In this document: positions 1 to 57,739 of the stretch, one piece after another
Layout of the letters: each line of letters begins with the position of its first letter
How positions within the stretch are numbered: the first letter of the stretch is position 1
Origin: Deltaproteobacteria bacterium
GTDB taxonomy: Bacteria > Desulfobacterota > Syntrophia > Syntrophales > UBA8958
Reading direction: 5' to 3'
NCBI GenBank assembly: GCA_029553375.1
Contig: JAKPCH010000017.1
Location: 1 to 57,739 of the forward strand
DNA length: 57,739 nt
Notes under the pieces: model-generated
What the model was told of the DNA's origin: nothing
What the model saw: the letters and a program-made list of their open reading frames with translations, nothing else
Database searches by the model: none
Made by a program: the position numbers and the translations under genes

Positions 1-4
1 AAAT

Positions 5-35
5 GAGATGTTACGAATTAAGTATTGTGTCCCCC
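5..35 (+). repeat. 31-bp direct repeat, copy 1
   Basis: This copy is identical over 31 bases to positions 1142-1172 and in the same orientation. It contains the segment TTAAGTATTGTGTCCCC, lies 23 bp upstream of the orphan gene at 59, and with its twin brackets about 1.1 kb of less GC-rich DNA. It could be the end of a mobile or REP-like element; that class assignment is inference. Confidence 0.8.
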
Positions 36-58
36 TATTTACAAGGATTGCATGAACA

Positions 59-715
59 ATGATCGCAGGCATTATTGGCATGATTGTCGCGTTCGTCATT
101 GTTGTTTTGGTCATTTTTTGGGGAAAAAGGAAACTCGATCCAACGATCTCTCTGCCCCTCCATAATTTTCTGACATCGCAAGGATTTACCGTCATCGACC
201 GGACTGATCCCATTTTTGATGCCATCGCGGCTGCCTGCCGCCTTACTTTGTGTGATTCCTATATCGAGCAAATTTACAAGAGGGCGGGGGGTGATTATGC
301 CGTGTGTTGGCTGTCGAATGTCAACGGCCCCACTAAACATCTTGTGGCGGCAATTCCGAAGGCCGACACTAGGGGGACATGGGTCATGCTCTTTATCCCC
401 GGTATGAGGGGCGTGAGCGGAAAGATCATCCGCAAGGGTGTCGAATTGACCCTTTCCTCCAAGTTCAGAAAAGCCCAGGCGGGCGTTTTAGGTCAATCGG
501 CCATGGAATATGATCTTTATGTCGAGAAAAATGACCAGATAACGCCTCTTGGAGATGGGTTTTTCCATCTGCTTCCCCAGTGCGGAAACGTCATTATTCG
601 ATCGGCGGGCCCTATTGTTTTGGTCGAGAGAATCTCGCTCAATAGGGCGGAAGGGGGGGACCAGGAGGCAGGGGAACTGTTGCGGATAACGGAATTATTG
701 AAATCCCGGTTATAG
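59..715 (+). CDS. Hypothetical membrane-anchored protein between direct repeats
   Basis: The 218-residue protein has one N-terminal hydrophobic segment (about residues 2-21) followed by a soluble, mixed alpha/beta domain, so it is probably a single-pass protein with a cytoplasmic or periplasmic body. I recognise no family or catalytic motif. Its base composition is visibly less GC-rich and its codon use less C-ending than every neighbour, and it lies alone between the two copies of a 31-bp repeat, which suggests acquired DNA. The ATG at 59 is used because the hydrophobic segment begins there; the ATG at 52 is in another frame. A weak AAGGA lies about 12 bases upstream. That it is a real gene is likely; its function is unknown. 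Confidence 0.6.
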   Translation: MIAGIIGMIVAFVIVVLVIFWGKRKLDPTISLPLHNFLTSQGFTVIDRTDPIFDAIAAACRLTLCDSYIEQIYKRAGGDYAVCWLSNVNGPTKHLVAAIPKADTRGTWVMLFIPGMRGVSGKIIRKGVELTLSSKFRKAQAGVLGQSAMEYDLYVEKNDQITPLGDGFFHLLPQCGNVIIRSAGPIVLVERISLNRAEGGDQEAGELLRITELLKSRL

Positions 716-1141
716 GCAAGCTGACGTCATCAACAGGAGAGCATTCCTAAGATCTTGGCACTGGTGGCGAAAATTTCATGTTGTTTAAGGGTTCAGGCAT
801 GAGCCACGAAAAATGTAAAAATAACAATTCCTCACCGAGGGGTCAAAGGGGCGGCGGGATCACCCCGCTCTCCTCCCGTTGTTGTCGTGATCAAAGATAT
901 TTTCGGACCCCCTCCCGGGGATGGGTATCGGAGTTCCAATACAGTTTAACTATATGATATCATTGAGAAATCGGCGACGTTGAAAATTTGCTGTCGTGGT
1001 GAGGCTTCCGGGATTTTGAGATCCCGAAAGCCCCACCGGACAAGGGTTTGCGGATCGCCCTTCGGCGGGATTTTGCCGAGACGGGGGAGAAATTCGGGGA
1101 CACGATGACCGATTTCAGCTTAAAAATAGCCCAGTGAAAAC
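716..1141. other. 426-bp gene-free stretch with hairpins
   Basis: No open frame of useful length is present. Visible structure includes a hairpin at 1004-1031 (GCTTCCGGGAT paired with ATCCCGAAAGC) without a T-run, and an inverted pair GGGGACAC at 1096-1103 and GTGTCCCC at 1164-1171, the latter inside the second 31-bp repeat. The stretch looks like the non-coding flank of a former mobile element rather than a promoter region; this is inference. Confidence 0.5.
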
Positions 1142-1172
1142 GAGATGTTACGAATTAAGTATTGTGTCCCCC
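1142..1172 (+). repeat. 31-bp direct repeat, copy 2, fused into the 3' end of a gene
   Basis: Identical to positions 5-35. Read on the minus strand, this copy provides the final codons and the TAA stop (1148-1150) of the TsaC-type gene, adding a tail close to SGDTILNS after the conserved end of the domain. With GGGGACAC at 1096-1103 it forms an inverted pair, so it may be one arm of an imperfect palindromic element. Confidence 0.8.
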
Positions 1173-2587
1173 GATTTCGCCCGGGAGAGGCGGTCGTTGA
1201 TGGCGACCCCCAGGCCGTGGGGGGGAACGCGCTCGGCGACGATGAGGCGCAGGCCCAGGCGGTCGAGGCGGCGCAGGGCCTGATAGAGGTTCGCCGCCGC
1301 CTCCCTCAGGTCCCCCTTCGGGCTCAGGACGGCCACTTGACCCCGGACGGGGCCGGGGGGGTCCTGAAAGAGGAGGAGGCCGACATCGGGTCGGTCTCCG
1401 TAGGGACGGGCGTCGTCCACGAGGAACAGGGGGGTCCGGGGGGCGTAGTGGGAGGCGAGCATCCCGGGGCTGGCGCCGCCGGCGCCCCGGGGGACCGGTA
1501 ACTCCACCTCCCCCGTCACCTCCCGGATCTCCTCGGGGGCGAGACCGCCGGGGCGCAGGACGACCGTCCTGCCGCCCGCCAGGGCCAGGACGGTCGATTC
1601 GATCCCCACCCGGCAGGCACCCCCGTCGATGATCTCGTCGTAGAGGCCGTGGAGCTGTTCGTCCACGTGGCGGGCCGTGGTGGGGCTGGTCCGGCCGAAG
1701 GCGTTGGCGCTGGGGGCGGCGACGGGCGTTTCGGCCAGGGCGATCAACTCCCGGGCCCACCGGTTGGCGGGCATGCGCACGGCGACGGTTCCGTGGCCCG
1801 CCGTCACGATATCGGGTACCGTCTCCCTCTTGGGCAGGACGAGGGTCAAGGGGCCCGGCCAGAAACGGTCCATGAGCCTCCTGGCCGCCGGGGGGATCTC
1901 CGTGACCAGGGCCGCCACCTCCGCGGGGTCGGCGACGTGGACGATGAGGGGATCGTGGAGGGGGCGTCTCTTGACCTCGAAGATCCGGGCCACCGCCGTG
2001 GGGTTCAGGGCGTCGGCGCCGAGGCCGTAGACCGTCTCCGTCGGGAAGGCGACGAGGCCGCCCCGGCGGATCGCCGCGGCGCCCCGGCGGACTACGGCGG
2101 AGACGCTGCGCGGACCCTCGGGGTGGTCGAGGATCCAGCGGACCGCATCCGGGAGGTCATGGAAGACGAAGACGTCGGGGGCCAGGTCGCCGAGGAGGCG
2201 GAAACCCCGCGGCGTCAGGATATAGAGACCACAGAGTCCCGCCCCCTCGGCGGCCTCCACCAGGCGCGGGTCGTCGGCGACGAAGAAGGAACCCTCGGTT
2301 CGGACGCCCAGGCTCCGGACCGCCTCCCCCAGGCGGCGGGAGAGATCACCGGCCTCCCCCGCGGGGAGGGGGCACAGACCGGAGAAGACGTCCCCCCCCG
2401 CGGCGAGGGGCCCCCCGACACCCCCATCGGGACCGTCCCCCCCGGCGGCCGCCAGGAAGAGATCGTAAGAGGCCCTCAGCCCCCCCAGGGCCGCGACGGC
2501 CTCGGTGGGCAGTTCCCCGCCGCTAGCCGGATGGGGGGAGGAAAACACGCCGGACAGGAGAAAAACGGCCTTTTTACCCTTTGCCAC
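1148..2587 (-). CDS. Threonylcarbamoyl-AMP synthase (TsaC/Sua5) with N-terminal HAD-like domain
   Basis: TsaC/Sua5 enzymes condense threonine, bicarbonate and ATP to threonylcarbamoyl-AMP, the first step of tRNA t6A37 synthesis, in the cytoplasm. The YrdC core starts near residue 163 and shows FPTETVYGLG (181-190), a KRRPLHDPLIVH segment (206-217) and APSAN; a C-terminal Sua5-type domain follows to about residue 470. Residues 1-155 resemble a degraded HAD phosphatase: KAVFLLSGVF stands where KAVFLDRDGV is expected, so the catalytic aspartates are missing, and VADDPRLVEAAEGAGL resembles the last HAD motif. At 479 residues it is longer than ordinary Sua5 (about 340). The last eight residues come from the 31-bp repeat. 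It is divergent from the AI-2E transporter gene. Confidence 0.9.
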   Translation of the reverse strand: MAKGKKAVFLLSGVFSSPHPASGGELPTEAVAALGGLRASYDLFLAAAGGDGPDGGVGGPLAAGGDVFSGLCPLPAGEAGDLSRRLGEAVRSLGVRTEGSFFVADDPRLVEAAEGAGLCGLYILTPRGFRLLGDLAPDVFVFHDLPDAVRWILDHPEGPRSVSAVVRRGAAAIRRGGLVAFPTETVYGLGADALNPTAVARIFEVKRRPLHDPLIVHVADPAEVAALVTEIPPAARRLMDRFWPGPLTLVLPKRETVPDIVTAGHGTVAVRMPANRWARELIALAETPVAAPSANAFGRTSPTTARHVDEQLHGLYDEIIDGGACRVGIESTVLALAGGRTVVLRPGGLAPEEIREVTGEVELPVPRGAGGASPGMLASHYAPRTPLFLVDDARPYGDRPDVGLLLFQDPPGPVRGQVAVLSPKGDLREAAANLYQALRRLDRLGLRLIVAERVPPHGLGVAINDRLSRAKSGDTILNS

Positions 2588-2749
2588 GCCTCATACCCCT
2601 CTTCGTCAACCGTCTTCGGCCTTCTATGGCACGTCCGCGGCGTCGTTTCAAGGGCCCCGGGGCGTGTTTCCCTCACGGCGCCACGGCGGGGGCGTCGCGG
2701 ACCCGGACGGGCCTTGATCGGGGCGGACTTTTCGTATAAGGTCCCCTTC

Positions 2750-3808
2750 ATGGAAAGGGAGACGACGAGAAGGATCCTGTTCCTGGCCCTCCTGGGTCTC
2801 GTGACCCTCCTGTTTCTCTACCTCCTGCGTCCCTTTTTCTACGCCGTCTTCTGGGCCGCCGTCATCGCCGTCGTCTTCCACCCCCTCTTCGCCTTTTTCC
2901 GCCGCCAGAACACCCCCCCCAACGTCGCCGCCGCCCTGGTCATGGTCGTCATCCTCTTCGCCCTCTTTCTGCCCGCCGTCCTCCTCGGGAGCCTCCTCCT
3001 CGCCGAGTCCCTCGATCTCTACAACTCCCTCGACATGGACGCCGCCACCATCGACCGGCACCTGAGGGACCTCTCCCGGGAACTGTCCCAGTATCCCCTC
3101 TTGGCGAAGGTCAGGATCGACACCTCCTTCCTCATGGAGCGCCTGGCGGAGCTGCTCAAGGGCCTCTCCGGCTACATCTGGCAGAGTCTCAAGGGCCTCA
3201 CCCAGAACACCATCATCTTCGTCGCCCAGCTCGCCATCATGTTCTACACCCTCTTCTTCTTCGTCCGCGACGGGGAGTCCTTCCTGAGGTGGGTGACGAA
3301 GCACCGGCCCCTGGGAGGGGGTCGGGAAGCCCTCCTCTTCTCCCGCTTCGTCGTCACCGCCCGGGCCACCCTCAAGGTCACCCTCCTCATCGGCGGCCTC
3401 CAGGGTTTCCTGGGCGGGGTCCTCTTCTATCTCCTCGGCATCAAGGGGGCCCTGACGTGGGGGGTGATCATGGTGGGCGCCTCCATCTTGCCCGGGATCG
3501 GCTGTTCCATCGTCTGGGCGCCCGCGGGCCTCATCATGATCATCCAGGGGTATATCTGGCAGGGGATCCTCATCCTCGTCTACGGCGTCTTGGTCATCAG
3601 CATGGTCGACAACCTCCTGCGGCCCCTCCTCTTGGGTCACGACGTCCAGATGCACCCCCTCATGATCTTCCTCTCCACCCTGGGGGGTATCGTCCTCTTC
3701 GGCCTCACGGGCTTCGTCCTGGGTCCCGTCATCGCCTCCCTCCTCCTCTCCTGCTGGCGCATCTACGAGGAGGACATCCGGGAAAAGGAGACGGCGGGCG
3801 GAGAATGA
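2750..3808 (+). CDS. AI-2E family transporter (PerM/YdiK type)
   Basis: A 352-residue inner-membrane protein of the AI-2E exporter/PerM family. Two hydrophobic segments occupy about residues 8-60, a third lies near 70-85, an amphipathic soluble stretch follows (about 90-150), and a hydrophobic C-terminal half (about 155-340) contains the family-typical MVGASILPGIG and DNLLRPLLLG segments. Members export small molecules or act in Na+/H+ exchange; the substrate cannot be read from sequence. The frame is open far upstream, but residues before MERETTRR are antisense to tsaC, so the ATG at 2750 is chosen. The stop overlaps the start of the next gene (ATGA), so the two are probably translationally coupled. 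Confidence 0.9.
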   Translation: MERETTRRILFLALLGLVTLLFLYLLRPFFYAVFWAAVIAVVFHPLFAFFRRQNTPPNVAAALVMVVILFALFLPAVLLGSLLLAESLDLYNSLDMDAATIDRHLRDLSRELSQYPLLAKVRIDTSFLMERLAELLKGLSGYIWQSLKGLTQNTIIFVAQLAIMFYTLFFFVRDGESFLRWVTKHRPLGGGREALLFSRFVVTARATLKVTLLIGGLQGFLGGVLFYLLGIKGALTWGVIMVGASILPGIGCSIVWAPAGLIMIIQGYIWQGILILVYGVLVISMVDNLLRPLLLGHDVQMHPLMIFLSTLGGIVLFGLTGFVLGPVIASLLLSCWRIYEEDIREKETAGGE

Positions 3809-4710
3809 TGAAGGAACTGACCGTCGACGACTACCCCCTCCTGGAGCCCTTCTTCGCCCGCCAGACCTACCGCCTGGGCATCTATTCCCTCCCCTCCCTC
3901 ATCGCCTGGAGCCAACCTCCCCGGGTTTACCGCTGGGGGATCGCCGAGGGCCTGGTCCTCGTGACGAGCGACGCCCTCGACCGGCCCGACGAGCCTTGCC
4001 TCGTCATGCCCGTGGGGGGGACGAAGGCCCCCTCCCCGGCGGAACTCCGGGCCCTCCTCGCCGGGTCGCCCTACGGCGGTTACTGTTTCGTCCCCGGGGA
4101 CTACGTGGAAGAGGCGGGCAGGGGGGAGATAGAGAGGCATTTCCGCCTCGGCCTCCAGGAGGGATACGAGGACTACCTCTATCGGAAAGAGGACCTCGCG
4201 ACCCTCCGGGGCAACAGGTACGTCCGGAAGCGGAACCTCATCCACCAGTTCGAGAGGAATTACGTCGCCTCGGGGCGGGTCGAGACGGCTCCCCTGACGG
4301 CGGGGGACGTCCCGGCCTGCCTGGACTTCCTGGAGGAGTGGTGCCGGGCGAGGGGACAACGGCCGAAGGGGCCCTCCTTGGCCGCCGAGGTCGCCGCGGC
4401 GCGAAGGGCCCTCCGAACGGTGGGCGTCCTGCCCTGGCGGGGTCTGATGATCCGCGTCGACGGCCGGGTGTGCGCCTTCGCCCTCGCCTCCCGTCTCACG
4501 GACCTAATCGGCGTCCTCAACTTCGAGAAGGCCCTCCCCTCCGTCAAGGGCCTCTACCAGTACCTGGACCGGGAGGCGGCCCGTCTCCTCTTCCCGGCGG
4601 AGACCTTCATCAACAAGGAGAGCGACATGGGGGTCCCCGCCCTGGCCGTCATGAAGAGATCCTACGGCCCCGTGGAGACGATCAGTTCCTACCGCCTGAC
4701 CCCGCGTTGA
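3805..4710 (+). CDS. DUF2156 (phosphatidylglycerol lysyltransferase C-terminal-like) protein
   Basis: A 301-residue soluble protein matching the DUF2156/LPG_synthase_C fold, a tandem GNAT-like domain also found at the end of MprF. Visible family features are the N-terminal LTVDDYPLLEPFF, RGNRYVRKRNLIHQF near the middle, and the C-terminal VKGLYQYLDREAARLLF and NKESDMGVPAL segments. No membrane segments are present, so it lacks the flippase half of MprF; whether it aminoacylates lipid is not known. The start ATG at 3805 overlaps the upstream stop, and a second ATG follows at 3808. It converges with metG, leaving a 3-bp gap. Confidence 0.85.
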   Translation: MMKELTVDDYPLLEPFFARQTYRLGIYSLPSLIAWSQPPRVYRWGIAEGLVLVTSDALDRPDEPCLVMPVGGTKAPSPAELRALLAGSPYGGYCFVPGDYVEEAGRGEIERHFRLGLQEGYEDYLYRKEDLATLRGNRYVRKRNLIHQFERNYVASGRVETAPLTAGDVPACLDFLEEWCRARGQRPKGPSLAAEVAAARRALRTVGVLPWRGLMIRVDGRVCAFALASRLTDLIGVLNFEKALPSVKGLYQYLDREAARLLFPAETFINKESDMGVPALAVMKRSYGPVETISSYRLTPR

Positions 4711-4713
4711 CCC

Positions 4714-6615
4714 CTACCTGACCCTCGCACCCGTCTTCGGCGGCCGGTCGCAGGTGATGAGGGTGAGGCCCCCTTCCGTGTCCGTCGCCAGGAGCATCCC
4801 CCGGGACTCGACGCCCATGAGCTTCGTCGGTTTCAGGTTGGCGACGACGACGATGTAGCGGCCCACCATCTCCTCCGGCTTGTAGTCCTTGGCCATGCCG
4901 GCGACGATCTGGCGCTCCTCGCCCATGTCGATGGTGAGCTTCAGGAGCTTGTTGGACTTGGGGACGGCCTCGGCGGTGATGACCTTCGCCACCCGGAGGT
5001 CGATCTTCTCGAAATCCTCGTAGGTTATCTCCGGTTTTACGGGTTCCATGACGGTTTTCCTTTCCGGCGGGGCCTTCTCCTCCCGGACGTACTCCACCCG
5101 CGGGAAGAGGGCCTCGATCCTGGTTAACTTGTTGCCCTCGGGCAGGCCGCCCCAGTTCTCGATGGAGTCCAGCCTCACCCCCTTGCCGTCCAGACCAAGG
5201 GCCCCGAGGATCTTTTCGGCCGTGCCGGGCATGAAGGGGGAGATGAGGACGGCGATGACCCTCAGGGCCTCCAGGCAGTTGTAGATGACCGTGTCGAGAC
5301 GGTCGCGACGCGAGGGGTCCTTGGCAAGGTTCCAGGGCTCTCCCTCGACGATGTACCTGTTGACCATGTTGATGAATTCCCAGATGGCGATCAGGGCCTT
5401 GTGGAGGGAGAGGTGCTCGAAGTTCTCCCTCGTCTCCCCCAGGGCCCGCTGCGCCCCCTCCCTCAGGGCCCCGTCGGCGTCCGCCTCGGCCCCCCGGGGC
5501 GGGACCTCGCCCTTGGCGAACTTGAAGGCCATGGCCAGGACGCGGCTCGCGAGGTTCCCCAGGTCGTTGGCCAGATCGGAGTTGAGGCGCTGGACCAGGG
5601 CCTCCTCGCTGAAGCTGGAGTCCAGGCCGAAGACCATGTCCCTCAGGAGGAAGTAGCGGAAGGCGTCGAGGCCGTACTTGTCCTTCAGGTCGAGGGGCTT
5701 GACGACGTTGCCGAGGCTCTTGGACATCTTGCTCTGGTCCACGTTCCAGTAGCCGTGGACGTTGAGGTGGGCGTAGGGCTCCAGGCCCGCCGCCTTGAGC
5801 ATCGTGGGCCAGTAGATCCCGTGGGGCTTGAGGATGTCCTTGGCGATGAGGTGCTGGGCCACGGGCCAGAAGACCCGGAAGTCCGCACCGTCGGGGTAGC
5901 CGATGCCCGTGATGTAGTTGATCAGGGCGTCGAACCACACGTAGGTGACATAGGCCTCGTCGAAGGGGAGGGTGATGCCCCAGGTGAGGCGCGTCTTGGG
6001 GCGGGAGATGCACAGGTCCTCCAGGGGTTCCCTCAGAAAGGCCAGGACCTCGTTGCGGTACCGCTCCGGCCTGATGAAATCGGGGTTTTTCTTGATATGA
6101 TCGATCAGCCAGTCCTGGTAGTTGCTCATCCGGAAGAAATAGTTGCTCTCCTTCCGGAACTCGGGGGCCGTCTTGTGGTCCGGGCAGAGGCCGTCCACCA
6201 GCTCCTTGTCCGTGTAGAAACGCTCACAGCCCACGCAGTAGTAGCCCTCGTAGTGGCCGAAGTAGATCTCGCCGGCGTCGTAGACCTTCCTGAGGACGTA
6301 TTCGACGACCCGCACGTGGTTCTCGTCCGTCGTGCGGATGAAGTAGTCGTTGGTGATGTTCAGCTGGGGCCACAGGGCCCTGAACTGGGCGCTGACCATG
6401 TCCGTGTAGGCCTGGGGGTCCATCCCTGCCTTGGCGGCCGCCTCGGCGATCTTGTCGCCGTGCTCGTCCGTCCCCGTCAGGAAGAAGGTCCTGTGACCCG
6501 CCGCGCGGTGGTAACGGGCCAGGACGTCGGCCACGATGGTCGTGTAGGCGTGACCGATGTGGGGTGAGGCGTTGACGTAATAGATGGGGGTGGTGATGTA
6601 GTATGCCTTTTCCAT
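4714..6615 (-). CDS. metG: Methionyl-tRNA synthetase with C-terminal tRNA-binding domain
   Basis: Charges tRNA-Met with methionine. The 633-residue protein has the class I signature HIGH (19-22), a zinc knuckle (C127, C130, C144, H147), the KMSKS loop at 296-300, an anticodon-binding helical region, and a C-terminal EMAP/Trbp111-like domain (about 530-633, including RVAKVITAEAVPKSNKLLKL), as in dimeric bacterial MetRS. A KTVMEPVKPEITYEDF linker precedes the last domain. It is the last gene of the run tmk-holB-ricT-metG, an order partly conserved in Firmicutes (tmk...holB-yaaT...metS). ATG at 6613-6615; 15 bp separate it from ricT. Confidence 0.97.
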   Translation of the reverse strand: MEKAYYITTPIYYVNASPHIGHAYTTIVADVLARYHRAAGHRTFFLTGTDEHGDKIAEAAAKAGMDPQAYTDMVSAQFRALWPQLNITNDYFIRTTDENHVRVVEYVLRKVYDAGEIYFGHYEGYYCVGCERFYTDKELVDGLCPDHKTAPEFRKESNYFFRMSNYQDWLIDHIKKNPDFIRPERYRNEVLAFLREPLEDLCISRPKTRLTWGITLPFDEAYVTYVWFDALINYITGIGYPDGADFRVFWPVAQHLIAKDILKPHGIYWPTMLKAAGLEPYAHLNVHGYWNVDQSKMSKSLGNVVKPLDLKDKYGLDAFRYFLLRDMVFGLDSSFSEEALVQRLNSDLANDLGNLASRVLAMAFKFAKGEVPPRGAEADADGALREGAQRALGETRENFEHLSLHKALIAIWEFINMVNRYIVEGEPWNLAKDPSRRDRLDTVIYNCLEALRVIAVLISPFMPGTAEKILGALGLDGKGVRLDSIENWGGLPEGNKLTRIEALFPRVEYVREEKAPPERKTVMEPVKPEITYEDFEKIDLRVAKVITAEAVPKSNKLLKLTIDMGEERQIVAGMAKDYKPEEMVGRYIVVVANLKPTKLMGVESRGMLLATDTEGGLTLITCDRPPKTGARVR

Positions 6616-6630
6616 GGGCGACCTCGCTTG

Positions 6631-7446
6631 TCAGTTCTTGAGTTCGTCGAGGGGCAGGGTGACCTCCCGGCCGCTCTCCAGGGCGACCACCAGCTCGCGG
6701 TTGAGGATGTTCTGCCGGATCACCTTCCCCCGTCCCTGGGGGGTGGTGATGGTCTTGCCGCATTTGGGCATGTCCTTCCGCAGGTCGAGGTAGACCTCGT
6801 ATTCGTAGGCCAGACAGCACATCAGGCGCCCGCAGAGGCCGGAGATCTTTTCCGGGTTCAGGGACATCCCCTGCTCCTTGGCCATCTTCACCGTGACCCT
6901 GTCAAGGTTCTGGAGGGCGCGGGCGCAGCAGACCTCCCGGCCGCAGATCCCCAGCCCCCTCACCAGGCGGGCCTCCTGGCGGGCGCCGATCTGGCGGAGC
7001 TCGATGCGGGTCCGGAACCGCTGGACGAGGTCCTTCACCAGTTCCCGGAAGTCCACGCGGTTTTCCGCCGTGAAGTAGAAGATGACCTTGCTCCGGTCGA
7101 AGAGGCACTCGACGTCGATGACCTTCATGGGCAGGCCCCGCAGCTTGACCCGCTCGATGCAGAAGTCCTTGGCCTCTCCCTCGAGCCTCCGGTTCTCGGC
7201 GAGGGTGTGGAGATCGTCGTCGTCGGCCCTTCTCAGGACCTGGGGCAGCGCGGGCGGTTCCGCCTGCCCGCAGGGTTGGGGAGGGGAGGCGACCTCGCCC
7301 AGGGCCGGGCCCTGGTCCGTCTCCACGACGACGAGGTCCCCGGGGCACAGGGTGATCGTGGTCAGGAAGAACCGGAAGCTCTCCCCTTCCCTCTTGACCC
7401 TCACCCCGACGACCTGCTCCTTCTTGTCCGTCTCTCCCGTCGTCAT
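6631..7446 (-). CDS. ricT: PSP1-domain protein RicT/YaaT
   Basis: A 271-residue PSP1 (YaaT) family protein. In Bacillus subtilis RicT forms an Fe-S complex with RicA and RicF that affects RNase Y-dependent RNA processing and sporulation; no RicA or RicF gene is seen here, so the role is uncertain. The cysteine-rich core is clear: CGREVCCARAL and GLCGRLMCCLAYE supply most of the conserved cysteines. The N-terminus carries a short strand-rich part (VVGVRVKREGESFRFF) and the C-terminus ends in a small beta-rich segment. Its ATG overlaps the holB TGA (ATGA), indicating translational coupling, and it sits between holB and metG as in many bacteria. Confidence 0.92.
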   Translation of the reverse strand: MTTGETDKKEQVVGVRVKREGESFRFFLTTITLCPGDLVVVETDQGPALGEVASPPQPCGQAEPPALPQVLRRADDDDLHTLAENRRLEGEAKDFCIERVKLRGLPMKVIDVECLFDRSKVIFYFTAENRVDFRELVKDLVQRFRTRIELRQIGARQEARLVRGLGICGREVCCARALQNLDRVTVKMAKEQGMSLNPEKISGLCGRLMCCLAYEYEVYLDLRKDMPKCGKTITTPQGRGKVIRQNILNRELVVALESGREVTLPLDELKN

Positions 7447-8420
7447 AGGGCCAGCTTAAACACAGTGGTCTCTAAAGTCAACGTTTTGTTGGCGTTTTGC
7501 TCGATGAGGCGGAGGGCTTCATCGAGGAGACGGCAGTTTCTGAGGAGGGCCTTCGTCCCCAGGCGCACCGCCGTCCCCTCGGCCTCCCGCCGCCGCTCCC
7601 TCAGGACCACGGGGGCCTCGGGTCCCAGCGCCGCCAGGACGAGGGCGTCCCGGAAGAAGACCTTGAGGATCCCCAGGGCCTCCGCCAGGTTGTCCCGCTC
7701 CCTCCCCAGGAGGGAGATGAGGGAGAGGACCCTCAGGGGCCGGGGCCGCGTCTCGTCGGCGGCGCAGAGGACGATCTCCTCGCATCTCTTCAGGTAGCCC
7801 TCCTTGTGGAGAAGGAGGGCGTGGCGGATGCTTCCCCCCGCGGCCGCGGCGAGGAAGGCCGCCGTTTCCCCGTCGAGACCCGCCTCCTCCCGGAGGTGAA
7901 GGGCGACCTCTGCCGCCGCCAGGGGCGAGAAGGTGAGGCGCTGGCACCGGGAGAGGATCGTGGGGGGGAGCTGAAGGGGCCTGGAGGTGACGAGGATCAG
8001 GGTATTGGCCGCCGTGGGTTCCTCGAGGGTCTTCAGGAGGGCGTTGGCCGCCGGGGGATTCATCCGGTCCGCCTCGTCGACGATGACCACCCTCCTGGGG
8101 CCCTCGAGGGGATGGAGGGCCATCATCTCCATAAGACCCCTGATCTCCCCGATCTTGATGAAGGCCCCCTCCGGGGCCAGGGTGAGGACGTCGGGATGAC
8201 AGGCCCGCTCGATCTTCAGGCACGTCCCGCAGACCCCGCAGCCCTCGCCGTCTCTCGCCTCCCGGCAGAGGAGGGCCCGGGCGAAGGCCGTCGCCACCTT
8301 CTTCTTGCCGATGCCGTCCATCCCGCAGAAGAGGTAGGCGTGGGCGACCCTCCCCTTCGCGACGGCCCTCTTCAACAGGGCGATGGGACCGTCGTGCCCC
8401 CTGATACCCCTATAGGACAT
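7443..8420 (-). CDS. holB: DNA polymerase III subunit delta-prime
   Basis: Clamp-loader AAA+ subunit, 325 residues. Features are AHAYLFCGMDGIGKKK (Walker A-like P-loop), a four-cysteine zinc module (CREARDGEGCGVCGTCLK), VVIVDEADRMNPPAANALLKTLEEP (sensor and SRC-adjacent helix) and ILSRCQRL (SRC motif). The open frame continues upstream, but those residues are antisense/shadow of tmk, and MSYRGIRGHD is a natural delta-prime N-terminus, so the ATG at 8418-8420 is chosen; it overlaps the end of tmk by 11 bp. Zinc module and P-loop are both kept, so it may also act as a gamma/tau-like ATP-binding protein; holB is the better call because of its tmk-ricT neighbours. Confidence 0.92.
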   Translation of the reverse strand: MSYRGIRGHDGPIALLKRAVAKGRVAHAYLFCGMDGIGKKKVATAFARALLCREARDGEGCGVCGTCLKIERACHPDVLTLAPEGAFIKIGEIRGLMEMMALHPLEGPRRVVIVDEADRMNPPAANALLKTLEEPTAANTLILVTSRPLQLPPTILSRCQRLTFSPLAAAEVALHLREEAGLDGETAAFLAAAAGGSIRHALLLHKEGYLKRCEEIVLCAADETRPRPLRVLSLISLLGRERDNLAEALGILKVFFRDALVLAALGPEAPVVLRERRREAEGTAVRLGTKALLRNCRLLDEALRLIEQNANKTLTLETTVFKLAL

Positions 8421-9066
8421 AACCCCTCTCCCGCAGGAGATCCTCCATCTCCCGCCCGACGGCGGCGGCCACCTCCTCCACGGTGCCCTCGGCGGGGATG
8501 ACACGGAAACGCCCCGGGTCCCGGCGGGCCTCCTCGAGATAACCCCGCCGCACCGCCTCGTGAAAGGCCAGGTCCTCCCCCTCGAAACGATCCTCCGCCG
8601 GCCCCCCGCCGCGGTGGGCGATCCTCGTGAGGGCCCGGGACAGGCCCGCTTTGGGTTCCAGATCGAACAGGAAGGTCCGGTCGGGCCTCAGGGGACCCGT
8701 GGAGAGTTCGTTCACGAAGCGGACGGTCTCCAAGGGGAGCCCCCGGCCGTAGGCCTGGTAGGCGACGGTGGCGTCGGCGAAACGGTCGCAGAGGACGATG
8801 GTACCGGCGGCGAGGGCCGGTCCGATCACCTCGCGGCAGTGCTGGGCCCGGGCGGCGGCGAAGAGGAACAGTTCCGCCACGGCGTCCGGCGGGCGTTCTC
8901 CCCGGTTGAGGAGGAGGGCCCTGACGGCCGTCCCCAGGTCCGTGCCCCCCGGTTCCCGGGTGACGAGGACGGGGAGGGACCGTCGCCGGAGGCGCTCCGC
9001 CGCCAGGTCCACCTGGGTGGTTTTGCCGCACCCCTCGATGCCCTCGAAGGTGATGAAGAGACCCAT
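8410..9066 (-). CDS. tmk: Thymidylate kinase
   Basis: Phosphorylates dTMP to dTDP in the cytoplasm, feeding DNA synthesis. The 218-residue protein begins with GLFITFEGIEGCGKTTQ, a P-loop with the FEG motif of TMPK, then TREPGGTDLG (DR-containing substrate loop region), LLFAAARAQH-type helix and CDRFADATVAYQAYGRGL, which holds the conserved DRF/DRY and the TMP-binding residues. Length is normal for the family. It overlaps holB by 11 bp, an arrangement common in bacteria, and lies 51 bp downstream of the ferredoxin gene. Confidence 0.96.
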   Translation of the reverse strand: MGLFITFEGIEGCGKTTQVDLAAERLRRRSLPVLVTREPGGTDLGTAVRALLLNRGERPPDAVAELFLFAAARAQHCREVIGPALAAGTIVLCDRFADATVAYQAYGRGLPLETVRFVNELSTGPLRPDRTFLFDLEPKAGLSRALTRIAHRGGGPAEDRFEGEDLAFHEAVRRGYLEEARRDPGRFRVIPAEGTVEEVAAAVGREMEDLLRERGYVL

Positions 9067-9117
9067 CTTTGGAACCCCTTTATCCGTGGGGTTAAGGGGG
9101 AGAGGGAGGGAAGGTGG

Positions 9118-9297
9118 TTACTTTTCCTCGCCGGGGATGATGGCCTCCACGGGGCAGATATCGGCGCAGGCGCCGCAGTCCGTGCAGACCTCGGGGTCGA
9201 TGACGTACTTGTCCTCCCCTTCGGAGATGGCTCCCACGGGGCACTCGTCCTCGCAGGATCCGCAGGCGATACAGTCGTCGGTGATAACGTGGGCCAT
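9118..9297 (-). CDS. Two-[4Fe-4S] ferredoxin
   Basis: A 59-residue clostridial-type ferredoxin with two CxxCxxCxxxCP motifs: CIACGSCEDECP near the N-terminus and CTDCGACADICP in the second half, each expected to ligate one [4Fe-4S] cluster. It is a soluble low-potential electron carrier. The start at MAHVITDD is fixed by a strong AGGAGG seven bases upstream and by homolog-like length; the longer open frame upstream is antisense to nothing and not needed. It follows nfu, so cluster delivery and a cluster-bearing carrier are adjacent, and the next step in the operon-like run, IspH, also needs an Fe-S cluster and low-potential electrons. Confidence 0.95.
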   Translation of the reverse strand: MAHVITDDCIACGSCEDECPVGAISEGEDKYVIDPEVCTDCGACADICPVEAIIPGEEK

Positions 9298-9321
9298 TTC
9301 CAATCCTCCTGTGACTGATAT

Positions 9322-9346
9322 AGAAAAGCCCCTCGGCCGAGGGTTT
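9322..9346 (-). terminator. Possible intrinsic terminator or processing hairpin between nfu and ferredoxin
   Basis: On the minus strand the perfect palindrome CCCTCGGCCGAGGG (9330-9343) is followed by GCTTTTCTA. The T-run is short, so it may attenuate rather than stop the upstream operon; the ferredoxin could then be expressed at a different level from nfu. Confidence 0.5.
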
Positions 9347-9383
9347 CCGTCGTCGCCGGCCGCGGGGCGGTTTTTTGTCTTGC

Positions 9384-9605
9384 CTACGCCGGGATGACCT
9401 CTTTCACCTCCGGGACCTCTTTCTTGAGGTAACGCTCGATCCCGTTCTTGAGGGTCATGGCCGCCATGGGGCACCCGTGGCAGGCCCCCAGGAGCTTGAC
9501 CTTCACGACCCCCTCGGCGTCCACGTCGATGAGTTCCACGTCTCCGCCGTCGGCCCTCAGGCCGGGCCTGATCTTCGCCAGGGCCTGTTCCACCTTCTCC
9601 TTCAT
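9384..9605 (-). CDS. NifU C-terminal-domain (Nfu) Fe-S carrier
   Basis: A 73-residue stand-alone Nfu domain that receives and passes on [4Fe-4S] clusters to target proteins. It shows the family signature [17 protein letters not shown], then [18 protein letters not shown] with the CxxC that ligates the cluster at a dimer interface. Length equals a bare NifU C-terminal domain with no scaffold domain. An AAGGAG lies a few bases upstream of the ATG. Only 11 bp separate it from the lipoprotein gene, and it is three genes away from ispH, a likely client. Confidence 0.95.
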
Positions 9606-9616
9606 GTTTTACTCCT

Positions 9617-10216
9617 TCAGTTGGGCAGCTCGGAAAGCATCTCCCGGGCCACGTCCCGGGCGATGTCCTTCAAATCCGGTTTGATGAAGCTGTAGGACCG
9701 GTCGAGGAAATGACCGGCCTTCCACATGATCCGGCCCGTGGAGGTCTCGACGAGCTTCATGGCCATCCCCACCTTGCCCACCTTCTTGCCGCTCTCCTGG
9801 GTGTAGAGCCAGTAGTCGATGTTGACGAGGAGGAAGGCGTCCGCCTTGGTGATGGACCCGATCTTCCTGCTGAGCTCGGGGTCCGAGAAATTCACCGTCT
9901 TGAGCTTGAGGGTGTAATCCTGGTATGTCTTTCGCAACTCCTCGTTGGCCTTCAGCATTTCCCTCATGGCGTCGCCGGCGGTCACTTCCTTGAAGGCCTT
10001 CTTCTCCATGACGACACCGGCCAGGATGGTGTCCGCCACGTCCCGGGCCTCCTCGTAAGTGCCCACGTCGACGGGGAACACGGCCAAATGGCGGGGATGG
10101 AATTCCTTCGCCGCCGGATCGAGTTGGGAGTAACGAAGGCCCCCCCCGCAGGCCGCCAAGGCCAGAAGGGAGAACAATATCAACCCCAGGTGCGCCTTTT
10201 TCATCTTCGCCTTCAT
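9617..10216 (-). CDS. Lipoprotein, LpoB/GNA1162-like
   Basis: A 199-residue exported lipoprotein. The signal peptide ends in a clear lipobox LAAC, with the acylated cysteine at about residue 23, so it should be membrane anchored. The mature part has the alpha/beta pattern of the LpoB/CsgG/DUF799 group: HLAVFPVDVGTYEEARDVADTI near the N-terminus, FLLVNIDYW in the middle and STGRIMWKAGHF, where many members read TG.ivw.a. Function is not predictable beyond an envelope role. The strong AGGAGGGG upstream decides the ATG at 10214-10216. It lies 19 bp after ispH-ubiA and 11 bp before nfu. Confidence 0.8.
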   Translation of the reverse strand: MKAKMKKAHLGLILFSLLALAACGGGLRYSQLDPAAKEFHPRHLAVFPVDVGTYEEARDVADTILAGVVMEKKAFKEVTAGDAMREMLKANEELRKTYQDYTLKLKTVNFSDPELSRKIGSITKADAFLLVNIDYWLYTQESGKKVGKVGMAMKLVETSTGRIMWKAGHFLDRSYSFIKPDLKDIARDVAREMLSELPN

Positions 10217-10235
10217 ACCGCCCCTCCTTGTGCAC

Positions 10236-11981
10236 TTAAGGGAAGAGGATCCTTCCCACCGCCCAGAGGGCGCTTATGGCCCCCGACACGAGATAGACCG
10301 TCTCCAGGACGCCCTCCATCACCAGACCGGAAAACCCGGCCTCTCTATCATAAAGCCTGAAACAAATCCACATATAAAACGGGGTCAGGGTGAGGGGGAG
10401 GCTCAGGGAAGGGGCCCACCCCGCCCAGTAGGAGGCGGCCGTGATCAGGGCCACCACCGCCGTCACGCCCTTGAGGAGGAGGCGGGCGCGGGCCTCGCCG
10501 ATGAGGACGGGGATCGTCTCCCTCCCCATGAACCGGTCCCCCTGGATGTCGAGGATGTCGGAAAGGACGGACCGGATGAAGACGAGACCGAAGACGAAGG
10601 CAAAGGCCACGGCCGTGGCCGGCGTGAAGGGAGAGGGGACCGAGAGGGGGGGGATGAGGGCCGTCACCGTCCCCCAGGCGAGGGCCATGGAGATGTTCTT
10701 GGAGCCGGGGAGGTCCTTGAGGCTGCGGAAGCGCCCCCTGCCCGGCAGGAGGGGGGCGTTGTAGAGGCCCCCCAGGAGGGACATGAAGAACAAGAGGAGG
10801 AAGGGCCGGTGCCCCTCCCACAGGGCGAGGGCGAGGGCGGCGACGAGGGAAAGGGCGGCGGCGGTTAGGTACGCCTTCTCGTGGCGCTGGTAGGAGATCT
10901 CCCGAAAGGTTCCCAGGACCGTGCCCGCCCGGCGGTTGATCACCCGGTTGATGACGTGGATGGCCCAGACGTAGAGGGCCGCCATGGCGAGGGCGGAGGG
11001 CCGGTTGGGGAGGCCCTGGAGGAGGGAGGCCGTGTAGGCCAGGCAGGCGGCCCCCAGGGAGGAGTAGAGGTCCGTCCGGACGGCGGCGGCCCAGAGGCGG
11101 TAGACGCCCGTCGCCCGCCCCCCCCTCTCCCTCTGGGCGGCCGTCACCTCGTCCACGACCCGGTCGATGATCCAGTTGGGCGTCGAGGCCCCGGCGGAGA
11201 CGCCGACCCGGTCCCAGGCCTGAAGGGCCGCCGGGTCCAACTCCTCCGGCGTCTCGATGTGGGCGACGGGAATGCCCCGCCGCCGCGCCAGGTCGGCCAA
11301 TCTCTTCGTGTTGGCGCTGTTGCGGCCCCCGACGATGATCATGGCGTCCATCTCCCGGGCGAGGGCCTCCACCTCCCCCTGCCTCTTTTCCGTGGAGTCG
11401 CAGATGGTGTTGAAGACCACGGCATGGGGGAAACGTCCCTGGACGGCCTCGCAGACGGCCCGGTACTCCTCGGGGTTCTGAGTCGTCTGGGCGACGACGC
11501 AGACCTTGTCCAACTCCGGGAGGGCGGCGACGTCGGCGGGCGAGGAGAGGAGGATCCCCCGGCCTTCGGCGTAACCCAAAAGGCCGTTCACCTCGGGGTG
11601 GGCCTCGTCGCCCACGATCAGGATATGGTAGCCCTCCCGCGCGTGCTTCTTGATGATCCCCTGGACGAGGCCGACGCGGGGGCAGGTGGCGTCCACGATG
11701 CGCAGGCCCGTCTCCTTGAGTCGTCTCCTTTCCTGGGGGGAGATGCCGTGGGCGCGGATAATGACCATGGAACCCTTGTCCTTACCCGCCAGCTCGTCGA
11801 GGGAGGCGATGGGGATGATCCCCCTCTTTCTCAGGAGTTCCACCGTCTGGGGGTTGTGGATGAGGGGGCCGTAGGTGTAGACGGTCTCGTTTCCCTTGCG
11901 CTGGGCCACCTCGAGGACGAGATCGACCGCCCTCTTCACCCCCATGCAGAAACCCGCCGTCTGGGCCAGCTTAACGGCCAT
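10236..11981 (-). CDS. ispH: IspH (HMBPP reductase) fused to a UbiA-type prenyltransferase
   Basis: Residues 1-280 are a complete IspH, the [4Fe-4S] enzyme reducing HMBPP to IPP and DMAPP, the last MEP-pathway step: cluster cysteines C12, C100 and C194, substrate residues H42, H78, H128, E130 (GDEAHPE), T167 and the SxN pair at 222-224. From about 295 to the end (581) is a polytopic membrane domain of the UbiA superfamily, with about eight hydrophobic helices. Its second aspartate motif SDILDIQGDR is kept (D475, D478, D482), but the first motif, usually NDxxDxxxD, reads NRVINRRAG, so metal-bound diphosphate chemistry may be altered. No stop or restart lies between the halves. It overlaps tlyA by 11 bp and ends the xseA-dxs cluster. 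Confidence 0.93.
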   Translation of the reverse strand: MAVKLAQTAGFCMGVKRAVDLVLEVAQRKGNETVYTYGPLIHNPQTVELLRKRGIIPIASLDELAGKDKGSMVIIRAHGISPQERRRLKETGLRIVDATCPRVGLVQGIIKKHAREGYHILIVGDEAHPEVNGLLGYAEGRGILLSSPADVAALPELDKVCVVAQTTQNPEEYRAVCEAVQGRFPHAVVFNTICDSTEKRQGEVEALAREMDAMIIVGGRNSANTKRLADLARRRGIPVAHIETPEELDPAALQAWDRVGVSAGASTPNWIIDRVVDEVTAAQRERGGRATGVYRLWAAAVRTDLYSSLGAACLAYTASLLQGLPNRPSALAMAALYVWAIHVINRVINRRAGTVLGTFREISYQRHEKAYLTAAALSLVAALALALWEGHRPFLLLFFMSLLGGLYNAPLLPGRGRFRSLKDLPGSKNISMALAWGTVTALIPPLSVPSPFTPATAVAFAFVFGLVFIRSVLSDILDIQGDRFMGRETIPVLIGEARARLLLKGVTAVVALITAASYWAGWAPSLSLPLTLTPFYMWICFRLYDREAGFSGLVMEGVLETVYLVSGAISALWAVGRILFP

Positions 11982-12723
11982 GGACGACCTCCCCCACGGC
12001 GGCGAGGATGAAGAATTCCCGGTTCCCCTTCGGCCCCTTCAGGGGTGATTCGCATCTCCCCTGGACGGCGAGGCCCTCTTCCCGGCAGAAACGGATGATC
12101 CCTTCCACGGCGGCCTCCTGGAGGGCCGGGTCCCTGACCACCCCCCCTTTGCCGACCTGCTCTCTCCCCACCTCGAACTGGGGTTTGACGAGGGCCAGGA
12201 TCCTCCCCCCCGCCGCCAGGAGGCGGACCACGGGTGGTATGACGAGTCGCAGGGAGATGAAGGAACAGTCGATAACGGCCAGCTCCGGTCTCTCCTCCAT
12301 GCCCCGCCCGTCGTAGAGGCGGATGTTGGTCCGCTCCAGGACCACCACCCGGGGGTCGTTCCGGAGCTCCCAGGCGAGTTGACCGTAGCCCACGTCGAGG
12401 GCGTAGACCTTCCGCGCCCCCTCCTTGAGTAGACAGTCCGTGAAGCCCCCCGTGGCCGCCCCCACGTCGAGGGCCACGATACCATCCACGCAGAGGCCGA
12501 AGGACGTGAGGGCCCCCTTGAGCTTCAGCCCCCCCCGGCCGACGTAGGGGTTGACCTCGCCCTTAAGACGGATCGCGGCATCGGGGGAGACGAGGAGCCC
12601 GGCCTTGTCCGCCGGCCTTTCATCCGCCAGGACCGCCCCGGAGAGGATCATGGCCCGGGCCCTCTCCCTCGTGGGGGCCAGGCCCCGATCCACGAGGAGC
12701 CTATCGAGGCGCACCTTCTCCAT
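11971..12723 (-). CDS. tlyA: TlyA family rRNA (cytidine-2'-O)-methyltransferase
   Basis: A 250-residue protein with an N-terminal S4 RNA-binding domain ([26 protein letters not shown] region, given in part) and an FtsJ-like Rossmann methyltransferase domain with [14 protein letters not shown] as the AdoMet loop and [11 protein letters not shown] as the catalytic segment. TlyA proteins 2'-O-methylate rRNA in some species and in others have been described as hemolysin-like, a label probably due to indirect effects. Genes for TlyA commonly lie beside xseAB-ispA-dxs, as here. The start overlaps dxs by 23 bp. Confidence 0.94.
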
Positions 12724-14611
12724 GATCCGCCAGGGCCAAGAGACGGCGGACCGCGGCGGCGATGCCGTCCCGGTCGATGCCGAAGCGGCGCCGGAGCTCC
12801 TCCTGGGAGGCGTGATCGACGAAGCGGTCGTCCACGCCCAGGCGGACGACCCGACAGCCGCCGAGGCCCTCGTCCGCCAGGAGCTCCGTCACGGCGCTGC
12901 CGAACCCCCCCATGAGGACGTTTTCCTCCACCGTCACCAAGCGACCCACGCGGAGGGCCGTCTCGCAGATCAGGTCTCTGTCCAGGGGCTTGACGAAGCG
13001 GGCGTTGATCACCCGGACGCTGAGACCCTCGTCCGCGAGGAGGGAGGCGGCCGCGAGGGCGGGATGGACCGTGGACCCCAGGGCGATGACGGCGGCGTCC
13101 TCCCCCTCCTGTAGGATCTCCCCCCGGCCGATGGGCAGGGCGCGGAGGTCCTCATCGAGGGGGACGCCCACGCCGGAGCCGCGGGGGTAGCGGAGGGCGA
13201 TGGGGCCGCCGTGCTCGACGGCCGTCTTGAGCATGTGCTGGAGCTCGTTTTCGTCCTTTGGGGCCATGACCACGAGGTTGGGGATGCACCGCAGGTAGGA
13301 GAGGTCGAAGAGGCCCTGGTGGGTCGAGCCGTCGTCCCCCACGAAACCGCCCCGGTCCAGGGCGAAGACGACGGGAAGGTTCTGGAGGCACACGTCGTGG
13401 ATGATGGAGTCGAAGGCCCGCTGGAGGAAGGTGGAGTAGATGGCCACGACGGGGCGTAGGCCCTCCACGGCGAGGCCGGCGGCGAAGGTCACGCCGTGCT
13501 GCTCGGCGATGCCGACATCGAAGAACCTCTCGGGGAAGGCCTCGGCGAAGGTGTCCAGACCCGTGCCGTCGCACATGGCCGCCGTGATGGCCACGATCTT
13601 GGGATTTTCGGCGGCGAGGCGGCAGATGGTCCGGCCGAACTGCCGGGTGTAGGTGACGGCCGTGGGACCCTCGGGGGACAGGGGACGCCCGGTGGCCACG
13701 TCGAAGGGGCCCGTGCCGTGGAAGCGCCTCGGCTCCGCCTCGGCGAAGGGATAACCCTTGCCCTTCTTCGTCACCACGTGGAGGAGGACGGGACCGGGCA
13801 TCTCCCGGACGTTTTCGAGGGTGCGGATCAGATAGTCGAGGCGGTGGCCCGCGATGGGGCCCACGTAAGTGAAGCCGAGGTCCTCGAAGAGGGCCCCGGG
13901 GAGGACGAAGGCCTTGAGGGACTCCTCCAGCTGGCGGGAGAACTTGAGCATGTGCTCCCCGATGGAGGGGATGCTTTTGAAAAAGGACTTGATCTCCGCC
14001 CGGAGCCTCGTCATCGTCTGGCCCGTCATGATCCGGTTGAGATAGGCCGAAAGGGCGCCGACGTTGGGGGAGATGGACATCTCGTTGTCGTTGAGGACGA
14101 TGACGAGGTCTTCCTTCCGGTAACCCGCCCAGTTCAGGCCCTCGAGGGCGAGGCCGGAGGTGAGGGAACCGTCGCCGATGACGACGACGATCTTGTGGTC
14201 ACCCCCTGTCAGACGCCGGGCCTCGGCCATGCCCGTGGCCGCCGAGATGGAGGTGCCGCTGTGGCCGACGTCGAAGGTGTCGTAGGGGCTCTCCGCCCGT
14301 TTGGGGAAACCGCTGATCCCCCCCCGGCGGCGGAGGGTGTGGAAGCGTTCCCGCCGGCCCGTGATGATCTTGTGGGCGTAGGCCTGGTGTCCCACGTCCC
14401 AGACGAGGCGGTCGCGGGGGGTGTCGAAGACGGTATGGATGGCCAGGGTCAGCTCCACGGCCCCGAGGGAGGAGGCGAGGTGCCCCCCCGTCACGGAGAC
14501 GGTCTCGATGATGAGACGCCGGATCTCTTCCGCCAGGAGATGGAGTTCCCCGAGGTCGAGGCCCCTGATGTCGGCCGGGTCGGAGATGGTTTCAAGCAGG
14601 TTTTCGGCCAT
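12701..14611 (-). CDS. dxs: 1-Deoxy-D-xylulose-5-phosphate synthase
   Basis: ThDP enzyme that condenses pyruvate and glyceraldehyde 3-phosphate, the first committed step of the MEP isoprenoid pathway. The 636-residue protein shows the ThDP motif from [15 protein letters not shown] to [22 protein letters not shown], the pyrimidine-domain [15 protein letters not shown]-like segment (GIAEQHGV) and the transketolase C domain [12 protein letters not shown]. It sits directly downstream of ispA with the stop and start abutting, and two genes upstream of ispH, so first and last enzymes of the MEP pathway are co-encoded with a prenyl synthase. Confidence 0.98.
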
Positions 14612-15520
14612 TCAGCTTTTTCTCTCCATGATGAATTTCGCGATCCCCCTGAGGGGGTGGGCCCGTTCGTCGAGTCCTTCCAGGTCCGTCAGGGCCCCAT
14701 CGACGAGGTCCGCCATGCGCCGTCGAGAGGCCTCGAGACCCATCACGGCGGGATAGGTTACCTTGCCGAGACGACGGTCGCCGCCCGTCCCCTTCCCGAG
14801 TTCGCCGGGGTCGCCCGTGACGTCCAGGATGTCGTCGGCGATCTGGAAGGCCAGGCCGATGCGCTCGCCGTATGAGCTCAGGGCCTTGATCGTCATCGGG
14901 TCGCCTCCGCAGAGCATGGCCCCCGCCACGACGGAGACCCGGATCATGGCCCCCGTCTTACGCCGGTGCATGGCGTCGAGGAAGGACACCTCGCCCCGCC
15001 CCTCGGGAGGTGCCATGTCCATCACCTGACCGCCCACCATCCCGAAGGGACCGGCGGCCTTACCGATCTCGGCGATGACCTTCACCCGCGTCAGGGGGGG
15101 CAGGGAGGGCATGTGACGCGGGTCCGCCAGGAGGGTGAAGGCCTGGGTGAGGAGGGCGTCACCGGCGAGGATGGCCGTGGCCTCGCCGAAGACCTTGTGG
15201 CAAGTCGGCTTGCCCCGACGGAGATCGTCGTCGTCCATGGCCGGGAGGTCGTCGTGGATCAGGGAATAGGTGTGGATGCACTCCAGGGCGCAGGCGGCGG
15301 GGAGGACGGAGGCGGGGTCGCCCCCCGCGGCCTCGGCCCCCGCCAGGCAGAGGATCGGCCTGAGCCTCTTGCCCCCGGCGAAGAGGCTGTACCTCATGGC
15401 CCTAAAGAGGAGGGAGGGGGCATTTTCCTCGCCGGGGATGAGGCGCTCCAGGGCCTCCTCCACCAGGGCCCTCCTCTGACTCAGGTAGTTTTCCAAATTG
15501 TCCTCACTCCCCGTCTTCAT
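14612..15520 (-). CDS. ispA: Farnesyl/geranylgeranyl diphosphate synthase
   Basis: Builds all-trans prenyl diphosphates from IPP and DMAPP. The 302-residue protein has the first aspartate-rich motif DDLPAMDDDDLRRG and the second DDILDVTGD, plus KRLRPILCL near the N-terminus and KTGAMIR before the second half. Residues before the first motif (ECIHTYSLIH) place Y and S upstream of the FARM, consistent with a short-chain (C15-C20) product, though exact chain length is not certain. The start overlaps the end of xseB by 17 bp. Confidence 0.95.
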   Translation of the reverse strand: MKTGSEDNLENYLSQRRALVEEALERLIPGEENAPSLLFRAMRYSLFAGGKRLRPILCLAGAEAAGGDPASVLPAACALECIHTYSLIHDDLPAMDDDDLRRGKPTCHKVFGEATAILAGDALLTQAFTLLADPRHMPSLPPLTRVKVIAEIGKAAGPFGMVGGQVMDMAPPEGRGEVSFLDAMHRRKTGAMIRVSVVAGAMLCGGDPMTIKALSSYGERIGLAFQIADDILDVTGDPGELGKGTGGDRRLGKVTYPAVMGLEASRRRMADLVDGALTDLEGLDERAHPLRGIAKFIMERKS

Positions 15521-15746
15521 CCTCGATCCCCTTGAAGGGGACGGTGGTGATCTCCCCTTCCCCGTTCCTCATGAGGATGTCCACCCGCCTCTGGGCCTCA
15601 TCGAGCCTCCGGGAACAGAAGCGGACGAGTTTTATCCCCTCCTCGAAGGCCTTGAGGGATTCGTCGAGGCTCATCTCCCCCGCCTCCATGCGGCGGACGA
15701 TCTCCTCGAGCCTGCCGAGGGCCTCCTCGAATCTATCTTTCGCCAT
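15504..15746 (-). CDS. xseB: Exodeoxyribonuclease VII small subunit
   Basis: An 80-residue helical protein with the XseB signature: FEEALGRLEEIVRRMEAGEM followed by SLDESLKAFEEGIKLVRFC. Several copies bind XseA to form exonuclease VII, which degrades single-stranded DNA. It ends in an acidic tail (KGIEDEDGE). Overlaps on both sides (xseA by 14 bp, ispA by 17 bp) indicate one transcript. Confidence 0.96.
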   Translation of the reverse strand: MAKDRFEEALGRLEEIVRRMEAGEMSLDESLKAFEEGIKLVRFCSRRLDEAQRRVDILMRNGEGEITTVPFKGIEDEDGE

Positions 15747-17097
15747 CTTTCCTTACCTCGCTTTCGATGCCCGTCACGGCGGCCCTGAAGGACCCGCGAG
15801 CGACGCGGACGCGGACGGTATCGCCCCTCTGCAGGGCGGCCGCCCGGGTGACGATCCACCCCTCCGGCTCCTTCGTCGCCAGGGCGTAGCCCCGGCCCAG
15901 GACCGCCAGGGGGTCCAGGGCCTCCAGGGCGGCGGAGGCGGCCAGGAACCTCCGGCGACCATCCTCGATACGGATCCTCGCGGCGCCGATGAGGGCCGTT
16001 TTCCGCGCCGCGAGGACGGACCTGAGCTCCCTGAGGCGCCCGAGGGGGCCGGTGTGGGCGAGGCGCCGGAAACGCCCCTCGAGGCGGTCCCGCCGTTTCT
16101 CCATCCCCGCCTGGAGGGCCCTGTGGAGTCGTTCGTAGAGGCCGTCCACGTTCAGGCGCAAGGCGGCGACGAGGCGACCAGGGTCCCTAAGGCGTCGTCG
16201 CAGTTGCAGGACCGTCTCTTGACGCGTGCCGACGGCGCGGCGGATGCCGTTGGCGAGACGCCAATGGAGGTCCGAGAGGGATACCCGCAGCTCCTCCCGG
16301 TGGGGGAGGATTATTTCCATCGCCGCCGAGGGGGTGGGGGCCCGCAGGTCCGCCACGAAATCGGCGATGGTGAAATCCGTCTCGTGGCCCACCGCCGAGA
16401 CGACGGGGACGGCCGAGGCGGCCACGGCCCGGGCCACCTCCTCCGTGTTGAAGGGATAGAGGTCCTCCCAGGATCCCCCGCCCCTGGCCAGGACCAGGAC
16501 ATCCACGCCTCCGAGGGCGTTCAGGTCGGCGATGGCCCGCACGATCTCGGCGGGCGCCTCGAGACCCTGGACGCGCACGGGGGCCAGGACGAGGCGCACG
16601 GTCGGGAAGCGGCGCCGCGAGACGTTCATGATATCCCTCAGGACGGCCCCGGAGGGCGAGGTGACAACGCCCACCGTCCGCGGCAGGTAGGGGAGGGGTC
16701 TCTTGCGGGCCGCGTCGAAAAGACCTTCCCGACGCAGCTTTTCCTTCAGCTGCTCGAAGGCCTTCTGGAGGGCCCCCAGGCCCCGGGGTTCCACCCGTTC
16801 GACGATGAGCTGGTATTCCCCACGGGGGTGATAGAGGGTCAGGCGGGCCATCAGGAGGACCGCCATCCCGTCCTCCAGTTCGAAGGGTCGGCCCCGGCGG
16901 GACGCCTGTTGGAAGATGACGGCCCTGATCTGGCTCCTGTCGTCCTTCAGGGTGAAGTAGACGTGGCCCGACGGGGGACGCCTGAGATTCGAGACCTCCC
17001 CCTCGATCCAGAGGTAGTCGAACCTCGCCTCCAGGAGGGCCTTGATCTCCTCGTTGAGCCTCGTCACCGTCCAGATGTGCAGGGTCTCCATGTCCAT
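15733..17097 (-). CDS. xseA: Exodeoxyribonuclease VII large subunit
   Basis: Catalytic subunit of exonuclease VII, 454 residues. The N-terminal OB-fold contains IWIEGEVSNL-type and SGHVYFTLKDDRSQIRAVIF sequence; the catalytic core holds VVTSPSGAVLRDI and GGVDVLVLARGGGSWEDLYPFN followed by VSAVGHETDFTIADFVADLRAPTPSAAME, both typical and listed only in part as motifs; a long coiled-coil follows, then a C-terminal GYALA barrel. It is the first gene of the minus-strand run. ATG at 17095-17097 is used; METLHIW two codons later is an alternative. Confidence 0.95.
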   Translation of the reverse strand: MDMETLHIWTVTRLNEEIKALLEARFDYLWIEGEVSNLRRPPSGHVYFTLKDDRSQIRAVIFQQASRRGRPFELEDGMAVLLMARLTLYHPRGEYQLIVERVEPRGLGALQKAFEQLKEKLRREGLFDAARKRPLPYLPRTVGVVTSPSGAVLRDIMNVSRRRFPTVRLVLAPVRVQGLEAPAEIVRAIADLNALGGVDVLVLARGGGSWEDLYPFNTEEVARAVAASAVPVVSAVGHETDFTIADFVADLRAPTPSAAMEIILPHREELRVSLSDLHWRLANGIRRAVGTRQETVLQLRRRLRDPGRLVAALRLNVDGLYERLHRALQAGMEKRRDRLEGRFRRLAHTGPLGRLRELRSVLAARKTALIGAARIRIEDGRRRFLAASAALEALDPLAVLGRGYALATKEPEGWIVTRAAALQRGDTVRVRVARGSFRAAVTGIESEVRKDGER

Positions 17098-17219
17098 AGG
17101 GGACGGGCGTATCAGAAATCCCTAGGGGTGACAAGGGGGTTTTTCTACGGGTCGTTGACATTCGGGGGCTCATGAAGTAAGAGCGAAGGTAAGAATAAGG
17201 CTACCTTCGTGAGGTGTGA
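17098..17219 (+). promoter_or_regulatory. Divergent promoter region with leader hairpin
   Basis: This stretch separates xseA (minus) from the DHS-like gene (plus). On the plus strand TTGACA at 17155-17160 is followed after 17 bases by TAAGAG, a weak -10. A perfect 8-bp inverted repeat, CGAAGGTA (17184-17191) and TACCTTCG (17202-17209), lies just before the Shine-Dalgarno GAGGTG, so it would fold in the mRNA leader or serve as an operator. Confidence 0.55.
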
Positions 17220-18245
17220 ATGGAAAAGCGAGACTTCCTGAAAAGCCCCGTGCGCCACATAGACATCAAGACCATCGACGCCGTACCCATCGTGGAGGCC
17301 ATGAAGGGCATGTCCTTCAGCGCCCGGGACCTCGCCGAGGGGGCCGAGATCTACGACCGGATGCTCAGGGACCGTTCCTGCGTCGTCATCCTGACCCTCG
17401 CGGGCAGCACCTCGGCGGCGGGCTGCATGGACATCTACACCGACATGGTGAGACACAACATGGTGGACGTCGTCGTCGCCACGGGTGCCTCCATCGTCGA
17501 CATGGACTTCTTCGAGGCCCTCGGTTTCCGCCACTACCAGGGGACGCCCCAGACGGACGACCGGCTCCTCCGTTCCCTCTACATCGACCGGATCTACGAC
17601 ACCTACATCGACGAGGAGCAGCTCCAGGTATGCGACCGCACGGTCTGCGAGATCGCCGACGCCCTGCCGCCCCGTCCTTACTCTTCCCGTGAGTTCATAG
17701 CCGAAATGGGCCGTTGGCTTACCAACCACGCCAAGAAACAGAACTCCCTTATCCAGGTCGCCTACGAGAAGGACGTGCCCATCTTCTGCCCCGCCTTCTC
17801 GGACTGCAGCGCCGGTTTCGGCCTGGTCCTCCATCAGTACAAGAACCCCAAGGACCATTGCTCCATCGACTCCGTCAAGGACTTCCGGGAATTGACGATG
17901 ATCAAGATGGCCGTGGACACGACGGGACTCTTCATGATCGGCGGCGGGGTGCCGAAGAACTTCGCCCAGGACACGGTCATCTGCGCCGAGATCCTGGGGC
18001 GTGAGGTCCCCATGCACAAGTACGCCGTCCAGATCACCGTGGCGGACGTGAGGGACGGGGGTTGTTCGGGCTCCACCCTGAAGGAGGCCACCTCCTGGGG
18101 CAAGGTGGACGGCTCTTACGAGAAGATGATCTATGCCGAGGCGACCATGGCCCTGCCCCTGATCGCCGCCTACGTCTACCAAAAGGGGGCCTGGAGGAGA
18201 CGCAAAAAATGGCGCCTGGCCCGTCTCTTCAAGGAGAAGGGTTGA
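17220..18245 (+). CDS. Deoxyhypusine synthase-like protein
   Basis: A 341-residue member of the deoxyhypusine synthase family, NAD-dependent enzymes that move an aminobutyl group from spermidine. The eukaryotic/archaeal acceptor is eIF5A, absent from bacteria; bacterial members are thought to make polyamines such as homospermidine or to have other acceptors. The catalytic lysine is kept: SWGKVDGSYEKMIYAEAT matches the DHS active-site segment, with K295 as the enzyme-intermediate lysine. NAD-site features ILTLAGSTSAAG, ATGASIVDMDF and FMIGGGVPKNF are also present. A leader hairpin precedes the start, and a terminator follows. The C-terminus ends in a basic tail (RRRKKWRLARLFKEKG). No other polyamine gene is seen nearby. 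Confidence 0.9.
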   Translation: MEKRDFLKSPVRHIDIKTIDAVPIVEAMKGMSFSARDLAEGAEIYDRMLRDRSCVVILTLAGSTSAAGCMDIYTDMVRHNMVDVVVATGASIVDMDFFEALGFRHYQGTPQTDDRLLRSLYIDRIYDTYIDEEQLQVCDRTVCEIADALPPRPYSSREFIAEMGRWLTNHAKKQNSLIQVAYEKDVPIFCPAFSDCSAGFGLVLHQYKNPKDHCSIDSVKDFRELTMIKMAVDTTGLFMIGGGVPKNFAQDTVICAEILGREVPMHKYAVQITVADVRDGGCSGSTLKEATSWGKVDGSYEKMIYAEATMALPLIAAYVYQKGAWRRRKKWRLARLFKEKG

Positions 18246-18277
18246 GGGCACCGTGGTCGTGCCGTTTATACGACGAA

Positions 18278-18313
18278 AAAAGCGCCTCCCGAAACGGTCG
18301 GCGCTTCTTTTTT
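18278..18313. terminator. Bidirectional intrinsic terminator
   Basis: AAGCGCC (18280-18286) and GGCGCTT (18300-18306) form a stem flanked by an A-run on the left and CTTTTTTT on the right. It can end the DHS-like transcript on the plus strand and the tRNA transcript on the minus strand. Confidence 0.85.
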
Positions 18314-18317
18314 TCCA

Positions 18318-18393
<76 letters not shown>

Positions 18394-18417
18394 GTGGGAC
18401 CGATAAGACAGGAGGAC

Positions 18418-18444
18418 ATTATATGATTCGGGGGGGCGTGTCAA
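18418..18444 (-). promoter_or_regulatory. Sigma-70-type promoter of tRNA-Ala
   Basis: On the minus strand TTGACA (18439-18444) and a consensus TATAAT (18418-18423) are separated by 15 bases, slightly short, and end 24 bp before the mature tRNA 5' end. Confidence 0.7.
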
Positions 18445-18461
18445 GGGGATGTTGCCCGTCC

Positions 18462-18491
18462 TTGACAGGGTCCGTTCCTTTTACCTATAGT
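18462..18491 (+). promoter_or_regulatory. Sigma-70-type promoter of the pilT operon
   Basis: TTGACA (18462-18467), an 18-base spacer and TATAGT (18486-18491) lie about 100 bp before pilT, implying a roughly 90-nt leader. No obvious structure is seen in that leader. Confidence 0.65.
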
Positions 18492-18590
18492 CCCTCCCCG
18501 GCATAGTTGTTACTCAGGCGTGCCGCAGGGGGTTACCAGGCCGCCCGGCGACGGGCGTCCGGCGAGGAGAGATGAAAAGGAGGTAGCTTC

Positions 18591-19673
18591 ATGGCGAAGA
18601 TAGATGCGTTTTTCCACCTGATGCACGAAGAGGGGGCCTCGGACCTGCACCTCGTCACGGGTCAGCAGCCGGCCATCCGGATCAGGGGCGAGATCGAGAG
18701 GATCCGCTACGACGTCCTGGACAACGACAGCCTCAAGGCCATGCTCTACGAGATCGCCCCTGAGCACAAGATCAAGCAGTTCGAAGAAACGGGGGACGTG
18801 GATTTCGCCTACGAGATCCCCGGCCTGGCCCGTTACCGCGCCAACTTCTTCATGCAGAAGTGGGGATGCGCCGCCGTGTTCCGCGAGATCCCCAGCACCA
18901 TCCTCACGGCGGAGCAGCTCGGCCTCCCCCCCGTCGTCTCCAAGCTCGCCTCCCTCCCCCGCGGTCTCGTCCTCGTCACGGGACCCACGGGGAGCGGCAA
19001 GTCGACGACCCTGGCGGCCATCATCGATCAGGCCAACAGGACGAGGAAGGATCACATCATCACCATCGAGGATCCCATCGAGTTCGTCCACCAGAGTCAG
19101 AGCTGTATCGTGAACCACCGGGAGGTGGGCGTCCACACGAAGAGCTTCGCCGCGGCCCTGCGGGGTGCCCTCCGCGAGGACCCGGACATCATCCTCGTGG
19201 GTGAGATGCGTGACCTGGAGACCATCCGTCTCGCCGTGGAGGCGGCCTCGACGGGCCACCTCGTCTTCGGGACCCTCCACACCACCAGCGCCGCCAAGAC
19301 GGTGGACCGCGTCATCGAGGTCTTCCCGGCGAGCGAGCAGGCCCAGATACGTTCCACACTCGCCGACGGCATCCGCGCCGTCATCGCCCAGGTCCTCTTC
19401 AAGAGGATCGACAAGAAGGGACGGTGCGCCGCCTTGGAGATCATGATCGCCAACAGCGCCGTCCGTAACCTCATCCGCGAGGGCAAGACCTTCCAGATCC
19501 CCTCCATGATCCAGACGGGGAAGAAGTACGGCATGCAGCTCCTCGACGACGCCATCAACGACCTGCTCATGAAGGGCTGGATAAGCCCCGACGAGGCCTA
19601 CGCCAAGGCCAACGACAAGGCCCGGTTCCGGCCGTTCCTGAAGAACCCGCCGGCTGATTTCACCGAGGCGTGA
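18591..19673 (+). CDS. pilT: Type IV pilus twitching motility ATPase PilT
   Basis: Hexameric secretion-type ATPase that powers pilus retraction at the inner-membrane base of the type IV pilus. The 360-residue protein has Walker A GPTGSGKST (131-139), the Asp box ITIEDPIEF (158-165), Walker B with ILVGEMRD (201-208), the His box TGHLVFGTLHTTSAAKT, and the PilT C-terminal motif AVRNLIREGK that separates PilT from PilB. Length is typical. AAGGAGG precedes the ATG. It starts a three-gene operon with a second PilT-like ATPase; pilin, PilB and PilC genes are not in the window. Confidence 0.96.
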   Translation: MAKIDAFFHLMHEEGASDLHLVTGQQPAIRIRGEIERIRYDVLDNDSLKAMLYEIAPEHKIKQFEETGDVDFAYEIPGLARYRANFFMQKWGCAAVFREIPSTILTAEQLGLPPVVSKLASLPRGLVLVTGPTGSGKSTTLAAIIDQANRTRKDHIITIEDPIEFVHQSQSCIVNHREVGVHTKSFAAALRGALREDPDIILVGEMRDLETIRLAVEAASTGHLVFGTLHTTSAAKTVDRVIEVFPASEQAQIRSTLADGIRAVIAQVLFKRIDKKGRCAALEIMIANSAVRNLIREGKTFQIPSMIQTGKKYGMQLLDDAINDLLMKGWISPDEAYAKANDKARFRPFLKNPPADFTEA

Positions 19674-19689
19674 CGGAGGAGGAAGAGAC

Positions 19690-20871
19690 ATGAGAAAGCA
19701 GGAGATAGATTACATCCTCGGCCGGATGCTCGACGCCTACGGAAACGTTTCGGACCTGAACATCACCGTGGGCAAACCCTTCCAGGTGGAGACCTCGGGC
19801 GAGCTGACGGGGGTGCCCATCGACCCCCCCTTCGAGAAATTGACCCCCTTCCAGACGGAGATCTTCGCCCTGAACCTCATCAACCAGGACCGGCGTCTCA
19901 CCGAGACCCTCCTGAGGGAAGGGTCCTGCGACTCCTCCTACGAGCTGCCCGGTAAGGCCCGCTTCCGCGTCAACATCTTCTCCCAGCGGGGTGACTACTC
20001 CATCGTTCTGAGGAAACTGGAGACGAGGATCCCCACCTGCAAGGACCTCGATCTCCCCGAGGCCTTCTACAAGATGGCGGAGGAGAAGAACGGGATCATC
20101 CTCGTCACGGGCGCCACGGGGAGCGGCAAGTCCACGTCCCTGGCCGCCGTCCTCAACGAGATCAACGAGAAGAAATCGGTCCACATCGTCACCCTCGAGG
20201 ACCCCGTGGAGTTTTCCCATCCCCACAAGAAGGCCACCTTCAACCAGCGGGAGATGGGGAACGACTTCGACACCTTCGCCAACGGCCTGAGGGCGGCCCT
20301 CCGCCAGGCGCCGAAGGTCATCCTCGTGGGGGAGATGCGCGACCGCGAGACCGTCGAGATCGGCCTCTCCGCCGCCGAGACGGGCCATCTCGTCCTCAGC
20401 ACCCTTCACACCGTCGATGCCGGCCAGACGATCAACCGCATCCTCGGCATGTTCCCCCACGAGGAGGAGACCCAGATCCGGATCCGCCTCGCCGACACGG
20501 TAAGATGGATCGTCTGCCAGCGCCTCCTGCCCAAGGTGGGAGGGGGAAGGGTGGCGGCCTTCGAGATCATGGGCTCGAACCTCCGTATCAAGGACACGAT
20601 CCTCCACGGCGAATCGGAGGGCAAGACCTTCTACGAGATAATCCAGGCCAGTCGGGCCTTCGGCATGATCACCTTCGACGACTACATCGTGGAGCTCTTC
20701 AAGAAGGGGCTCATCACGGAGGAAACGGCCCGCGCCTATGCCTCCAACAAGGGCGTCGTGGGCCGCGGGATCGACGCCGTCAAGAGCGCCGCCGGTCAGG
20801 CCACGACGGATCTGGGTAAACTGACCATCGACAAGGACTACGGCAAACCGGCCCGGCCGTCATTCCGGTAG
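19690..20871 (+). CDS. Second PilT/PilU-family retraction ATPase
   Basis: A 393-residue PilT-family ATPase directly after pilT (16-bp gap, GGAGGAAGAG Shine-Dalgarno). It carries GATGSGKST (Walker A), VTLEDPVEF (Asp box), VILVGEMRD (Walker B) and TGHLVLSTLHTVDA (His box), with an N-terminal PAS-like domain. The C-terminal helix motif differs from PilT (SNLRIKDTILHGES in place of AVRNLIRE), as in accessory retraction ATPases of the PilU type. About 45 extra C-terminal residues (after GLITEETARAYAS) form a low-complexity, lysine- and aspartate-rich tail. A PilU role is inferred from position and paralogy. Confidence 0.9.
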   Translation: MRKQEIDYILGRMLDAYGNVSDLNITVGKPFQVETSGELTGVPIDPPFEKLTPFQTEIFALNLINQDRRLTETLLREGSCDSSYELPGKARFRVNIFSQRGDYSIVLRKLETRIPTCKDLDLPEAFYKMAEEKNGIILVTGATGSGKSTSLAAVLNEINEKKSVHIVTLEDPVEFSHPHKKATFNQREMGNDFDTFANGLRAALRQAPKVILVGEMRDRETVEIGLSAAETGHLVLSTLHTVDAGQTINRILGMFPHEEETQIRIRLADTVRWIVCQRLLPKVGGGRVAAFEIMGSNLRIKDTILHGESEGKTFYEIIQASRAFGMITFDDYIVELFKKGLITEETARAYASNKGVVGRGIDAVKSAAGQATTDLGKLTIDKDYGKPARPSFR

Positions 20872-20889
20872 GGCAAAGGAGGGGATTGC

Positions 20890-21405
20890 GTGGAACAGCC
20901 CAAGAGCGTGTTGACGGAAGTGGCGGAAGGCACCTACGACGCCGCGGACATGCCCTTCGACTTCGTGGCGGAGGGGATGGAGACGGCCCTCCTCTGCGAG
21001 GCCGACCCCGCCGGGAGGGAGAAACTCGCCGAGGCCGTCAGAAGTCTGGGGTATCGGGTCACCGAGGCCGCGAGTGCCCGGGACGCCCTGAAGAAGGCCC
21101 GTTTTCACGTCTTCGATCTTGTCGTCGTCAACGAACTCTTCGACACGGACAGCCCCGAGGCCAACGACGTCCTGACCTACTTCAGCTCCCTCCCCATGGT
21201 GACGCGCCGGCGCATGTTCGTCGTCCTGGTGACGGAGAGGTTCCGCACCATGGACAACATGGCGGCCTTCAACAAGAGCGTCAATCTCACCCTCAACGTG
21301 AAGAACGTCGAGGACGCGGCGGCGATCATCAAGAAGGGGGTGGCGGACCACTCGGCCTTCTACCACGTCTTCAAGGAGACCCTGAAGAAGATGGGGAGGC
21401 TATGA
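20890..21405 (+). CDS. Degenerate receiver-domain protein of the pilT operon
   Basis: A 171-residue protein whose central part (about 30-150) matches a CheY-like fold: ALLCEADPAGREKLAEAV as strand-helix 1, GYRVTEAASARDAL as strand 2, DLVVVNELFD as strand 3 and FVVLVTERFRTMDNMAAF as strand 4. The phosphoacceptor aspartate is replaced by N81, so it is unlikely to be phosphorylated and would be a pseudoreceiver. The start is GTG at 20890 with AAAGGAGGGG ahead; no other start fits. Its place behind two retraction ATPases suggests a regulatory or scaffolding part in pilus retraction; this is inference. Confidence 0.8.
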   Translation: MEQPKSVLTEVAEGTYDAADMPFDFVAEGMETALLCEADPAGREKLAEAVRSLGYRVTEAASARDALKKARFHVFDLVVVNELFDTDSPEANDVLTYFSSLPMVTRRRMFVVLVTERFRTMDNMAAFNKSVNLTLNVKNVEDAAAIIKKGVADHSAFYHVFKETLKKMGRL

Positions 21406-21428
21406 CGGAGGTCTTCGGGAGGCTTTTT

Positions 21429-22364
21429 CTATAGGTTTTGGGCCCGCCGGAGGGCCTCCTGGGCCTCTTCGTATAACCCGTCGGCGAGATAGGCCTCCGC
21501 CAGGCGGAGGAGGTAGAGGGGGTTGGCCGGTTCGGCGGCGACGGCCAGGCGGAAGGCCCGGCAGGCCTCGGCGGGGAGGGACTTCTTCATGAGGCTGTTG
21601 CCGAGACGCTGGTAATAGGCGCCGGCGGCGCCCTCGAAGAGGCGGACCGCCTCCTCGTAGGCCGAGAAGGCCCCCTCCGTATCCCCCCCCGCCAGGAGTA
21701 TGTCCCCCAAGGCCAGATGGAAGGCGGGCTTCGTGTCGTCGAAGGCGATGCCTTTGCGGATGGCCCGCTCGGCCGAGGCGAGGCGGTCGGCCTTGAGAAA
21801 GGCATCGGCCAGGCGGGAGTAGTAAAGGCCCGTGTCCTGGGGATCGAGGGAGATGGCCTTCTCGTAGGCCCTCTCCGCGCCCTCCTCGTCGTCGAGGGCG
21901 ATGAGGGCGTCTCCCATGCGGCAGTAAACGACCGATTCCCTCGGGTCGAGGGCGATCATCCTCTGGAAGACGGAGACCGCCTCGGCGGCCATCTCGGCCT
22001 TGAGGTAGGCCTCCGCCAGGTCCCCCAGGAGGGCGAAATCATCCGGCTGGGCGGCGACGGCCCGCTCGCAGATCGCCACGAGGCGGTCCGTCATGTTCTC
22101 CCTTTTGTAGATCCTCACGAGCTCGTCGAAGGCGAAACCGGTGAAGATCCGCCGGGAGACCTCCTTTTCGAAGAGTTCCTCCAGGCAGGCGAGGGCCTCC
22201 GCCAACTGGCCGTTGTCGTGGTAGGCCCAGGCCAGTTTCATGACGTAAGAGTCTTCTCCCCGGTGGAGGTCCCTCAGGTGGAGGAGGAGGGGGATGGCCT
22301 CGGCGAAGCGTCCCGCCTCCATGTGATCCTCCGCCAGCTTGAGGAGGTAATCCGAATCTGCCAT
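21429..22364 (-). CDS. TPR-repeat protein
   Basis: A 311-residue all-helical protein with about eight tetratricopeptide repeats of 34 residues, for example AEAIPLLLHL, AEALACLEELF, AAEAVSVFQRMIALDP and EEGAERAYEKAISLDPQDTG. There is no signal peptide or membrane segment, so it is probably a cytoplasmic adaptor. ATG at 22362-22364 is chosen; a TTG nine codons upstream also keeps the frame, and neither has a well-placed Shine-Dalgarno. It converges with the pilT operon and lies 51 bp after the selenoprotein gene, with which it may share a transcript. Partner proteins cannot be named. Confidence 0.85.
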   Translation of the reverse strand: MADSDYLLKLAEDHMEAGRFAEAIPLLLHLRDLHRGEDSYVMKLAWAYHDNGQLAEALACLEELFEKEVSRRIFTGFAFDELVRIYKRENMTDRLVAICERAVAAQPDDFALLGDLAEAYLKAEMAAEAVSVFQRMIALDPRESVVYCRMGDALIALDDEEGAERAYEKAISLDPQDTGLYYSRLADAFLKADRLASAERAIRKGIAFDDTKPAFHLALGDILLAGGDTEGAFSAYEEAVRLFEGAAGAYYQRLGNSLMKKSLPAEACRAFRLAVAAEPANPLYLLRLAEAYLADGLYEEAQEALRRAQNL

Positions 22365-22415
22365 GTTGATGACGGGGATGTCGTCTCCCAAGAGGTCCTA
22401 AATCTACCGATAGGG

Positions 22416-22733
22416 TCAACAGGCGCTGCAGGAACCCCCGCAACCGCCCATGGCACTCTGCAGGCTCGACGTGAGGCGGAAACCCGAGCCCATGGCGCTC
22501 GTTATGAAGTCGACGGCGATGGGTTTGGCCTCCTCGTACAGGTCGCGGTCGATGAGGAAGGTCAGGCCGTTGTCTTGAATGACCTCGTCGTTGTCCTGCG
22601 GCTCATCCAGAGCCATGCCCAATGAGGGCCCGCCTCAACCGGCCGTCATGAAGATCCTGATGGAGAGAGGGCCGCTGCGACCCTTGAGGAACTCCTTTAT
22701 CATCTCGTTTGCCTTTTCCGATACCTGAAGCAT
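22416..22733 (-). CDS. HesB/IscA-like selenoprotein (UGA read as selenocysteine)
   Basis: Two open pieces in one frame are joined by a single TGA (22635-22637). Read through, they give a 105-residue HesB/IscA-like protein: MLQVSEKANEMIKEFL, then FMTAG-U33-GGPSLGMALDEP and a C-terminal GGCGGSCSAC. In Cys homologs the U position is cysteine (GGCGGPSLG). HesB-like selenoproteins are a known prokaryotic family. A strong AAGGAGG lies upstream of the ATG at 22731-22733. The 3' part has no start or Shine-Dalgarno of its own, and it keeps all conserved residues, which argues against a nonsense pseudogene. A SECIS-like hairpin lies downstream of the UGA. The protein probably binds Fe-S clusters; its client is not known. 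Confidence 0.9.
22600..22614 (-). promoter_or_regulatory. Candidate bacterial SECIS hairpin
   Basis: In the minus-strand mRNA, GGCTC and GAGCC form a 5-bp stem closing the loop TGGAT. The loop begins 25 nt after the UGA and has a G at its second position, which fits the spacing and loop preference known for bacterial SECIS elements bound by SelB. Confidence 0.7.
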
Positions 22734-22836
22734 CTCTTCCTCCTTGTGTTTGACCCCCGGGGGGGTGAAGTGGGCGCTAAGGTAGCCACGAAAAAAAGGT
22801 TTGTCAATCGATTTCAAAAAATATATTTTCCCCGCC

Positions 22837-25200
22837 ATGGCTAAGCTCACCCTCGCCCAATGGCTCTCCCAGGCGGAAAACAACAGGCGGTTCATGGAGA
22901 ACGTCAAGGCCGTCAAGGAGATCCCGCCGCGGGAGGCCGTCTACGCCGATTTTCCTCCCTGGGTCCATGAGGGTCTTAGGGCGGTCCTCAGGTCCCAGGG
23001 CGTCGAGAGGCTCTACAGCCACCAGGCCGAGGCCGTGGCCCTGGTGAGGCAGGGAAAGAACGTCGTTTTGTGTACCCCCACGGCGAGCGGCAAGACCCTC
23101 TGCTACAACCTCCCCGTCCTCCAGCGGATCCTCGAGGAGAAGGAGACGAGGGCCCTCTACCTCTTCCCCACCAAGGCCCTCGCCCAGGACCAGATGCACG
23201 AGGTTCAACAGCTCGTGGCGGGGCTGAACGAGGAAATCGGCGTCTTCACCTACGACGGGGACACGCCGGACGACGCCCGCAGGGCGATCCGCAACCGGGG
23301 CAGGATCGTGGTGACGAACCCCGACATGCTCCATACGGGTATCCTCCCCCACCACACGAAATGGCAGAAACTGTTCACGAATCTCCGCTATGTCGTCATC
23401 GACGAGCTCCACGTCTATCGGGGGGTCTTCGGTTCCCACCTCGCCAACGTCCTGAGGCGTCTCTCCCGGGTATGCCGGTTTTATCGTCAGGACCCCGTCT
23501 TCATCTGCTGCTCCGCCACGGTGGCCAATCCCCGGGAACACGCCGAGGCCCTCCTGGAGAGGCCCGTGAGCCTCGTCGCGACCAGCGGCGCCCCCTCGGC
23601 GGCCAAGGTCTTTTTCCTCTACAACCCCCCCGTCGTGAACCGCGAACTGGGGATCCGCCAGTCGGCCCTCACGCCGGCCAGCAAGATCGCCGCCGACCTG
23701 TTGGAGAACTCCATCCCGACCATCGTTTTCGCCACCAGCCGTCTGAACGTGGAGGTCCTGACGAAATACCTCAAGGACCGCCTCGACAGGGAGGACCCCG
23801 GTCAGAGGTCCATCGTCGCCGGTTATCGTGGCGGTTACCTGCCCGAGCTGCGCCGTCGCATCGAGGCGGGTCTCCGCAACGGGGAGATCCTGGGGGTCGT
23901 GGCGACCAACGCCCTCGAGCTGGGCATCGATATCGGCGATCTCGAGGCCGCCGTGCTTTGCGGTTACCCCGGTTCCATCGCCAGCACCTGGCAGCAGGCC
24001 GGACGGGCGGGGAGGAGGACGGGTTTGAGCCTCGTCGTCCTCATCGCCCGCAGCAGCCCCATGGACCAGTTTCTCATGGAGAACCCCGAGTACTTCTTCG
24101 CCCGGAGTCCCGAGTTCTGCCGCATCAACCCCGACAACCTCATGATCCTCGTCCAGCACGTCAAGAGCGCCGCCTTCGAGCTGCCCTTCGAGGCGGGCGA
24201 GACCTTCGGCGGCGAGAATCTCGAGGAGATCCTGGAGCTTTTAGAGGGTAAGGGCGTGCTCCACCGGGTGGGAAAGCGCTGGCACTGGTCGGCCGAGACC
24301 TACCCCGCCGACGAGGTGAGCCTCAGGAGCATCAATCCCCGTAACGTCGTCGTCGTGGACGCCACCAAGACGGGTGAACACAAGGTCATCGCCGAGGTGG
24401 ACTGGGACAGCGCCTTCACGACGGTCCACGACGGGGCCATCTACATGGTGGAGTCCCGGCAGTACCACGTGGACAGACTGGACCTGGAGAGGAACACGGC
24501 CTATGTCCATGCCGTCGACGTGGATTACTACACCGACGCCATGACCTACACGAAGGTGGGGGTCCTCGAGGTCTTCGACGGCCGCCGCCTCGAGACGGCC
24601 CTCGTGGAACACGGGGAATTGAAGGTGACGAGCAAGGTCGTGGGATACAAGAAGATCAAGTTCTACACCGGCGAGAACCTCGGCTACGGCGAGGTCGATC
24701 TCCCCGAGAAGGACATGCATACGACGGGCTACTGGTTCACCGTCCCCCACGAGTTCCTCCTCGACCTCCCCTACAACCAGAGCGAGATCATAGACGGTTT
24801 GGCCGCCGTGGCCTATGCCCTCCACCACCTGGCGGCCATGACCCTCATGGCGGACCTCAGGGACCTGGATCGGGCCGTGGGCGAGAAGGGCGGCGAGTGG
24901 TTCCTCCGCACGGGGCCGGCCAGAGGGGCCTTTCCCCTCACCGCCGCCGGCGACGCCCCCTCCGTCCCCGAGGCCTTCGACCCCACCATTTTCCTTTTCG
25001 ACGCCTATCCCGGGGGCATCGGTTTCTCGGACCTCCTCTATGAACGCCACGACTATCTCCTCGGGGCCGCCGAGAGGCTCATCGCCTCCTGCCCCTGCCC
25101 GTCTGGTTGCCCCTCCTGCGTGGGGCCGACCCTGGAGGTGGGCAGGCGGGCCAAGGAGACGGCCTTGGCCGTCCTCGCCTTGCTCCGTTCAAAACCGTGA
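22837..25200 (+). CDS. mrfA: DEAD/DEAH helicase with C-terminal zinc-binding DUF1998 domain (MrfA/YprA family)
   Basis: A 787-residue SF2 helicase. Motif I is TPTASGKT (80-87), motif II VIDELH, motif III CCSATVANP, motif V NALELGIDIGDLEA and motif VI QQAGRAGRR. The C-terminal DUF1998 region has four close cysteines (C752, C754, C758, C761) that bind zinc in MrfA. In B. subtilis MrfA with the nuclease MrfB removes mitomycin C lesions by a UvrABC-independent excision route; the adjacent next gene is an MrfB homolog, which supports the same role here. The open frame starts at a TTG at 22801, but the ATG at 22837 matches the family N-terminus. No good Shine-Dalgarno is seen. Confidence 0.92.
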   Translation: MAKLTLAQWLSQAENNRRFMENVKAVKEIPPREAVYADFPPWVHEGLRAVLRSQGVERLYSHQAEAVALVRQGKNVVLCTPTASGKTLCYNLPVLQRILEEKETRALYLFPTKALAQDQMHEVQQLVAGLNEEIGVFTYDGDTPDDARRAIRNRGRIVVTNPDMLHTGILPHHTKWQKLFTNLRYVVIDELHVYRGVFGSHLANVLRRLSRVCRFYRQDPVFICCSATVANPREHAEALLERPVSLVATSGAPSAAKVFFLYNPPVVNRELGIRQSALTPASKIAADLLENSIPTIVFATSRLNVEVLTKYLKDRLDREDPGQRSIVAGYRGGYLPELRRRIEAGLRNGEILGVVATNALELGIDIGDLEAAVLCGYPGSIASTWQQAGRAGRRTGLSLVVLIARSSPMDQFLMENPEYFFARSPEFCRINPDNLMILVQHVKSAAFELPFEAGETFGGENLEEILELLEGKGVLHRVGKRWHWSAETYPADEVSLRSINPRNVVVVDATKTGEHKVIAEVDWDSAFTTVHDGAIYMVESRQYHVDRLDLERNTAYVHAVDVDYYTDAMTYTKVGVLEVFDGRRLETALVEHGELKVTSKVVGYKKIKFYTGENLGYGEVDLPEKDMHTTGYWFTVPHEFLLDLPYNQSEIIDGLAAVAYALHHLAAMTLMADLRDLDRAVGEKGGEWFLRTGPARGAFPLTAAGDAPSVPEAFDPTIFLFDAYPGGIGFSDLLYERHDYLLGAAERLIASCPCPSGCPSCVGPTLEVGRRAKETALAVLALLRSKP

Positions 25201-25214
25201 ACGATAGGGATCGC

Positions 25215-26438
25215 ATGGAGAGGCTCCTGCGCGGCCTCTTCGGTACGGGTCAGATGGGTCGGGTCGGTCCCGCCGTGCCGCTGTGTGAAGGGCGGGGGCG
25301 ACACTTGTCCCTGAGGGAGGCGGTCCCGGGGGAGGAAGAGGAGAACGAGGGCGGGACCTGCTATGCCGTCCGCCGTTTGATTCCCGGGAAGTGGCGCCAC
25401 GGCGGGCGTCTGGTGAGGGACCTGGCCCGCCTCGACATGGGCCTGGCGTCGGTCCTGGCCGGGGACGCCGTCCTGAATGAGATGAGGGTCCACGACGCCC
25501 TGTTCCTCGACACGGAGACGACGGGCCTCGCCGGGGGGACGGGGACCGTGGCGTTTCTCGTCGGTCTGGCTTGGTTCGAGGGGGAAGACCTGGTGGTCCG
25601 CCAGCTCTTCGCCCGGGACTTCGACGAGGAGGGGGCCGTCCTGTCGTCCCTGGGGGCCGTCCTGCGTGAGCGGGGTTTCATCGTCACCTTCAACGGCCGG
25701 GCCTTCGACTGCAACCTCCTCCAAACGAGGTTCATCATGAACCGTCTCCCCAACCCCCTGGAGGGGGTCCCCCACCTCGATCTTCTCCACCCCGCCCGGC
25801 GCCTCTTCTCCCACCGTCTCGCCAGCTGTTCCCTCGGCGCCCTGGAGGAGGCCGTCTTGGGGGTGAGGCGCTCGGGGGATGTCCCCGGCTGGGAGATACC
25901 GAGCCTTTACTTCCGATGGCTGCGCCACGGCGACGCCTCCGCCCTGTCGGCCATCTTCGACCACAATCGCCTCGATCTCCTCTCCATGGCCGCCCTGGCG
26001 AGGGTCTTGGGCGAGGTCCTCGACCCGGAGGGGGAAGGGGAAAACACCCCGCCCGGCGTCATGGTCCGTGCGGGGCGTCTTCTCCTTTCCCGGCGCCGGA
26101 TCGACGAGGGGAGGAGGCACCTGGAGAGGGCCGCGGCCTGCCGGGACGACGAGGCCGCCCGGGAGGCGCGGCGTGAGCTGTCCCTCCTCTACAAGCGGGC
26201 GGGTCGCTGGGATGAGGCCCTCCGGGTATGGGCGGAGATGGTCGGTGAGGATCCGGGGGACCTGTTCGCCCTCGTGGAACTGGCCAAGTGGTGGGAACAC
26301 CGGGGCGGCGAGCCCGCAAGGGCCCTCGAGTTGACCCTGGAGGCCCTCAAGGTCGCCTCCGGGCCCTCCCTGGACGACCTGAATCGCCGCCGGGGGCGCC
26401 TCGAGAAGAAGATCCGCCGGCGCGGTGGGGAGGGATGA
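25215..26438 (+). CDS. mrfB: RNase H-like exonuclease with TPR tail (MrfB/YprB family)
   Basis: A 407-residue DnaQ/RNase H-fold exonuclease. The DEDD-type metal residues are seen in LFLDTETTGLAGGTGT, in VTFNGRAFDCNLL and in IFDHNRLDLLSM. Two or three helical repeats of TPR type follow (about 270-390). In B. subtilis MrfB is the 3'-5' exonuclease partner of MrfA. Two starts are possible: GTG at 25197, overlapping the helicase stop (GTGA), or ATG at 25215 with AGGGA four bases upstream; the latter is used. The stop overlaps the ABC-F start, so all three genes are coupled. Confidence 0.9.
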   Translation: MERLLRGLFGTGQMGRVGPAVPLCEGRGRHLSLREAVPGEEEENEGGTCYAVRRLIPGKWRHGGRLVRDLARLDMGLASVLAGDAVLNEMRVHDALFLDTETTGLAGGTGTVAFLVGLAWFEGEDLVVRQLFARDFDEEGAVLSSLGAVLRERGFIVTFNGRAFDCNLLQTRFIMNRLPNPLEGVPHLDLLHPARRLFSHRLASCSLGALEEAVLGVRRSGDVPGWEIPSLYFRWLRHGDASALSAIFDHNRLDLLSMAALARVLGEVLDPEGEGENTPPGVMVRAGRLLLSRRRIDEGRRHLERAAACRDDEAAREARRELSLLYKRAGRWDEALRVWAEMVGEDPGDLFALVELAKWWEHRGGEPARALELTLEALKVASGPSLDDLNRRRGRLEKKIRRRGGEG

Positions 26439-28408
26439 TAAGGATCAGCAACCTCCGCCTGTCCTTGGGGGGGAGGGAAATCTTCTCGGACATCTCCTGG
26501 GACATACCGACGGGGGCCCGCATCGGTCTCGTGGGGGACAACGGCACGGGCAAGACGACCCTGCTGAGGGTCATCGTCGGTCAGGTGGAACCTGACGGCG
26601 GGAGGGTCGAGATCCCCCGGGTTTGCCGCTCTATCGGTTACCTACCCCAGGACCTCGTCGAGCTGGAGGACATACCCCTCATCGATTTACTCAAGAAGAG
26701 GTGCGGCATCGCCTCCCGGGAGGAACTGGTGAAGTCCTACGAGGAGCGCCTGGCCGCCTGCGCCTGCAGCCTCTCGGCCGCCGACGGGGACGACGAGGAG
26801 GCACGGGAGGCCGTACGGGGTCTCATGGCCGAATACGAGGCGGCCCTGGAGATGTTCCGCGCCGAGGACGGTTATGCCTTCCATGCCCGGGCCGGCGAGA
26901 TCCTGGGTGGTCTGGGTTTCCGCCGGGGGGATCATCACCGCCCCTGCGGCGAGTTTTCGGGGGGCTGGAAGATGCGGATCCTTTTGGCCGTCATCCTCCT
27001 GTCCCGCCCGGAGATCATCCTCCTGGACGAGCCGACGAACCACCTCGACACGGAGAGCATGGAATGGCTGGAGGGATTCCTCGGGGGGTACCGGGGCACC
27101 ATCGTCACCGTCTCCCACGATCGGGTCTTCCTCGACAAGATCGTCGACGTCGTGGCCGAGTTGGCCCAGGGTCGCATCCGGGTCTTCAAGGGTAACTACA
27201 GCGCCTATCTCCGAGAGAAGGAGAGACGGAAGGAGGCCTTGGAGCGGGAGGCGGCCCAGAGGGAGACGGAGCTGGAGAGGACGAGGGCCTTCATCGAGCG
27301 GTTCCGCTACAAGGCCACCAAGGCCAGGCAGGTCCAGAGCCGGATCCGGATGCTGGAGAGGCTTGCGCCCTTGGAGACGGAACGGGAGGGGCCGACGGTG
27401 CGGATCCGCTTCCCCGAGGTCCCCAAGAGCGGCAAAAACGTCGTGACCCTCGAGGGAGTGGGCAAGGCCTACGGCGACTTGACCGTCTTTACGGATTTCT
27501 CCTACCGCATCGACCGGGGACGCAAGATCGCCCTCGTGGGGGTCAACGGGGCGGGCAAGTCCACCCTGGCCCGGATCATAGCCGGTGTCGAAGAGCCGTC
27601 GTGGGGTGCCGTCACCTACGGCGGCGACGTCCGCATCGCCTTTTTCTCCCAGGAGTCGGCCGACAACCTCGATTACGGGCGCACCGTTTGGGAGGAGACC
27701 GCCGCCGTCCCCTTCCGGGGCACGGATCAGCAGCGCCGGGATCTCCTCGGGGCCTTCCTCTTCCCCGGCGAGACGGTGGCGAAACCCGTCTCCGTCCTCT
27801 CGGGGGGGGAGAAATCCCGCCTCGCCCTCCTGAAGGTCCTCCTCCAGGAGTCGAACCTCCTGGTCCTCGACGAGCCGACCAATCACCTCGATCTCCGGAC
27901 GAAGGAGATCTTCCAGGAGGCCCTCCTCGAATACGGGGGGACGGTGGTTATCGTCTCTCACGACCGCTATTTCCTCGACCGTCTCGTCGACGGTGTCCTG
28001 GAGGTGAGGGAGGGGGCCGTGCGGCCCTACGAGGGAAACTACACCTACTTCATCGAGAAGCGGCGCCGGGAGGAAGGGGGCGTCCCTCCCCCTTCGACCC
28101 CCGGCGTCGTTTACCGGGCGCCGAAGAAAGGGGAGGAAAAGCGGGCCCGGCGTGAGGAGGAACTCCGCCGGATACGCGCGCGCCGGGAGAGCCGGCGGCG
28201 TCTCGAGGAGGTGGAGGGACTCATCGCGGCCGCCGAGGAGCGGAAGAAGACCGTCGAGGAGGAACTCTGCCGCGAGGAAAACCTCCGCAACCCCGCCTTG
28301 ATCAGGGAACTGCACCGGGAACACCGCCTCTTGGAGGAGACGACGACCTCCCTGTACGAGCGGTGGGAGGAACTGATGGCGGAGGTGGAGAAGGAGGACC
28401 CTCGCTGA
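26435..28408 (+). CDS. ABC-F family ATPase
   Basis: A 657-residue soluble protein with two ABC domains and no membrane domain. Domain 1 has GDNGTGKTT (34-42) and the signature FSGGWKMRI; domain 2 has GVNGAGKST and LSGGEKSRL; a charged linker, EREAAQRETELERTRAFIERF in part, joins them, and the C-terminus is a long charged coiled coil. The absence of an arm-like insert suggests a YheS/Uup-type ABC-F rather than EttA. Such proteins act on ribosomes; Uup-like ones have also been tied to DNA branch metabolism. The ATGA overlap with mrfB and shared operon with a repair pair make either role possible; which applies is not known. Confidence 0.92.
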   Translation: MIRISNLRLSLGGREIFSDISWDIPTGARIGLVGDNGTGKTTLLRVIVGQVEPDGGRVEIPRVCRSIGYLPQDLVELEDIPLIDLLKKRCGIASREELVKSYEERLAACACSLSAADGDDEEAREAVRGLMAEYEAALEMFRAEDGYAFHARAGEILGGLGFRRGDHHRPCGEFSGGWKMRILLAVILLSRPEIILLDEPTNHLDTESMEWLEGFLGGYRGTIVTVSHDRVFLDKIVDVVAELAQGRIRVFKGNYSAYLREKERRKEALEREAAQRETELERTRAFIERFRYKATKARQVQSRIRMLERLAPLETEREGPTVRIRFPEVPKSGKNVVTLEGVGKAYGDLTVFTDFSYRIDRGRKIALVGVNGAGKSTLARIIAGVEEPSWGAVTYGGDVRIAFFSQESADNLDYGRTVWEETAAVPFRGTDQQRRDLLGAFLFPGETVAKPVSVLSGGEKSRLALLKVLLQESNLLVLDEPTNHLDLRTKEIFQEALLEYGGTVVIVSHDRYFLDRLVDGVLEVREGAVRPYEGNYTYFIEKRRREEGGVPPPSTPGVVYRAPKKGEEKRARREEELRRIRARRESRRRLEEVEGLIAAAEERKKTVEEELCREENLRNPALIRELHREHRLLEETTTSLYERWEELMAEVEKEDPR

Positions 28409-28476
28409 GGGGCTCAACCCCTTCGGAACGGGTTGATTGCCGATGCCAAACCGGCCATGGCGCCCCGAGGTCTGAT

Positions 28477-29169
28477 TCAAGCCGCCCTGACGCAGACGTA
28501 GGGGATACCGCCCACCCCCAGGGGCCTCGTTTCCTCGAAGCCCGCCTTTCGCGCCATCAGCGATAGATCGTCACTGGTGAAACTCTCGGCGAAGACGATT
28601 CTTTTCATGCCCCAGAGGAGCAGGTCGTTCCGCAGGAGGGGGGTCTTGAACCTTGCCATGAAGGAACGGATCTCCCCGGGTGAGGCCCCGCGGTCCGTTT
28701 CCGCCACGATTGCCGGCCCCCCGGGTTTCAGGACCCGGCGGATCTCACTCATGCCCGCCTGGGGGTCGCGCCAGTGCTTGATGGAGCCCACGCTGGCGAC
28801 GGCGTCGAAGGATTCGTCGGGGAAAGTAAGATGCAGGGCGTCTCCCCTGAGAAAGGTCATATTGGACAGGCCCAGGGCGTTTCCTCGGCGGCGGGCCCAA
28901 CTCACCTGGCGGGGCGAGAAATCCACCCCCACAACCTCGGCCCGGGGGCAGCGGCGGGCCAGGAGGCAGGTCAAATATCCCGGACCGGAGCCGACGTCGA
29001 GGATCCTCGAGGGACGCCGGGGGGCGATCTCATCGGTGAGGAGTACGAAGAGGGGGGTAAGGGCGTCGCCGATATAGCGGTTGTAGATGAAACCGCAGAG
29101 ATCCCACACGAGCCGGTTGTCCCGCAGGTACCTCAGGAGCCGCACCAGGGGCAGGGGCGGTGGCGCCAT
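28477..29169 (-). CDS. SAM-dependent methyltransferase (class I)
   Basis: A 230-residue Rossmann methyltransferase of the Methyltransf_11 type: ILDVGSGPGYLTCLLARR (motif I), VVGVDFSPRQV (motif II), DALHLTFPDESFDAVASVGS (motif III-IV) and VLKPGGPAIVAETD. The substrate is unknown; the UbiE-like layout fits a small molecule or lipid acceptor. The frame opens earlier (29241), but MAPPPLPLVRLL at 29167-29169 avoids overlap with the rubrerythrin gene and suits the family. It is the last gene of the minus run from 32204. Confidence 0.85.
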   Translation of the reverse strand: MAPPPLPLVRLLRYLRDNRLVWDLCGFIYNRYIGDALTPLFVLLTDEIAPRRPSRILDVGSGPGYLTCLLARRCPRAEVVGVDFSPRQVSWARRRGNALGLSNMTFLRGDALHLTFPDESFDAVASVGSIKHWRDPQAGMSEIRRVLKPGGPAIVAETDRGASPGEIRSFMARFKTPLLRNDLLLWGMKRIVFAESFTSDDLSLMARKAGFEETRPLGVGGIPYVCVRAA

Positions 29170-29198
29170 AGGGGAGCCTTGAAGGGCCCCGGGGGCCG

Positions 29199-29717
29199 TC
29201 AGGCCCCGTCGAGACCCGGGCTTTCCCGGCGGCGATACCACCCCGCCGGGTCCGTGAGGAACTCGGCGGCGTCCTTCAAGGAGACGTAGTGCTCGTGTTC
29301 GATGTCCGCCAGGAGGTTGAAGAAGGCCTTTTCCCGCGGATCCGTCACCTGGTCCCTCAGGCGGGCGTAGTAGGCGGCGCCGTTGCCCTCGAACTCGATG
29401 GCCGTCTCCAGGGCCTCGAGATCGTCCCGATCCGCCTTCGTCCCTTCCAGACCCCTTTTAACCACGTCTTTCAGGACGTCCTTGACGGGCGTCTGGTTGA
29501 CCTTGAGGGGCACCGTCTCGGGCCATTGGCCCGCCTCCTTCCAGATCTCGTAAAGCTCTTTCAGACGGGCGTGGTGTTCCAGCTCGTCGGCGGCGATCTG
29601 TTCGAACATGGCCTTGCCGACGGCGTTCTTGGTCCGTTCGGCGTGATTCTTGTAGAACTCGTGTTCCCGCAACTCGTTGTTAAGGGCCACCTCGAGGGCG
29701 TTGAGTCGGTCTTTCAT
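29199..29717 (-). CDS. Rubrerythrin/ferritin-like diiron protein
   Basis: A 172-residue four-helix protein with two ExxH pairs, in IAADELEHHARL and LADIEHEHYVSL, and further glutamates in VALNNELREHEF and IEFEGNGAAYY, as expected of a diiron rubrerythrin-like site. No rubredoxin CxxC domain is present. These proteins remove peroxide in anaerobes. ATG at 29715-29717 is chosen because AAGGAG lies upstream at good spacing; a start ten codons earlier would place that site inside the gene. Confidence 0.9.
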   Translation of the reverse strand: MKDRLNALEVALNNELREHEFYKNHAERTKNAVGKAMFEQIAADELEHHARLKELYEIWKEAGQWPETVPLKVNQTPVKDVLKDVVKRGLEGTKADRDDLEALETAIEFEGNGAAYYARLRDQVTDPREKAFFNLLADIEHEHYVSLKDAAEFLTDPAGWYRRRESPGLDGA

Positions 29718-29753
29718 CTTGGCGCTCCTTTTATTGATCTTCGTCAAACACTA

Positions 29754-31382
29754 TCACGAGGTCCGGGCGGGGGCAAGGCCTTTATCCTCGGGGCCCAGTT
29801 CCGCCACGTGTTCCGCCATGTTCTGGCAATGATCGGAGATCCGCTCCAGGCGGATAAGCATCTCGATGAAGACCGGGCCGGCCTCGGCGCGGCAGAGACG
29901 CCGGTGGAAACGAACGATGTGTTTTTCCCTCGCCTCCTTCACGGCGAGATCGACCATCTCTTCCCTTTTCCCCACGGCCTGGAGGAGGTTTCCGTCACCC
30001 CCTTCCAAGAGCCTCCGGGCGTCGGTGATGTTTTCTCCCACGAGGGCCTCGATCTCGTCCAACTCCTCCTCGGCGAAACTCGAGAAGAGGATTCGCCTCT
30101 TCTTTTTGATCCGTGACAGCTCCATCAGGGCCATCATGTGGTTGGCCATCCTCTCTATGTCGTCCGCCAGGGCCGTGTAGGCGAAGATGGCCCGGGGGTG
30201 GGCCGCGGCGGGCATCCGGTAGGAGAGGTTCCTCAGGTAGGATACGATCTCCCCCCGGAGGTGGTTCACGGCCATCTCCATGAGGAGGGCGTGGCGGAGC
30301 CTGCCTTCACTGAAGGACCGTCTCACGGACAAGGTCTGGGCGAATACCCTTTCCACCAGGCCCATCTGACGCGCCAGTTCCTTTCTCACCGCCCCGAGGG
30401 CCCGGTCGGCGTCGGCGAGATCCTCCTCTTTGAGGTACTCGGGCCACAGGGAGACCTCCTCCTCCCGCCCGGGGATGAACCTCTCGAGTAGACGGGCCAC
30501 ACCGTCCAAAAATGGGAAAAACATGAATGTAATCAATAGATTGAATAAGAGATGGGCGAGGGCGATCTGCTGGGACACGCTGGTGGAGAGGGCTTGGAGG
30601 AGCCTGACCGCCTGGGGAAGGACGGCCATGCATACACATGCCCCCGTCACCTTGAACAGGACATGGGCGGCGGCCGTCCGCTTGCCCGCCGGCCCCGTGA
30701 CGGCCGCCGCCATGATGGCCGTGACGGTCGTGCCCACGTTGGCGCCGAAGACCACGGGGAGGGCCTGGTAGGTCCCCACGAGGTCCTGTTGGGCCAGGAT
30801 GACGAGGATGCTGATGGGTATGGCGGAGGCGTGGATGAGGGCCGTGATGACGGCCCCCGCCGCGAAACCCGTAAGGGGGTCGGGGACGTCCCTCAGGTGG
30901 GCGACGATCCCAGGGTGGTCCCTCAGGGGGGCCGCGGCGGTACCGAGGAGCCCCAGGCCGAAGAAGATCATGCCGAACTGGAGGACCATCTCCCCGACCT
31001 CCCGTGTCCGATCCCGGCCCAGGAGGTACAGAAGACCGCCGGCGCAGATGAAGAGGGGGGAGAGGTCGGTTATCCTCCAGACGACGAGCTGGACGACGAA
31101 GGTGGTGCCGATGTCCGTGCCGAGGATGACGGCCAGGGAGTCGCGGAAGCCGATGAGGCCGGCGCCCACCATGCCGACGGTGAGAGCCGTGGAGGCGGAG
31201 CTGCTCTGGAAGAGGACGGTGGTGCCCATGCCCGTCATGAGACCAAAGAGGGGTCTCTTGACGATATAGCGGAGGTAGTCACGGATCCGGGCCGTCAGGA
31301 GGCGTTCCACCCCCGCGCTCAGCCTGACCGTCCCGTAGAGAAAAAGGACGATCCCCGCCGTCCCCAAGAGGGCGTTGTTCAT
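29754..31382 (-). CDS. Na/Pi cotransporter family protein with PhoU domain
   Basis: A 542-residue protein. The N-terminal about 320 residues hold two Na_Pi_cotrans repeats with the family motifs LFQSSSASTALTVG and GANVGTTVTAIMAA, and about nine hydrophobic helices. The C-terminal about 200 residues form a PhoU-like three-helix domain (ADDIERMANHMMAL, LERISDHCQNMAEH). Such NptA/YjbB proteins move inorganic phosphate with Na+, often outward in bacteria. It lies 15 bp after the enoyl-CoA hydratase gene on the same strand. Confidence 0.93.
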   Translation of the reverse strand: MNNALLGTAGIVLFLYGTVRLSAGVERLLTARIRDYLRYIVKRPLFGLMTGMGTTVLFQSSSASTALTVGMVGAGLIGFRDSLAVILGTDIGTTFVVQLVVWRITDLSPLFICAGGLLYLLGRDRTREVGEMVLQFGMIFFGLGLLGTAAAPLRDHPGIVAHLRDVPDPLTGFAAGAVITALIHASAIPISILVILAQQDLVGTYQALPVVFGANVGTTVTAIMAAAVTGPAGKRTAAAHVLFKVTGACVCMAVLPQAVRLLQALSTSVSQQIALAHLLFNLLITFMFFPFLDGVARLLERFIPGREEEVSLWPEYLKEEDLADADRALGAVRKELARQMGLVERVFAQTLSVRRSFSEGRLRHALLMEMAVNHLRGEIVSYLRNLSYRMPAAAHPRAIFAYTALADDIERMANHMMALMELSRIKKKRRILFSSFAEEELDEIEALVGENITDARRLLEGGDGNLLQAVGKREEMVDLAVKEAREKHIVRFHRRLCRAEAGPVFIEMLIRLERISDHCQNMAEHVAELGPEDKGLAPARTS

Positions 31383-31397
31383 CGTCCCGGGGCGCCG

Positions 31398-32204
31398 TCA
31401 GTATTTACCCGGGAAATTCGGTTTCCTCTTTTCCCTCTGGGCCTTGATACCCTCACGGGCGTCCTGGCTGCCGAAGATGGGGATGCCTATCTCCAGTTCC
31501 TTGGCGAAGGCGTCTTTGTAGGACATGTCCCGTGATTCGCGCCAGCACCGGATGATGCCCCGCGTCGCCAGGGGGCCGTTGGCGGCGATGCGCTCCGCCA
31601 GGGCCGTGGCAGCCGCCATCAGTTCCTGGCGTGGTACGACGCGGTTGAGGAAACCCCACTCCAGGAGGGTCCGGGCCGGGTAGTTGTCGGCCGTCAGGAG
31701 GATCTCCAGGCCCCGGCAGGGGGTGAGCATCCTCGTCAGGTAGACGTTGGAACCGCCCGTGGGCATGATGCCCAAACTGGCCTCCCGCATCTGGAAAAGG
31801 GCGTCCTCGGAGGCGATGCGGAGATCGGCCCCCATGATCATCTCGAATCCCCCCGTCAGGCAGTAGCCGTTGATGGCAGCGATGACGGGTTTGTTGACGA
31901 TGTTGGGTTTCAGCATGGCCTCGCCCACGTGGGGGCCCACCTGGACCAGCCACCGTTCCGATTCCGTCTCCGGTTCCCTGGCCCTCGTGAGGACGGGGAT
32001 GGCGGTTTTGAGATCCATGCCGGAGCAAAAGATGTCGGGGAGACATGAATAGAGGATGACCGCCCTTATCGTGTCATCGGCGTTGATGTCCAGCCATGCC
32101 CGGTGCAGGTCCAGGAGGATGTCGGGATCGAGGGCGTTCTTCTCCTGAGGGCGGTTCAGGCCCACTTTGGCGATGTGTCCTTCTTTGACGAAATCCAGTG
32201 CCAT
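31398..32204 (-). CDS. Enoyl-CoA hydratase/isomerase family protein
   Basis: A 268-residue crotonase-fold protein. Oxyanion-hole segments FCSGMDLKTA and GYCLTGGFEMIMGADLRIA are clear, and REASLGIMPTGG covers the second active-site glutamate. The first glutamate position is less canonical (TGGFEM rather than GGGxEL), so the reaction (hydration, isomerisation or dehydration of a CoA ester) is not settled. AAGGAGAGG precedes the ATG. It starts the minus-strand group hydratase-NptA-rubrerythrin-methyltransferase, whose members share no evident pathway. Confidence 0.9.
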   Translation of the reverse strand: MALDFVKEGHIAKVGLNRPQEKNALDPDILLDLHRAWLDINADDTIRAVILYSCLPDIFCSGMDLKTAIPVLTRAREPETESERWLVQVGPHVGEAMLKPNIVNKPVIAAINGYCLTGGFEMIMGADLRIASEDALFQMREASLGIMPTGGSNVYLTRMLTPCRGLEILLTADNYPARTLLEWGFLNRVVPRQELMAAATALAERIAANGPLATRGIIRCWRESRDMSYKDAFAKELEIGIPIFGSQDAREGIKAQREKRKPNFPGKY

Positions 32205-32331
32205 GGTCCTCTCCTTTCTTAAACCGTTGTTCCTAACTCATATTACATGACGCACCCTATATCAACGGCGTTTTGGTGAGGCCGTCGTTTTCTTTACAAA
32301 GGGGGCGAATGCTGGTAAGGCCAAGGGCGAC

Positions 32332-33174
32332 ATGGAAAAAAGACGCAACTCCACCCTCTGCCCCCAGTGCCGCCGCCTGATCAGTATCGACGAGGACGTC
32401 TGTCCCTACTGCGGTCTGAGTCGGCCCGGTTCCTCCTTCAGGGGCGCTTTCCGGGGGCTGATGGGACCCGGGGCCTTCGACCCCGTGCCCTCCCTCATCG
32501 CCGTGAACGTCGTGGTTTACATCCTCTCCCTGTTTTTGAGTCCTTCCGGCATGGGTATATCCATGAACCCCCTCCGTTTTCTGTCGCCCTCCGAGGGGAG
32601 CCTCTTCCTCCTCGGGGCCACGGGGACGGTGCCCGTGTTCCGGTTCGGCCGCTGGTGGAGTCTTCTCACCGCCTCTTTTCTCCACGGCGGTCTCCTCCAC
32701 CTCTTCTTCAATATGGTGGCCCTCTCCCAGCTGGGTCCCTTCGTCTACCTGGAGTTCGGTTTCTGTCGCTTCTTCGCCCTCTACATCGTCTCTGGGATCG
32801 CCGGATTCTTACTCTCCCTCCTGGCGGGCGTCCCCTTCACCATCGGGGCCTCCGCATCCGTTTGCGGCCTCATCGGGGCCATTCTCTACTACGGCAAGAG
32901 CCGCGGCGGTTTCTTCGGCGAGGCCATCTACCGCCAGGCCATGGGGTGGGTGGTAGGTTTGGTCATCTTCGGCCTGTTGGTCCCGGGGATCAACAACTGG
33001 GCCCACGGTGGAGGAATCATGGCCGGTCTGGCCGCGGCCTGGGTCCTTGGCTATCACGAAAGGAACGAAGAGACACTCCTCCATTGTCTGTTGGGCTGGG
33101 GACTCTTGGCCTTGACGGGCCTGGCCATCCTTTGGGCCGTGATACAAGGGGTTTGGCGCGTTTGGGTCTTTTGA
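32332..33174 (+). CDS. Rhomboid family intramembrane serine protease with zinc ribbon
   Basis: A 280-residue membrane protein. The N-terminus has a cytoplasmic zinc ribbon (C10, C13, C24, C27). Six or seven hydrophobic helices follow; the active-site serine is S174 in TIGASASVCGL, a variant of GxSG, and the histidine is H225 in NNWAHGGG. HGGLLHLFFNM with the conserved HxxxN region stabilises the oxyanion. Rhomboids cut transmembrane substrates; none is known here. Only 34 bp separate it from the lipoprotein gene downstream. Confidence 0.92.
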   Translation: MEKRRNSTLCPQCRRLISIDEDVCPYCGLSRPGSSFRGAFRGLMGPGAFDPVPSLIAVNVVVYILSLFLSPSGMGISMNPLRFLSPSEGSLFLLGATGTVPVFRFGRWWSLLTASFLHGGLLHLFFNMVALSQLGPFVYLEFGFCRFFALYIVSGIAGFLLSLLAGVPFTIGASASVCGLIGAILYYGKSRGGFFGEAIYRQAMGWVVGLVIFGLLVPGINNWAHGGGIMAGLAAAWVLGYHERNEETLLHCLLGWGLLALTGLAILWAVIQGVWRVWVF

Positions 33175-33208
33175 CGAATAAGCTGATACTGTCAGGGGAG
33201 GTTTGACC

Positions 33209-33619
33209 GTGGGGAAAAAACAACTGTTCTTCGTCGCCGCCGCCTTGGCGGTGGCCGTCCTGGCCGCGGGTTGCGACATGGGCGTGGTCATGGGCAGCAG
33301 GTCCGTGGGTGTTCGTTCCGGTGAGTTCGTCTATTCCGAGGGCTACATGGTCTCCACTTACAACGACGATTTCGACCGGGTGTGGAAGGCCGTCGAGGCC
33401 GTTTACCGCGAAATGAAGGCCCAGCGCCTCGAACAGGAGAAAAAGATCGGCAAGGGTAAGATGGTGGGGTTCGTCCTCGACGAAAAGCTCACGGTGAAGA
33501 TCGAGTTCAAGGCCAAGGACCAGACGGAGGTGGCGGTCCTCGTCGGCCTCGGCGGCAACAACATCGCCGCCCACCTCATCCATGAAAAGATCGCCCAGGA
33601 GCTGTCCAAGGACAGATAG
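33209..33619 (+). CDS. DUF3568-type lipoprotein
   Basis: A 136-residue small lipoprotein: signal peptide KQLFFVAAALAVAVLAAGC with the lipobox LAAGC and a short mature domain with the DUF3568 pattern SEGYMVSTYNDDFDRVWKAV and TVKIEFKAKDQTEVAVLVG. Function is unknown. The start GTG at 33209 is chosen because AGGGGAGG lies seven bases ahead; a TTG two codons earlier is too close to that site. The gene converges with the CCA-type gene. Confidence 0.8.
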   Translation: MGKKQLFFVAAALAVAVLAAGCDMGVVMGSRSVGVRSGEFVYSEGYMVSTYNDDFDRVWKAVEAVYREMKAQRLEQEKKIGKGKMVGFVLDEKLTVKIEFKAKDQTEVAVLVGLGGNNIAAHLIHEKIAQELSKDR

Positions 33620-33635
33620 GGGCTGCCCTCCTCCG

Positions 33636-35024
33636 TCAGGGCGGTGTCCGCCTCTGGTCCCCGAAGTGTTCCAGGACAAAGCGGCGGGCCTCTTCGGCTG
33701 TTGATACCCGGCCCTCCAGTTGGGCCTCCTCCACGGCGCCCAAGATCTCCTTGAAGAGGGGGCCGGGCAGGAAGCCCATGTCCTGCAGGTCCATCCCCGT
33801 CAGGAGACGGGGGGGTGAAAGGGTTTCCGGAGGCATCTCCCGGAGCATGGACAGGCAGTACTCGTAGTTCTCCAGGTTGCCGTGGCTCCCCAGGCAGTCC
33901 AGGAGGTGCAGCTTGAGGTGGAGATCGAACCTGGGCATCCTCAGGAAGCGCTTGAGGGTGGTGGTCTTCATTTCCCGGACGTGGATGAACCGCATGTGGT
34001 TGGCGATGAGGTCGAGGACCGCCTCGGTCTCGGCGTTGGAGAAGCGGAGGCGTCCCATGATCTCCTGGGCCATCCGCGCCCCTATCCGGTCATGGCCGTA
34101 AAAGTGAACGCCCCTTTCGTCCCGATGGAGCGTGACGGCCTTGCCCACGTCGTGGAGAAGGACGGCCCAGGCCAGGGTCGCCTCCCAGGCGGGGCCGGCG
34201 TGCTGGGGCATCAGGTCCAGCATGCGCAGGGTGTGTTCCCAGACGTCCCCCTCGGGATGGTAATCGGGGGGCTGGCCGACCCCGGAAAGGGCGGCCACCT
34301 CGGGTAAGATCTCCTCGAGGAGACCCGTTTCCATCATCAGTTCCATGCCACGCCTCAGGCCCCTGCGGGTGAGGATCTTCGTCAGCTCCTCCCTGATCCT
34401 CTCGGCGCTGATCCCCCGGATGAGGGGTGCCTCCTCCCTGATGGCCGCCACGGCCTCCGGATCGAGGAAAAAGTCAAGGGTGGCGGCGAAGCGCACCGCC
34501 CTGAGCATCCGCAGTCGGTCCTCGGCGAAGCGGAGGCGGGGGTCTCCGATGGTCTTCACCCTTCTGTTTCTTATATCCCCGAGACCGCCGACAAGGTCGA
34601 TGACCCGGCCCGTCCCTGGGTCCATGAGGAGGCCGTTGATGGTGAAATCACGACGCCTCACGTCCTCGTGGACACCCCCGTAGGTGATGCCGACGGGGTG
34701 CCGGCCGTCGGCGTAGGGGCCGTCGCTGCGGTAAGTGGCCACCTGGTAACCCTTGGCGCCGGCGACGACGAGGACGACACCGAAGGCGGCCCCCACGGGG
34801 ACCGTTCTCTCGAAGAGGTCCATCACCTCCTGCGGGCGCGCGGAGGTGACGATGTCATAATCGTCCGGGACACTCCCCATGACGAGATCCCGGACGCATC
34901 CCCCCACGAGGTAGGCCTCATGGCCGGACCGGCGCAGCGTCTCGACGATCCTTACGGCCCCCGCGTAGGCGGCCGAGTCCTCCGGGGGAGAGACGATTAA
35001 GGCCTCAGCCCTCGCCGACGTCAT
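33636..35024 (-). CDS. CCA tRNA nucleotidyltransferase/poly(A) polymerase family
   Basis: A 462-residue class II nucleotidyltransferase with an HD domain. GGCVRD (41-46) and the metal pair D55xD57 form the catalytic site; RRRDFTINGLLMD and the RFAEDRLRMLRAVRFAATL region bind nucleotide; LLHDVGKA is the HD motif. The best match is a CCA-adding or -repair enzyme; because the tRNA here encodes its own CCA, repair is more likely than full synthesis. The start overlaps the small membrane protein gene by 20 bp. It is the last gene of the nitronate monooxygenase-TatD operon. Confidence 0.92.
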   Translation of the reverse strand: MTSARAEALIVSPPEDSAAYAGAVRIVETLRRSGHEAYLVGGCVRDLVMGSVPDDYDIVTSARPQEVMDLFERTVPVGAAFGVVLVVAGAKGYQVATYRSDGPYADGRHPVGITYGGVHEDVRRRDFTINGLLMDPGTGRVIDLVGGLGDIRNRRVKTIGDPRLRFAEDRLRMLRAVRFAATLDFFLDPEAVAAIREEAPLIRGISAERIREELTKILTRRGLRRGMELMMETGLLEEILPEVAALSGVGQPPDYHPEGDVWEHTLRMLDLMPQHAGPAWEATLAWAVLLHDVGKAVTLHRDERGVHFYGHDRIGARMAQEIMGRLRFSNAETEAVLDLIANHMRFIHVREMKTTTLKRFLRMPRFDLHLKLHLLDCLGSHGNLENYEYCLSMLREMPPETLSPPRLLTGMDLQDMGFLPGPLFKEILGAVEEAQLEGRVSTAEEARRFVLEHFGDQRRTPP

Positions 35025-35220
35025 CGTCCCCTTCTTCCCCCCGATCTTCCCGTTTTCTCTGCTTTTGAGCCCTGATGAAGGAGACGACGAAGAAGGACAT
35101 GAGGCCGATCGTCACGGCGATGATGACGATGTTCTCCAGGGACGGCCCCGAACCGGCGATAAGCATGGAGACGAGGACCAGGGAGGCGACGACGAATCCC
35201 CACAGGACATATTGGTTCAC
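35005..35220 (-). CDS. Small two-helix membrane protein
   Basis: A 71-residue protein with two hydrophobic helices (YVLWGFVVASLVLVSMLIAG and IVIIAVTIGLMSFFVV) and a charged, acidic C-terminal tail (DRGEEGDDDVGEG). No family is recognised. The longer frame starts at 35301, but GGAGGG four bases before the GTG at 35218-35220 and the start of hydrophobic sequence there decide the start. Its 3' end overlaps the CCA-type gene by 20 bp, so it is part of that operon. Confidence 0.7.
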   Translation of the reverse strand: MNQYVLWGFVVASLVLVSMLIAGSGPSLENIVIIAVTIGLMSFFVVSFIRAQKQRKREDRGEEGDDDVGEG

Positions 35221-35301
35221 GGCACCCTCCTTCTCGTTTTGATGGTCTCGTTTGCGAAAAATCACATCCCCTGAGGGACCACGTAGGGCGATACCCCCCA
35301 T

Positions 35302-35967
35302 TTACCCCCGATCGGCACCGAAGTACCTCAGGACCAGCAGGACGCCCGAGGCGACGGCGATGGCGCATTCGGGGGCGGCGATGCGGTTGCTGATCCCGTA
35401 GGGCCGCTCGGGGGGCATGACGCCGTCCCTGAGGGGGTACTCGAAACCCTCGAGGGTCACCCCGAGGGCCTCCCCCGCCAGGGGGAAGATGGAGACCCGC
35501 TCCCCGGGCCGGCCCCGAAACCGATATCGTCGAGTGACGGCAAAGATCTCGCACCACTCGTCCACGATCCTGACGGGGATCCCCTCCCGGACACCCCTCA
35601 GTAGGAGGGCGATGTTGGCGAGGGTGTGATCGAGGCGGCGGCCCGTGGCCCCGAAGACGAAGATCTCCCGCGGGCGGAGCCTAAGGGCCTCCTCCAGGGC
35701 CAGGGACGTGTCCGTGTCGTCCTTGGCCGCCGGGTACCGGCGCAGCTCGCAACCCATTTCCCGGAGGCGTGTCTGTGTCTCCTCGGGGAGGGAATCGAGG
35801 TCCCCGATGACAAGGGAGGGACAAAGGCCCATGGCCAAGGCGTGAACGGCGCCGCCGTCGGCGCAGATGATTTTCTCCGGCGCAAGTGCCGTGATCCCGG
35901 CCTTTATGACCGCGGGATCGTGGAGGGGACCGGCGGCGAGAATGACCACCCGCTCAGGGCGATACAC
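35302..35967 (-). CDS. Thiamine pyrophosphokinase
   Basis: A 221-residue protein that makes thiamine diphosphate from thiamine and ATP. The N-terminal domain has IICADGGAVHALAMGL and VIGDLDSLPEET, the signature acid residues being in GDLDS; DDTDTSLALEEAL binds metal-ATP; GRRLDHTLANIALL carries the H-T pair; the C-terminal beta domain has ERVSIFPLAGEALGVTLEGFEYPL. Dxs (at 12701-14611) uses the product. It overlaps the GGCT-type gene by 14 bp. Confidence 0.93.
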   Translation of the reverse strand: MYRPERVVILAAGPLHDPAVIKAGITALAPEKIICADGGAVHALAMGLCPSLVIGDLDSLPEETQTRLREMGCELRRYPAAKDDTDTSLALEEALRLRPREIFVFGATGRRLDHTLANIALLLRGVREGIPVRIVDEWCEIFAVTRRYRFRGRPGERVSIFPLAGEALGVTLEGFEYPLRDGVMPPERPYGISNRIAAPECAIAVASGVLLVLRYFGADRG

Positions 35968-36844
35968 GGCGCCAGTCCCCCGAGGTTATCTGGGCCATGC
36001 CATCGACGCTCGACTCGGCGAAATATGCCCAGGCCAGGAGGCTTTCCCCCTCCTTGGTCACCGTCCGGACGATGGCGCGGCGCAGAAAGGTCTCCGTCTC
36101 CCGGTAGCGCCGGGCCGTCTCGTAGATGTCGAGGGTCTCGAAGGCCTTCTTGGGGTCCCGGATGGGGTAGATCTCCCCCTTGACGCGGCCTCGGCCCGTC
36201 ACGTCCGGGACCATGCAGGGGAAACCCTTGCCGCTGTCATAGAGGATACCGGGGGCCTCGGCCTCCCGGCGCCGGGACGTGTCGGCCCACTTGGTCAGGA
36301 GGGGGTGACGCGGTTCGTCCCTCATGAGGGTGCCGTACACGAAGAGATGGGCGATCAGGTAAGGGGGCTCCTCGCCCGCCGCGACGGTGTTGAGGATGTA
36401 ATCGTCGAAACCGTGGCTCTTCAGACCCTCCCTGAGGGTTTGAAGGTAGGCCCTGTCGGGGGTGAAGAAATCGCCCTTTTTCTTGTCCGTTCTGATCTGA
36501 TAGGCCGTCGCCACGTGCTCGCACCCGTCCTCCGTGAGGGCGATGATGTTGAGGTGCTTGTACATGTTCTCCTCCTCGCCCTTGGCGTCGAGGGTCTCCC
36601 AACCGCCGGTGTTGACCCGGAAGAGGACGCCCGGCGTCACGTGCCCCAAGTGGTAGGTGATATTGAGGGCGCCGCCCCGGAGATGGGGGGAGAAACAGTT
36701 GAAGACGATGCGCGTGTCGGGCAGGTAGGCGTTGGCCACCTTCTCCTTCAGGGGGTACAGGTAGCCCCGGTTTTGGCACCAGGAGCGCAGATCGGCCTCG
36801 TTCAGGTTCTGGCCGTAGGCGAAATACAGAGGATCGCTTCCCAT
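35954..36844 (-). CDS. Tandem gamma-glutamylcyclotransferase-like protein
   Basis: A 296-residue protein with two GGCT/AIG2-like domains. The first (about 5-155) opens with YFAYGQNL and has VNTGGWETLD, a variant of the LDxxEG catalytic segment; the second (about 165-290) opens with LFVYGTLM and has FETLDIYE. GGCT proteins release 5-oxoproline from gamma-glutamyl compounds, or deglycosylate amine adducts in the GGACT branch. The double domain is unusual; each half usually occurs alone. It lies 9 bp after tatD and overlaps the thiamine pyrophosphokinase gene, with no link to its function evident. Confidence 0.85.
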   Translation of the reverse strand: MGSDPLYFAYGQNLNEADLRSWCQNRGYLYPLKEKVANAYLPDTRIVFNCFSPHLRGGALNITYHLGHVTPGVLFRVNTGGWETLDAKGEEENMYKHLNIIALTEDGCEHVATAYQIRTDKKKGDFFTPDRAYLQTLREGLKSHGFDDYILNTVAAGEEPPYLIAHLFVYGTLMRDEPRHPLLTKWADTSRRREAEAPGILYDSGKGFPCMVPDVTGRGRVKGEIYPIRDPKKAFETLDIYETARRYRETETFLRRAIVRTVTKEGESLLAWAYFAESSVDGMAQITSGDWRRVSP

Positions 36845-36853
36845 GGGTATCCC

Positions 36854-37621
36854 TCAGGCGATTCCGAAGAGGCGCCTTGAATTCTCGGTGGAGACGGCCC
36901 CGATCTCTTCCACCGTAAGGTCCCGAAGGCGGCCTATCTCCGCGGCCGTGTGGATGATGAAGGCGGGCTCGTTCCTGCGGCCGCGAAGGGGAGCGGGGGT
37001 GAGGTAAGGGGCGTCCGTCTCGATAAGGAGGCGGTCTAGGGGTACCATGCGGGCCACCTCCTGCAACCTATGGGCCTTGTTGTAGGTGACGGGACCGGCG
37101 ATGGAGATGTAGAATCCCATCTCCAGGACCTTCTCCGCCATGGCCCTGTCGCCGGAGAAGCAATGGATGACACCTCCCCTCTTGCCTTTCCACCCTTTGA
37201 GCATGGCGAGGGTCTCTGAATGGGCCTCCCGGTCATGGACGATGATGGGGAGGTCGAGGTCGGCGGCCAGGTCCAGTTGTTCCCCGAAGACCCTGATCTG
37301 GGTGGCGCGGGGCGAGAGATTCCGGAAGAAATCCAAGCCGATCTCACCGTAGGCCACGATCCTCTCGTCGGCACAGAGGGCCCGCAGGGTGTCGTAGACC
37401 TTCGGCCCGCCCCTTTTCGCCTCGTGAGGGTGGAGACCCAAAGCGGCATAAACCCCTTCGTACCGCTTCGTCAAGGAAACTGCCTTTTCCCATTCGTCGG
37501 GGGTGGTCCCGACGGTGATGACGGTGGTGACGCCCTTCTTCCGGGCTCGGGCCAGCACCTCGTCACGGTCGCCGTCGAAGTCGGCCATCTCCAGGTGGGC
37601 ATGACTGTCCGTGAGCGTCAT
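36854..37621 (-). CDS. tatD: TatD family metal-dependent deoxyribonuclease
   Basis: A 255-residue TIM-barrel hydrolase of the TatD/YcfH type. It starts with DSHAHLEMADFD (metal HxH), then ALGLHPHEA, AYGEIGLDFF (metal E), PIIVHDREAH, VIHCFSGD and LLIETDAPYL (metal D), all family signatures. TatD enzymes cut 3' ends of DNA and act in repair and apoptosis-like DNA breakdown. Its ATG overlaps the stop of the 51-residue gene (ATGA). Confidence 0.95.
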   Translation of the reverse strand: MTLTDSHAHLEMADFDGDRDEVLARARKKGVTTVITVGTTPDEWEKAVSLTKRYEGVYAALGLHPHEAKRGGPKVYDTLRALCADERIVAYGEIGLDFFRNLSPRATQIRVFGEQLDLAADLDLPIIVHDREAHSETLAMLKGWKGKRGGVIHCFSGDRAMAEKVLEMGFYISIAGPVTYNKAHRLQEVARMVPLDRLLIETDAPYLTPAPLRGRRNEPAFIIHTAAEIGRLRDLTVEEIGAVSTENSRRLFGIA

Positions 37622-37773
37622 TCGACGGTCATTTCCACGGCATTGTCGGAAAGATCGGGAAGGGTCTTGAGGTATTCCATCAGATCCTTCTCCGTGATCT
37701 CCCCCTTGAGGATCTTCTGCTTCAGGATGCGTTTGTCCGGGTTCTTGGCGATGAGATCCTTTATCTTTTTCAT
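37618..37773 (-). CDS. 51-residue small protein upstream of tatD
   Basis: A short frame, MKKIKDLIAKNPDKRILKQK at its N-terminus, then GEITEKDLMEYLKTLPDLSD and an acidic end (EMTVE). It is predicted to be highly helical and cytoplasmic, with no signal peptide. The ATG at 37771-37773 has GGAAGG eight bases upstream, and its TGA overlaps the tatD ATG, a strong sign of translation. No known family is recognised. It is 17 bp downstream of the nitronate monooxygenase gene. Confidence 0.75.
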   Translation of the reverse strand: MKKIKDLIAKNPDKRILKQKILKGEITEKDLMEYLKTLPDLSDNAVEMTVE

Positions 37774-37790
37774 CTATACACCTTCCGTCG

Positions 37791-38780
37791 TCATGGCATC
37801 ATGGCCCGGACGCGGGCCAATTCCGCTTCGGCCTCTCGGGCCATCCGCTCGAGGAGCTCGCGGCACGTCGGGATGTCTTTGATGAGGCCGATGGACTGCC
37901 CCACCATCAGGGGCGCGTAGTCCACGTCCCCCGTCTCCCAGGCCTGTTTGACCCTCTGGCCGGCCAGGAGGGGTATCAGTTCCTCGAAACCGCCGCCCCT
38001 TTTCTCGATCTCGCACACCTCCATGAGGACCTTGGTTTTCAAGCCCCGGCCCTGGAGGCCGATGGATTTCCCGTAGAGGACCGTCTCATGTTCCTGACGT
38101 CTAATGAGCTCTTGCTTGATGTTCTCGTGGACCTCGCACTCCCGGGTGGCAATGAAACGGGAGGCCATCATGACCCCCTGGGCGCCGAGGACCAGGGCCG
38201 CCGCCATCGTCCGTCCGTCGGCGATACCCCCGACGGTCACCACGGGGATCTTGACGGACTCGCAGACGCGGGGGGTCAGGATCATGGTGGTGACGTCGTC
38301 GTCGAGGGGGTGCCCACCCTCCTCGATACCGGCGGCGTAAATACCGTCATAGCCGACCTTCTCGGCATGGAGGGCGTGGCGGACGGAGCCGACCTTGTGG
38401 AACAGCTTGACCCCCGCCTTCTTGAGGGTCTCTATGGCCTCCATCCCGGCGGCCTTGTCCACGGGTGTTCCGGAGAACTCGATGCCCGCCACCCTCTCCT
38501 CGGCGCAGACACGGATGTACATCCGGTGATGCTCCGGCGTGATGCGGACAGAGGGCAGAAGGGTGATGTTGACCATGAAGGGCCTGTCCGTCAAACGGCG
38601 TGTTTCATGGATGGCGTCGCGGAAATCCTTCTCCGTTTCGTAATTGGCGGCGGTGAGATTGCCCAGGCCCCCGGCGTTGGAGACGGCGGCGCAGAAACGG
38701 GGTTTGCAAAGCCACATCATGGCCCCGCAGATGATGGGATACTCGACGCCGAACATCTCCGTGATGGCCGTTTTGATCAT
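37791..38780 (-). CDS. Nitronate monooxygenase (2-nitropropane dioxygenase family)
   Basis: A 329-residue FMN-dependent TIM-barrel enzyme. N-terminal YPIICGAMMWLCKPRFC, GLGNLTAANYE, KVGSVRHALHAEKVGYDGIYAAGIEEGGH region (given as segments KVGSVRHAL and GIEEGGH), PVVTVGGIADG and LGAQGVMMASRF are typical. It may oxidise nitronates or, in anaerobes, act as an enoyl-ACP reductase-like enzyme (FabK-related); the family cannot be split by eye. It starts a minus-strand operon that runs to 33636; its 5' side is the 297-bp divergent region with the acyl-CoA ligase. Confidence 0.9.
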   Translation of the reverse strand: MIKTAITEMFGVEYPIICGAMMWLCKPRFCAAVSNAGGLGNLTAANYETEKDFRDAIHETRRLTDRPFMVNITLLPSVRITPEHHRMYIRVCAEERVAGIEFSGTPVDKAAGMEAIETLKKAGVKLFHKVGSVRHALHAEKVGYDGIYAAGIEEGGHPLDDDVTTMILTPRVCESVKIPVVTVGGIADGRTMAAALVLGAQGVMMASRFIATRECEVHENIKQELIRRQEHETVLYGKSIGLQGRGLKTKVLMEVCEIEKRGGGFEELIPLLAGQRVKQAWETGDVDYAPLMVGQSIGLIKDIPTCRELLERMAREAEAELARVRAMMP

Positions 38781-39077
38781 ACGGCGGCTCCTTTCTCCGT
38801 TAATCGGTCCCGTGGTACCGTCGCCCGCGGCACGCCGAAGGTCCGGCCCACAGAAGCGGGCGGTATTTTTAGATTAAAGGCGAGGGGATGTCAACTCTTT
38901 TGCAAGGCCGCAACCACCGTCGAGGCGCCCCCTCCGTTGCTTCAAGCCCACGTGATGACAGAAGATTTTTCGCCTTGCAGTTTGGTCGCATCTGCCATAA
39001 AAGCGGCCGATACGACCTCGGACGGGGACGTTTTCCGCCTGTCGCCGGGGAATATAGAGGGAAAGGCGAAAGAAACG
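38781..39077. promoter_or_regulatory. Divergent intergenic region, no gene
   Basis: A 297-bp region between the nitronate monooxygenase (minus) and acyl-CoA ligase (plus) genes. Open frames across it are shadows or extensions of the flanking genes and have no Shine-Dalgarno. AT-rich patches near 38865-38880 may be promoter elements, but no clear -35/-10 pair is seen. Confidence 0.5.
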
Positions 39078-40880
39078 ATGCACAGCTACACCCTGGACAA
39101 ACCGGACAATCTGGTAGACCTCTTCGAGGAGAGCGTCTCCCGGTACGGGGGGAGGCGGTTCTTGGGGACGAAGAACAAAAACGGCGACTATGAGTGGGTG
39201 ACCTTCGGCGAGGTCGGCCGGCGGGTGGACAATCTCCGCGGGGGGTTGGCGAAACTGGGGGTGGACAAGGGTGACGCCGTGGGTATCATCGCCAACAACC
39301 GCCTCGAGTGGGTGATTGCCGCCTTTGCCACCTACGGGCGGCTGGGACGTTTCGTCCCCATGTACGAGGCGGAGCTGACGCAGACGTGGCGATACATCAT
39401 AGCCGACAGCGAGATCAAGGTCCTGTTCGTGTCCCGCCGGGACATCTACGAGAAGATCGCCCCCTTTCAGACGGACATACCGACCCTGAAGCACATCTTC
39501 GTCATCGAGGACACCGGGGAGGGTTCCATGGCGGCCGTGGAGGCCCTGGGAGAGGCCGACCCCGTACCCTCCCGGCGCCCGGACCCCGACGACATCGCCG
39601 GCCTGATCTATACGTCCGGCACCACGGGGGACCCCAAGGGGGTGCTGTTGAGCCACGGCAATTTTTCGAGCAACACCCTGGCGGGTCTGAAGAAGTACCC
39701 TGAACTTCTGGAGAAGGAGGCCGTCACCCTGGCCATCCTCCCCTGGGCCCATTCCTACGGCCAGACGGGGGAGCTCTACGCCATCATCCGCATCGGCGGC
39801 GCCATGGGTTTGGCGGAGAGCCCCACCACCATCGCCGAGGATATCCTCAAGGTCCGCCCGACTTGGCTCGTCGCCGTCCCCCGGGTCTTCAACCGGATCT
39901 ATGACGGTCTCTGGGCCAGGGTAAACCGGGAAGGGGGCATAAAAAAGGCCCTTTTCATCATGGCCGTGGAGGCGGCCAAGAGGAAGAGAGAACTGGCCGC
40001 CGAGGGCAAGACCTGTCTCGTGACGAACCTCAAGTACACCCTGGGGGACAGGATCGTTTTCCAGAAGATCCGTGACCGCCTGGGGGGACGCCTCATGGGG
40101 GCCATGAGCGGCAGCGCCGCCATGAACCCCGAGATCGCCCGCTTCTTCTTCGACCTGGGCATCCCCATCTACGACTGTTACGGCATGACCGAGACATCCC
40201 CTGCCGTGGCCATGAACGCCTCGTACAGTTACCGGATAGGCAGCGTCGGCCAGGCCATCGACAAGGTGAAGATCGTCATCGATTCCTCCGTCGTGGAGGA
40301 GGGGGCACAGGACGGTGAGATCGTCGTCTATGGTCCGAACGTCATGAAGGGTTACCACAAGAAGCCCGACCAGACGAGGGAGGTCATCACACCCGACGGG
40401 GGTATGCGCACGGGCGACCGCGGCCGTCTCGACGAGGACGGGTTCCTTTACATCACGGGCCGCATCAAGGAGCAGTACAAGCTGGAAAACGGGAAATTCG
40501 TCTTCCCCGCCGCCCTCGAGGAGGACATATGCCTCGTCCCCTGGGTCCAGCAGGCCGTCGTCTACGGGGAGAACAGGCCCTACAACGTCTGCGTCGTCGT
40601 CCCCGATTTCGAGGTCCTGCGCCGCTGGGCGGAGGAAAAGGGCCTGACGGGCCCACCCGAGGCCTTCATCGAGCGCCGGGACATCCAGGAGACCATCGCC
40701 CGGGACATCACGGAAAGCCTGAAAGGGCGCTACGGCGGCTACGAGATACCCAAGAGGTTTCTGTTCCTCTCCGAACCCTTCACCCTCGATAACGGTATGC
40801 TCACCCAGACGATGAAACTCAAGCGCAAGGTGGTCCTGACGCGGCTCATGGACCGTATCGAGGCCCTCTACGCTTCCTGA
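39078..40880 (+). CDS. Long-chain acyl-CoA synthetase (AMP-binding)
   Basis: A 600-residue adenylate-forming ligase that activates fatty acids to acyl-CoA. Motifs are LIYTSGTTGDPKGVLLSHGN (P-loop), YGMTETSPA (A5), TGDRGRLDEDGF (A7) and ITGRIKEQYKLENGKFV (A8-hinge), as in FAA1/FadD15-like proteins, and the C-terminal KLKRK is present. The start at MHSYTLDKP is inferred by family length; the frame stays open to 38088, but upstream sequence is antisense to the nitronate monooxygenase gene. The fatty acid substrate is not known; syntrophic or degradative lipid use would fit an anaerobe. Confidence 0.93.
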   Translation: MHSYTLDKPDNLVDLFEESVSRYGGRRFLGTKNKNGDYEWVTFGEVGRRVDNLRGGLAKLGVDKGDAVGIIANNRLEWVIAAFATYGRLGRFVPMYEAELTQTWRYIIADSEIKVLFVSRRDIYEKIAPFQTDIPTLKHIFVIEDTGEGSMAAVEALGEADPVPSRRPDPDDIAGLIYTSGTTGDPKGVLLSHGNFSSNTLAGLKKYPELLEKEAVTLAILPWAHSYGQTGELYAIIRIGGAMGLAESPTTIAEDILKVRPTWLVAVPRVFNRIYDGLWARVNREGGIKKALFIMAVEAAKRKRELAAEGKTCLVTNLKYTLGDRIVFQKIRDRLGGRLMGAMSGSAAMNPEIARFFFDLGIPIYDCYGMTETSPAVAMNASYSYRIGSVGQAIDKVKIVIDSSVVEEGAQDGEIVVYGPNVMKGYHKKPDQTREVITPDGGMRTGDRGRLDEDGFLYITGRIKEQYKLENGKFVFPAALEEDICLVPWVQQAVVYGENRPYNVCVVVPDFEVLRRWAEEKGLTGPPEAFIERRDIQETIARDITESLKGRYGGYEIPKRFLFLSEPFTLDNGMLTQTMKLKRKVVLTRLMDRIEALYAS

Positions 40881-41091
40881 GGAGGCCGCCGAGGGTCTGC
40901 GGCGGGCCGGTGACCGGGTAAGAGGGGAGGGTGACGTCCCCCGTTGCGTCTCCTTGAGGATCCCCTTTCACCTTTTGAACCGTCATCGGGCCGCGGGCGG
41001 GTCGGAGAGGGCCCGTTTGAACAAAACACGGGGAAACACCGGAGGCAAAGGGTCCGCAAACCAAAATTCGGGCAAAAGGCACAAGAGGGCT
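40881..41091. other. Short gene-free stretch before the GDPD gene
   Basis: 211 bp between the acyl-CoA ligase stop and the GDPD start. Possible GC-rich hairpins are present, for example around 40985-41020. No confident promoter, terminator or open frame is seen. Confidence 0.35.
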
Positions 41092-41814
41092 ATGGTCAAA
41101 AGCGGGCGGTCCTTCTGGTTCTTCGCCCACCGCGGCGCCAGCGGCCATGAGCCGGAGAACACCCTGCGTTCCGTCCGGCGGGCCCTGGCCATGGGGGCCC
41201 CCTGGGTGGAGGTGGACGTCTTGGCCGTCGACGGCGAGGCGGTGGTCATCCATGACGAATATCTCGAGCGGACCACCAACGGGAAGGGACCGGTCTCTGC
41301 CGGACCCCTCTCCTATCTCCGTTCCCTCGACGCCGGTATGGGCGAGCCCATCCCCCTCCTGGGGGAGGTCCTCGAATGCGTCGCCGGCAGGGCCGGGGTG
41401 AACGTCGAAATCAAGGGACCCGACGCGGCCGCCCCCACGGCCCGGGTCCTGGGGGATTACCTGGAGAAGGGCCGCCTGGGGCCGGAAGAAGTGATCGTTT
41501 CTTCTTTTCATCACGACATCTTGAGGCGTTTCCATCTTCTCCTCCCCGCGGTGAAGACGGGCCTCCTTTTCGGCGGCCAGCCCCGACGTCTGGGGACCCT
41601 GTCACGACAGACGGGGGCCTTTTCCGTCCACATGAACCACCGCCTCTGCCATGCCGGGATCGTGGAGAGGGTCAGGCGGGAGGGTCTGAAGCTGTTTGTC
41701 TATACCGTCAACAACGAGGAAGACCTCAAGAGGGTCCTGGCTCTGGGGGTGGACGGGGTGTTCAGCGACTACCCGGAGCTTTTACCCCTCGCCAAAAGAC
41801 TCTTTCGTCCTTGA
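41092..41814 (+). CDS. Glycerophosphodiester phosphodiesterase
   Basis: A 240-residue GDPD-fold hydrolase. AHRGASGHEPENTLRSVRRAL carries the general-acid/base histidine and glutamate (given in part: AHRGASGHEPENT), VEVDVLAVDGEAVVIHD is the metal site, and NVEIKG and VDGVFSDYPELL complete the TIM barrel. No signal peptide is seen, so it should be cytoplasmic. It hydrolyses glycerophosphodiesters such as GPC or GPE. A 210-bp untranslated stretch precedes it, without a clear promoter. Confidence 0.92.
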   Translation: MVKSGRSFWFFAHRGASGHEPENTLRSVRRALAMGAPWVEVDVLAVDGEAVVIHDEYLERTTNGKGPVSAGPLSYLRSLDAGMGEPIPLLGEVLECVAGRAGVNVEIKGPDAAAPTARVLGDYLEKGRLGPEEVIVSSFHHDILRRFHLLLPAVKTGLLFGGQPRRLGTLSRQTGAFSVHMNHRLCHAGIVERVRREGLKLFVYTVNNEEDLKRVLALGVDGVFSDYPELLPLAKRLFRP

Positions 41815-41858
41815 CCGCGGCGGCGGCCTCCGCTAAGATCCACCATCGCCCTTGCCCC

Positions 41859-42620
41859 ATGAATGGATCGAACCTATTGAAACTATTGGTTCTCCTAGGG
41901 TTGGCCGCCTTGGGGGCCTGGCTGTTTGTCCATTACGACCTCATCGTCTTCTTCCAGGACAAGAACCGCCTTATCGCCTTCATTGACTCCTTCGGTCCCT
42001 TATCCGTCGTGGTCTTCATCGGCCTCCAGATCCTTCAGGTCCTCTTCGCCCCTGTTCCGGGGGAGGTGACGGGTTTTATCGGCGGCTATATCTATGGCTC
42101 CGTCCTGGGGACCGTCTTTTCCACCATCGGTCTTACTGTCGGTTCCTGGTTGGCCTTCGCCCTGGCCCGCTGGTTCGGCCTGCCCTTCGTGGAGAGGGTG
42201 GTGAGCGCCGAGGTGTTAAAGAAATACGACTACTTCATGGAGCATCAGGGAAAACTCGTCTCCTTCATCCTTTTCCTCATCCCCGGCTTCCCCAAAGATG
42301 CCCTCTGCTACGTCATCGGCCTCAGCCATATGAAGACGGTGACCTTTCTTGTCGTGTCCACCCTGGGCCGCCTCCTGGGAACGGCCATGCTCTCCGTAAG
42401 CGGCGATCTCGCCCGTTCCAACCGTCATGAGGCCCTCTGGGGCCTTGGGATCATAAGCCTTGTATTCATCATCGTGGCCTATTTTTACCGCGACCGTTGG
42501 CTTAACCGCCTGCGCCGCAAGAAAAAGACGGCCCCGGCGGACTCATCGGGAATAATTCCTCAGAAAACGGGGAATATTTCCCCAGACGGCGGTCCTCGGG
42601 AAGGAAAAGGGGGGTCTTGA
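41859..42620 (+). CDS. VTT-domain (DedA/TVP38-like) membrane protein
   Basis: A 253-residue membrane protein of the SNARE-associated/TVP38-TMEM64 type. Hydrophobic helices lie near residues 7-25, 45-65, 75-105 and 160-210; the conserved FAPVPGEVTGFIGGY and LIPGFPKDALCYVIGLS segments are typical. Roles in lipid flipping and membrane stability are known for relatives. It has a basic, Pro-rich tail. The ATG at 41859 is used; the open frame extends earlier over the GDPD gene. Confidence 0.88.
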   Translation: MNGSNLLKLLVLLGLAALGAWLFVHYDLIVFFQDKNRLIAFIDSFGPLSVVVFIGLQILQVLFAPVPGEVTGFIGGYIYGSVLGTVFSTIGLTVGSWLAFALARWFGLPFVERVVSAEVLKKYDYFMEHQGKLVSFILFLIPGFPKDALCYVIGLSHMKTVTFLVVSTLGRLLGTAMLSVSGDLARSNRHEALWGLGIISLVFIIVAYFYRDRWLNRLRRKKKTAPADSSGIIPQKTGNISPDGGPREGKGGS

Positions 42621-42668
42621 CAAGGAGTAAGTCATTGAAAGAGGGCCTAATACGTGATTTTTTGGCTA

Positions 42669-42684
42669 TGGCATGATTCTCGCA
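42669..42684 (+). promoter_or_regulatory. Candidate sigma-54 (-24/-12) promoter
   Basis: TGGCAT (42669-42674) and TCGCA (42680-42684) keep GG and GC separated by 10 bases, the defining spacing of RpoN promoters (consensus TGGCAC-N5-TTGCA). It lies about 40 bp before the ATG of the small exported peptide. No enhancer-binding site is identified. Confidence 0.5.
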
Positions 42685-42724
42685 ATTAAGATTGCCAAAT
42701 TGAAGGAAAGGAGGTGACAACTAA

Positions 42725-42937
42725 ATGAAGAAGCTGATGTCCATCATCGTCTCCATGCTGTTCGCCCTGTCCCTGTCGGGTCTGGCGTTCGCGCAGGCCG
42801 CCCCCGCGGCGAAGCCCGCCGCTGAGCCGGCGAAGGCCGAGGAGAAGGCCCCCGCGAAGGAGAAGAAGGCCAAGAAGGCCCCGAAGGCCAAGAAGGCCAA
42901 GAAGGCCGAGGAGAAGAAGGCCGAGGAGAAGAAGTAA
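42725..42937 (+). CDS. Small exported Lys/Ala/Glu/Pro-only protein
   Basis: A 70-residue protein with a Sec signal peptide (MKKLMSIIVSMLFALSLSGL, AFA cut site at 21-23). The 47-residue mature part consists almost only of K, A, E and P with one Q, for example KEKKAKKAPKAKKAKKAEEK, so it is strongly charged and low in complexity. The Shine-Dalgarno AAAGGAGGTGA is a near-perfect match to the 16S tail with a seven-base spacer, suggesting very high translation. A terminator follows. It resembles histone-H1-like tails in composition but is exported; the function is unknown. Confidence 0.75.
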   Translation: MKKLMSIIVSMLFALSLSGLAFAQAAPAAKPAAEPAKAEEKAPAKEKKAKKAPKAKKAKKAEEKKAEEKK

Positions 42938-42968
42938 GACGTTCCGCTTGAGCCGGTCTTTAACGGAC

Positions 42969-43010
42969 AAAAAAGGCTTTGAGATCGAGAGGTTTCAAGG
43001 CCTTTTTTTT
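42969..43010. terminator. Bidirectional intrinsic terminator
   Basis: An A-run, AAGGCTTTGA, a short loop and TTTCAAGGCC followed by eight T residues form a stem with one wobble. It can terminate both the exported small protein gene (plus) and dppC (minus), which face each other across it. Confidence 0.8.
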
Positions 43011-43017
43011 GTCTTCC

Positions 43018-43854
43018 CTAACGGCTCCGCAGGCGGGGATCCGCCGCGTCCCTGATCCCCTCCCCCAGGAGGTTGTAGCCCAATACGGTCACGAGGATCG
43101 CCAGGCCCGGGTATAGGGAGAGCCACCAGGCGATGTCGATGTTGTCTTTCCCCGCCGTCAGGATGTTCCCCCAGCTCGGCGTCGGCGGCTGCACGCCGAT
43201 GCCGAGGAAGCTCAGGGCCGATTCCGTGAGGATGGCCCCGGCCACGCCGAGGGTGGCCGCCACCAGGATGGAGGCGAGGGCGTTGGGGAGGATGTGGAGG
43301 AAGATGATCCTCAGATCCCCCGCCCCCATGGCCCTGGCGGCCTGGACGAAGTCTCTTTCCCTCAGGGAGATGAAGTCCGCCCGGACGAGACGGGCGATCC
43401 CCATCCAGCCCGTGATCCCGATGATCGCCATGATGTTCCAGATCGACGGCTCCAGGAAGGCGATGACGGCGAGGATCAGGAAGAAGGTGGGGAAGCAGAG
43501 CATGAGGTCCACGAAACGCATGATCAGACCGTCCACCCAGCCGCCGTAGTATCCCGCCAGGGCACCCAGGACGGTACCGATGAAAAGGGCGATACCCGTG
43601 GCCACGAATCCCACCTTCATGGAGATCCCCGCCCCGTGGATCATCCGGCTCAGGACGTCGCGCCCCAGTTGGTCCGTGCCGAACCAGTGGTCGGCCGAGG
43701 GTGGGGCGAGGATGTTTCTCAGGTCCACGGCCGCCGGATCGTAGGGAGCCAGCCAGGGGGCCAGGAGGGACAGGACGATGAGGGAGAGGACGATCACGCC
43801 CCCCGCCATGGCCAAAGGGTTTTTCCTGAAGCGTTTCCAGAAATCGGCGAGCAT
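43018..43854 (-). CDS. ABC peptide/opine transporter permease (DppC type)
   Basis: A 278-residue inner-membrane permease. It has the N-terminal OppC_N segment, six hydrophobic helices and the EAA loop ARAMGAGDLRIIFLHILPN, which docks to the ATPase. SLLAPWLAPYDP and HWFGTDQLGRDVLSRMIHGA are typical DppC features. With DppB it forms the pore of a peptide/nickel/oligosaccharide importer. No ATPase or substrate-binding protein is encoded nearby, so those may be elsewhere. Confidence 0.92.
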   Translation of the reverse strand: MLADFWKRFRKNPLAMAGGVIVLSLIVLSLLAPWLAPYDPAAVDLRNILAPPSADHWFGTDQLGRDVLSRMIHGAGISMKVGFVATGIALFIGTVLGALAGYYGGWVDGLIMRFVDLMLCFPTFFLILAVIAFLEPSIWNIMAIIGITGWMGIARLVRADFISLRERDFVQAARAMGAGDLRIIFLHILPNALASILVAATLGVAGAILTESALSFLGIGVQPPTPSWGNILTAGKDNIDIAWWLSLYPGLAILVTVLGYNLLGEGIRDAADPRLRSR

Positions 43855-43862
43855 CGGGTCTC

Positions 43863-44837
43863 TCAGGAGGTGCGGATCCGGGGGTCGGCCAGGGCGTAGG
43901 CGAGGTCCGCCAGGAGGTTGCCAAGGAGGGTCAGGACGGCGCCGATGAGGAGGATGCCCATGACGGTGGGGTAGTCCCGGGACATGACGGCCATGTAGAA
44001 GAGCTGGCCCATACCGGGGATGGCGAAGATCGTCTCGAAGATGACGCTGCCCCCGATGAGGCCCGGCACGGACAGGCCCAGGATGGTGATCACGGGGAGG
44101 AGGGCGTTGCGCAGGGCGTGTTTGAAGATGACGGTCCTCTCCGGAAGACCCTTGGCCCGGGCCGTCAGGATATAGTCCTGGCGGATCACCTCGAGCATGT
44201 TGGAACGCATGTACCGGGAGAGGCCGGCCAACCCCCCGAAGGCCGAGAGGAGGACGGGCAGGATGAGGTGTTTGACGACATCCAGGACCCGTTCCCCGGG
44301 GGGGAGGTACTCGTAGTTCAGGGAGCGGATACCGGAGATGGGCAACCAGCCGAGGTGGATCCCGAAGAAGATCATGGCCAGGAGGGCGAGCCAGAAGGTG
44401 GGCATGGCGAAGCCCACGAAGACGAAGACGGAGGTCAGGCGGTCGAAGAGGCTGTCCTGCCGGACGGCGGCCATGACCCCCAGGGGCACGGCGACGATGA
44501 CGATCAGACCCAGGGACAGGATGTTGAGGCTAATGGTGACGGGTAGCCGCTCCAGGATCTTGTCCGCCACGGGCCGGCGGTCGGGGGAGAAGGATTTCCC
44601 GAGGTCAAGGACGGCCGCCTTCTTCAGCCAGAGCCAGTACTGTACGGCGAGGGGCTTGTCCAGGTCGTAGAGGCTCTTGAGGCGGGCCTTCGCCTCGGCG
44701 GAGGCCCGGGGGTTCATCTGGGTCTGGAGGTCCGTGGGCGAACCGGGGGCGAGGTGCATCACCACAAAACAGACGACGGTGATGCCCAGGAGCATGGGGA
44801 TCATAAGGAGGAGACGTTTTAGGAGGAAGGGTGACAC
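43863..44837 (-). CDS. ABC peptide/opine transporter permease (DppB type)
   Basis: A 324-residue permease with six hydrophobic helices. The N-terminal [20 protein letters not shown], the large periplasmic loop, the EAA motif [19 protein letters not shown] and [20 protein letters not shown] are DppB/OppB signatures. It is 8 bp downstream of the TIM-barrel isomerase and 8 bp ahead of dppC, so the three are one operon. The substrate is unknown; the adjacent isomerase hints at a sugar or opine. Confidence 0.92.
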
Positions 44838-44845
44838 GGGGCCTC

Positions 44846-45631
44846 CTAAAGCAGGGCCATGGCCTCGATGTTGGCGGCGAAACGCGGCAGGTCCTCCTCC
44901 CGGTGGGATTCCACCGTCAGGACGGGGGCGATGGAACTCTCCCTGAGGAGGGCGAAGAGACGCCGGAAGGGGAAGGTGCCGTCCCCCACGGGGAGGTGTT
45001 GGTCCGCCTGTCCCAGGTTATCGTGGAGGTGGATCTGACGGAGATAGGGGTGGAGGGCCTCCAACCACTCCTCCAGGGGGGTCTGGGAGAAACAGTTGAA
45101 ATGGCCCGTGTCGAGACAAAATCCGATCCGGGGGGAAGCGAGGGCGGCGAAGAGGCGCCGGAAGGGTTCGGGGTCCCTCTCGTAGACGTTTTCCAGGCAG
45201 ATGATCGTCTCCTCGCCGTCAAGGAGACCCGCCAGGTACGACCAGGTCTCCACGCTGTTGGCGACCCACTGGTCCAAGGTGGAGACGTAGTAGCGGTGAT
45301 CGAAGGACGGGTGGCAGACGATGGTTTTGGGGTGAAAGAGGGACGATAGGGTGACGGCCTGGGCGATCCGGTCCCGGGAGACCCGCCGGATCTCCGGATC
45401 GATGGCACCCGGCCTCAGGTCCATGAAGGGCCCATGGAGGGTGACAGTCAAACCGGCGGCGGCGAGCTTGGTCCCCATCTCGGCGAATTCGGCCGTCGTG
45501 TGTCTAGCCAGTGTCTCGGCGCTGAAACTGATCTCCGGGTTGATACGCCTCTTGAGGAAGAGGTCCAGATAACCCTCCCGGAGCATGGTGAAGGGGATAT
45601 GGACCTGGACCTTCTTCAGGATCGCTTCCAT
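44846..45631 (-). CDS. Xylose isomerase-like TIM-barrel sugar-phosphate isomerase/epimerase
   Basis: A 261-residue protein of the AP_endonuc_2 fold (COG1082). Metal-ligating segments are [26 protein letters not shown] and VLTVESHRE, with glutamate, aspartate and histidines at the expected places. These enzymes isomerise or epimerise sugars, or cut AP sites; no DNA-binding feature is seen, so a sugar or cyclitol substrate is more likely. It is directly upstream of dppB-dppC, possibly degrading what they import. Confidence 0.85.
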
Positions 45632-45654
45632 GGCCTCCCCCTACCATAGGCCCC

Positions 45655-46350
45655 CTAAGGTGGCAACGGGCAATGTGGCGCGAGGAGGGAAGGCCTCATG
45701 GTCTCTTCCAGGCTTTGTCTCTGGGACTCGAAGTCCCTTTCGCCCTCCCCCCGCGGGGCGATGAGGGGCCCGAAGCGGATGGTGACGGAGGCGAAGGGTT
45801 TGGGGAGGAGGAAACGGTCCCAGCTGTTGAAATACCACGCCCTGTCCGCCGCCGTGGAGAAGGGGCAGATATGGGCCCCCGAGGCCAGGGAAAGGCGGAT
45901 GACGCCGGCCTTGACCCTGCCCGCCGGGCCCTTGGGTCCGTCGACGATATGCCCGGCGAGTCGGGAGGTCTTGAGGTTTTCGATCATTTCCCCAAGGGCC
46001 GCCGCCCCCCCGCGGGACGACGATCCCCGCACGGCGTTCCAACCGCAGAGGCCGGCGACACGGGCGATGATGTCCCCGTCTTTGCTTTGACTGATCATCA
46101 GGGAGGGGCGGTAGGGGGCGTAGGTCCTAAAGTGGGCGATGGCGGAGAAGAACTGTTGATGCCACGTGCAGAGGATGACGGAACCGCCGCCGTCGATGTG
46201 GGCGCGCCAGGGACCCTCGTTCTCCACCTTGAGGCGCAGGGTCCTGCTGTAGCCCTGGATGAAGTAGTGCAGACCCGTGAGGACGGGCCCGGAGAGGAGA
46301 TCGTAACGGCGGTCCCTAAGGGAGGGTGCCGTTCTGAGTTTGGGCTCCAT
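45655..46350 (-). CDS. DUF374 lysophospholipid acyltransferase family protein
   Basis: A 231-residue membrane-associated protein of the DUF374/LPLAT group. CTWHQQFF corresponds to the HX4D-like catalytic block (here WHQQ), and SQSKDGDIIARVAGLCGW, RGSSSRGGAAAL and HIVDGPKGPAGRVKAGVIRLS are family features. Such proteins acylate lipid A precursors or related lipids, though members of DUF374 are not assigned. Its ATG overlaps the stop of the small basic protein upstream (ATGA). Confidence 0.85.
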   Translation of the reverse strand: MEPKLRTAPSLRDRRYDLLSGPVLTGLHYFIQGYSRTLRLKVENEGPWRAHIDGGGSVILCTWHQQFFSAIAHFRTYAPYRPSLMISQSKDGDIIARVAGLCGWNAVRGSSSRGGAAALGEMIENLKTSRLAGHIVDGPKGPAGRVKAGVIRLSLASGAHICPFSTAADRAWYFNSWDRFLLPKPFASVTIRFGPLIAPRGEGERDFESQRQSLEETMRPSLLAPHCPLPP

Positions 46351-46532
46351 CAGGGAAGGGGGCGGCCTTCGGCGTTTCCCGTTCCTTCCTCGACCTCCGG
46401 CACGTCCCCTTCAGGGGGCGTGTCTTTTCTGTTTTGTTTCGCCTCCGCCCTGCGGAGGGCCTTTTCCCGTTTCCGCTGTTCACGGGCCAACTCCCTCTGC
46501 CTCTTTTCAAAGGTGTATCTTGATCTGACCAT
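46350..46532 (-). CDS. Small Lys/Arg-rich coiled-coil protein
   Basis: A 60-residue highly charged helical protein, RSRYTFEKRQRELAREQRKR at its N-terminus, then a Pro/Glu-rich acidic end. It has no signal or membrane segment. GGGAGG lies seven bases ahead of the ATG, and its stop overlaps the DUF374 start, so it is translated and coupled to that gene. Similar small KRQ-ELA-type proteins are common in Desulfobacterota by my recollection; function is unknown. Confidence 0.75.
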   Translation of the reverse strand: MVRSRYTFEKRQRELAREQRKREKALRRAEAKQNRKDTPPEGDVPEVEEGTGNAEGRPLP

Positions 46533-46563
46533 GGTGAGCCTCCCGCCCGCGATCCGGGGATAA

Positions 46564-46594
46564 TGAAAACGGGACCCCCCTGGGGGGGCCCCGC
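46564..46594 (-). terminator. Intrinsic terminator after csp
   Basis: On the minus strand GGCGGGGCCCCCC pairs with GGGGGGTCCCG around a short loop and is followed by TTTTCAT. It ends the cold-shock transcript before the small basic protein gene. Confidence 0.8.
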
Positions 46595-46611
46595 CTCTGT
46601 TTCAAATCGAC

Positions 46612-46812
46612 CTATAGAGGCCTCACGTTGGTCGCCGCCGGGCCTTTCTTGCCCTGCTCGACATCGAAACTGACTCTCTGTCCCTCGGTAAGGGTCTTGA
46701 AGCCCTGTCCCTGGATGGCGCTGTAATGAACGAACACGTCGCCGCCGCTGTCCTTTTCGATGAACCCGAAGCCTTTTTGTTCGTTGAACCATTTGACTTT
46801 ACCTTCCGACAT
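46612..46812 (-). CDS. Cold-shock (CspA-family) protein
   Basis: A 66-residue OB-fold protein. RNP1 KGFGFIE and RNP2 VFVHY are both kept, as in major cold-shock proteins that melt RNA secondary structure and can antiterminate transcription. ATG at 46810-46812 has GGAGGAAAAG upstream; a GTG immediately before it is in frame but less likely. The leader is long (about 165 nt) and contains a terminator-like hairpin, which suggests leader control. Confidence 0.96.
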
Positions 46813-46872
46813 CACCTTTTCCTCCTTTCTTCAAAATCGACAAGTCGGACGGCCATATGAGGAAAAGAAAAA

Positions 46873-46985
46873 AACCGCCACGTCCATAAGAGGTACGGCG
46901 GTTCATCCCTGCACTTCAAAATGTACGATCCAACTTTGCCAGCGCCTGGGCCCCTTGAGGCCGTGCGCCTATTCCGAGCTACGCA
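46873..46985 (-). ncRNA. Candidate csp leader RNA with terminator
   Basis: On the minus strand the transcript from about 46980 would fold into GCGC-GGCC/GGCC-GCGC (around 46935-46970) and then AACCGCC/GGCGGTT (46873-46903) with an immediate run of T residues. That second hairpin looks like a full intrinsic terminator about 60 bp before the csp start codon, so read-through must occur for csp to be made. Antitermination, a small RNA or both are possible. Confidence 0.55.
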
Positions 46986-47011
46986 TTACAGGTATTGTTC
47001 GCTTATGTCAA
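46985..47011 (-). promoter_or_regulatory. Candidate csp promoter
   Basis: On the minus strand TTGACA (47006-47011) lies upstream of TGTAAT (46985-46990) with a 15-base spacer, or of TAATGC with 17 bases; neither -10 is ideal. It sits back-to-back with the rsfS promoter, 40 bp away. Confidence 0.5.
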
Positions 47012-47053
47012 GGGATTTTTTCCCAGGCTCTTTCGGGGACGCAAAGGCAGGCG

Positions 47054-47082
47054 TTGACAGGCCGCCGATTATGTTCTATATA
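47054..47082 (+). promoter_or_regulatory. Sigma-70-type promoter of the rsfS operon
   Basis: TTGACA (47054-47059), a 17-base spacer and TATATA (47077-47082) make a strong plus-strand promoter about 75 bp before the rsfS start codon. Confidence 0.75.
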
Positions 47083-47156
47083 CTCACAATCTTTATTATT
47101 TTCCGGACCGTCGTCGGGGCGCCGCCGCCGGGTCCCCTTGAGCGAAGGAGGTGTCA

Positions 47157-47552
47157 TTGACAAACACCGCGGAGAACGGTTCTGAGGGCCGGCTTCTTCT
47201 GTGCGTTAATTCGGCCCTGAAGCGAAAGGCCAGGGGGATGGTCATCCTCGACGTCAAAGGCCTGTCTTCCTTCGCCGATTATTTCGTGATCTGCAGCGCC
47301 AACTCGGACCGCCAGGTGAGGGCCATCGCCTCGTGGCTGCGGGAGGACCTGAAGAAGAACGGCATGACCCCCCTGGGCGTGGAAGGGGAACAGCACGGTC
47401 GCTGGGTCCTGATGGACTACGACGACATCATCATCCACATCTTCCATGAACCGGTCCGGGAGTTTTACGACATCGAGCGTCTCTGGGTCGACGCCGCCAG
47501 GATGGAGGTGGCGGACGAGGCCACGGAGATCGTCGGCTTGTCCTTCGGGTGA
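47157..47552 (+). CDS. rsfS: Ribosome silencing factor RsfS
   Basis: A 131-residue Iojap/DUF143 protein that binds uL14 (L14) on the 50S subunit and blocks joining with 30S. VILDVKGLSSFADYFVICSA and WLREDLKKNG, then GVEGEQHGRWVLMDYDDIIIHIFHEPVREFYDIERLW, of which EGEQHGRWVLMDY is the conserved core. A TTG at 47157 with AAGGAGG five bases ahead is taken as the start; the GTG at 47151 overlaps that site. Stop overlaps the comF start (GTGA). Confidence 0.93.
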   Translation: MTNTAENGSEGRLLLCVNSALKRKARGMVILDVKGLSSFADYFVICSANSDRQVRAIASWLREDLKKNGMTPLGVEGEQHGRWVLMDYDDIIIHIFHEPVREFYDIERLWVDAARMEVADEATEIVGLSFG

Positions 47553-48289
47553 GAAGGGATAAGACCCTGGGGACGATCTTTGCGGCCCTGACCGAGGTCC
47601 TCTTCCCCTCCCGTTGTCTCGCCTGCCTGTCCCTCCTCCCCGACGGGTCGCGGCATTCCCTCTGTCCCGCCTGCGACGCCCGGATCCGTTACATAAAAGA
47701 ACCCCTCTGCCCCGTCTGCGGCCTCCCCTTCGAGGCGGGGACGACAACGAGTCATCCCTGCGGCGCCTGCCTGAAGGAGCGACCCCCCTTCGACGTCGCC
47801 CGGGCCTTGGGCCGCTACGAGGGGCCCCTCCTCGAGGTCATCCATCGTTTCAAATATCGCAAGGACACGGCGGCCGGCGAGGCCCTCGGCCGCCTGGCCG
47901 CCTCCTACCCCTTCTTCGATTTTTCTTTCACCGCCTACGACGTCCTTGTCCCCGTCCCCCTTCACCTGCGGCGCCTCAGGGAGAGGGGGTTCAATCAGGC
48001 CCTGGTCCTGGGGAGGGTCGTGGCGCGGCATCACCATCTCGCCCTTGATTTTGACGCCGTCGCGAGGCATAGGGACACGACACCACAGGTCTCCCTCGAC
48101 GGTAAGGACCGGCGGGAAAACGTCCGCGACGCCTTTGTCGTCGTCAGGCCGCAGTGCCTGGAGGGGAAGAGGGTCCTCTTGGTGGACGACGTGTTCACCA
48201 CGGGGAGCACCGTCTCCGAGTGCGCCCGCGTCGTCAAGAAGGCGGGGGCGGCCTGGGTGGGGGTCTTTACGGTGGCGCGGGTTGTTTGA
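47549..48289 (+). CDS. comF: ComF family phosphoribosyltransferase-like protein
   Basis: A 246-residue ComF protein. The N-terminal half has zinc-finger pairs CLACLS, CPACD, CPVCG and CGACL; the C-terminal half is a PRTase domain with VLLVDDVFTTGSTVSECARV, the PRPP loop. ComF helps DNA uptake and single-stranded DNA processing with helicase partners in transformable bacteria; the role elsewhere is unclear. GTG start at 47549 overlaps the rsfS stop. Confidence 0.93.
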   Translation: MRRDKTLGTIFAALTEVLFPSRCLACLSLLPDGSRHSLCPACDARIRYIKEPLCPVCGLPFEAGTTTSHPCGACLKERPPFDVARALGRYEGPLLEVIHRFKYRKDTAAGEALGRLAASYPFFDFSFTAYDVLVPVPLHLRRLRERGFNQALVLGRVVARHHHLALDFDAVARHRDTTPQVSLDGKDRRENVRDAFVVVRPQCLEGKRVLLVDDVFTTGSTVSECARVVKKAGAAWVGVFTVARVV

Positions 48290-48303
48290 AGGAGGTTTCT
48301 GTT

Positions 48304-48780
48304 ATGGAAAAGATCCTTTCCCGGGAGGCCGTCAGGAGGCGGGTCGCGGAGCTGCGGGCCGAGGGGAAGACCATCGTCTTTACGAACGGGTGTTTCGACA
48401 TCCTTCACGTCGGCCATGTCAGGTACCTGCGGGAGGCGAAGAAGGCGGGGGACGTCCTTGTCCTGGGCCTCAACAGCGACGCCTCAGTCCGGGCCATCAA
48501 GGGTCATAAGCGGCCCCTCGTCCCCCAGGAGGAGCGGGCGGACATCCTGGCGGAATTATCTTCGGTGGACTACGTCACCATCTTCGACGAACCCACACCC
48601 CAGGCCCTCATCGAGGAACTGGCGCCGGACGTCCTCGTCAAGGGAGGAGACTGGCGGGAGGAGGAGATCGCCGGGGCCGCCTTCGTCAGGGGCAGGGGGG
48701 GGAAGGTGATGATCGTCCCCCTCACGGAAGGCAGATCGACGACCAACGTCGTCGAGAAGATCCGTTCCCTCTACGGTTAG
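48304..48780 (+). CDS. rfaE2: D-glycero-beta-D-manno-heptose 1-phosphate adenylyltransferase
   Basis: A 158-residue nucleotidyltransferase equal to the C-terminal half of HldE. It starts with an N-terminal helix, [18 protein letters not shown] (HxGH motif), then [12 protein letters not shown] and [12 protein letters not shown]. It attaches AMP to heptose 1-phosphate for ADP-heptose and LPS core; relatives handle other sugars. GGAGG lies upstream. The next gene is an FGGY sugar kinase rather than the expected HldE N-terminal half. Confidence 0.92.
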
Positions 48781-48790
48781 GATCTCTCAG

Positions 48791-50347
48791 ATGCCCGGGG
48801 CCGGGGCGAATTACATACTGTCCGTCGATTGCGGGACCCAGAGCGTCCGGGCCATGATCTTCGACACGGAGGGCCGCCTGCGGTCCTATGCCCGCGTGCC
48901 TATCCGTCCCTATGTCTCCCCCCGGCCGGGCTGGGCCGAGCAGGACCCCGACTACTACTGGATCAGCCTCTGCGAGGCCTGCCGCGGACTGTTCAGGACG
49001 TCCGAGATCCCTCCCTCGGCCCTGGCGGGGATGACCGTCACCACCCAGCGGGCCACCGTCGTCAACGTCGACACGGAGGGGAGGCCCCTGAGACCGGCCA
49101 TCGTCTGGCTGGACCAGCGCCGGACGGAGGGCCAGCCTCTCCCCCGCGGCCTCTGGGGGGCGGCCTTCCGCCTCACGGGGAACATGGAGACCGTCGCCTA
49201 CCTCCAGGCGGAGGCGGAGGCGAACTGGATCGCCCGTCACCAGCCCGAGATCTGGGAGAGGACCCACAAGTTCCTCTTCCTCTCCGGGTATCTCATCTAC
49301 CGCCTGACGGGCCTCTTCGTCGATTCCACGGGTTCCCAGGTGGGTTACGTGCCCTTCGACTACCGGCGCCACCGCTGGGCGGCCCCCTGGGACTGGAAGT
49401 GGAAGGTCCTCCCCGTCAAGCCGTCCATGCTCCCCAGGCTGGTGCCGCCCGCCGCGGAACTGGGCCGGGTGACCCACCGGGCGGCCGGGGAGACGGGGAT
49501 ACCCGAGGGGCTGCCGGTGATGGCCTCGGCCTCCGACAAGGCCTGCGAGGTCCTGGGGGCGGGATGTCTCGATCCTTCGTTGGCCTGCCTCAGCTACGGA
49601 ACGACGGCGACGGTCAACACGACCCACCGTCGTTACCTCGAGGCCGTGCCCATGATCCCCCCTTACCCCGCCGCCGTCCCGGGGGCGTACAACCTGGAGG
49701 TCATGATCTACCGGGGATTCTGGATGGTCAACTGGTTCAAGGAACAGTTCGCCCATCCGGAGCGTCTGTTGGCCGAGGAGCGGGGCCTGGAGGCGGAGGT
49801 CTTTTTCGAGGAGCTCATCAGGCAGGCCCCGCCCGGTTCCGACGGCCTGATCCTCCAGCCCTACTGGTCCCCGGGACTCAAGGTGCCGGGGCCGGAGGCC
49901 AGGGGGGCGATCATCGGTTTCGGCGACGTCCACAACCGGGCCCATGTCTATCGCGCCATCCTCGAAGGTCTCGCCTACGCCTTGAGGGAGGGCAAAGAAC
50001 GCCAGGAGAAACGAAGCGGCATCAAGGTGGAGGAACTGAGGGCGGCGGGCGGCGGTTCCAGAAGCGACGGGGCCTTGCAGATCACGGCGGACATCTTCGG
50101 CCTGAAGGTGGGCCGTCCCCACGTTTCGGAGACCTCCGGCCTGGGCGCCGCCGTGGCGGCCGCCGTGGGTCTGGGTCTTTTTATGACCTTCGAAGAGGCG
50201 GTGAACAGGATGACCCGCGTGGGCAGTTACTTCCGGCCCGACCAGGCCCGCCACGACCTCTACGACCGGCTATACAGGAAGGTCTACCGGCGCATGTACG
50301 ACCGCCTGCGCCCCCTCTACGAGGAACTCTCCCGCACGGGGGGCTAA
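48791..50347 (+). CDS. FGGY-family carbohydrate kinase
   Basis: A 518-residue sugar kinase. [18 protein letters not shown] opens the ATP domain, [10 protein letters not shown] and VWLDQRR are typical, [14 protein letters not shown] covers the catalytic aspartate region, and [21 protein letters not shown] is the FGGY signature. The best guess of substrate is xylulose- or ribulose-like sugars or glycerol, but it cannot be told by eye. It lies 10 bp after rfaE2, suggesting a joint sugar-phosphate route. Confidence 0.9.
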
Positions 50348-50355
50348 CATTTTTC

Positions 50356-50384
50356 TTTACAAATACCCGCCGGTCATGTAAAAG
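50356..50384 (+). promoter_or_regulatory. Candidate promoter of the dksA-like gene
   Basis: TTTACA (50356-50361) and TAAAAG (50379-50384) are separated by 17 bases, about 45 bp before the ATG. Confidence 0.45.
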
Positions 50385-50429
50385 ACCTCTCCCTCTAAGA
50401 AGAGTCATTGACAGGGCGGGTGATCGAAG

Positions 50430-50798
50430 ATGGCCATGAAGCCGGACAGATTGGAGTTTTTCCGTTTCATGCTCAACCAGGAGATCAACAAGCTCCTGAG
50501 TGAAGCGGAGAAGACGGTCTCCGAGATGACCAACGGCAAGGATAACTACCCCGATCCCAACGATCGAGCCTCCCTCGAGGCGGACCGCAACTTCGAGCTT
50601 AGGATCCGCGACCGGGAAAGGAAACTGATCGCCAAGATGAGGGAGGCGATCCAGCGCATCGACAACGGGACCTACGGCATCTGTGAGGCCTGCGGCGGCG
50701 AGATATCGGAGAAGAGGCTCATGGCCAGGCCCGTCACCACCCTCTGTATCGACTGCAAGACCAAGCAGGAGAAGTTGGAGAAGATGATGGGGGAGTGA
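50430..50798 (+). CDS. DksA/TraR-family zinc-finger protein
   Basis: A 122-residue protein with two N-terminal helices (coiled coil), the DPNDRASLEADRNFEL tip region and a C4 zinc finger CEACGGEISEKRLMARPVTTL-C-IDC (cysteines in CEAC and CIDC). Members insert into the RNA polymerase secondary channel and assist ppGpp. The tip here lacks the exact DxxDxA pair spacing of E. coli DksA but keeps two aspartates, so activity is likely but not certain. Confidence 0.9.
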   Translation: MAMKPDRLEFFRFMLNQEINKLLSEAEKTVSEMTNGKDNYPDPNDRASLEADRNFELRIRDRERKLIAKMREAIQRIDNGTYGICEACGGEISEKRLMARPVTTLCIDCKTKQEKLEKMMGE

Positions 50799-50859
50799 GG
50801 TCTCTCTCAACCCCCCGCCCCCCCTTGCCGCCACCCCCGCCCCGGACGGAGGATACCCC

Positions 50860-52887
50860 GTGCTTGTCCAGGTGGCCCTCGACATCCCTACGGAAAAGAC
50901 CTTCACCTACCTTGTCCCCGTCCCCCTCCGAGACGTCGTCGGCATCGGGAGCCGCGTCGCCGTCCCCTTCGGCGGGCGGTCCCTCGTGGGTTACGTGGTC
51001 TCTCTGGAAGGGGAGGCCGACGTCTCGTCGGTGAAGGAGATCGAGGGGACGATCGGCGAGGGTCCCGTCTTCTGTGCCGCCGATCTCCCCTTCTACACCT
51101 GGGTTGCCGATTACTACCTCCACCCCCTCGGGAAGGTCCTCGCGGAGATCCTGCCCTTCCGGGGCCGGGAAGGGTCGAGGAGAATCAAGGCCGAGGGGGA
51201 AGGGAAGACACCCGGTGACGGGGGCAGGGTCTCGGAGGCCGTCGGTGTCCGCCACCTCCTCAACGCCGACCAGCGGCGGGTCCTGGACGAGATCAGGCGG
51301 GCCGTCGACGGGGGATCCTTCCAGTCCTGCCTCCTCCACGGAGTCACGGGCAGCGGTAAGACGGAGATCTACCTCCGTCTCATCGCCCACGTCATGAAGG
51401 AAAACGGCGGCGTCCTGTACTTGGTCCCCGAGATCGGCCTGACGGGCCAGCTCATCTCCCGCCTCCGGGAACGCTTCCCCTCCGAGCCCCTGGCGATCCT
51501 CCACAGCGGCCTCACGACGGCCAAGCGCCGGGAGGCGTGGTTATCCCTCCTCAGGGGCGGGGTCCGCCTGGCCGTGGGGGCCCGTTCCGCCGTCTTCGCC
51601 CCCGTGGGTAATCTGCGTCTCATCATCGTGGACGAGGAGCACGACGAGTCGTACAAGCAGGACGAGCGGATGCGCTACAACGCACGCGACCTGGCCCTCG
51701 TCAGGGGCCGCATGACGGGGGCGACGGTCGTCCTCGGCTCGGCGACCCCCTCCGTCCAGACCTACTACCACGCCCTCCTGGGGAGGCATCGTCTCCTGGT
51801 GATGCCGCGGAGGGTGGAGGAGCGGCCCCTCCCGAAGGTGGACATCGTGGACCTGAGGTTGGAGCGGGGTGAAAAGGACGAGGAGTCCCTCATCCTGTCC
51901 CGATACCTCCGGACCGCCATGAGGGAGACCCTCAACAGGGGGAAGCAGGTCCTCCTCCTCCTGAACCGCCGGGGCTTCCATACCCTGCGCCTCTGCCGGG
52001 AGTGCGGCGGGGTCGTGAGGTGCCGCAACTGTTCCGTAAGCCTCATCTACCACGCCGCCGAGGGGGTCTTGAGATGCCATTACTGCGATTACTCCGTCAG
52101 GGCCGAGGCCGTGTGCCCGGCCTGCGGCGGGGGACCAATCGTCAGTTACGGCTTCGGCACGGAACGCCTCGCCGAGGCCGTTTCCCGCTTTTTCCCCGGC
52201 AGCCGCGTCGCCCGCATGGACCGAGACACGACAAAAGGCAGGGGTTCCCACGAGATGATCCTGGGGGCCCTGGGGCGGGGGGAGATCGACATCCTCGTGG
52301 GGACTCAGATGGTCTCCAAGGGCCACGACTATCCGGGCGTGGTCCTGGTGGGCATCGTTTCCGCCGACACGGCCCTCCACCTCCCGGACTTCCGGGCCGC
52401 CGAGAGGACCTTCCAGCTCCTCACCCAGGCCTCCGGCCGGGGGGGGAGAGGGGAGGACCCGGGGCGGGTCATCATCCAGACCTTCAATCCCGGCCACTAC
52501 GCCCTCCAGTGGGCGAAGAACCACGATTACGCAGGTTTTTTCCGTCAGGAGATAGACCTGCGGCGGCAGCTCGGCTACCCGCCCTTCTCGCGCCTCGTCC
52601 AGTTTCTCGTCTCCGGCCCCGGCGAGGAGAAGACGGTCGAGGCGGCCCTCCTCCTGGCCGCGGAGGGGAAAAGGCTGATGGGCACCCTAGGCCTGCGGGA
52701 AAACGTGGAGATCGTCGGGCCCGCCGAGGCCCCCATAGCGAGGCTGCGGGGCCGCTACCGCCGCCACCTCCTCCTCAAGGGACGCGACAGCCGTGACCTC
52801 CATCTCCTGGCGGCGGAGATGGGCCGTCTGCGCCTCCCCCGGGCCGTGGAGCTCCGGGTGGATATCGACCCCATGAATTTCCTGTGA
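50860..52887 (+). CDS. priA: Primosomal protein N' (replication restart helicase)
   Basis: A 675-residue PriA. The N-terminal 3' DNA-binding domain has TYLVPVPLRDVVGIGSRVAVPFG; motif I is GVTGSGKTE (161-169); DEEHDESYKQ is motif II; zinc sites run CRECGGVVRCRNC and CHYC...CPACGGG; DFRAAERTFQLLTQASGRGGRG is motif VI. It reloads the replisome at stalled forks. GTG start at 50860 is preceded by GGAGG at eight bases. About 55 residues shorter than E. coli PriA. Confidence 0.96.
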   Translation: MLVQVALDIPTEKTFTYLVPVPLRDVVGIGSRVAVPFGGRSLVGYVVSLEGEADVSSVKEIEGTIGEGPVFCAADLPFYTWVADYYLHPLGKVLAEILPFRGREGSRRIKAEGEGKTPGDGGRVSEAVGVRHLLNADQRRVLDEIRRAVDGGSFQSCLLHGVTGSGKTEIYLRLIAHVMKENGGVLYLVPEIGLTGQLISRLRERFPSEPLAILHSGLTTAKRREAWLSLLRGGVRLAVGARSAVFAPVGNLRLIIVDEEHDESYKQDERMRYNARDLALVRGRMTGATVVLGSATPSVQTYYHALLGRHRLLVMPRRVEERPLPKVDIVDLRLERGEKDEESLILSRYLRTAMRETLNRGKQVLLLLNRRGFHTLRLCRECGGVVRCRNCSVSLIYHAAEGVLRCHYCDYSVRAEAVCPACGGGPIVSYGFGTERLAEAVSRFFPGSRVARMDRDTTKGRGSHEMILGALGRGEIDILVGTQMVSKGHDYPGVVLVGIVSADTALHLPDFRAAERTFQLLTQASGRGGRGEDPGRVIIQTFNPGHYALQWAKNHDYAGFFRQEIDLRRQLGYPPFSRLVQFLVSGPGEEKTVEAALLLAAEGKRLMGTLGLRENVEIVGPAEAPIARLRGRYRRHLLLKGRDSRDLHLLAAEMGRLRLPRAVELRVDIDPMNFL

Positions 52888-52891
52888 CGTT

Positions 52892-53389
52892 TTACAGGTC
52901 GTAGAGGGTTTCGTCGACCTTGGGGGGTTCCCTGCGGCCCCGGCCCTTCGTCTTGGGAGGTGAGAAGAGGAACGGCTCCTCCGCCTCGAGGAGGTCTCCC
53001 ATCTCCTCCTCGATCCGTTCCGGGTCCTCTCCCCGCTCCATGCGGCGGAGGGCCTCCTCCATGGCCGGTCCCAGGTGGATCCCCGTCGCCTCGGAGAGCT
53101 TGCGCATGAGGTCGGCGGCCTGGCGCGGATCGTCTTCGTTGATCCGTTCCGCCTCCCCCGCCAGGAGGCTCATGGCCTTTTCCATCCGGGCCTCGTCGAT
53201 GGGGGGCAGGTCATCGGCCTCCCCTTCCCCTTCCCGGCCCCGGGAGATCTTGGCGAAGACGGACATCTGCCTCTTGAGCCTCACCCGGCCGCACCTGGGA
53301 CAGTTCGGGATCTTTTCCGTGTTGACCGTCTTGGAGAAGAAATTATAGACGGTGTTGCATTTGTGGCAGTAGAACTCGTAGATCGGCAT
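52892..53389 (-). CDS. FmdB-type zinc ribbon protein
   Basis: A 165-residue protein beginning with the FmdB zinc ribbon MPIYEFYCHKCNTVYNFF and then CPRCG, followed by a charged, Glu/Arg-rich helical body. FmdB-like regulators are found across anaerobes; no target is known. The body has alternating ERIEEEMGDLLEAEEP-type acidic helices, perhaps a coiled coil. The start is set by the ribbon; earlier codons in frame lack family sequence. It converges with priA, leaving 4 bp. Confidence 0.8.
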   Translation of the reverse strand: MPIYEFYCHKCNTVYNFFSKTVNTEKIPNCPRCGRVRLKRQMSVFAKISRGREGEGEADDLPPIDEARMEKAMSLLAGEAERINEDDPRQAADLMRKLSEATGIHLGPAMEEALRRMERGEDPERIEEEMGDLLEAEEPFLFSPPKTKGRGRREPPKVDETLYDL

Positions 53390-53497
53390 CGTTCGACCCC
53401 GGATTTTTTCCCTTAAAAATAGTGACGATCGCGAAAAAATCAAGTCCCCGTCGCCGGCCCGGGGCGGCGAAACGACGTCACGACTCGGAATCCCTGC

Positions 53498-54025
53498 TCA
53501 GAAGCCGTCCGTGAGGACCGCGCCCAGGGGGGGCAGGCGGTCGTCCATGACCGCCAGGACCTCCGCGACGGTCTCGGCCCTTACGCAGGCGCCGGGCGGG
53601 GCGAATTCCGGGGGATCCCGGCGGAGGGTGACGACGGGCGTCCCGGCCTTGAGGGCCAGGGCGAGTTCCGAGAGGGTCCCCGCGCCCCCGGGCAGGATCA
53701 CGATGAGATGGGGGGTCTTGGCGTTGATCACGTTCCGGGCGTCGGAGAGGCCCGTGTAGATGGGGATGTCCACGTACTCGTTGGGATATCCGTCCAGGGG
53801 CCACAGGCGGTCGTTGGGCAGGACGGCGATCACCAAACCGCCGGCCCGCCAGGCCCCCTCGGAGGCCGCCCTCATGATCCCCGGTCCCCCGCCCGTGAGG
53901 AGGACATGGCCGCGCCTGGCGATACCATCCCCGAGAAGGAAGGCCTCCTCGAGGAGGGGCGCCGGGGCGTCGGCGCCCCCCATCACCCCGACGATGTAGG
54001 GCCTTCTCCTGATGGTGATGGACAT
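53498..54025 (-). CDS. LOG-family (TIGR00725-like) nucleotide-binding protein
   Basis: A 175-residue Rossmann protein of the LOG/lysine decarboxylase-like group. VLLTGGGPGIMRAASEGA and VILPGGAGTLSEL are the PGGxGTxxE-type signatures. Relatives release cytokinin-type bases from nucleotides; TIGR00725 members bind nucleotides but are less well defined. MSITIRRRPY at 54023-54025 is the chosen start. It is divergent from dacB. Confidence 0.88.
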   Translation of the reverse strand: MSITIRRRPYIVGVMGGADAPAPLLEEAFLLGDGIARRGHVLLTGGGPGIMRAASEGAWRAGGLVIAVLPNDRLWPLDGYPNEYVDIPIYTGLSDARNVINAKTPHLIVILPGGAGTLSELALALKAGTPVVTLRRDPPEFAPPGACVRAETVAEVLAVMDDRLPPLGAVLTDGF

Positions 54026-54096
54026 GGCAAGACTTATAGGATAAGGGGGCTTAAGGGTCAAGGGGGGTCTGTGTCCGCCGTGTTCGAGGCCGAGGG

Positions 54097-55617
54097 ATGA
54101 TGGGGAAGATGAGGGGCTTCGGGGGAGCTGTGTTATGCCTGTTGATCCTCTCCTGCCTCCTCTCCCTCCCGGCGGCGGCACAGGACCCCGGGGGGCTCCC
54201 GGCGGGGGTGAGAAGGGTCCTCGAAGACCCCCTCTACCGTCACGCCCGCTGGGGTTTTGTCTTCAAGGACCTGGCGACGGGTAAGGTCCTCCACGCCCTG
54301 AACGAGGGCACCTTTTTCCGCCCCGCGTCGGTGGCGAAGCTCTTCGGGGCCGCCGCGGCCCTGGACCGTCTCGGGTCGGCCTTCCGCGTCGTCACGACGG
54401 TGTACCGCCGCGGCGAGGTCGATGCCGCAGGCCGCCTCCAGGGAGATCTCATCCTCGTCGGCGGCGGCGATCCCTTCTTGGGTCACGGCCGGGCCTCGTC
54501 CCTCGAGGACCTGGCCCGACAGGTCCGGGCGGCGGGGATAAGAAAGGTCCTCGGGGACGTCCTGGTGGACGACCGGGCCTTTTCGGCCTACGAGGCCTTC
54601 AGCGTCTCGGACCCGGGACGCCTCCTCTACCGGGTTTCCCCCGCCATGGTCCTGGACAACCTCGTCGAGGTGACGATCAAACCGACGAGAGAGGGCGAAG
54701 GGGCCGCAATGACCTGGTATCCCCATACGTCCTACCTCCGTCCCGGCGCCCCTTGCCGGACCGTCGCCTCGGGACCCGTGAGGCTGTCCGTCTCCATCGA
54801 TCACGAGGGCCGCATCAACGGCCAGGGCGGGATCCCCAGGGGTGGAGAGCCCCTGTTCATGCGCGTCCCCGTCTCCGACGGTTCTTCCTTCGTCCGCTCC
54901 CTCTTCATGGACGCCCTCAGGCGTCAGGGCGTGACTCCGCCATCGCGGGCGGGGCGTCTCAACAGGCCCCGCCTCCTGCCGCCGGTCAACGAGTACCGCC
55001 GCCTAACGGCCGTGGCCGTCCGTCCCTCACCGCCCCTGGGGGAATGGGTCCGGCGGATCCTCAAGGACAGCCACAACCCCGGGGCGGATCTCCTGCCCCT
55101 CGTCATGGCCGTTTCGGCGGGGAAGGGGAGCTTTCCCGAGGGGATGGCCCTCGTCAAGGAGACGGTGAACAGGGCCGGCATGGATCCCCGATGCGTCTCC
55201 CTGGGGGACGTCTCCGGCCTGTCCACGGCGGATCTCGTGACGCCCCTCTGCGTTGTCTCCCTCCTGGAGTTCATGAAGGGCCATAGGGAATACGGGGTCT
55301 TTCGGGATTCCCTGCCCGTTTTGGGCGAAGACGGCACCCTCAGGGGCCGGGGAGAGAACTCGCCGGCCCGGGGGAAGGTCTCGGCCAAGACGGGGACCGT
55401 CGGCCTCTTCGACCTCCTCAACGACAGCGGCATCGTCCACGTCAAGGGTCTGGCCGGCTACCTGACGACCGCCGCGGGGCGGGAGACGGCCTTCGCCCTC
55501 TTCGTCAACGACGTCCACGTCACCGACGCCCCGGACCGGCCGGGGATGAGGAGACTCATGGACAAGGTCCTGGACGACCTCGTCGGGATCGTCACGGCCG
55601 TCTATCTCGCCGATTGA
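54097..55617 (+). CDS. dacB: D-alanyl-D-alanine carboxypeptidase/endopeptidase (PBP4, DacB)
   Basis: A 506-residue class C penicillin-binding protein exported by a Sec signal peptide (cut near residue 28). S78 in ASVAKLF is the active serine (SxxK), KDSHNPGADLL holds the SxN motif and SAKTGTVGLF the KTG motif. It trims peptidoglycan cross-links in the periplasm. The family-typical insert lies between SxxK and SxN. ATG at 54097, or at 54100. Confidence 0.93.
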   Translation: MMGKMRGFGGAVLCLLILSCLLSLPAAAQDPGGLPAGVRRVLEDPLYRHARWGFVFKDLATGKVLHALNEGTFFRPASVAKLFGAAAALDRLGSAFRVVTTVYRRGEVDAAGRLQGDLILVGGGDPFLGHGRASSLEDLARQVRAAGIRKVLGDVLVDDRAFSAYEAFSVSDPGRLLYRVSPAMVLDNLVEVTIKPTREGEGAAMTWYPHTSYLRPGAPCRTVASGPVRLSVSIDHEGRINGQGGIPRGGEPLFMRVPVSDGSSFVRSLFMDALRRQGVTPPSRAGRLNRPRLLPPVNEYRRLTAVAVRPSPPLGEWVRRILKDSHNPGADLLPLVMAVSAGKGSFPEGMALVKETVNRAGMDPRCVSLGDVSGLSTADLVTPLCVVSLLEFMKGHREYGVFRDSLPVLGEDGTLRGRGENSPARGKVSAKTGTVGLFDLLNDSGIVHVKGLAGYLTTAAGRETAFALFVNDVHVTDAPDRPGMRRLMDKVLDDLVGIVTAVYLAD

Positions 55618-55679
55618 CAAGGCGCCGTTCTTTACTTAAAGAAATATGAGGGTTTGTCATGACCCCTCGGGAGGTGGAC

Positions 55680-56096
55680 ATGAAGAAGGCCGTTTCCTGC
55701 CATATCGTCCCCGCCATCGGCCCCTATTCGTCGGCGGTCAAGGCGGGGCCTTTCATTTTTTGTTCCGGCCAGATCCCCCTGGTCCCCGACACGGGCGAGG
55801 TCATCACCGCCGACGTCCGCCGGGCGACGGAGCAGGCCATGAGGAACCTGGAGGCCGTCCTGGCGGCGGCGGGAGCCACCTTGGCCGATGTCGTCAAGAC
55901 GACGATCTATCTGGTGGACATGGGGGATTTTCCGGCGGTGAACGAGGTCTACGGCCGTTTCTTCACCGCCGAGCCCCCGGCCCGGGCCACGGTCCAGGTG
56001 GCCCGTCTGCCGCGGGAGGCGCCCATAGAGATCGAGGCCGTCGCCTTTCGTCCCCCCGCCTTTCTCGAGGAGACGGACGACCTCGACGGTCCGTGA
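55680..56096 (+). CDS. RidA (YjgF) family enamine/imine deaminase
   Basis: A 138-residue trimeric RidA-type protein: IGPYSSAVKAGPFIFCSGQIP, then AAGATLADVVKTTIYLVDMGDF and a second half ending PREAPIEIEAVAF. The arginine equivalent to R105 lies in ARATVQVARLP. It removes reactive enamines from PLP enzymes. The ATG at 55680 is preceded by GGGAGG; the ATG at 55659 is in frame but lacks that site. About 20 extra C-terminal residues. Confidence 0.92.
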   Translation: MKKAVSCHIVPAIGPYSSAVKAGPFIFCSGQIPLVPDTGEVITADVRRATEQAMRNLEAVLAAAGATLADVVKTTIYLVDMGDFPAVNEVYGRFFTAEPPARATVQVARLPREAPIEIEAVAFRPPAFLEETDDLDGP

Positions 56097-56445
56097 GGGG
56101 AGATGTTCTTGTCTCTGCCGGACCGCCGCCGTGGTGTTTTTTCCCCTCGGACCCGTCGCCGGAGCGAGGTCCGCAAAGCCCCTTCTGGTAATGCTTGACG
56201 TCCCCGACGAGCCGGGAAGGCCCGTCCCCACAGGAAATTTTTTGTCGTCGCCGATTACTTAATGATGTCATACAGATAACCTGTATAGGAGCTCCGATAC
56301 TCCCCTCGGGACGGGTCGGGAACGAAGGCCGAAATGGTATTGCCGAGAAAGGGTCGCGGACCTTGGCGTTTCCGGGGAGGTTCACTTTATGCTCCCGCGC
56401 CCGGGGCTACGGCCGTTTCTCCCCGGTGCCGGTCGGTTCTCGCCC
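56097..56445. other. 349-bp convergent gene-free stretch
   Basis: Between ridA (plus) and menA (minus), with no supported gene. It includes an inverted repeat ATACAG-ATAAC-CTGTAT at 56270-56286 inside an AT-richer patch, the kind of spacing used by dimeric repressors, though no start codon is nearby. No clear intrinsic terminator is seen. Confidence 0.5.
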
Positions 56446-57345
56446 TTATTTCGAGACGACGAGGCCCGCCGAGAGGAGGACCCCGAAGAGCAGGGAGAGG
56501 AGGGCCGTGGAGGACAGGGCCTTGTTGAGTTCGGCCCCCCGACTGTGAAGGACCTTGTTGGTTGTCCTCAGGGCGAAGGGGAGGGACAGGAAGGGGAGGA
56601 GCAGGGCGGGGTTTTTGTCGTCCATGACCCAGAGGACGGCCGCCAGGACGTAGGAGGCGGCCACGAGAGCGACGAACTCGCCGCGGGTGCCCTTCTCCCC
56701 GACGATGACCGCCAGGGTCCTCTTGCCCACTTTGGCGTCCGTGGGGATGTCCCGGAGGTTGTTCACGACGATGATGGCCGTGATGAGGAGTCCCACGGGG
56801 ACGGACGCCGTGATGGCAAGGGGCGTCAGGGTCAGGCTCTGGACGTAGTAGGTCCCCGAGACGGCCACGAGGCCGAAGAAGATGAAGACGAACAGGTCGC
56901 CGAGGCCGTGGGAGGCCAGGGGGTAGGGACCGCCGCTGTAGGCGAGGGCCGCCAGGATGGAGGCTGCGCCGACGGCGAGAATGGGCCACCCGCCCACCCA
57001 AACCAGGTAAAGACCGATCGTAGCCGCCGCGAAGAGATCGAGGATCATGGCGTTTCTCACCGTCTCGGGGGCGATGATCCCGCCTGCGGTGACGCGCACG
57101 GGTCCGAGGCGGTCGGGGGTGTCGTAACCCCGCTTGAAGTCGAAATAGTCGTTGGCCAGGTTCACCCCGATCTGGAGCAGAAGGCTCCCCAGAAGGGCCG
57201 CCGCCGCGGGCAGGAGGCGGAACCCGCCGTCACGGTAGGCCGCCGCTGTGCCCACCAGGACCGGCGTCACGGACGCCGGCAAAGTCCTGGGCCGGATGGC
57301 CATAAGCCACCTCTGCCGCCGCGTCATGTTCGCGTAATCCCTCAT
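56446..57345 (-). CDS. menA: 1,4-Dihydroxy-2-naphthoate polyprenyltransferase
   Basis: A 299-residue UbiA-superfamily membrane enzyme attaching a polyprenyl chain to DHNA in menaquinone synthesis. It has about nine helices, the first aspartate motif NDYFDFKRGYD and the second NNLRDIPTDAK, with RVTAGGIIAPETVRN between them as in MenA. Unlike the UbiA half of the IspH fusion, both aspartate motifs are intact. The frame opens at a TTG at 57366, but ATG at 57343-57345 fits the family length. No other men genes are in the window. Confidence 0.92.
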   Translation of the reverse strand: MRDYANMTRRQRWLMAIRPRTLPASVTPVLVGTAAAYRDGGFRLLPAAAALLGSLLLQIGVNLANDYFDFKRGYDTPDRLGPVRVTAGGIIAPETVRNAMILDLFAAATIGLYLVWVGGWPILAVGAASILAALAYSGGPYPLASHGLGDLFVFIFFGLVAVSGTYYVQSLTLTPLAITASVPVGLLITAIIVVNNLRDIPTDAKVGKRTLAVIVGEKGTRGEFVALVAASYVLAAVLWVMDDKNPALLLPFLSLPFALRTTNKVLHSRGAELNKALSSTALLSLLFGVLLSAGLVVSK

Positions 57346-57739
57346 GATGATCTTTAACAGTTGCAAAAAATATATTCAACGATATTGTGCACATAGGTGT
57401 CATAAAAAAGTTCTTGGCACTACACAGGCGGCCCGGTCCGGGACGGCAGGCGCGGCAGTAGCCCCCGTTCCCCCCATAACGCCCGCCGGGGCGGAAGCCT
57501 CCGGATCCGCGCCGGAACAGACGGCGCCCGGGAGGGTTGTCGGCCCGGGAACCGCCGCCGGCCCCGCAGCGGCGCCGACCGCGGACGGCGGCATTGATAT
57601 TGATATTGATTGATAAGAACTTGCTTTTCGTTGTCGGCAGGATAGGAGACACGGACTTGTATGTCAAGAAAATCTTGACCACAAGATGTGGGTTGTTGCG
57701 CAGATGACCGCGTTGAAGGCACATTCCGACATCTATCCT
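57346..57739. other. 394-bp right-edge region with repeats and palindrome, no sure gene
   Basis: An AT-rich 60 bp is followed by a very GC-rich, alanine/proline-coding-like 150 bp that is open in more than one frame but has no start signal or family. Then come an ATTGAT-type tandem repeat (57593-57615) and a perfect 7-bp inverted repeat GTCAAGA-AAA-TCTTGAC (57663-57679). A frame from ATG 57686 (or 57704) runs off the edge and could be the start of a gene controlled by that palindrome. Confidence 0.4.
57663..57679. promoter_or_regulatory. Perfect 17-bp palindrome, operator-like
   Basis: GTCAAGA (57663-57669), AAA, TCTTGAC (57673-57679), ending 6 bp before a possible start codon at 57686. No known operator consensus is matched with confidence. 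Confidence 0.4.

Follow-up and report, generated by a model that had tools for sequence, protein, structure and literature searches.

The window analysed here, a stretch of 57,739 nucleotides from a deltaproteobacterium of the order Syntrophales, carries on its minus strand a gene of the IscA/HesB family whose frame (M...U33...C105) is broken only by an in-frame TGA and closes at a terminal TGA at 22416-22418 (Table 1). An earlier note, made from the sequence alone, had proposed that the internal TGA splits a gene, that reading it as selenocysteine (Sec) restores a protein of 105 residues, that a good Shine-Dalgarno sequence precedes the 5' end, and that the 3' piece has no restart signal of its own; each of these points was borne out. 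Plain ORF calling returned two pieces, a 93-residue ORF whose start lies too far upstream and which ends at the internal TGA, and a 68-residue ORF for which the sole possible start is a TTG (22622), with no Shine-Dalgarno sequence visible ahead of it on inspection of the sequence. A separate, re-initiated 3' peptide was rejected as an explanation. Sites of the GGAG type, comparable to the AAGGAGG found here, lie upstream of the gene in nearly all relatives.

Table 1. Features of the proposed selenoprotein locus and the SelB-type factors of the host genome
Feature	Position	Strand	Basis or remark
Putative IscA/HesB-family selenoprotein gene	22416-22733	minus	105 residues with TGA read as U; U33; C-terminal cysteines C98/C102/C105
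In-frame TGA, proposed selenocysteine codon 33	22635-22637	minus	Translation and codon comparison across relatives
Shine-Dalgarno AAGGAGG	22739-22745	minus	5 bases before the ATG at 22733
Candidate bacterial SECIS hairpin GGCUC-UGGAU-GAGCC	22600-22614	minus	Covariation, RNAalifold consensus, codon freeze, published bSECIS rules
TPR-repeat protein gene	21429-22391	minus	Pfam TPR; synteny
SelB-type factor	L078 (G000:C71) 9896-11839		40% identity to the other factor
SelB-type factor	L077 (G000:C26) 7193-9100		40% identity to the other factor

The read-through protein scored 106.7 bits against the NCBIfam model NF038090 (IscA_HesB_Se), above its cut-off of 85, and its two halves matched consecutive positions of that model (1-32 and 39-101 of 101). 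The expectation that standard annotation would lose the gene thus holds for plain ORF calling but not for annotation with NF038090, which recognises it. The match extends over the full length, and most relatives in this family have Sec at the same site; the present lineage differs by a one-residue deletion just before the Sec (TAGUGG versus xGGUSG). The Pfam model Fe-S_biosyn gave 25.8 bits, slightly below its cut-off of 26.3. TIGR01911 (HesB_rel_seleno) describes a related protein that could be aligned over residues 3-87, but the score of 47.7 bits lies below the cut-off of 66.35, which places the gene in a different HesB-Sec subfamily. Similarly, the scores against the equivalog models of IscA (38.9, cut-off 150.6), ErpA (35.1, cut-off 117), and SufA (34.5, cut-off 136.2) are so far below threshold that the protein belongs to a subfamily separate from these carriers.

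Among PDB entries, a profile built from 39 relatives matched Escherichia coli IscA, SufA, and an Aquifex relative, and the AlphaFold2 model (mean pLDDT 83) was most similar to [2Fe-2S]-bound IscA (1x0g; Foldseek E 1.1e-6). In the model, residue 33 is located in a turn between strands 24-32 and 35-42, and the C-terminal tail (94-105) that carries the cysteine cluster is modelled with a pLDDT below 50. Of the three cysteines that bind the cluster in IscA, the first (Cys35 in E. coli) is the counterpart of U33 in the alignment, and Cys-containing homologues align at the same position, in agreement with the placement of U33 at the cluster-binding site in the earlier note. The protein shares with the A-type Fe-S carriers IscA, SufA, and ErpA of E. 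coli the fold and the position of the first ligand, and differs from them in having Sec in place of Cys and a C-x3-C-x2-C tail instead of their C-G-C.

Of 155 genomes from the class, 121 encode a member of the NF038090 family that scores above the cut-off, and almost all of these members have a single TGA. Among 61 distinct relatives, codon 33 was TGA in 56, TGT in three, and TGC in two; TAA, TAG or any other sense codon was not found at this site in this set. Together with the consecutive matches of both halves to NF038090, this recurrence of TGA at one codon, with Cys in the remaining five, takes the split gene beyond chance. A decayed 3' half was not found among the relatives either, so two of the observations that had been named as potentially refuting the proposal, other stop codons at the site and decay of the 3' half, failed to appear. 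Past the UGA, the sequences of one pair from the same family are 82% identical in amino acids and 74% in nucleotides (dN 0.13 versus dS 1.9), a divergence that points to purifying selection on the 3' half. As a separate observation, two in-frame TGA codons interrupt a HesB-family copy in one genome (G048:C193:10560-10856), next to which lies a tandem copy that has none.

The predicted SECIS hairpin has a 5 bp stem, which starts 20 nt downstream of the UGA within the coding region, and a 5-nt apical loop (UGGAU), which lies 25 nt after the UGA. The published rules for bacterial SECIS elements (stem of 4-16 bp, loop of 3-9 nt, a G in the first two loop positions, a distance of 16-37 nt from the UGA, and a minimum free energy of at most -7.5 kcal/mol; PMC13188914) were applied by hand in place of bSECISearch, and the hairpin, which folds alone at -9.1 kcal/mol, satisfied all of them. 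A SECIS-like hairpin at the expected distance, as the earlier note had suggested, is therefore supported by these rules and by covariation of the stem. No RNA element in Rfam matched at the hairpin at gathering thresholds. The isolated hairpin was equalled in stability by 1 of 200 shuffles, but in energy-only tests of longer windows (38-81 nt) its stability was unremarkable, and hence the SECIS assignment rests on comparative evidence.

Pairing was kept in 94.4% of the cells of an alignment of 42 distinct Sec genes, against at most 51% for a slid partner, with double changes at pairs 25-37 and 26-36 (G-C to A-U, U-A, and U-G; C-G to U-A), and RNAalifold returned a consensus structure among the relatives that supports the hairpin. 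The loop reads UGGAY in all 56 TGA copies. Moreover, synonymous choice is frozen within the hairpin: alanine is encoded by GCT in 37 of 37 cases, against a share of 13% for GCT among alanine codons in the rest of these genes, leucine by CTG in 43 of 43, and glutamate by GAG in 41 of 43 (log10 P of -33, -15, and -14 for GCT, CTG, and GAG, respectively, not corrected for common descent). The surrounding codons are for the most part free to vary, with weaker deviations of CCC at codon +3 and of proline at +12. Pairing also survives amino-acid changes, in the combinations GTT with GAA, TCT with GAG ACA, and ACT with GAG TCA. Since synonymous choice is frozen at the hairpin and pairing is kept where amino acids change, the conservation seen in these alignments is not explained by the protein sequence.

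The proposal further required the host to possess SelA, SelB, SelD, and tRNA-Sec, and a search with family models of its genome (2.4 Mb in 96 contigs, with a listed completeness of 100%) recovered all four: SelA (601 bits), SelD (389 bits; L048, G000:C55:66293-67222), SelB (370 bits; two genes), and one tRNA-Sec with a TCA anticodon (UCA in the RNA; 75 bits). The SelD gene has an in-frame TGA of its own, and SelD is itself likely a selenoprotein. The occurrence of two SelB genes beside a single detected tRNA-Sec was an additional observation, and no precedent for organisms with two SelB was found in the passages of the literature that were consulted. The SelB gene at L078 is situated just downstream of a gene for a selenium transporter of the YedE family (L078:7956-9173), and its nearest relative, at 61%, occurs in one family member (G008).

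Four of the Cys-encoding copies could be placed in the tree, where they occupy three separate places among the Sec copies. If the root, which is not established, was a Sec form, the simplest reading of this tree would be that Sec reverted to Cys on several occasions. One of the genomes with TGT at codon 33 (G003; same family, 97% complete) is without SelA, SelB, and tRNA-Sec, its best tRNA-Sec score being 47.6 bits, versus 75-78 for real ones. The hairpin stem in this genome is intact, and the loop is UAGAU, versus UGGAU, such that one of the two conserved Gs is gone. From its sequence, this gene (L037, G003:C1) is likely a natural Sec-to-Cys reversion with a remnant SECIS.

The TPR gene begins 24 bases after the stop codon of the HesB-Sec gene, its own start codon being uncertain, and is its same-strand neighbour in 27 of the 46 loci of distinct relatives; the two genes are probably co-transcribed. 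Over 18591-22733, two PilT genes and a receiver-like gene on the plus strand converge with the TPR and HesB-Sec genes on the minus strand. Many of the 27 TPR-linked loci also have the convergent receiver-like gene, and the two PilT genes where the flank is long enough, which suggests an operon and gene order conserved across the order. On the basis of this gene order, one might imagine that in this class the Sec-containing IscA and its TPR neighbour, beside genes for type IV pilus retraction, constitute a Sec-dependent module dedicated to maturation or sensing and distinct from ISC and SUF, an idea we consider improbable.

Taken together, comparative sequence analysis argues, with a probability of about 0.96 by our estimate, for a selenoprotein of the IscA/HesB (A-type carrier) family in which UGA 33 is read as Sec by way of the hairpin and SelB, with Sec33 in a ligand position. 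SelB carrying Sec-tRNA(Sec) would bind the hairpin inside the coding region, whereupon the ribosome would decode UGA 33 as selenocysteine. According to the alignment and the model, Sec33 would occupy the place of the first cluster ligand among the three cysteines, in a tight turn flanked by two beta strands, and it probably faces the Cys-rich C-terminal tail, a part that is not confidently modelled. By virtue of its fold, the protein might carry or repair an Fe-S cluster, or handle a metal or sulphur species, through Sec33 and the tail cysteines.

A reading in which the TGA genuinely terminates translation, or stems from faulty sequencing or assembly, and the IscA gene is broken or consists of two parts would fit the two pieces obtained by plain ORF calling and the unexceptional energy of the hairpin in longer windows, but is extremely improbable in view of a TGA shared by 56 distinct relatives with Cys in the rest and never TAA or TAG, the purifying selection on the 3' half, the poorly equipped TTG start of the 3' piece, and the full Sec machinery in the genome. 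Hardly any weight can be given either to decoding of the UGA outside the SelB/SECIS route (as Trp or Cys, or by near-cognate suppression), with the hairpin codons kept for reasons of protein sequence or codon usage. The conservation of LDE and GMALDE in the protein would be in line with such a scenario, but a fixed codon choice is confined to the hairpin, where it involves the otherwise rare GCT, pairs are kept while amino acids change (A to V with GAG to GAA; A to S or T with P to T, A, or S), and long ordinary genes in the window terminate normally under the standard code.

A further alternative concerns function only: the protein would be a selenoprotein as proposed, with Sec33 acting in redox chemistry or in the binding of metals, such as in the handling of selenium, mercury or arsenic, and not in Fe-S transfer. 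The C-x3-C-x2-C tail, which is not the C-G-C of IscA, favours this option, as do the low equivalog scores, which set the protein apart from simple orthologues of the known carriers; the fold and ligand position, which match cluster-bound IscA (1x0g), speak against it, and we regard it as rather unlikely, albeit a serious contender. Under either reading, the protein would probably bind Fe-S or a metal or handle it by redox chemistry. In the archaeon Methanococcus maripaludis, a disruption mutant of a HesB-like selenoprotein still fixed nitrogen (PMC11097638), and neither this study nor PMC13188914 gives a function for HesB-like selenoproteins.

As the earlier note had recognised, the family is not new. 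HesB-like selenoproteins of Deltaproteobacteria and Clostridia were described in a 2006 survey (PMC1794560), which lists Syntrophus aciditrophicus, Syntrophobacter fumaroxidans, and Geobacter sulfurreducens among others, and reports reversion from Sec to Cys, with a remnant SECIS in a Cys version from Desulfitobacterium hafniense. The family, the Sec at this site, the type of SECIS, and remnant SECIS elements in Cys forms are thus all already published; the gene described here resembles those proteins in having Sec in an IscA/HesB protein and adds no new property, so that existing knowledge of recoding is unchanged by it. It does provide a clean and well-documented case of a gene missed by plain gene callers. 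Moreover, the contribution of Sec to an A-type carrier could be tested on the natural variants found in this class, which comprise many Sec forms and several Cys forms nested among them, one of the latter in a genome without Sec-decoding genes.
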